A DNA stretch of 22,773 nucleotides, from positions 1 through 22,773 of the IMG/VR virus record IMGVR_UViG_3300042294_001856. One strand, written 5' to 3'. Position numbers and translations under genes: made by a program. The stretch's first letter is position 1. Each line of letters opens with the position of its first letter. The notes beneath the pieces were generated by a model, which saw only the letters and a program-made list of their open reading frames with translations, was not told the DNA's origin and did not search any database. The DNA is from a virus. Of this stretch, positions 1 to 22,773 are shown in pieces.

Positions 1-119
1 CGCGTCCCGTCGACGTAGTGAATGGTAGCGAGGCCGCTCATGGGCGCGGTCCGGGCGGCCGCGTGAGCCCGTACAGAAGGCTCAGAAAGGTACTCAGTAA
101 AGAGATCATTGTTCATCAT
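1..119 (-). CDS. Partial hypothetical protein, runs off left edge
   Basis: The frame opens with two adjacent ATG codons and stays open to the window edge, giving 39 residues that begin MMNNDLFTEYLSEP. The visible part is soluble and mixed in charge, with no recognisable domain. A purine-rich GGAAACAGG lies just before the start. It overlaps the end of the preceding membrane peptide gene by 14 bases, as expected in a tightly packed early operon. A competing reading is a 23-residue hydrophobic peptide starting ten bases later, ATGA-coupled to the same upstream gene; I prefer the longer open frame because it has ordinary protein composition. Function unknown. Confidence 0.45.
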   Translation of the reverse strand, partial: MMNNDLFTEYLSEPSVRAHAAARTAPMSGLATIHYVDGT

Positions 120-219
120 CCTGTTTCCGTTCGCGGGTAACGGCCGCCGTGAGGGCGGCCGCGCCGAGTATGACCGCTGGCGCGATCACGAATATTAAGA
201 TTGCAACGTGTTCAATCAT
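106..219 (-). CDS. 37-residue single-pass membrane peptide
   Basis: A 37-codon gene encoding one strongly hydrophobic helix (about residues 4-28, starting IEHVAILIFVIAPAVILG) and a charged tail ending RERKQDDEQ, a layout typical of a single-pass inner-membrane peptide with its polar C-terminus in the cytoplasm. Its ATG overlaps the stop of the preceding gene (ATGATTGA) and its stop overlaps the next gene, so translation is probably coupled. Phage early operons often carry such peptides for host-membrane interference or superinfection exclusion, but nothing here identifies a specific role. The clean hydrophobic segment and its exact fit between neighbours are the support. Confidence 0.55.
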   Translation of the reverse strand: MIEHVAILIFVIAPAVILGAAALTAAVTRERKQDDEQ

Positions 220-412
220 TCACGTACTCATTTTCAGCGTCTTTGTAGCCGTCTTTGTAACCTTCGTTATACGCGTGTTCATCGCAGTCGAGCGGGCGGC
301 CGTCGAGGAACCCCTCGACCGTGTCGCGCAGGCTCGCGTTCATGGTCGCGTCCAGTGTCGCCACCGGGCGGCCGTCGAGATAGAGCGTGTCGCCGGTTAT
401 CGTAAAGCGCAT
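212..412 (-). CDS. Small acidic phage protein, unknown
   Basis: This 66-residue acidic protein has a good ribosome site (GGAGG, about seven bases before ATG) embedded in the end of the upstream gene, which stops two bases before this start. The sequence contains LDGRP twice (near residues 12 and 36), visible at DNA level as a repeated GGGCGGCCGTCGA, and a C-terminal stretch AYNEGYKDGYKDAENEY with a repeated GYKD. No known domain is recognised. The compact length, codon bias and operon position make it a real early gene of unknown function. Confidence 0.7.
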   Translation of the reverse strand: MRFTITGDTLYLDGRPVATLDATMNASLRDTVEGFLDGRPLDCDEHAYNEGYKDGYKDAENEYVND

Positions 413-414
413 GA

Positions 415-720
415 TCAGTCCTCCCCATGAAGCCAGCAGGCGTCCAAGATAAGCTGGCTGTGAAACGTATCGGCGTAAAGCGCTTCCGCTATCGCCTCGC
501 CTAGTGGTGTGTTGGGCGCGTAGCGGTGGATCTTGCCTTGAGTGTCGCGCGCGTGCGCGCTTTCGACGTACCAGCCGGCGCCGTCGGCGTCGATCTCGAT
601 ATCGACGTCACCCTCGAACGTGAGACCGGGGTAGCCGAAGGCGGTTAAGTCCACCCCGCCCTCGACGTTGTAAACGTGTGCGCCCATAGTCTTTTCGCGC
701 GCGTCGGGATCGTATGCCAT
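415..720 (-). CDS. Hypothetical early protein
   Basis: A 101-residue acidic protein starting MAYDPDAREKTMGAHVYNVE, with a central beta-prone, aspartate-rich region (FEGDVDIEIDADGAGWYVE, about residues 35-53) and a helical C-terminal third. No cysteine cluster, membrane segment or nucleotide-binding motif is visible. A GGGG run lies before the start. It sits between two other small unknown genes, 47 bases after the upstream gene and two bases before the next, in one leftward transcription unit. The function is not recognised; the acidic composition would be compatible with a host-protein inhibitor, but that is only a guess. Confidence 0.7.
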   Translation of the reverse strand: MAYDPDAREKTMGAHVYNVEGGVDLTAFGYPGLTFEGDVDIEIDADGAGWYVESAHARDTQGKIHRYAPNTPLGEAIAEALYADTFHSQLILDACWLHGED

Positions 721-764
721 TGTGTGCCCCTATTGTTGTCAAAGATTAACCTGCGAGCGTGCGC

Positions 765-785
765 CCGTCAAAGATCATTTGACGG
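765..785 (-). terminator. Stop-codon hairpin, terminator-like but without U-run
   Basis: CCGTCAAA and TTTGACGG form a perfect 8 bp stem with a 5-base loop, and the stem contains the TGA stop codon of the gene at 768-998. No T-run follows on the minus strand, so it is not a canonical intrinsic terminator. It may protect the 3' end of the upstream message or attenuate read-through into the gene at 415-720. The sequence GTCAAAGAT also occurs 28 bases away at 739-747. Confidence 0.35.
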
Positions 786-998
786 CCAGCGCGCGTTGTG
801 AAGCCCGTCAATCCAAGCGTGAACCGTCGCGCGCAAGCGCTCCAAGCGCTTGGGATCTTCCGGCCGTATGACGGCAAGCTCGAACGCGAACTCGTCTCCG
901 TCCGAACTGTAGATGTTGACGTCGGCGCGTTCGTCGCCAAGCCGGTGCGCGACGTAATAGGTCGTATCGCGGTATTCGCTGCGCATTGTGTCCATCAT
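768..998 (-). CDS. Hypothetical early protein
   Basis: A 76-residue protein beginning MMDTMRSEYRDTTYYVAHRL, with mixed beta and helical character and a C-terminal helix (RPEDPKRLERLRATVHAWIDGL). No family recognised. The strong GGAGG about nine bases before the first ATG supports this start. The ribosome site immediately follows the double-hairpin repeat at 1013-1064, so its translation or expression could depend on that RNA structure. It lies directly downstream of the sliding-clamp gene in the same operon. Role unknown. Confidence 0.65.
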   Translation of the reverse strand: MMDTMRSEYRDTTYYVAHRLGDERADVNIYSSDGDEFAFELAVIRPEDPKRLERLRATVHAWIDGLHNARWPSNDL

Positions 999-1012
999 GG
1001 TTCTAGCCTCCT

Positions 1013-1064
1013 CAGTGACCGCCTTACGGTCAGACGGCGCGTGCGCCGTTTCGGCTTGTCATGC
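1013..1064 (-). repeat. Double-hairpin repeat, copy A
   Basis: About 52 bp, nearly identical to the element at 1730-1783. Read on the minus strand it starts at the stop codon of the clamp gene (GCATGACAAGCCGAAACGGC), then forms a hairpin of seven base pairs (ACGGCGC with GCGCCGT, 2-base loop) and a second of six (TGACCG with CGGTCA, 5-base loop TAAGG). It ends immediately before the ribosome site of the next gene. The only difference from copy B is the loop of the GC hairpin. It is best read as a regulatory or mRNA-processing element of the operon; there is no U-run to make it a plain terminator. Confidence 0.75.
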
Positions 1065-1700
1065 TTTGGGCGCCGTCCAGGCCGGTGCGCGCGTTAGCGG
1101 CGCGGCTCGCTTGTCGCGTATGGGCATAATGACGCCGAAAGCCTCAATGGGCGCGCCAGAGCCCGCCAGCAGGTCCACCATGGCCGGATTGGGGCCATTG
1201 TGCGCCACGATGGGCCGGAAGTCCCCGCGGCCATGTAGGGCTTTGGTCGCTTCCGCGAACGTGGCCAACAACTTGAAGTCGTAATGCGCCAACTCGCCGC
1301 TTGCATCGTCGCGCGGCACGACCGCGCGCCAGTTGGGATAGGTAGCGTCGATTCCGCCTTCAGTGTATGTGACGCCGTTGTGGGCGATGCTGATCTGTAG
1401 GGCGTTGTTGCCCACGGTGGCGAGCGTCACGGTGGCGAGCTCGCTATCACGCGCGCCCACCTTGATACGCTTGACTAAGCTCAGCGGCACGATGAACGGC
1501 GCGAACGCCTCCGGCGCCCCTGTATCGTCGCGCCAGTCGTGCCGCGCCGCGATCAGGCGCGCGCCATCGGTGGCGACGAACGTGGGGCCGGCCGGCGTGT
1601 GTTCGACGCATACACCCTTAAGGTAGTAACGCGTCTCGTCAGCGCTGGCGGCAATGGCGCAGGCCTTGAGCGCGCGCAAGTCTATGGTGAACGTCGTCAT
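1059..1700 (-). CDS. Shortened DNA polymerase III beta-type sliding clamp
   Basis: This protein resembles the DnaN (beta clamp) family, which encircles DNA and tethers the replicative polymerase. The match covers clamp domain 2: RYYLKGV (24-30), FVATDGARLIAA (41-52), FIVP (69-72) and TYPNWRAVVP (120-129), corresponding to RYYLNG, VATDGHRLA and FPDYRRV(I/L)P in bacterial clamps. GVIMPIR (189-195) matches the YVVMPMR end of domain 3. At 213 residues it lacks all of domain 1 and, by this reading, the first half of domain 3 (bacterial clamps have about 370). I chose the second ATG as start because GAGGG lies five bases before it; the first ATG, 12 bases upstream, overlaps that site. It is flanked on both sides by the double-hairpin repeat. 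The family is fairly confident from motifs; ring geometry and activity are untested. Confidence 0.75.
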   Translation of the reverse strand: MTTFTIDLRALKACAIAASADETRYYLKGVCVEHTPAGPTFVATDGARLIAARHDWRDDTGAPEAFAPFIVPLSLVKRIKVGARDSELATVTLATVGNNALQISIAHNGVTYTEGGIDATYPNWRAVVPRDDASGELAHYDFKLLATFAEATKALHGRGDFRPIVAHNGPNPAMVDLLAGSGAPIEAFGVIMPIRDKRAAPLTRAPAWTAPKA

Positions 1701-1729
1701 AGTGTCCCTCATTTATTTTTGAGCCTCAT

Positions 1730-1783
1730 CAGTGACCGCCTTACGGTCAGACGGCGCCTGGGCGCCGTTTCGGCTTGTCATGC
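1730..1783 (-). repeat. Double-hairpin repeat, copy B
   Basis: Second copy of the element at 1013-1064. On the minus strand it begins with the last sense codon and TGA stop of the gene at 1778-1972, followed by an 8 bp hairpin (ACGGCGCC with GGCGCCGT, 2-base loop) and the same 6 bp hairpin (TGACCG with CGGTCA). The extra C-G pair closing the first stem replaces the shorter loop of copy A, so the stem is kept although the sequence differs. It ends about 30 bases before the clamp start codon. Confidence 0.75.
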
Positions 1784-1972
1784 GTGGCGCATTGGAAGGC
1801 GGAACGTGTTGTCGAACGAGCGAACCAGGCCGGCCTCGCGCGCAACCTTCGCCAGTGACGCGCGCATCGCGTAGCAGGCCGCCACGCGTTCGACGTCTGC
1901 GTTCTTGGCATTGCGCAAACGCTCCTCATTGGCGAGCGCAAGGCGGTTAAGCTTCTCGAGATTGACAGTCAT
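1778..1972 (-). CDS. Small helical protein, unknown
   Basis: A 64-residue, largely helical and basic protein (MTVNLEKLNRLALANEERL at the N-terminus) with heptad-like leucine and alanine spacing in its first half. A GGGGGG run about six bases before the ATG gives a strong ribosome site. No known domain. The stop codon is the first part of the double-hairpin repeat preceding the clamp gene, so the two are cotranscribed. It could be a small DNA- or protein-binding accessory, but this is not shown. Confidence 0.65.
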   Translation of the reverse strand: MTVNLEKLNRLALANEERLRNAKNADVERVAACYAMRASLAKVAREAGLVRSFDNTFRLPMRHA

Positions 1973-1986
1973 GTGTGCCCCCCTGA

Positions 1987-2076
1987 TTAGAGAATGTAGA
2001 ACGGCGCTGCGAACGCGAGCGCTGCGAGCATGGCGATGCCGATGGCGGCGGAAACTGTTTCAATCAGTTGGTTCAT
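1987..2076 (-). CDS. 29-residue membrane peptide
   Basis: A short gene with a good ribosome site (TAGGAGCC before ATG) encoding MNQLIETVSAAIGI and then an almost uninterrupted hydrophobic segment ending AAPFYIL. It is one transmembrane helix with only a short polar N-terminus. It is the first gene after the promoter at 2105-2133 and lies ten bases before the next gene. The clear start signal, fit in the operon and hydrophobic profile support a real gene. The role is unknown; it may be a membrane-directed early effector. Confidence 0.6.
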   Translation of the reverse strand: MNQLIETVSAAIGIAMLAALAFAAPFYIL

Positions 2077-2104
2077 GGTGGGCTCCTACGGTTGCGCTTT
2101 AAAA

Positions 2105-2133
2105 TGTCTAGCAGATAGCGGGGCGGCGGTCAA
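2105..2133 (-). promoter_or_regulatory. Sigma70-like promoter for the inner early genes
   Basis: On the minus strand TTGACC (2133-2128), a spacer of exactly 17 bases, and TAGACA (2110-2105) with a TG one base upstream of the -10. It has the same architecture as the promoter at 2920-2948, and the following leader is similar (CATTTTAAAGCGCAACCGTAG here; CATTTCATAGCGCCACCGTAG there). The -35 overlaps the stop codon of the gene at 2130-2876, so it would boost transcription of the membrane peptide, small protein and clamp. Confidence 0.55.
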
Positions 2134-2876
2134 GCCGCCACCGCCGCATGCTTGCGCCCCGCGCCGTGGGCCGGAATGGCGATAGACTTGGCCGCCACAC
2201 TGGCGCCGCCGCACAAGCCGCACGTGGTGCACGTGGCGCGGCGGCCGGCTTCTTTGGACGCCGGGCAGAGAATTTCCTTACCTTGCACGATATCGCTCAC
2301 GTTGGCGATAACGCGGAACGTGCGGCGGCCGGCCGCCCATGCAGCGCGCGCGTCCGTCTCATTGTCGGCGCTTTGCATCATGCGCGAGGCGTCGAACGCC
2401 GCGCCGGCTTGGCGCGCCTGGTGAGAGTAGGCGGTATGCCCGGCCGCATCGCGTAGCAGTGCATCCCACACGTAAGCCGGAACGGCCGCCGGATCGCCGT
2501 AGGTACCGAGACGGACCATTGCGCCAGCGCCAATGGACGCAATTGCGTCCGCGTCCGCGGCGGTAGGATACACTCCGCGCAACATGGCGCGGTAGGCAAT
2601 GAGAACGCCCTGGCCGAGTAGCACGTAGCACGAGCGATTCTCGGCTTGTTTCTTGGCCGGGTCTGTTGTGGGCGTGCCGCGATGTGGGCATGCGCCGCAG
2701 ATCGAGAAGTCGGCGCCGGTCTTGTTCGCTTCGCGAGGATCCATGTCCGCGCGCAAAATGTAGGTCTGGACCATGCGGCCGGTTTTCGTGTTGCGCGCCG
2801 AGTCAATGGCGATAACGACAATCGGCGCGCCATCGATCAGTGACGGACCGCGATAGATGATGGCTGATTTGGTCAT
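2130..2876 (-). CDS. Cysteine-rich conserved phage protein (DUF7227-like)
   Basis: A 248-residue protein that I recognise as the kind found in many phages and plasmids and annotated as a domain of unknown function (DUF7227 from memory). Hallmarks are IDGAPIVVIA (14-23), TGRMVQTYILR (32-42), KTGADFSICGACPHR (52-66), a later CYV (83-85), TYGDPAAVP (125-133), and the C-terminal CPAS with CTTCGLCGG (204-224). Cys60, Cys63, Cys83, Cys204, Cys216, Cys219 and Cys222 could hold zinc or an iron-sulfur cluster. It is the first gene of the leftward operon, behind the promoter at 2920-2948. No catalytic reaction can be assigned. The Cys spacing also resembles nucleic-acid-binding zinc proteins, so a regulatory role is possible. 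Confidence 0.7.
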   Translation of the reverse strand: MTKSAIIYRGPSLIDGAPIVVIAIDSARNTKTGRMVQTYILRADMDPREANKTGADFSICGACPHRGTPTTDPAKKQAENRSCYVLLGQGVLIAYRAMLRGVYPTAADADAIASIGAGAMVRLGTYGDPAAVPAYVWDALLRDAAGHTAYSHQARQAGAAFDASRMMQSADNETDARAAWAAGRRTFRVIANVSDIVQGKEILCPASKEAGRRATCTTCGLCGGASVAAKSIAIPAHGAGRKHAAVAA

Positions 2877-2919
2877 TGTGCTTGTGTCCTGTGTTGCGCT
2901 CTACGGTGGCGCTATGAAA

Positions 2920-2948
2920 TGTTTAGTGCATGTTGCGCCGGTCGTCAA
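2920..2948 (-). promoter_or_regulatory. Sigma70-like promoter of the leftward early operon
   Basis: On the minus strand TTGACG (2948-2943), a 17-base spacer, and TAAACA (2925-2920). The -35 touches the end of the first inverted-repeat arm (from 2948), so a protein bound there would compete with RNA polymerase. Spacing and hexamers match the promoter at 2105-2133. It would give a leader of about 40 bases before the ATG at 2876, with a weak AGGA ribosome site. Confidence 0.6.
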
Positions 2949-3054
2949 TGGGCAGTTTAGGCAATCAGAAAATAATTGCCTAAAGTGCCCATAATCTGAC
3001 GCGCCAGCGTTGGGCACTTTGGGCAGTCGTTCGGCGGTTGCCTAAAGTGCCCAT
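2948..3054. repeat. First pair of 17-11-17 inverted-repeat sites
   Basis: The first site has arms ATGGGCAGTTTAGGCAA (2948-2964) and TTGCCTAAAGTGCCCAT (2976-2992), one mismatch, 11-base spacer. The second has TTGGGCACTTTGGGCAG (3010-3026) and TTGCCTAAAGTGCCCAT (3038-3054), three mismatches, 11-base spacer. Each arm itself contains two GGGCA-like half sites nine bases apart. The sites start 62 bases apart. Position against the early promoter suggests operators; iterons for a replication initiator are the alternative. Confidence 0.8.
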
Positions 3055-3151
3055 ATGAGGTGAAGCCTGGGCGGCATGGGTGCTTTTTGGCGGATTGGAC
3101 TGCCCATAGCTAAGCGCCTGATTTCGCCGGGTTTTGAGAGATTTATCGGCT

Positions 3152-3267
3152 ATATTGTCATCTAATGTATATTTTAGAAGTCTAAAAAATATATAGTATA
3201 GCTAGAGCTGACGCGCTGGCGCGCGCAATCCGTCGCGCTGGCGCGACTCTCGCGGCGATGACAATAT
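3152..3267. other. AT-rich island with palindromes, candidate origin
   Basis: A perfect 11 bp inverted repeat (ATATTGTCATC at 3152-3162, GATGACAATAT at 3257-3267) encloses an AT-rich stretch (about 3161-3208) and two GC-rich CGCGCTGGCGCG palindromes (3212-3223 and 3234-3245; the second extends to GTCGCGCTGGCGCGAC). The AT stretch includes a small hairpin, TTTTAGA with TCTAAAA. Easily melted DNA flanked by iterated protein sites is typical of a replication origin; the same layout could be a promoter/operator region or part of a packaging site. Confidence 0.4.
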
Positions 3268-3366
3268 GACCCAACGGCACCCCAAATCGCCCTTTTTTCC
3301 CGCGTTTTCAGTCACTTAACCATGGGTCATTTGGATGACCCAAGAATGACCCAAGAATGACCCATG
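3266..3366. repeat. ATGACCCA site cluster with 11 bp period
   Basis: ATGACCCA occurs at 3266, then in a tight run at 3335, 3346 and 3357 with exactly 11-base spacing (unit ATGACCCAAGA), immediately preceded by the inverse ATGGGTCATTTGG at 3322-3334. An 11-base period places the sites on nearly the same face of the helix. The sequence is a variant of the larger inverted-repeat arms; the arm at 3550-3566 joins both variants (CTGCCCAAATGACCCAT). Confidence 0.75.
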
Positions 3367-3450
3367 TAAGCAATATCAATGACTTACGCGCGCGCAGCTT
3401 TGTCACGCGACTTGCCTATTTCACGCAATCGCTTTGTACAATATGCTTTT

Positions 3451-3566
3451 CTGGGCAGTTTGGGCAGTTTGGGCAGTCAAAAAACAGATTGCCCATACTG
3501 CCCATCCGTTGCTGGCGATTCATGGGCAGTTTAGGCAACGGAAAACAGACTGCCCAAATGACCCAT
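3451..3566. repeat. Second pair of inverted-repeat sites
   Basis: The first site has a left arm in two registers, three GGGCAGT units nine bases apart (3453, 3462, 3471), best arm 3460-3476, and a right arm TTGCCCATACTGCCCAT (3489-3505) after 12 bases. The second site has ATGGGCAGTTTAGGCAA (3522-3538) and CTGCCCAAATGACCCAT (3550-3566) with an 11-base spacer. The sites start 62 bases apart, as in the first pair. Spacers are alike (TCAAAAAACAGA, CGGAAAACAGA). The arm at 3522 is identical to that at 2948. Confidence 0.8.
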
Positions 3567-3623
3567 GGTTGCCGGCCGCCTAGCGCGCACCTAGGAACGC
3601 CCGCCCACGCCCGCACGCGCGAA

Positions 3624-3640
3624 GGGAGGGGGGGGGAGGG
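3624..3640 (+). other. G-run with G-quadruplex potential
   Basis: GGG-A-G9-A-GGG on the plus strand contains enough G-tracts to fold as an intramolecular quadruplex. It lies between the second inverted-repeat pair and the terminase gene. It could influence transcription or DNA melting, or simply be a low-complexity slip run; its exact length is also vulnerable to sequencing error. Confidence 0.45.
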
Positions 3641-3737
3641 CCGGTGCCGACAGGTCCACGCCGACGCAGCGTCCGCAAACAAATTTTTTTGGTGACCGTT
3701 TTGTAAGCGCAAACAATTTTTTATTTTTAAAGAAATC

Positions 3738-3746
3738 TGCTACAGT
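3738..3746 (+). promoter_or_regulatory. Possible extended -10 promoter of the late operon
   Basis: TGCTACAGT fits an extended -10 element, at the end of a T- and A-rich tract (3711-3733). No good -35 is seen at the right distance (TTTTTA at 3718). If used, transcription would start at or next to the ATG at 3753, giving a leaderless message, consistent with the absence of a ribosome site there. A phage-specific activator may replace the -35. Confidence 0.35.
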
Positions 3747-3752
3747 CCCACC

Positions 3753-4232
3753 ATGGACTGGCGATCACTCCCATACGAACCACGCAAGGTACAGGCGACA
3801 GAGGCGCGTCTGGACGCTATCTACAACGCCGCGCGGTTGGGCCTCAAAGGCGACAACCTAGCGCTGGCCGCTGGCCTGCTGCCGTCTGAGTACCGGCGTC
3901 TGTGCCAGTTCGACCCGCTGGCTGAGCTGGCCGAACTAAAGGGACGCGCAGACGGCGAGATGGTGGCCTCCCGGCAGCTACACGAGGCGGCGGCGGCGGG
4001 CGACGCCAAGGCGGCGCTGGAGGTGCTCAAGCACGTCCACGGCTGGACCGCGCGCACGGCCATCGACGTCAACGTCGAGCAGACCATATCCATCAAACAC
4101 GCGCTGGAGATGGCGCAGCAACGCGTCATCGAGGGAACGCTAGCACATGCAGACCACGCAATACTCCCCGCAGGAGGAAATGGAGCTGATGTCCCGCTTG
4201 TGGACGCCAGCCCTGAAAGACGATCCGCTTAA
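3753..4232 (+). CDS. Terminase small subunit (putative)
   Basis: The small terminase recognises the phage DNA at its packaging site and presents it to the large subunit. This 159-residue protein fits by position, directly before the large subunit, and by pattern: a helix-turn-helix-like N-terminal part (about 25-55, with LALAAGLLPSEYRRL) and the helical segment AAAAGDAKAALEVLKHVHGW (79-98), which resembles oligomerisation helices of known small terminases. Its last 28 codons overlap the large-subunit gene in another frame. No ribosome site precedes the ATG, the frame contains no earlier ATG, GTG or TTG back to the stop near 3692, and the possible promoter would make the message leaderless. 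The packaging site is probably nearby, perhaps in the adjacent repeats. Confidence 0.65.
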   Translation: MDWRSLPYEPRKVQATEARLDAIYNAARLGLKGDNLALAAGLLPSEYRRLCQFDPLAELAELKGRADGEMVASRQLHEAAAAGDAKAALEVLKHVHGWTARTAIDVNVEQTISIKHALEMAQQRVIEGTLAHADHAILPAGGNGADVPLVDASPERRSA

Positions 4233-5673
4233 GTTTGTCCTGTTCGTCTTCCCGTGGGGGCAGAAGGGCACGCCTCTGGAACACTTCGCTGGCCCGCGCA
4301 AGTGGCAGCGCGAGGTGCTTCAGGACTTGGCCGACCACATCAAGCAGAACAACGGCAAGATCGACTTCGACACGTTCCGCATGGCGACCAGTTCTGGCCG
4401 CGGCATCGGCAAGTCGGCGCTGGTGAGCTGGCTCATCATCTGGATGCTGGCAACGCGCATTGGTTCAACGACTATCGTGTCGGCCAACTCGGAAGCGCAG
4501 TTGCGCTCAGTGACATGGGCCGAGATCACCAAGTGGCTCAGCATGGCGCTGAACAGCCACTGGTTCGAGGTCAGCGCCACCCGCGTCATGCCGGCCAAGT
4601 GGCTGACGGAGCTGGTCGAGCGCGACCTGAAGCTGGGTACGCGCTACTGGGGCGTCGAGGGGCGGCTGTGGAGCGCGGAGAACCCCGACGCCTACGCGGG
4701 CGTGCACAACTTTGCGGGTGTGATGCTGGTGTTTGACGAGGCGTCGGGCATCGACGACGCCATCTGGTCGGTTGCGGCGGGCTTCTTCACGGAGAACACG
4801 CCGCACCGCTTTTGGCTGGCGTTCTCCAACCCGCGCCGCAACAGCGGCTACTTCTACGAGTGCTTCAACGCCAAGCGGGACTTCTGGCGCACCAAGAAGG
4901 TGGACGCCCGGTCGGTCGAGGGGACTGACAAGCAGGTCTACCAGCAGATCATTGACGAGTACGGGCCGGACTCCAGCCAGGCGCACGTCGAGGTGTACGG
5001 CGAGTTCCCGAACGCCTCGGACGACCAGTTCATCCCGCTGCGGCTGGTCGAGGAGGCCATGGCGCGCGACAAGCACAAGGACCAGAGCGCGCCCATCGTG
5101 ATCGGCGTGGACCCGGCGCGGTTCGGCAGCGACAGCACCGTCATCGCCGTGCGGCAGGGCCGCGACATCGTGACGATCAAGCGGTACCGCGGCGACGACA
5201 CCATGGAGACGGTGGGGCGGGTGATCGACGCCATTGAGGAGTACAAGCCGGCGCTGGTGGTCGTGGACGAGGGCGGGTTAGGCGCGGGCGTCGTGGACCG
5301 GCTCAAGGAGCAACGCTACAAGGTGCGGGGCGTCAACTTCGGCAACAAGAGCCGCAACCCGCTGATGTGGGGCAACCTGCGGGCTCAGATGTGGGGTGAT
5401 CTGCGCGAATGGCTGAAGACCGGGACCATACCCAGCGACCGCAACCTCAAGAGCGACCTGATTGGACCCCTCATGAAGACCGACAGCAAGGGGTCCATCT
5501 TCTTGGAGAGCAAGAAGGACATGAAGGCGCGCGGCCTCGCCTCGCCCGACGCCGCCGACGCCATAGCGGTTACTTTCGCTTTCCCCGTCGCGCATCGGGA
5601 GGCCCGCGTTGACATGACACGCCCACGGGGGTACTCTCCAGCAGGAAACTCCAATTCATGGATGGGGTCTTAG
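4147..5673 (+). CDS. terL: Terminase large subunit (packaging ATPase and nuclease)
   Basis: This motor protein pumps DNA into the prohead at the portal and cuts it. Its 508 residues carry both domains. The ATPase shows Walker A GRGIGKS (84-90) and Walker B VMLVFDEAS (192-200, Asp197-Glu198). The RNase H-like nuclease shows GVDPARFGSDSTV (320-332), VVVDEGGLG (371-379) and SPDAADAIAV (466-475), whose aspartates 322, 374 and 471 are likely metal ligands. Length is normal. The start at 4147 keeps the N-terminal segment (YSPQEEMELMSRLW) that I expect in relatives, although a stronger AGGAGG sits further in, just before Met12 and Met15, so a shorter product is possible. The gene overlaps the small subunit by 86 bases and is followed after three bases by a virion-type gene. 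Confidence 0.95.
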   Translation: MQTTQYSPQEEMELMSRLWTPALKDDPLKFVLFVFPWGQKGTPLEHFAGPRKWQREVLQDLADHIKQNNGKIDFDTFRMATSSGRGIGKSALVSWLIIWMLATRIGSTTIVSANSEAQLRSVTWAEITKWLSMALNSHWFEVSATRVMPAKWLTELVERDLKLGTRYWGVEGRLWSAENPDAYAGVHNFAGVMLVFDEASGIDDAIWSVAAGFFTENTPHRFWLAFSNPRRNSGYFYECFNAKRDFWRTKKVDARSVEGTDKQVYQQIIDEYGPDSSQAHVEVYGEFPNASDDQFIPLRLVEEAMARDKHKDQSAPIVIGVDPARFGSDSTVIAVRQGRDIVTIKRYRGDDTMETVGRVIDAIEEYKPALVVVDEGGLGAGVVDRLKEQRYKVRGVNFGNKSRNPLMWGNLRAQMWGDLREWLKTGTIPSDRNLKSDLIGPLMKTDSKGSIFLESKKDMKARGLASPDAADAIAVTFAFPVAHREARVDMTRPRGYSPAGNSNSWMGS

Positions 5674-5676
5674 GTC

Positions 5677-6105
5677 ATGTCTAACACAAAGCCCATTGGC
5701 GTAGCTTACGAAGACCAGGACATCGTCGGCGCGGAACTTCTGTCTGCCGTAGACGTCTACGCAACGGACGAGATCGGCTATGCTCTTGCCGCGCAGGGCG
5801 AGGTCACGCAGGCCACCAGCAAGTCCACGGGCGTAACGCTGAACACGTCTGCCGGGCGCATTACAATGAATAACGCCGCGCTTAACGCTACGACCAACGT
5901 CGCGTTTACGCTGACCAACAGCAAGATTAGCGCTAAGGACGTCATTATCGTCAATGTCGCGGGCGGCGTAGCATCTAACGAAACTTACAACTGCTGGGTT
6001 TCTGGTCACACAACGGGCGCTTGCACCTTTGTGTTGCGCAACATTTCGGGCGGCTCGCTGTCCGAGGCGGTAGTGTTGAACTTCGCTATTATTCACTGCG
6101 CCTGA
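5677..6105 (+). CDS. Beta-rich virion protein (putative head decoration)
   Basis: A 142-residue protein with a polar N-terminus and alternating beta-strand pattern from residue 45 on (TQATSKSTGVTLNTSAGRI, then AFTLTNSKISAKDVIIVNV). Proteins with this TSKSTGVTLN...ITMNNAAL...FTLTNS pattern occur beside structural genes in many aquatic phages and are annotated as virion or unknown proteins; I assign it as structural from memory of that pattern and from position. It starts three bases after the large terminase stop with only a weak AGG ribosome site. Decoration of the capsid is the favoured role; a small tail component is the alternative. Confidence 0.6.
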   Translation: MSNTKPIGVAYEDQDIVGAELLSAVDVYATDEIGYALAAQGEVTQATSKSTGVTLNTSAGRITMNNAALNATTNVAFTLTNSKISAKDVIIVNVAGGVASNETYNCWVSGHTTGACTFVLRNISGGSLSEAVVLNFAIIHCA

Positions 6106-6106
6106 C

Positions 6107-6358
6107 ATGGTTAGCCTCTCGGTCAAGCGCGGCGAGAAGCTGTCAGTCAAGCAGGGTGCTGGGCTGACGGCCAAAGGCCGGGCTAAATACAACCGCGAGA
6201 CGGGCAGCAACTTGAAGGCTCCCGCGCCCAACCCGAAGACCGAAACGGACAAGGGGCGCAAGGCGTCCTTCTGCGCTCGGATGGGCGGCGTGGTGGCCAA
6301 GTCGAAGAACGCCGAGCGGGCCAAAGCGTCTATGAAGAGGTGGAACTGTGGCAAGTAA
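6107..6358 (+). CDS. Small basic phage protein (DUF6321-like)
   Basis: An 83-residue lysine- and arginine-rich protein starting MVSLSVKRGEKLSVKQGAGL. The pattern of SVKxGxGLTAKGRxKYNRxTGSNL, then a proline-rich spacer, then SFCARMGGV and a C-terminal AKASMKRWNC matches a family I recognise in phages near terminase and portal genes (DUF6321 from memory). The high positive charge suggests binding to DNA, RNA or an acidic protein surface. It begins one base after the preceding stop, without a clear ribosome site, so it may depend on translational coupling. Two more basic mini-proteins follow. Whether it enters the virion is unknown. Confidence 0.7.
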   Translation: MVSLSVKRGEKLSVKQGAGLTAKGRAKYNRETGSNLKAPAPNPKTETDKGRKASFCARMGGVVAKSKNAERAKASMKRWNCGK

Positions 6359-6503
6359 GCCGGGGCTTTACGCTAACATTAACGCTAAGAAGGCTCGCAT
6401 TGCGGCCGGATCGGGCGAAAAGATGCGCAAGCCGGGGGCCAAGGGCGCTCCGACTGCCAAGGCGTTCAAAGAGTCAGCCAAGACAGCGAAAAAGGGCAAG
6501 TGA
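6348..6503 (+). CDS. 51-residue basic mini-protein, GTG start
   Basis: A gene of 52 codons including stop, starting with GTG and preceded by AGAGGTGG at good spacing. The product reads (M)ASKPGLYANINAKKAR and continues with IAAGSGEKMRKPGAKGAPTA, a sequence type I recognise from small phage proteins with KPGLYANI and EKMRKPG signatures. It is very basic, without predicted fold beyond a C-terminal helix. It overlaps the previous gene by 11 bases and is followed after one base by another basic mini-protein. The GTG start and short length make it easy to miss. Function unknown; probable nucleic-acid or scaffold contact. Confidence 0.7.
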   Translation: MASKPGLYANINAKKARIAAGSGEKMRKPGAKGAPTAKAFKESAKTAKKGK

Positions 6504-6504
6504 C

Positions 6505-6660
6505 ATGCCTTTGGTAAAGTCTGCCTCCAAAGAGGCGTTCCGCAAGAACGTCAAGACTGAGATGGCCCACGGCAAGCCGGCAAAGCAGGCGGTCGCCATC
6601 GCTTACAGCACCAAACGCGCTGCGTCGAAGGCGTCTTCCGGCAGCAAGAAGGGTAAGTAA
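6505..6660 (+). CDS. 51-residue basic mini-protein (DUF6496-like)
   Basis: The product starts MPLVKSASKEAFRKNVKTEM and contains GKPAKQAVAIAYSTKRAA, a pattern I recognise from the widespread phage family annotated DUF6496 (MPLxKSxSKxAxxxNxxTExxxGKPxKQAVAIA). Net charge is strongly positive. A longer reading of the same frame begins at 6340, but the ATG at 6505 matches the family start and lies directly after the preceding stop. Its TAA shares a base with the ATG of the portal gene, so it is coupled to portal translation. The role is unknown; the family is typically found next to packaging and head genes. Confidence 0.75.
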   Translation: MPLVKSASKEAFRKNVKTEMAHGKPAKQAVAIAYSTKRAASKASSGSKKGK

Positions 6661-8762
6661 TGGCTAAGGACCGCAAAGATCTGCTTGACACTATGCGGTC
6701 GCGGTTCTCGCTGGCTATTGCTGCGTATTCCGACAGCCGCGAGGACGAGCTGGACGATTTGCGGTTCATGGCGGGTTCGCCGGACAACAATTGGCAGTGG
6801 CCCGCCGACGTGCTGGCGACGCGCGGGTCGGTGCAGGGGCAGACAATCAATGCGCGGCCCTGCCTGACCATCAACAAGCTGCCGCAGCACGTCCGGCAGG
6901 TGACGAACGAGCAGCGGCAGAACAGGCCGACCGGCAAGGTAATCCCGGCTGACGACCGCGCCGACGTGCGGGTCGCTGAGATCTTCGACGGCATGGTCCG
7001 GCACATCCAGTACATTTCGGACGCTGACGTCGCCTACGACACGGCCTGCGACAACCAGGTCACCTACGGCGAGGGCTTCATCCGCCTGCTGACCGAATAC
7101 GTCCGCGACGATAGCTTCGATCAGGACATCAAGATCGGGCGTATCCGCAACTCGTTCTCGGTCTACATGGACCCGACGATCCAAGACCCGTGCGGTGCGG
7201 ACGCCAAGTATTGTTTCATCACCGAGGACGTCACCAAGGAAGAGTACGAGCGTCTGTTCCCCGACGCCATGCCAATCTCGTCCATCCAGACGCAAGGCGT
7301 GGGCGACGCCTCGCTGTCGCAGTGGCTGGCCGAGGACACGGTGCGGATCGCGGAGTACTTCTTCTACGAGTACTCGCCCACGACGCTCAATCTGTACCCC
7401 GGCAACATCACGGCGTTCGATAAGACGCCGCAGGATGCCGCGCTCAGGCAGATGTTCGGCAAGCCCCTGCGCAGCCGTCAGGCTGACCGCCGCAAGGTCA
7501 AGTGGGTCAAGACCAACGGCTACGAGGTGCTGGAGGAGCGCGACTGGGCGGGCAAGTATATACCCGTCGTGCGCGTTGTCGGCAACGAGTGGGAAGTTGA
7601 CGGCCAGATCCACGTCTCCGGCCTTGTGCGCAACGCCAAGGACGCGCAGCGCATGTACAACTACTGGGTCAGCCAAGAAGCCGAGATGCTGGCTCTGGCC
7701 CCCAAGGCACCCTTCATTGGCTATGGCGGCCAGTTTGAAGGTTACGAGATGCAATGGAAGACGGCCAACACGAACAACTGGCCGTACCTTGAGGTGAACC
7801 CCGATGCGACTGACGGGATCGGAAATCCTCTCCCGCTGCCGCAGCGCGCCGCGCCGCCTCTTGCGCAGACTGGGCTTATCCAAGCCAAGATGGGCGCATC
7901 CGACGACATCAAAGCGACCACGGGTCAGTACGACTCTAGTCTTGGCGCTACCTCCAACGAGCGCTCAGGCCGAGCCATTCTGGCTCGCGAGCGGCAGGGG
8001 GATACGGGTACATACCACTACGTTGACAACCTCGCCCGCGCCGTCCGGCACGTCACGCGGCAGCTTGTCGATCTGATCCCCAAGATCTACGATACCGAGC
8101 GTGTCGCTCGGATCGTCGGCCTCGACGGCGACGTCGATATGGTCAAGATCAATCCGATGCAGCCCGAACCGGTCAAGGAAATTCGCGACCAGAACGGCAT
8201 TGTGATCGAAAAAATCTACAACCCCTCAGTCGGCGTCTACGACGTCATGGTCACGACCGGCCCTGGCTACATGACCAAGCGGCAGGAAGCGCTGGACGCC
8301 ATGTCCATGCTGCTCCAGTCTAACCCGCAGCTTTGGAGCGTCGCAGGCGATCTGTTCATCAAGAACATGGACTGGCCGGGCGCGCAGGAAATGGCGGCGC
8401 GGTTTGCCAAGATCATCGACCCGAAGGTCATGGAGGGCGAGGACCAGTCGCCCGAGATGCAGGCCGCCAAGATGCAGCTTGACATGCTGACGCAGGAGCT
8501 AAATCAGGTCGTCGGCATGTTGCAGCGCGTCGAGCAGTCGATGGAGGCCCAAGAGCTTCAGATCAAGGCTTACGAGGCTGAAACCAAGCGCATTTCGGCT
8601 GTGCAGGCTGGCATGACGCCCGAGCAGATCCAAGAGATCGTGATGGGGACTATCGCTGCGGCGGTGGATACGGGCGATTTGGTGCCCGGTAACTCGCCTA
8701 TGCGTGAAGAGTTGCCGATGATGGCTGAACAGCCCCCGATGGCCGGAGGAATGCCTGTATGA
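6660..8762 (+). CDS. Portal protein (P22 gp1-like)
   Basis: The portal is the dodecameric ring at one capsid vertex through which DNA enters and leaves. This 700-residue protein has the length and pattern of the P22-type portal (725 residues in P22): an N-terminal helical part (LLDTMRSRFSLAIAAYSDSR), RPCLTINKLPQHVRQVTNEQRQNRP (about 61-85), and SVYMDPTIQDPCGADAKYCF (about 165-184), then a long wing/stem region and a helical C-terminus rich in glutamine and glutamate (about 600-670) that probably forms the barrel facing the capsid interior. The ribosome site AAGGG is well placed. It shares one base with the upstream gene and four with the next (ATGA). Confidence 0.92.
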   Translation: MAKDRKDLLDTMRSRFSLAIAAYSDSREDELDDLRFMAGSPDNNWQWPADVLATRGSVQGQTINARPCLTINKLPQHVRQVTNEQRQNRPTGKVIPADDRADVRVAEIFDGMVRHIQYISDADVAYDTACDNQVTYGEGFIRLLTEYVRDDSFDQDIKIGRIRNSFSVYMDPTIQDPCGADAKYCFITEDVTKEEYERLFPDAMPISSIQTQGVGDASLSQWLAEDTVRIAEYFFYEYSPTTLNLYPGNITAFDKTPQDAALRQMFGKPLRSRQADRRKVKWVKTNGYEVLEERDWAGKYIPVVRVVGNEWEVDGQIHVSGLVRNAKDAQRMYNYWVSQEAEMLALAPKAPFIGYGGQFEGYEMQWKTANTNNWPYLEVNPDATDGIGNPLPLPQRAAPPLAQTGLIQAKMGASDDIKATTGQYDSSLGATSNERSGRAILARERQGDTGTYHYVDNLARAVRHVTRQLVDLIPKIYDTERVARIVGLDGDVDMVKINPMQPEPVKEIRDQNGIVIEKIYNPSVGVYDVMVTTGPGYMTKRQEALDAMSMLLQSNPQLWSVAGDLFIKNMDWPGAQEMAARFAKIIDPKVMEGEDQSPEMQAAKMQLDMLTQELNQVVGMLQRVEQSMEAQELQIKAYEAETKRISAVQAGMTPEQIQEIVMGTIAAAVDTGDLVPGNSPMREELPMMAEQPPMAGGMPV

Positions 8763-9121
8763 GTTGCGAAAAGTTTGTTGGCACGCTGTTTTTGGCTCGT
8801 GACGTGGCGCACAGCGTTCACCTCAACACGCGGTCGTTTGCCAAACACAGCGCGCTGAACACGTTCTACGACGAAATCGTCGATCTGACCGACAAGTTTG
8901 CTGAAGCCTATCAAGGCAAGTACGGCCTGATTGGACCGATTGCGCTCATGTCGGCCAAAAAGACCAACAACATTGTTGAGTTTCTTGAAGATCAGGTCGA
9001 GGAGCTGATGAAAATGCGTTATGATGTCGTGGACAAAGAGTGCACGCCGCTTCAAAACATCATCGACGAGATTTTGGGGCTGTACTACTCGACGCTTTAC
9101 AAACTGAAATTCCTTGCGTGA
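8759..9121 (+). CDS. Small helical phage protein (DUF5856-like)
   Basis: A 120-residue, mainly helical protein beginning MSCEKFVGTLFLARDVAHSVHL, with HSALNTFYDEIVDLTDKFAEAYQGKYGLIG in the middle. This CEKF..TLF.aRD.aH.....S...H.AL..FY..i......aEayqG pattern belongs to a phage family I recall as DUF5856. The conserved histidines and carboxylates on helices resemble ferritin-like four-helix bundles, so metal binding is possible, but no reaction can be claimed. It is coupled to the portal by an ATGA overlap, unusual company that hints at a virion or assembly role. Confidence 0.65.
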   Translation: MSCEKFVGTLFLARDVAHSVHLNTRSFAKHSALNTFYDEIVDLTDKFAEAYQGKYGLIGPIALMSAKKTNNIVEFLEDQVEELMKMRYDVVDKECTPLQNIIDEILGLYYSTLYKLKFLA

Positions 9122-9131
9122 GGTTGACACC

Positions 9132-9437
9132 ATGGAACTGCTTAACCCCCTTTACGGCGACCAGTTTCCGGCCCGCACGGCGTCCTACACTGGGACGGCA
9201 GGTTCGACAGGCACATGGCCCGCTGGCCCGCAGGGCGTGGTCGTGTGGTCTGACCAGCCGTGCTACATTGTCGTGGGCGAGGACGTAACCGCCACCACGT
9301 CGAACGGCGTTCCGCTGCCTGCCAACACACCCGTACCGTTTACGATCCCCGGCGGCACTGGCGCACCTTGGCGCGTGAGCGCCATTCAGATTACGGCTGG
9401 CGGCACCCTCTACGCAAAGCCGATTAACATCCGATGA
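9132..9437 (+). CDS. Small beta-rich virion protein
   Basis: A 101-residue protein with glycine-, threonine- and proline-rich, beta-prone sequence (ARTASYTGTAGSTGTWPAGP, then VVVWSDQPCYIVVGEDV). The start at ATG 9132 is preferred over an in-frame TTG 18 bases earlier because GAGG lies at proper distance and the TTG sits inside the previous gene. Similar small proteins stand among head and tail genes of aquatic phages. It is the first of a run of fibre-type genes, and the next gene overlaps its stop (ATGA). Probable decoration or fibre-attachment protein; the precise site in the virion is unknown. Confidence 0.6.
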   Translation: MELLNPLYGDQFPARTASYTGTAGSTGTWPAGPQGVVVWSDQPCYIVVGEDVTATTSNGVPLPANTPVPFTIPGGTGAPWRVSAIQITAGGTLYAKPINIR

Positions 9438-9598
9438 GCTTTGGCATCCCCGTCCGCAACGGTCTTGGCCTTGGGCTGCTGGCTTCTACGTCGCTGGCGA
9501 CGGGGAACGTCGGCTACTCTCCTGGGCCAATCAACATTAGTTGGGCATCTCCCGACTATCTCGTTTGGGGCGCAACCAACTACCTAACGTGGGGCTAA
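9434..9598 (+). CDS. 54-residue glycine- and tryptophan-rich protein
   Basis: A short gene coupled by ATGA to the upstream virion gene and ending three bases before the next. The product begins MSFGIPVRNGLGLGLLASTS and ends with a repeated aromatic motif, SPDYLVWGATNYLTWG, in which (Y)LxWGxTxYLxWG is a tandem half repeat. Repeats of this LTWG type appear in small phage structural proteins in my recollection. The length, tight coupling and clear repeat argue for a real gene although it is short. It probably works with its neighbours as a fibre or decoration component. Confidence 0.6.
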   Translation: MSFGIPVRNGLGLGLLASTSLATGNVGYSPGPINISWASPDYLVWGATNYLTWG

Positions 9599-9601
9599 CC
9601 T

Positions 9602-10474
9602 ATGGCCGACATTGACCTCAAAACGCTGACGCCCGACACGACGCTTCCTACGACGGGCTTTTTGTTCGGTGCCGACAGTCAAGCGGCGGCTTCACCTAGC
9701 GTTTATAGCGCCTCAACCGTGGCCGCTACGGTTGGTCTTCAGTTTCCTGCCGGAGCGCAGGCTACGCCGTCCATCTCCACAACAGGCGACAACGATACCG
9801 GCGTCTGGTTTCCGGCCGCAAACACGGTTGCAGTTTCGACCAATGCTGCGGAACGCGTGCGCGTCACAAGCGCAGGTAACGTGGGGGTTGGCGCGACCTC
9901 GCCAGCAGAGCGCCTGCACGTCAATTCTGGCGCGGCAGAGTTTGTTATTCAGTGGGATAGCACGGGGTCAAATAGTTGGGTTCTCGCGGCGGCGTCCAAC
10001 CGCGCCTATGTCCGAAACAAAACGACTAGCGCTGAAGTTCTTACTATTTTGAACGGCGGAAACGTCGGCATTGGTTCGTCTAACCCCGCCGCTCGATTTG
10101 AAGTCGTTGGAACGGGCGCAAATTTATATGCGGCGCGCACGTCAAACGGAAACGTCAATTTTGACACTTATGTGGAACGCGTCAGCGCCGACAGAACCAT
10201 TAGCTTTCAAAACACAAGCGGTTCCGCTACGGGCGGCTTTGAGTTTTTCGCGTCCAATGCTTCGTACAACGCAACGCGACTGAAGGTTCAGAACGACGGC
10301 AACATAGGCATCAACACCACGGCGTTCGGCACGTCCGCGCTTGGCGTTCTTTCCATTGCTAACGGAACTGCACCCACAACCTCGCCAGCGGGCGTTGGTC
10401 AGCTTTACGTGGAAGGCGGCGCGCTCAAGTATCGCGGTTCTTCTGGAACCGTCACAACTATCGCCAGCGCCTAA
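9602..10474 (+). CDS. Tail-fibre-type structural protein
   Basis: A 290-residue protein with the repeat signature of phage fibres: GNVGVGATSPAERLHV (about 93-108), GNVGIGSSNPAARFEV (about 152-167) and a weaker GNIGIN near 245, spaced by beta-rich segments such as TGDNDTGVWFPAANTVAV. It ends GGALKYRGSSGTVTTIASA, a common fibre terminus. No S74 peptidase/chaperone domain and no enzymatic domain are present. Such proteins trimerise and reach toward the host surface. The gene is AT-richer than the packaging genes and lies with the next gene in a cassette between portal and scaffold, not the usual place for P22-like fibres. Receptor unknown. Confidence 0.75.
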   Translation: MADIDLKTLTPDTTLPTTGFLFGADSQAAASPSVYSASTVAATVGLQFPAGAQATPSISTTGDNDTGVWFPAANTVAVSTNAAERVRVTSAGNVGVGATSPAERLHVNSGAAEFVIQWDSTGSNSWVLAAASNRAYVRNKTTSAEVLTILNGGNVGIGSSNPAARFEVVGTGANLYAARTSNGNVNFDTYVERVSADRTISFQNTSGSATGGFEFFASNASYNATRLKVQNDGNIGINTTAFGTSALGVLSIANGTAPTTSPAGVGQLYVEGGALKYRGSSGTVTTIASA

Positions 10475-10511
10475 CGAACCGGGCTAAGCTGCTAAGAGAG
10501 AGCGTTGACAA

Positions 10512-12170
10512 ATGGCTAACGTTAAGATTTCTGCGCTTCCGGTCGCCACTACCCCGCTTAACGGCGCTGAAGTTGCGCCAATTGTTCAGGGTGGCGTAAC
10601 AAAACAAGCTACGGTAGCCCAGATTGTTGAACAGCCAGTTGTCGCTACTGGCAGTACCGTGCCACGCTCTTTAACAGACCGTTTGGCGGACATGTACTAC
10701 CCAGACGATTTTGCGAGCCTTGCGGCGGCCGTTGCCGGGGCGCTCGCAGCGGGCAATCCGCTTTGCCTTCGCCCTGGCGATAACGCAACCATTAATGTTC
10801 CGGCACAAGTAGCGACTATTTCCGCCGCTTTGTCGGGCATTCAAAGCTGGTCTATACCTGCTGGCGCTACACTTACAATTAAAGTAGCTGACGGTACATA
10901 CTCCTTAACTTCTTCCATTCAAATCGTGCACCCAGATGGAGCGCGGTTGCGTATTGAGGGCAATACCTCAAACCCGGCGCTATGCGTTCTGCAAGCCACC
11001 ACCGAAAACGACATTCTCTATGTGCCGCCAGGATACGTTCTTGGCGACAGCAGTTCAGGATTTAACGGTTTTCGGTTGGTAAAAACAGGTACAAATACCC
11101 GGATTGGAATATTAACTGATGCGGGGTCTATGACTATAGGACCTAAAATTGAGGTCAATAACTTTTATTACGGCATTGCTGCTCGCAATGGCGGATTTAT
11201 CCAAGTTCTTGGAACTTCGGTATCCAACCGTGTTCTTGTTACAAATGCTGGCGACGTGGGCATCTGGGCTTTTACTGGCTCCACTATCAACTGCCCATAC
11301 GCGCGCGTTGAGTCTGTCTCTGACGTAACAAACAACCTTGGTTTCGGCATATTAGCGGAATACAGCTCAAGCATAAACGCACAATATGCTTACGCAACTA
11401 ACTGCTTGCGTGCAGGCATAGCGTCTTTTACGTCATCAGCCGTAAGAGCTTACGACACAACTACTACTGCGAACACGGGAAGCGGGTATGAGGCGGCTGC
11501 CGCTTCATCGCTAATAGCGCATGGGGGAACTTCCACAGATAACGGTGGGTGGGGGACTGTCCAATACGACACTTCTTTTGTGGACGCCAACCCAGCCATT
11601 ACTTACAGCGGAAACGTCCTTGGCAATTTGCGCCCCTGCATTTTGATGGATTTTTCCGCGCAAGCTCGTTTATCCGTTTCAGGTGGCGGGACTAACGAGC
11701 CGTTTCGTTTGGACGCTAAAGGCACGGGCGGGTTTTTCTTTAATGGTGGCGGCGGTCTTCTGTTTGAAATTTTGGACACCGCTTCGTCTGTAAACCGCGT
11801 TGCGGTACGACCTTCGGCTACAGGCAACTCGGTTGGTGTAGAGCCCCTTGGCACCGACACGGACATAGGTCTTTATCTGGCTACTAAAGGCAGTGGCACG
11901 TTTGAGGTTCGCACCGGAAACGGGATAAGTTTTGCGTCTTTGGCCAACACTAGCGCAAACAGCTATATCCTTGCACGCGCGCGCTCTGGCGACAGACCGC
12001 AATTCGAGGTTATTTCAACCCTCACCGATTGCGATCTTGGCCTTTCGCCAAAAGGTGCGGGTGTTGTGCGGTTCGGCACTCACGTAGGCACCGCTGATGC
12101 TCCGGTTAACGGGTATGTTACAATCAGGGACGCAGGTGGCACGTTGCGCCGTCTTGCGACGGTGGCGTAA
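10512..12170 (+). CDS. Tailspike-like protein with probable beta-helix
   Basis: A 552-residue protein. The N-terminal part (MANVKISALPVATTPLNGAE, then VAPIVQGGVTKQATVAQIV) is a known adaptor-like start of phage fibre proteins. Residues about 95-370 repeat short strands with small residues and Asn/Gly turns (IPAGATLTIKVADGTYSLTS, GFNGFRLVKTGTNTRIGILT), typical of a right-handed parallel beta-helix as in tailspikes that bind or cleave surface polysaccharide. The C-terminal part has two DxGL...KGxGxxxF repeats and ends GYVTIRDAGGTLRRLATVA. No catalytic pair can be named by eye. G+C is clearly below that of neighbouring head genes, a sign of separate acquisition. The next gene shares one base with its stop. 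Confidence 0.75.
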   Translation: MANVKISALPVATTPLNGAEVAPIVQGGVTKQATVAQIVEQPVVATGSTVPRSLTDRLADMYYPDDFASLAAAVAGALAAGNPLCLRPGDNATINVPAQVATISAALSGIQSWSIPAGATLTIKVADGTYSLTSSIQIVHPDGARLRIEGNTSNPALCVLQATTENDILYVPPGYVLGDSSSGFNGFRLVKTGTNTRIGILTDAGSMTIGPKIEVNNFYYGIAARNGGFIQVLGTSVSNRVLVTNAGDVGIWAFTGSTINCPYARVESVSDVTNNLGFGILAEYSSSINAQYAYATNCLRAGIASFTSSAVRAYDTTTTANTGSGYEAAAASSLIAHGGTSTDNGGWGTVQYDTSFVDANPAITYSGNVLGNLRPCILMDFSAQARLSVSGGGTNEPFRLDAKGTGGFFFNGGGGLLFEILDTASSVNRVAVRPSATGNSVGVEPLGTDTDIGLYLATKGSGTFEVRTGNGISFASLANTSANSYILARARSGDRPQFEVISTLTDCDLGLSPKGAGVVRFGTHVGTADAPVNGYVTIRDAGGTLRRLATVA

Positions 12171-12361
12171 TGGATACGCAAATTCAGCTCAACGCTGTCT
12201 TTGAGGAAGTTCGCCAACAGCGCGATTTCTTGGCCCAGCGATGTATGCAACTGGCTGCGGAGCTTGCATCCGCCCGCGCAGCCCTTAGCGCCTTGCACGC
12301 CGCAAAAAAAGATAGCCTTGAAAACGAAAACACCGTACCTTCGGAACATGTGCGAGGGTAA
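12170..12361 (+). CDS. Small coiled-coil protein
   Basis: A 63-residue protein whose first 45 residues form one amphipathic helix (MDTQIQLNAVFEEVRQQRDF, then LAQRCMQLAAELASARAAL), with heptad hydrophobic positions indicating a coiled coil; the tail is polar. Its ATG overlaps the TAA of the tailspike gene. Similar short EVxxQRDxLxxRxxxLAxELA proteins follow fibre genes in other phages as I recall. It may trimerise with or chaperone the spike, or be an unrelated small factor. There is no signal peptide or membrane segment, so a spanin or holin is unlikely. Confidence 0.6.
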   Translation: MDTQIQLNAVFEEVRQQRDFLAQRCMQLAAELASARAALSALHAAKKDSLENENTVPSEHVRG

Positions 12362-12464
12362 AGCCCTTAACTAAACATTTACGCTTGCCAAAACAGCAAA
12401 TTTTGGTGAGGGTCGTACTTACCGTACTGATGCGGCTCATCAGGCCCGAAAGGATACCCAGAAT
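12362..12464 (+). promoter_or_regulatory. Leader of the scaffold/coat genes
   Basis: A 103-base gap, the largest within the virion operon. It contains two small inverted repeats, CCAAAA/TTTTGG (12388-12393, 12401-12406) and CTGATG/CATCAG (12427-12432, 12438-12443), neither followed by a T-run, and an AAAGGA ribosome site. TAAACATTT at 12372-12380 matches the -10 of the early promoter but has no -35. It may hold a promoter or RNA control for high scaffold and coat output; evidence is weak. Confidence 0.3.
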
Positions 12465-13235
12465 ATGAGCGATGAAGCGGTTACACCCGCGCCGGAACTG
12501 GAAGCTACGGCAGCCCCTGTTCCTGAAGCTACTACGCCGGAAGGACAGCCGACTGAAACGTCCAAGACTTTCTCTCAGGAAGAGCTTGACGCAATTGTCG
12601 GAAAGCGCCTTGCAAGAGAACAGCGTAAGTGGGAACGAGAGCAGGCTCAGCGGTTTGCGGAGTTGGAGGCAAAGCGTTTGCCCCCGGCGACGCCCCCAGC
12701 CGCTGACGATTTCGAGAGTGCTCAGGCTTATGCCGAGGCGCTGGCGGAACGTAAGGCTCAAGAGCTTATTGCCCAGCGGGAGACCGCAAAGCAGCAGGCT
12801 CAGTTTCTTGAGGCCTATCACGAACGTGAAGAGGACGCGCGGTCCAAGTACGACGACTTTGAACAGGTCGCCTACAACCCGCAGCTTCCCGTCACTGACG
12901 TGATGGCGCAATCGATCCAAGCGTCCGACATCGGTCCCGACGTCATTTATTGGCTCGGATCAAACCCGAAAGAGGCCGCTCGTATCGCCACCTTGCCGTC
13001 TATCTTGCAGGCAAAAGAGATCGGGAAGATTGAGGCGAAGATCGCCGCAAACCCACCGGTCAAGAAGACTTCAACTGCTCCGGCTCCTATTGCGCCCGTT
13101 GCCGCTCGCGTTAACACCGGTTCGCCGGCTTACGACACCACCGACCCCCGCTCCATCAAAGCGATGAGCACGTCGGAATGGATCGAAGCAGAGCGTCAGC
13201 GTCAGATCAGGAAGCTGGAAGCTCAACGTCGCTAA
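12465..13235 (+). CDS. Scaffolding protein
   Basis: Scaffolding proteins guide coat subunits into a prohead and then leave. This 256-residue protein fits by place (directly before the coat gene) and composition: an acidic, proline-rich, disordered N-terminus (about 1-35), a long charged coiled-coil region (about 38-135, with EEELDAIVGKRLAREQRKW-like heptads), and a basic C-terminal helix (EWIEAERQRQIRKLEAQRR, about 238-256) like the coat-binding end of P22 gp8. Sequence identity in this family is low, so the call rests on features and context. It is followed by the coat gene after 11 bases with an AAAGGTG ribosome site. Confidence 0.85.
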   Translation: MSDEAVTPAPELEATAAPVPEATTPEGQPTETSKTFSQEELDAIVGKRLAREQRKWEREQAQRFAELEAKRLPPATPPAADDFESAQAYAEALAERKAQELIAQRETAKQQAQFLEAYHEREEDARSKYDDFEQVAYNPQLPVTDVMAQSIQASDIGPDVIYWLGSNPKEAARIATLPSILQAKEIGKIEAKIAANPPVKKTSTAPAPIAPVAARVNTGSPAYDTTDPRSIKAMSTSEWIEAERQRQIRKLEAQRR

Positions 13236-13246
13236 AGGTGTAACAC

Positions 13247-14458
13247 ATGGCTAACTCGCTTCTTACTATTGACATGATCACGCGCAAGGCTCTCGAAATC
13301 CTCGAGAACAACCTTGTGCTGACCCGCACCGTGAACCGTCAGTACGACGACAGCTTCGCGGTTGAGGGAGCCAAGATCGGCTCCACCCTGCGCATCCGTC
13401 TGCCCGACCGCGCTCTGGTCACGGACGGCGCTGCCCTTCAGGTGCAGGACGACAACGAGCAGTTCACCACGCTCTCTGTCGCCTCACAGAAGCACATCGG
13501 CGTCAACTTCACGACTGCCGAACTTACCATGCAGCTCGACGACTTCGCTGAGCGCGTGCTGAAGCCTCGTATTTCGCAGCTCGCCTCGTCCATCGACGCG
13601 GACGTCGCCAACTCGTTCAAGTCGATCTACAACTCGGTCGGCACGCCCGGCACGACGCCGTCGACTTCGCTTGTGCTCCTCCAGGCGCAGCAGAAGCTGA
13701 ACGAGAACGCTGCCGTCATGGCCCCGCGCTATGCGACGGTTAACCCCGCCGCCAACGCTGCGCTCGTGGAAGGCATGAAGGGCCTCTTCAACCCGACCGA
13801 CACTATCAGCCGCCAGTTCAAGAACGGCCTGATGGGGACGGGAGTGCTGGGTTATGAAGAGATCAGCATGTCGCAGTCGATCAAGCAGTTCTCGACCGGC
13901 ACGTTCTCCCGTACCGCGTCCACGACTGTTGGAACCACTGTCTCCGCTCAGGGCGCGACGACCGTTGTCCTGTCTCAGGGCTCGGCCACCACGACCCTCA
14001 AGGTTGGTGACGTGTTCACCATCGGCAGCGTGTTCGCCGTCAACCCGCAGACCCGCGAGTCCACCGGCTCGCTCCAGCAGTTCGTGGTTACGGAAGACAC
14101 CGCTGGTGTCGCCGGCACGTTCACGGTCAAGGTTAGCCCGGCCATCTACACGCCCGCGAACGCTCTGGCGACGGTGGACAGCTTCCCGCAGTCCGGCGCT
14201 GTCGTTACGTTCCTCGGCTCTGCCTCGACGCAGTACCCGCAGAACCTTGTCTACCACAAGGATGCGATCACCTTCGCCACCGCCGACCTTCTGCTCCCGC
14301 AGGGCGTCGATATGGCGTCGCGTCAGGTCCACAACGGTATCTCGCTGCGTGTCGTGCGCCAGTACGACATCAACAACGACCGTATGCCCTGCCGTATTGA
14401 CGTCCTCTACGGCTTCGGTGTGATCCGCCCGCAGATGGCTTGCCGCATCTGGGGCTAA
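13247..14458 (+). CDS. Major capsid (coat) protein, P22 gp5-like
   Basis: The shell-forming protein with the HK97 fold. At 403 residues (P22 gp5 is 430), it shows patterns I associate with the P22 coat family: N-terminal ALEILENNLVLTRTVNRQY (about 14-32), GSTLRIRLPDRALVTDG (about 45-61), LASSIDADVANSFKSIYNSVG (about 111-131), a mid-protein insertion-domain-like segment with GDVFTIGSVFAVNPQTREST (about 251-270), and C-terminal VRQYDINNDRMPCRIDVLYG. It uses a highly regular, GC-rich codon set, as expected for the most abundant product. A strong GC hairpin follows its stop after nine bases. Confidence 0.92.
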   Translation: MANSLLTIDMITRKALEILENNLVLTRTVNRQYDDSFAVEGAKIGSTLRIRLPDRALVTDGAALQVQDDNEQFTTLSVASQKHIGVNFTTAELTMQLDDFAERVLKPRISQLASSIDADVANSFKSIYNSVGTPGTTPSTSLVLLQAQQKLNENAAVMAPRYATVNPAANAALVEGMKGLFNPTDTISRQFKNGLMGTGVLGYEEISMSQSIKQFSTGTFSRTASTTVGTTVSAQGATTVVLSQGSATTTLKVGDVFTIGSVFAVNPQTRESTGSLQQFVVTEDTAGVAGTFTVKVSPAIYTPANALATVDSFPQSGAVVTFLGSASTQYPQNLVYHKDAITFATADLLLPQGVDMASRQVHNGISLRVVRQYDINNDRMPCRIDVLYGFGVIRPQMACRIWG

Positions 14459-14467
14459 GGTGTCCTC

Positions 14468-14489
14468 GCCCCCGGCTGCGGCCGGGGGC
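14468..14489 (+). terminator. GC-rich hairpin after coat gene (attenuator)
   Basis: GCCCCCGGC and GCCGGGGGC make a perfect 9 bp stem with loop TGCG, followed by CTCTCTTACTT rather than a T-run. It starts ten bases after the coat stop. It is probably a leaky terminator or a 3'-end stabiliser that sets coat messenger above downstream genes; the next gene has its own AAGGA ribosome site. Confidence 0.65.
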
Positions 14490-14515
14490 CTCTCTTACTT
14501 AGAAGGAACATCACG

Positions 14516-14944
14516 ATGGCTTTTCCGAACGGCGCTGGTGGCTACCAGCTTGGCGACGGCAACCTTGGCGAAGTTAGCTTTTACAACACTGATACGCCGG
14601 TTGCTCTTAGCGGCGCATCCGTCACGATCACCGCTGCCAATCTGGCTGCGGGCGTCTGCACGATGGACTCAGGCGGCACGGACGCGGGCACATATGTGTT
14701 TCCGACCGGCGCGCTTCTCGACGCAGCTTTCCCCAGCCTGAAGGTCGGTTCGACTTTCGACTGCGCGTTTGTCAACATTGGTGACAATGCTGCTAATGAC
14801 GTGACGTTCACTGCTGGCACGGGCAACACCCTTGTTGGCAACGACGTCATTCAGGACGCGCTGACCAAGACCAACAACACGTCGGGCACTTTCCGGTTCC
14901 GTAAGACCGGCGACGCGGCGTATACGATTTACCGCGTGGCGTAA
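14516..14944 (+). CDS. Head decoration-like protein
   Basis: A 142-residue beta-rich protein directly after the coat gene, starting MAFPNGAGGYQLGDGNLGEV. Its pattern (LSGASVTITAANLAAGVCTM, GTYVFPTGALLDAAFP, then NDVTFTAGTGNTLVG and a closing FRFRKTGDAAYTIYRVA) is familiar from small structural proteins of marine and freshwater phages. Position between two hairpins, right behind the coat gene, indicates high expression and a stoichiometric capsid role such as decoration or cementing. No signal sequence or enzymatic motif. It has the same length as the protein at 5677-6105 but no evident similarity by eye. Confidence 0.65.
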   Translation: MAFPNGAGGYQLGDGNLGEVSFYNTDTPVALSGASVTITAANLAAGVCTMDSGGTDAGTYVFPTGALLDAAFPSLKVGSTFDCAFVNIGDNAANDVTFTAGTGNTLVGNDVIQDALTKTNNTSGTFRFRKTGDAAYTIYRVA

Positions 14945-14953
14945 GCCGAGATC

Positions 14954-14980
14954 GGCGGCCTACGGGCCGCCTTTTTCTTT
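14954..14980 (+). terminator. Rho-independent terminator
   Basis: GGCGGCC and GGCCGCC form a perfect 7 bp stem with loop TACG, followed directly by TTTTTCTTT. It begins nine bases after the stop of the decoration-like gene. It closes the coat/decoration unit; since no promoter is evident before the next gene, some read-through probably feeds the tail genes. Confidence 0.85.
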
Positions 14981-14991
14981 CAGGGTAAAAC

Positions 14992-15210
14992 ATGATATAT
15001 CTTCGACACCCGGTTCACGGCGCAAAGGTCGCTACCATGGAGATGGAGGCGGCTTACGACGAAGAACACGGATGGGTACGCTTTGATCCCGAGACGCCCT
15101 CGGCCCCTGCGGCGGCAGACGTTAACGGTCTGGTTTCACGACGCCGTGGGCGGCAGCCTCGGCAGCAGCAGGAACAGGTAACCGATGACGACAGCGGGCG
15201 AGCAGATTAA
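14992..15210 (+). CDS. Small conserved protein before tail accessory gene
   Basis: A 72-residue protein with an N-terminal part MIYLRHPVHGAKVATMEMEA and GWVRFDPE, then a low-complexity tail rich in Arg, Gln and Asp. Small proteins of this MxxLxHPxxGxKVA...GW.R(Y/F).P style lie between coat and gp4-like genes in related short-tailed phages, as I recall. GGGTAAAA precedes the ATG. It overlaps the next gene by 26 bases, so they are translationally linked. The function is unknown; a head-completion or assembly accessory is likely. Confidence 0.6.
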   Translation: MIYLRHPVHGAKVATMEMEAAYDEEHGWVRFDPETPSAPAAADVNGLVSRRRGRQPRQQQEQVTDDDSGRAD

Positions 15211-15895
15211 CGGCGCACTGCGTCTTCTGGGAGTTCTCGCTGAAGGCGAAACGCCTTCGGCTGAGACGTCGCAGGACGCGCTGTCGGCTATGAACCAGAT
15301 GATCGACAGTTGGAACACGGAGCGCCTCTCCGTCTACGCGACGCAGGATCAGGTGCTGACGTGGCCGACCAACGAGCGCATACGCACGCTCGGGCCGACC
15401 GGTAATCTAGTCGGCAACCGACCTGTCATGGTGGACGACAGCACCTTCTTCCGCGATCCGCTGACCAACGTGTCCTACGGCATCAAGCTGATCAACCAGC
15501 AGCAGTACAACGGCATCGCGGTTAAGACCGTCACCAGCACCTATCCGCAGGTCATGTTTGTGAACATGACGTACCCGGACATTGAGTTGTACGTCTACCC
15601 GGTGCCGTTCCGAGAACTGGAGTTTCACTTCATCTCCGTCGAGGAACTGACCCAGCCCGCCAACTTGGCGACGACGCTGGCGTTTCCGCCGGGCTACCTG
15701 CGGGCGTTCCGGTACAACTTGGCGTGCGAAATGGCTCCTGAGTTTGGCGTTGAGCCGTCGCAGCAAGTGCTGCGCATCGCAATGTCGTCCAAGCGCAACA
15801 TCAAGCGCATTAACAACCCCGACGACATCATGGCGATCCCGTACAGCATCACAGGTACTCGCCAGCGTTACAACATCTTTGCCGGGAACTTCTGA
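15185..15895 (+). CDS. Tail accessory factor (P22 gp4-like)
   Basis: gp4 of P22 binds under the portal ring after packaging and begins the tail. This 236-residue protein carries the family pattern: EQINGALRLLGVLAEGETPS (about 5-24), ALSAMNQMIDSWNTERLSVY (about 32-51), then YPQVMFVNMTYPDIELYVYP (about 119-138) and LAFPPGYLRAFRYNLACEMAPEFG in its C-terminal third. P22 gp4 is 166 residues, so this is a longer form, as in many non-enteric relatives. Overlaps by 26 bases with the upstream gene and by one base with the gp10-like gene argue for fixed co-production of the tail-hub proteins. Confidence 0.88.
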   Translation: MTTAGEQINGALRLLGVLAEGETPSAETSQDALSAMNQMIDSWNTERLSVYATQDQVLTWPTNERIRTLGPTGNLVGNRPVMVDDSTFFRDPLTNVSYGIKLINQQQYNGIAVKTVTSTYPQVMFVNMTYPDIELYVYPVPFRELEFHFISVEELTQPANLATTLAFPPGYLRAFRYNLACEMAPEFGVEPSQQVLRIAMSSKRNIKRINNPDDIMAIPYSITGTRQRYNIFAGNF

Positions 15896-17418
15896 TGAAG
15901 ACGCCCATTCTAGGGTCGGCCTATGTCACCCGCAGCCCCAACGCTGCCGACAACAGAATGGTCAACCTTTACCCGGAAATTGTTCCCGAAGGCGGCAAAG
16001 AGCCGGCGTTCTTGCGCCGAGCGCCGGGTCTGCGGCTGCTTGCGTATGTCGGCAACGGCCCGGTGCGGGGTCTGTGGACGTTTGGCGATTACGCTTACGC
16101 TGTCTCGGGCGACACTTTTTATAAGATTGACGATGCGTGGGTCGTTACCGCGAAGGGCACCGTTGCGGGCTCCGGTCCCGTGTCCATGGTTGATAACGGC
16201 ACGCAGTTGTTCATCGCGGCGGGCGCGACCGGGTACATCTACAACGCCAACACCGACGTGTTCGCGCAGATCACCGACCCTGACTTCCCCGGCGCGACAA
16301 CGGTCGGCTTCATCGACGGCTACTTTGTCTTCAACGAGCCCAACAGCCAGAAGTTCTGGGTGACCGCCCTGCTCGACGGCACGTCGGTTGATCCGCTGGA
16401 CTTCGCCAGCGCGGAAGGTTCACCAGACGATCTCGTAGCGCTGATCGTGGACCACCGCGAAGTTTGGCTGTTTGGCCAGACCAGCGTTGAGGTATGGTAC
16501 AACGCCGGGCTGCCGGACTTCCCGCTGTCGCGCATCCAAGGCGCGTTCAACGAGATCGGCTGCGTCGCGCCGTTTTCTGTCACCAAACTAGATAACGGCG
16601 TGTTCTGGCTGGGCGCTGACGCGCGCGGGCGCGGCATCGTCTACCGCGCGCAAGGTTACAACGGCCAGCGCATCTCGACGCACGCCGTCGAGTGGCAGAT
16701 CCAGCAGTACAGCGACATCTCGGACGCAACCGCCTACACCTACCAGCAGGACGGCCACTCGTTCTACGTCCTGAACTTTCCGACCGCCGACATCACCTGG
16801 GTCTACGACGTCGCGACGCAGGCGTGGCACCAGCGCGCCGGATGGCTGAACAACCAGTTCACTCGCCACCGCGGCAACAACCAGATGTCGTTTAACGGCG
16901 AGATCGTCATCGGGGACTACCTTGCGGGCGCAATCTACGCCTACGACCTCACGGTCTACACTGAAGCTGAGTCGGTCCAAAAGTGGCTGCGTTCGTGGCG
17001 CGCGTTGCCGACTGGCCAAAACAACCTGACCCGCACAACGCAGCACAGTCTTCAGCTAGATTGTGAGTCTGGCGTTGGGCTGAATGGGTACGATTTTTAC
17101 GACGTGTTTACTTTAACGGCCGAAAATAACGATCCTTTGATCACTGAAAGCGGGGATACCCTTATTGCGTCGTTTCTTGCCACGCAAGGGGCCGACCCCC
17201 AGGTAATGTTGCGTTGGTCGGATGATGGCGGGCATAACTGGTCAAACGAGCATTGGAAATCCATGGGCCGGATTGGGCGGACTGGTGAGCGCGTTATCTG
17301 GCGGCGGCTTGGCATGACCATGAAGTTGCGCGACCGCGTGTATGAGCTATCCGGCACTGACCCCGTGTCCATCACCATCCTAGGCGCAGAACTGATCGCG
17401 AGCCCGACCCGTGCCTGA
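15895..17418 (+). CDS. Tail hub / packaged DNA stabilisation protein (P22 gp10-like)
   Basis: gp10 forms the hexameric hub between gp4 and the needle and keeps DNA in the capsid. The 507-residue product shows RSPNAADNRMVNLYPEIVPE (about 13-32), AFLRRAPGLRLL, an inner region of repeated beta blades (DGYFVFNEPNSQKFWVTAL; VWLFGQTSVEVWYNAG), and a late MLRWSDDGGHNWSNEHW block. P22 gp10 is 472 residues. A segment of about 30 residues near 395-425 (FTLTAENNDPLITESGDTLI) seems inserted between GVGLN and GADPQVMLRW, and its DNA is AT-richer. It shares one base with the gp4-like gene and overlaps the next by eight bases. Confidence 0.88.
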   Translation: MKTPILGSAYVTRSPNAADNRMVNLYPEIVPEGGKEPAFLRRAPGLRLLAYVGNGPVRGLWTFGDYAYAVSGDTFYKIDDAWVVTAKGTVAGSGPVSMVDNGTQLFIAAGATGYIYNANTDVFAQITDPDFPGATTVGFIDGYFVFNEPNSQKFWVTALLDGTSVDPLDFASAEGSPDDLVALIVDHREVWLFGQTSVEVWYNAGLPDFPLSRIQGAFNEIGCVAPFSVTKLDNGVFWLGADARGRGIVYRAQGYNGQRISTHAVEWQIQQYSDISDATAYTYQQDGHSFYVLNFPTADITWVYDVATQAWHQRAGWLNNQFTRHRGNNQMSFNGEIVIGDYLAGAIYAYDLTVYTEAESVQKWLRSWRALPTGQNNLTRTTQHSLQLDCESGVGLNGYDFYDVFTLTAENNDPLITESGDTLIASFLATQGADPQVMLRWSDDGGHNWSNEHWKSMGRIGRTGERVIWRRLGMTMKLRDRVYELSGTDPVSITILGAELIASPTRA

Positions 17419-17989
17419 GAACATCACGCAGATACCCGCCGCTCGCGTGCCGATTGCTGAGCAGCCGACGCCGTACCCGGCGCGGCCTTGGTATCGGTAC
17501 TTCTACAACCTGTTCGCCATTCTTGGCAGCGGATCGCTGCGCAACGGGGCGTTTCACGACGAGACGACGCAAACCGCTGCGGCTCCTAATACTGGCTATG
17601 CCATCACATTCAACAAGACGGACTACAGCCAAGGTGTCTATCTTGGTACGCCGACGTCGCGGGTGTACGTGGACCGGCCCGGCCTGTACAACTTCCAGTT
17701 TTCCGCGCAATTCGTCAGCACAAACGCGTCCGCCAAAGACATTTACATTTGGGCGGACGTTAACGGTACGGCTGTCCCGCAGTCAGCCACTAAAATCACC
17801 ATGAAGGGCTCTAACGAGTCGTTTTTGGCCGCGTGGAACTTCTTTTTGCGCCTTAACACGGACGACTATTTCCGTTTGCGGTGGGCCACAACTGACGTAA
17901 ATGTCCAACTGGCTGCTTCCGGTGCGACCGCCTTTTCACCGGCAATTCCATCTGTTATCCTGACCGTAGCTTCAAACATAGGTGAATAA
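17411..17989 (+). CDS. Jelly-roll-like virion protein
   Basis: A 192-residue protein starting with GTG. The N-terminal part is proline-rich (QIPAARVPIAEQPTPYPARP) and is followed by WYRYFYNLFAILG, an aromatic helix. From about residue 45 a beta-strand pattern runs to the end (GVYLGTPTSRVYVDRPGLYNFQFSAQ) resembling C1q/TNF-type jelly-roll domains common in phage fibres. I recognise the type from short-tailed phages, where it follows the gp10-like gene. Probable tail or needle-associated component. The start rests on the overlap with the upstream gene; no strong ribosome site is seen. It shares one base with the next gene. Confidence 0.6.
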   Translation: MPENITQIPAARVPIAEQPTPYPARPWYRYFYNLFAILGSGSLRNGAFHDETTQTAAAPNTGYAITFNKTDYSQGVYLGTPTSRVYVDRPGLYNFQFSAQFVSTNASAKDIYIWADVNGTAVPQSATKITMKGSNESFLAAWNFFLRLNTDDYFRLRWATTDVNVQLAASGATAFSPAIPSVILTVASNIGE

Positions 17990-19410
17990 TGGCCGTTCTC
18001 ACCCCATCCCCCAAGATGCAGTTCGAGAGCGCGGCCGGCGTGCCTCTGTCGGGCGGCAAGGTGTACACCTACACGGCGGGTACGACGACGCCGCTTGCTA
18101 CCTTCACGGACTACACCGGAGCTACGCCCAACTCCAACCCGGTAATTCTCAATTCGCGCGGCGAGGCGTCTATTTGGCTTGGCTCGGCAACGTACAAGTT
18201 TAAACTGACCGACGCTAACGACGTTGAGATCTGGACGGTCGATTACATCTCCGCGCCGACGTCCGGTGTCTCCCCAGTCTTGTCCGGTAACGTCGTCATC
18301 GACAGCGACACGCCTGGCCCGGCGCTCAAGATCACGCAGACGGGCACTGGCCCGGTCATGCGCGTGCAGGACAGCGCCGACCCGGACGCAACGCCGTTCA
18401 TCATCGACAGTGCCGGTCAGGTCGGCATCGGCACGGCTACACCGTCCGCACAGTTGGAGACGACCGGCGCGGCTAAGTTCGCTTCCGCCACGATCACCAC
18501 GCCGTTAGGCCCCGCCAGCGGTGGCACGGGCCTTTCCGCGCTGACGGTCGGCAATTTGATGGTCGGTAACGGCACGAGCGCGGCTACTTTGCTGGCTCCG
18601 GGCACCGCAGGCAACGTGGTGTTCAGCGACGGAACGACCTTTCAGTCCGGTGTCGTTGGTTTTGCCCCCGAGGGCACGCGGCGCAATCTGAGGGTGCAAG
18701 TCACCGGCAACACGTCGATTGCGGTTACCGCCGGTAGTGTAGTGGTCTACACGGCCGCCGGACTTGGGCGCGCGCTGAGCACCGTCAGCCTGACGCTGAG
18801 CACGGCCACAACCGGCGCGAACGGGCTGGACACGGGCGTCATCGCCAACAACACATGGTACGCTGTCTGGGTGATCTACGACCCCACGACACCGACCGTT
18901 GCTGGGCTGCTGTCCCTTAGCGGAACTGCGCCGACGCTGCCGACCGGCTACACCTTCAAGGCCCGCGTTGGCTGGGTTCGCTACGCGACCGCCGCGCTTG
19001 CGCGCACGCTTCAGGTTAACGACCGGGCGCAGTACGTCGTTACGACCGGCTCACAGACACCAAACATGCCGACAATGGCTAATGGCATTGCAGGCAACGT
19101 CTCCACACCTACTTGGGTGTCGGTGCCGTGGGCCAACTTTGCGCCCTCCACCGTCGCTGTTCTCCACCTCAGCATTATGATGCAGAACAAAAACAACCTT
19201 TACGTTATCCTTGCGCCTAATAACAGCTATGGCGCGTTTGACTCCCTAACCAATCCACCGCCGTATCTTACTGTTGGAACCGGCGCCAGCCCGATAGCGG
19301 CCGCGCCGGCTGTTAGTGCAGACATTATACCTGAGAGCGCAAACGTGTTTTGGGCGTCACAAGCCTCTAACGGTTACGTCTTCATTCGCGGCTGGACGGA
19401 CATCATCTGA
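17989..19410 (+). CDS. Tail fibre with P22-type head-binding-like N-terminus
   Basis: A 473-residue fibre. Residues about 1-90 (PKMQFESAAGVPLSGGKVYT, then YTAGTTTPLATFTDYTGATP and NPVILNSRGEASIWLG) are typical of virion-anchoring domains of short-tailed phage fibres and spikes. A middle fibre region carries VGIGTATPSAQLETTGAAKF and the GGTGLSALTVGNLMVGNGTS type repeat. The C-terminal half is a globular beta domain (about 225-473) ending NGYVFIRGWTDII, likely the receptor-binding part. No catalytic motif or chaperone domain is visible. With the tailspike at 10512-12170, the phage seems to carry two receptor-binding proteins. Confidence 0.75.
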   Translation: MAVLTPSPKMQFESAAGVPLSGGKVYTYTAGTTTPLATFTDYTGATPNSNPVILNSRGEASIWLGSATYKFKLTDANDVEIWTVDYISAPTSGVSPVLSGNVVIDSDTPGPALKITQTGTGPVMRVQDSADPDATPFIIDSAGQVGIGTATPSAQLETTGAAKFASATITTPLGPASGGTGLSALTVGNLMVGNGTSAATLLAPGTAGNVVFSDGTTFQSGVVGFAPEGTRRNLRVQVTGNTSIAVTAGSVVVYTAAGLGRALSTVSLTLSTATTGANGLDTGVIANNTWYAVWVIYDPTTPTVAGLLSLSGTAPTLPTGYTFKARVGWVRYATAALARTLQVNDRAQYVVTTGSQTPNMPTMANGIAGNVSTPTWVSVPWANFAPSTVAVLHLSIMMQNKNNLYVILAPNNSYGAFDSLTNPPPYLTVGTGASPIAAAPAVSADIIPESANVFWASQASNGYVFIRGWTDII

Positions 19411-20204
19411 TGACGGACATCGACACGCTCGAACGTCAGTTTCTCGGCCAGCCGCAGGCCGATTGCCCGGTCACGCATCGGTTCGGGCCGGGCGTCTACA
19501 TCCGCGAAGTGCATATGCCGGCGGGCGCGTTCATCATAGGTCACCGCCACAAGACGACGCACCTCAACGTCATGCTGACGGGGCGGCTCGGTCTGCTGAA
19601 CGACGACGGCACCGAGACCGAGATGGTCGCGCCGCAGACGTTCGTAGCGCAGCCCGGCCGCAAGGCGGCGTACATCTACGAAGACGTCATCTGGCAGAAC
19701 ATCCACGCGACGGACGAGACGGACGTCGCCAAGCTGGAATACACCTTCCTCGACAAAAGCCCGGCGTTCTTGGACCACATCGCCGGGCTCGCGCGCCCGG
19801 CCGGTAACTACTCTGAGGACAACGAGGACTTTCTGGCGGCGGTTGCTGACCCGCTCGCGGTGCGCGAGCTTTCCGAGCGCGCCGACGACCAGACGCCGTT
19901 CCCGCAGGGCAACTACAAGGTGATGGTCGGCGCGTCCGCTATCGAGGGCAGCGGCCTGTTTGCAACCGGCGAGATCGCCGCTAACGAGCTGATCGCGCCG
20001 TGGCGAATTGATGGCTTGCGCACGCCAGCCAATCGTTACACAAATCACAGTAAACACCCCAACGCTGTTGTGGTACAGTCCGACAGCGGCAACACTTATC
20101 TGTTCGCTCTGCGGCCCATCCACGGGTGTCGCGGCGGCGAGCTAGGCGAAGAGATTACGGTAGATTACCGACAGGCGCTGCCAACGGCGCTAAGGAGCGA
20201 GTGA
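19410..20204 (+). CDS. Cupin-SET fusion protein, putative protein methyltransferase
   Basis: A 264-residue two-domain protein. The N-terminal half is cupin-like: GPGVYIREVHMPAGAFIIGH with HRHKTTH, so His45, His47 and His51, with His99 as possible fourth ligand, could bind a metal. The C-terminal part carries the three signatures of SET-domain lysine methyltransferases in order: IEGSGLFA (178-185), RYTNHSKHPNA (209-219) and GEEITVDY (246-253); the last two form the pseudoknot that binds S-adenosylmethionine and the substrate lysine. The spacing from the first to the second motif is short, so the variable insert is nearly absent. It lies between the fibre and the ejection genes, with one-base overlap upstream and one base downstream. 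Virion or host proteins are possible targets; activity is inferred. Confidence 0.75.
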   Translation: MTDIDTLERQFLGQPQADCPVTHRFGPGVYIREVHMPAGAFIIGHRHKTTHLNVMLTGRLGLLNDDGTETEMVAPQTFVAQPGRKAAYIYEDVIWQNIHATDETDVAKLEYTFLDKSPAFLDHIAGLARPAGNYSEDNEDFLAAVADPLAVRELSERADDQTPFPQGNYKVMVGASAIEGSGLFATGEIAANELIAPWRIDGLRTPANRYTNHSKHPNAVVVQSDSGNTYLFALRPIHGCRGGELGEEITVDYRQALPTALRSE

Positions 20205-20205
20205 A

Positions 20206-20994
20206 ATGGCCGGTGTTGCAGCAGCAATTATTGGTGGGGCCGCAGCGCTTGGCGGCGCGGCTATCGGCGCGTACGGGGCCAATCAAGCCGCAAACACGCA
20301 AGCGAACGCAGCCCAAGCGGCTCTTAACGCGCAAGAGCGTATGCTTGAGCGCCAGCTAGAGCTGAACGAGCCGTTCCGGGCGGGCGGCATCACCTCCATG
20401 AACCAGTTGCTGACGCTTCTGGGCCTGCCAGGCGGTGACCCCAACTCAGCATCCTACGGCTCTCTGGCGCAGCCGTTCGACATGACTAAATTCGAGGCCG
20501 ACCCCGGCTACGGATTTCGGATGCAGGAGGGCATGAAGGCGCTGGAGAACTCGGCTGCCGCGCGCGGCGGCCTTCTGTCGGGCGCGACGCTGAAGGGCGT
20601 TAACCGTTTCAGCCAAGGCCTCGCGTCGCAAGAGTACCAGAACGCTTTCAACCGCTATCAGATTGAGCGTAACGCTCGTCTGAACCCGCTTCAGAGCCTC
20701 ATGGGGGCCGGTCAGACCGCCACTAACCAGTTGACGGGAGCTATGGGGCAGGCCGGGCAAGGCATGGCGCAGACCTACGGTAATCTCGGTCAAGCGCAGG
20801 CTTCGGCGTATGTGGGCGGGGCACAAGCGGGTATGCAGGGCTTGCAGGGTATCGGTAACGTGGCGCAGAATTACTACAGCAATCAGATGCTGGCCCCAGT
20901 ATTCGCGCGTATGGCGGGCGGCGGCGCTTCGTCACACCCGTACTCGTTTGGGGCTGGCGGTTACACGGGTATGGGTCCGTTTATCGGAGGTTAA
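20206..20994 (+). CDS. DNA ejection / internal virion protein
   Basis: In P22-like phages, gp7, gp16 and gp20 leave the head before the DNA and form a conduit through the cell envelope. This 262-residue protein has the usual features: a hydrophobic Ala/Gly N-terminus (about 4-25, AAAIIGGAAALGGAAIGAYG), then a helical region, and the pattern EPFRAGGITSMNQLLTLLG, FEADPGYGFRMQEGMKALEN, SAAARGGLLSGATLKGVNRF, ASQEYQNAFNRY familiar from phage DNA-transfer proteins. The C-terminus is Gly/Gln-rich and repetitive. It begins one base after the cupin-SET gene. The general role is well supported; equivalence to a particular P22 protein is not. Confidence 0.82.
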   Translation: MAGVAAAIIGGAAALGGAAIGAYGANQAANTQANAAQAALNAQERMLERQLELNEPFRAGGITSMNQLLTLLGLPGGDPNSASYGSLAQPFDMTKFEADPGYGFRMQEGMKALENSAAARGGLLSGATLKGVNRFSQGLASQEYQNAFNRYQIERNARLNPLQSLMGAGQTATNQLTGAMGQAGQGMAQTYGNLGQAQASAYVGGAQAGMQGLQGIGNVAQNYYSNQMLAPVFARMAGGGASSHPYSFGAGGYTGMGPFIGG

Positions 20995-21000
20995 TCTACC

Positions 21001-22467
21001 ATGGCTGATTTCGGACTCGCAGCACAGATTGGACGCGGTGGTGGCGGCGGCAACGCCATGGCGCAGCCGGTCGATCCCATGAACCGTATGACGCAGTTGA
21101 TGCAGCTTCAGCAGTTGCAGCAGAACATGATGTTGGCTCGCGAGCAGGAAGCGCGCGAAGCCGCGTTAGCGCCTTTGCGCCGACAAAATCTTGAGCGCGA
21201 AATTGAGGCCGGGGGCGGGCGCATCAATCTTCTGCGCGAGCAAACTGGTCAGGCGGCTGCGACGCGGCAGCAGGCTGAGCGCACCGAACGCGCGGAAGTT
21301 GCTGCGCTCGACTACATCGCAAAAACGCCGCCCGAGCTGCGCGCCGATCCCGCGCGACTGGATGCGCTGCGCAAGTCTAACCCTGGCGCGTACAACTTCA
21401 TGACCGAAACCATTGCTAAAGCGCGCGCGTTGCAGGAAAAAGCGCGCGCGGAAGGGTTTTCGGCGGATCGGGCGCAGTTTGAGTTTCAGAAGACAGCCTT
21501 GAGCGGTATGTCATCGCTGTTGCCAGCGGTGTCGGAGCGCACATGGCCAGCGATCTACGACGACTACCGCAAGATCGACCCTGTTGGCGCTCGCGTCATC
21601 GGCCCGGATTTCACACCCGAAAACGTCGCCGCGCTGCGCGCGCGCATCCAAGACCGCGCCGATTTGCGGTTTGAAACAGATCCGCAGGGCTTTGAATACA
21701 TCGTCAACACCCGCGACGGGTCAAAAACACCCGTCGTTAAGCGCGGCGTTAATCCGCCCGCGACATCGCAGTTTGGTGCGCTTGACATGGGCGCGCGCAT
21801 TAACACGCCGCAGATGATTGGTCAGGGTGCCGCCGGGCTTGTGTCGCCCGCCGCTATGGAGCCGTCCGGTGCAGCTCCCATCATCCAGCCGCGCGCGGTT
21901 GCGCCTGAGACAGCGGGTGCTGCGCCTATGGCGGCTGCGCCTGCGCCGACTGCGGCGGCCTCCCCCGGGCCGAGGGCTGCGGCCGAAGCTGAAAAAACTC
22001 GCGCCACGGAAACGGCTAAAGCTGAAGTTGTCAGCGAAGACCGCCGTCGCGGAGCAGGCGAGGTTCTCAAAGCGCTTAACGATGCGAAGATTGAAGACCT
22101 TATCACCAAATCAACGTCAGGCATTGTTCAGCGGACGTTGGCAGGTGTTCCGGGCGCTTTTGGTGTAGCCACATCAGGTATGGAGCGTATCGGGCAGCTT
22201 GCCACTATAGAAAGCCAAATCATCACTCAGATCTTGGGTGGTAAGCTGGGCGGCGGCATATCTGACGCCGACGTTAAACTTGTGAAAGCGGGCGTAGCCG
22301 ACATTGCCAACCCAGACATACCCGCAAACCAGCGTCTTGCCGCCTTTCGTCAGTTGAAGAACAACCTTTCGGCCTTGGCATCCGGCAAGGAAATCGCCGT
22401 TGCGACGCCTACGCGTGGAGCGGCAGAAAAGAACGCCGTAGACACAAACAACCCTTTTTTGAGGTGA
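21001..22467 (+). CDS. Second ejection-type internal protein
   Basis: A 488-residue protein rich in Ala, Gln and Arg. Residues about 25-105 are a long charged helix with glutamine runs (MTQLMQLQQLQQNMMLAREQ); residues about 105-240 are a more ordered helical block; about 280-340 is an Ala/Pro-rich linker; and the C-terminal part (about 350-465) is helical again, with hydrophobic stretches such as GIVQRTLAGVPGAFGVATSG. Such linker-rich architecture, following a clear ejection protein, indicates another injected protein of the gp16/gp20 class. No lytic transglycosylase motif is visible. The ATG at 21001 follows a GGAGG at the end of the preceding gene. Confidence 0.72.
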   Translation: MADFGLAAQIGRGGGGGNAMAQPVDPMNRMTQLMQLQQLQQNMMLAREQEAREAALAPLRRQNLEREIEAGGGRINLLREQTGQAAATRQQAERTERAEVAALDYIAKTPPELRADPARLDALRKSNPGAYNFMTETIAKARALQEKARAEGFSADRAQFEFQKTALSGMSSLLPAVSERTWPAIYDDYRKIDPVGARVIGPDFTPENVAALRARIQDRADLRFETDPQGFEYIVNTRDGSKTPVVKRGVNPPATSQFGALDMGARINTPQMIGQGAAGLVSPAAMEPSGAAPIIQPRAVAPETAGAAPMAAAPAPTAAASPGPRAAAEAEKTRATETAKAEVVSEDRRRGAGEVLKALNDAKIEDLITKSTSGIVQRTLAGVPGAFGVATSGMERIGQLATIESQIITQILGGKLGGGISDADVKLVKAGVADIANPDIPANQRLAAFRQLKNNLSALASGKEIAVATPTRGAAEKNAVDTNNPFLR

Positions 22468-22470
22468 CCA

Positions 22471-22773
22471 ATGTTTACGGCCGCCGAAATTCTTCAAAGC
22501 CCTGACTACACCAACGCTAATGCCGCAACTAAGCAGGCAATCTTTGACAAGCACATCGCTTCGTCGCCGGATTTTTCAGGGGCCAACGCCGCAACGCAAG
22601 CGGCCATCCGGCAGCGTTTTGGTCTGTCAGCGCCGCAGGCTGAAGAAGACAAATCAATGCTCGCTGGCGCGGCGCGCGGCGCGGTCCCTTACGCGGGGGC
22701 TATGGGCGCTGGTGCGTTGATCGGCGGCGGTTTGGGTGCTGCGGTGGGCGGTCCTTTGGGCGCGGTCGGCGGC
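22471..22773 (+). CDS. Third ejection-type protein, cut by right edge
   Basis: Open from ATG to the window end (101 codons). The N-terminus holds two tandem units of 22 residues, SPDYTNANAATKQAIFDKHI and SPDFSGANAATQAAIRQRF, a form I know from the start of large phage internal and transglycosylase-type proteins. After a short acidic link the protein turns hydrophobic and glycine-rich (GAMGAGALIGGGLGAAVGGP), probably membrane-inserting. AGGTGACC is a good ribosome site. The missing C-terminal part would tell whether it carries a murein-cleaving domain. Confidence 0.7.
   Translation, partial: MFTAAEILQSPDYTNANAATKQAIFDKHIASSPDFSGANAATQAAIRQRFGLSAPQAEEDKSMLAGAARGAVPYAGAMGAGALIGGGLGAAVGGPLGAVGG

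Follow-up and report, generated by a model that had tools for sequence, protein, structure and literature searches.

A predicted cupin-SET fusion protein with a shortened SET domain, encoded ahead of phage DNA ejection genes

Closest described systems and the locus

Most known SET methyltransferases come from eukaryotes and from the large viruses that infect them, among which PBCV-1 encodes vSET, a histone H3-Lys27 methyltransferase. SET domains are known in viruses including a few phages, and one phage record carries the machine annotation "pbcV-1 histone H3-lys 27 methyltransferase structure". In known SET enzymes, the SET-I region helps to form the substrate and cofactor clefts, and its length varies from enzyme to enzyme. 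For the cupin superfamily, metal-binding residues are not required for membership. The phage protein described here is predicted to combine both folds. Its SET half has the SET fold and the GxG, NHxxPN and GEExxxDY motifs in common with PBCV-1 vSET, MLL1 and EZH2, but it appears to be about 30 residues shorter, shows GCxGG before GEE (in the main clade), is fused to a cupin and is found in a bacterial virus.

With regard to gene position, the closest described systems are gp14 of phage P22 (PF11039, PHROG 651) and gp13 of phage T7 (PF11090, PHROG 308), both assembly-related and encoded in the same slot before a gp7- or gp14-type ejection protein. They belong to Pfam and PHROG families different from those of the fusion, which can be regarded as their analogue by position only. 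A GNAT acetyltransferase fold has been attributed to proteins of the T7 gp13 type (PMC6775973), but our sequence comparisons did not confirm it. P22 gp14 and T7 gp13 showed no homology to each other (hhalign probability 0.2%, from shallow alignments), and the T7 gp13 profile had no PDB match; we therefore do not claim that the slot goes back to a common GNAT ancestor.

At the sequence level, the closest relatives are members of PHROG 34170, namely gp30 of Rhodoferax phage P26218 and the proteins of phage zth2-2 and Pseudoalteromonas phage PH1, which display the same full-length cupin-SET architecture in the same place before the ejection genes. The members from P26218 and PH1 lack the histidine triad of the cupin, whereas the one studied here keeps it. 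P26218 gp30 is recorded only as similar to a putative tail fibre, and no functional description of PHROG 34170-type proteins was found in the literature searched. Cupin-only proteins (PHROG 12032 and 24280) of Vibrio, Dickeya and Sphaerotilus phages have a homologous cupin in the same slot, but are without SET and mostly show an intact triad (59/68). In the literature searched, we found no account of the cupin-SET fusion, of its form without SET-I, of the coupling to ejection genes or of a reciprocal loss of the cupin site, in line with the initial annotation, which knew of no characterised protein of this architecture.

The window, that is, the whole stretch of viral DNA that was analysed (22,773 nucleotides), revealed the following features:

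6660..8762 (+), portal protein (PHROG 156, E 7e-131)
13247..14458 (+), major head protein (PHROG 283, E 1e-75)
15895..17418 (+), head closure protein Hc3, P22 gp10-like (PHROG 578, E 2e-134)
17989..19410 (+), upstream neighbour, probable tail fibre (from sequence; PHROG 17105, function unknown)
19410..20204 (+), predicted cupin-miniSET fusion gene, 264 aa (ORF, PHROG 34170, AlphaFold2 model)
19410..19754 (+), predicted cupin half, residues ~1-115, with His45, His47, His51 and His99 (PDB fold matches, PHROG 12032/24280, residue conservation)
19755..19901 (+), helical linker, residues ~116-164 (alignment; helices in the AlphaFold2 model)
19902..20177 (+), predicted mini-SET half, residues ~165-256 (PF00856, profile matches to MLL1, vSET and EZH2, fold search of this half alone)
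Motifs within the mini-SET half: GSG 180-182, RTPANRYTNHSKHPN 204-218, GCRGG 239-243 and GEEITVDY 246-253 with the catalytic-type Tyr253
20206..20994 (+), downstream neighbour, P22 gp7-like DNA ejection protein, 262 aa (PHROG 598 "DNA ejection", E 2e-37)
21001..22467 (+), second downstream neighbour, probable second ejection protein, 488 aa (position; PHROG 33352, function unknown, E 6e-10)

The stop of the fibre gene overlaps the start of the fusion gene by 1 base, and the next gene begins two bases past the fusion stop. These neighbours agree with the place between fibre and ejection genes that the fusion had originally been given. At the other end of the window, a 217-aa protein (1059-1712, minus strand) matched PHROG 947 (DNA polymerase processivity factor) weakly and PHROG 3007 (RusA-like resolvase) better; by eye it resembles a truncated sliding clamp, and the RusA label may be wrong.

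Architecture and conservation of the fusion protein

The gene is a single open frame from ATG to TGA, along which GHRHKTTH (residues 44-51), His99, GSGLFA (180-185), NHSKHPNA (212-219) and GEEITVDY (246-253) follow one another, so that the uninterrupted frame and the motif order first described are all present in the translation. Pfam SET (PF00856) matched with 30.8 bits, above its cut-off of 22.4 (E 4e-7). The only full-length match was PHROG 34170, function unknown (E 8e-76); PHROG 12032 "short tail fiber protein" and PHROG 24280 "tail fiber adhesin" cover only the cupin half. Purifying selection acts on both halves, with a dN/dS of about 0.09 for the cupin and about 0.07 for SET against the nearest relative (L001), whose linker is 4 residues longer in the alignment. 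A chance or frameshift artefact is ruled out by the homologues together with dN/dS; chance is excluded because of the Pfam SET score, the full-length match to PHROG 34170, eight full-length phage relatives and 129 relatives in IMG/VR. A match to human WDR4 in a single-sequence phmmer search (E 0.003) was absent from the profile searches and is considered to be chance. PADLOC defence models gave no match to the window protein, and a defence system was therefore rejected.

The AlphaFold2 model of the whole protein, built with 31 natural relatives, reached a mean pLDDT of 91.3 and a pTM of 0.87, and predicts a cupin, a linker and a compact SET domain. When the whole model was used in a fold search, the best PDB matches were all cupins and the SET domain of MLL1 entered lower, while in BFVD the top matches comprised phage cupins together with a "SET domain containing protein" of 263 residues from an uncultured phage. 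The cupin was assigned from structure, on account of the double-stranded beta-helix matches in the PDB, since the Pfam Cupin_2 score alone is not significant (12.4 bits, below the cut-off of 27.2). Modelled alone, the SET half had a pLDDT of 92.4, and in Foldseek all of its 50 best PDB matches were SET methyltransferases, including MLL1, vSET, EZH2 and SETD8, with TM-scores on the query of about 0.6-0.68. These alignments span the whole domain; the C-terminal pseudoknot of the phage SET is putative. The profile of the SET half matched MLL1 (E 1e-9), PBCV-1 vSET (E 6e-7) and also EZH2. Taken half by half, structure prediction thus points to cupins and to SET enzymes, which are the two domains originally proposed.

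The SET-half profile aligns to MLL1 in two blocks, between which the phage proteins have 6 residues and MLL1 has 41; relative to MLL1, a 6-residue insert lies ahead of GEE in the phage SET. The spacing from GxG to NH is 32 residues in 66 of the 69 fused representatives, compared with mostly 49-66 (mode 62) in the nearest cellular relatives with readable spacing. Judged from these alignments, the phage SET lacks about 30 residues, corresponding to SET-I. As the length of SET-I varies among SET enzymes, its absence would mark a reduced variant and not an exclusion from the SET family.

Eight positions (G182, R204, T205, N212, H213, E248, T250 and Y253) are invariant in all 69 non-redundant fused proteins, and others are less strict, namely G180 (68/69), P217 (65/69), N218 (67/69) and D252 (62/69). 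Several of our searches were seeded with SET peptides, which could inflate the apparent conservation of SET; in seven representatives obtained by tblastn on phage records or with cupin-only seeds, the key SET positions were invariant, save for one N218S. Lack of conservation of NHS..PN or GEE..DY among homologues had been named as an observation that would speak against a SET domain, and both motifs turned out to be conserved across the 69 representatives.

The GCxGG insert is present in the main fused clade and not in the PH1 clade, in which SET evolves faster than its own cupin and NHxxPN is partly relaxed. At PH1-clade loci such as L331, L334, L169, L328 and others, the cupins are 70-88% identical and the SET halves only 38-64%, a pattern that would reflect either rapid change in the SET half or its exchange. 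L245:2633-3502 represents a third fused form, which is very divergent and has a compact SET lacking the GCxGG insert.

Distribution, gene slot and proposed function

Searching with tblastn yielded 58 phage records, eight of them with the full fusion at 29-50% identity and the remainder with the cupin only. In IMG/VR, one search gave 129 relatives and all searches together hundreds of loci; a search seeded with the cupin of Vibrio phage 234P9 found no relatives there. After removal of duplicates and cut genes, 216 distinct relatives remained, 134 cupin-SET and 82 cupin-only, numbers that depend on the search seeds and are not natural frequencies; residue counts refer to 69 fused and 68 cupin-only representatives. 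Exactly one SET was present in each of 14 complete or long phage records. One fused copy, with its next gene in the usual place, lies on a contig binned as Candidatus Bathyarchaeota (L104), which is probably misbinned or an integrated phage. The fusion is thus real and recurs in phage genomes with ejection proteins as frequent neighbours; what the initial annotation had overlooked is the wide family, the cupin-only versions in the same slot and the shortening of SET.

Across the relatives, the overlap with the next gene has a median of 4 bases. Among 45 proteins encoded downstream of fused genes, 25 belong to PHROG 598 and 6 to PHROG 21132, both "DNA ejection", and the same families, together with T7-type internal virion proteins, were found downstream of 45 cupin-only loci. 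In both groups the next gene most often codes for a P22 gp7-like or T7 gp14-like ejection protein. Loci with SET are preceded by genes for head closure Hc3 or fibres, or by genes without assignment. A small virion gene immediately follows the cupin or cupin-SET gene in P26218, two Manatee Spring phages, PH1, Vibrio 234P9, Dickeya Amaethon and Sphaerotilus SnaP-R1; this next gene is P22 gp7-like in 234P9 (PF25688, E 7e-20) and T7 gp14-like in SnaP-R1 (PF24072, E 2e-23). An exception is the cupin of Alteromonas phage H4/4 (L452:4860-5333), located between RNA polymerase and head-tail connector and not before an ejection protein. One of 40 genes upstream of SET-positive loci codes for a PHROG 1249 acetyltransferase and directly precedes the cupin-SET gene.

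We consider it rather likely that the fusion is an active SET methyltransferase acting during virion morphogenesis. The analysis itself supports the fold, the motifs, the gene position, the conservation and the modular evolution, whereas catalysis, a lysine substrate and a virion protein as substrate are what we infer. The gene product would be a late protein from the morphogenesis module of a P22-like podovirus. Its cupin barrel, presumably the ancestral part, could act as an adaptor or assembly factor in the slot ahead of the first ejection protein, and the C-terminal mini-SET would be an S-adenosylmethionine-dependent protein-lysine methyltransferase. The cupin might position SET on an assembly intermediate, where SET would methylate one or more lysines of a phage particle or core protein during assembly. 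Catalysis is favoured because of the SET fold, the retention of the active site (69/69) and purifying selection, and a role in morphogenesis because of the overlap with ejection genes and of the slot, which is that of gene 14 in P22 and of gene 13 in T7. Since 82 relatives carry the cupin without SET, methylation would not be essential to the slot. Counting against a methyltransferase are the missing SET-I, the lack of a SET-linked lysine and the relaxation of SET in the PH1 clade. Judged from their sequences, phages of the cupin-SET type probably methylate some protein.

A SET-linked conserved lysine was found in neither of the two adjacent ejection proteins: the best column of the first reached 26% Lys in fused and 34% in cupin-only phages, and that of the second 35%. 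A fibre or ejection protein, as first suggested for the substrate, fits the position of the gene and may be the target, but for the two adjacent ejection proteins this comparison gave no support. Methylation could possibly concern a lysine of lower conservation, or else a different virion protein or a protein of the host, and we would give a specific virion protein a little less than an even chance. Were an active SET domain directed at the host instead, for instance at a protein of the ribosome or nucleoid or at a chaperone, the late operon would set the timing only. Such a target would be compatible with the lysine comparison and with the movement of SET cassettes between phage lineages with differing virion proteins, but it appears improbable, as overlapping frames bind the gene to its position ahead of the ejection genes across different podovirus types, and genes for host takeover are as a rule early ones that lack translational coupling with ejection genes.

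It is likewise unlikely that SET is no longer an enzyme and serves an assembly or virion protein as a module for structure or peptide binding, its motifs being kept for folding. The missing SET-I region, the annotation of the family as short tail fibre or adhesin and the faster evolution of SET in the PH1 clade would suit such a module, but the catalytic-type residues including Tyr253 are invariant (69/69), dN/dS is about 0.07, and retention of the complete NH/Tyr set would be surprising in a domain with a structural role only. We regard it as very improbable that the cupin half binds a receptor as a short tail fibre (adhesin) with SET as a side decoration: PHROG 12032 and 24280 do match the cupin half, but "short tail fibre" traces to phage phiAP1, where an RmlC-like cupin received this annotation without validation (PMC8703784), the fibre and adhesin labels seem to rest on such annotation spread through databases, strong conservation over different hosts is unlike a host-range determinant, and P22 and T7 hold non-fibre proteins in the same slot.

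Returning to methylation during assembly, the shortened SET is conserved in well over 100 distinct short-tailed phage sequences and translationally coupled to the ejection operon, which would suggest a protein-methylation step in phage assembly that is undescribed in the literature searched. This raises the testable question of which protein is methylated and with what effect on DNA ejection. As a speculative and rather doubtful extension, many short-tailed phages might methylate lysines of their own ejection or head-completion proteins through a mini-SET on a cupin without its former metal chemistry, and the slot might be a general site for enzymes, or descendants of enzymes, that modify the injected proteins (GNAT-like, cupin, cupin-SET).

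Cupin metal site and origin of the fusions

Cupin-only representatives keep H47 in 67, H51 in 61 and H99 in 63 of 68 cases, while in the 69 fused representatives H99 is replaced by Tyr in 52 and H47 by Gln or Tyr in 32. The whole triad is found in 59/68 cupin-only and in 4/69 fused representatives; the window protein, holding H45, H47, H51 and H99, is one of these four. The metal-site cupin of the initial annotation is accordingly present in the window protein with its four histidines, but is not general to the fused family, and a cupin acting as sensor or second metal enzyme is unsupported as stated, the triad being mostly lost in fused proteins. That the window cupin has remained a metal enzyme and operates together with SET, for instance by oxidising a methylated residue or sensing a ligand, would be in keeping with its four histidines and with the near-invariant triad of cupin-only relatives, but seems very improbable, as loss in 65 of the 69 fused representatives argues against tandem catalysis as the general design.

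In a cupin tree of 104 columns and weak support, the main fused clade loses H99 first, and the PH1 clade keeps H99 and loses H47. The metal site thus appears to be broken differently in two fused lineages, and this loss by different substitutions would provide a clean natural case of a scaffold swapping chemistries. When SET was compared statistically with loss of the triad, well-supported branches yielded just 2 independent pairs, a number that does not allow significance to be reached. The SET label changes five times on the tree, at least two of these on well-supported branches, and SET therefore appears in at least two separate cupin lineages. Between the main and the PH1 clade, the cupins are about 20-25% identical while the SETs reach up to about 50%, and for this reason transfer of a linker-SET cassette between cupin lineages fits better than a single fusion long ago, although differences in rate may also play a part.

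Three cupin-only genes (L338, L248 and L320) lie beside or inside fused clades with no SET remnants nearby and are possible cases of SET loss. Weak matches were also seen to stand-alone SET proteins of unrelated phages, namely Pelagibacter phage Kolga (H115), phage Ps15 (H124) and phage P-SSM7 (H127), which are possible sources of the SET cassette.
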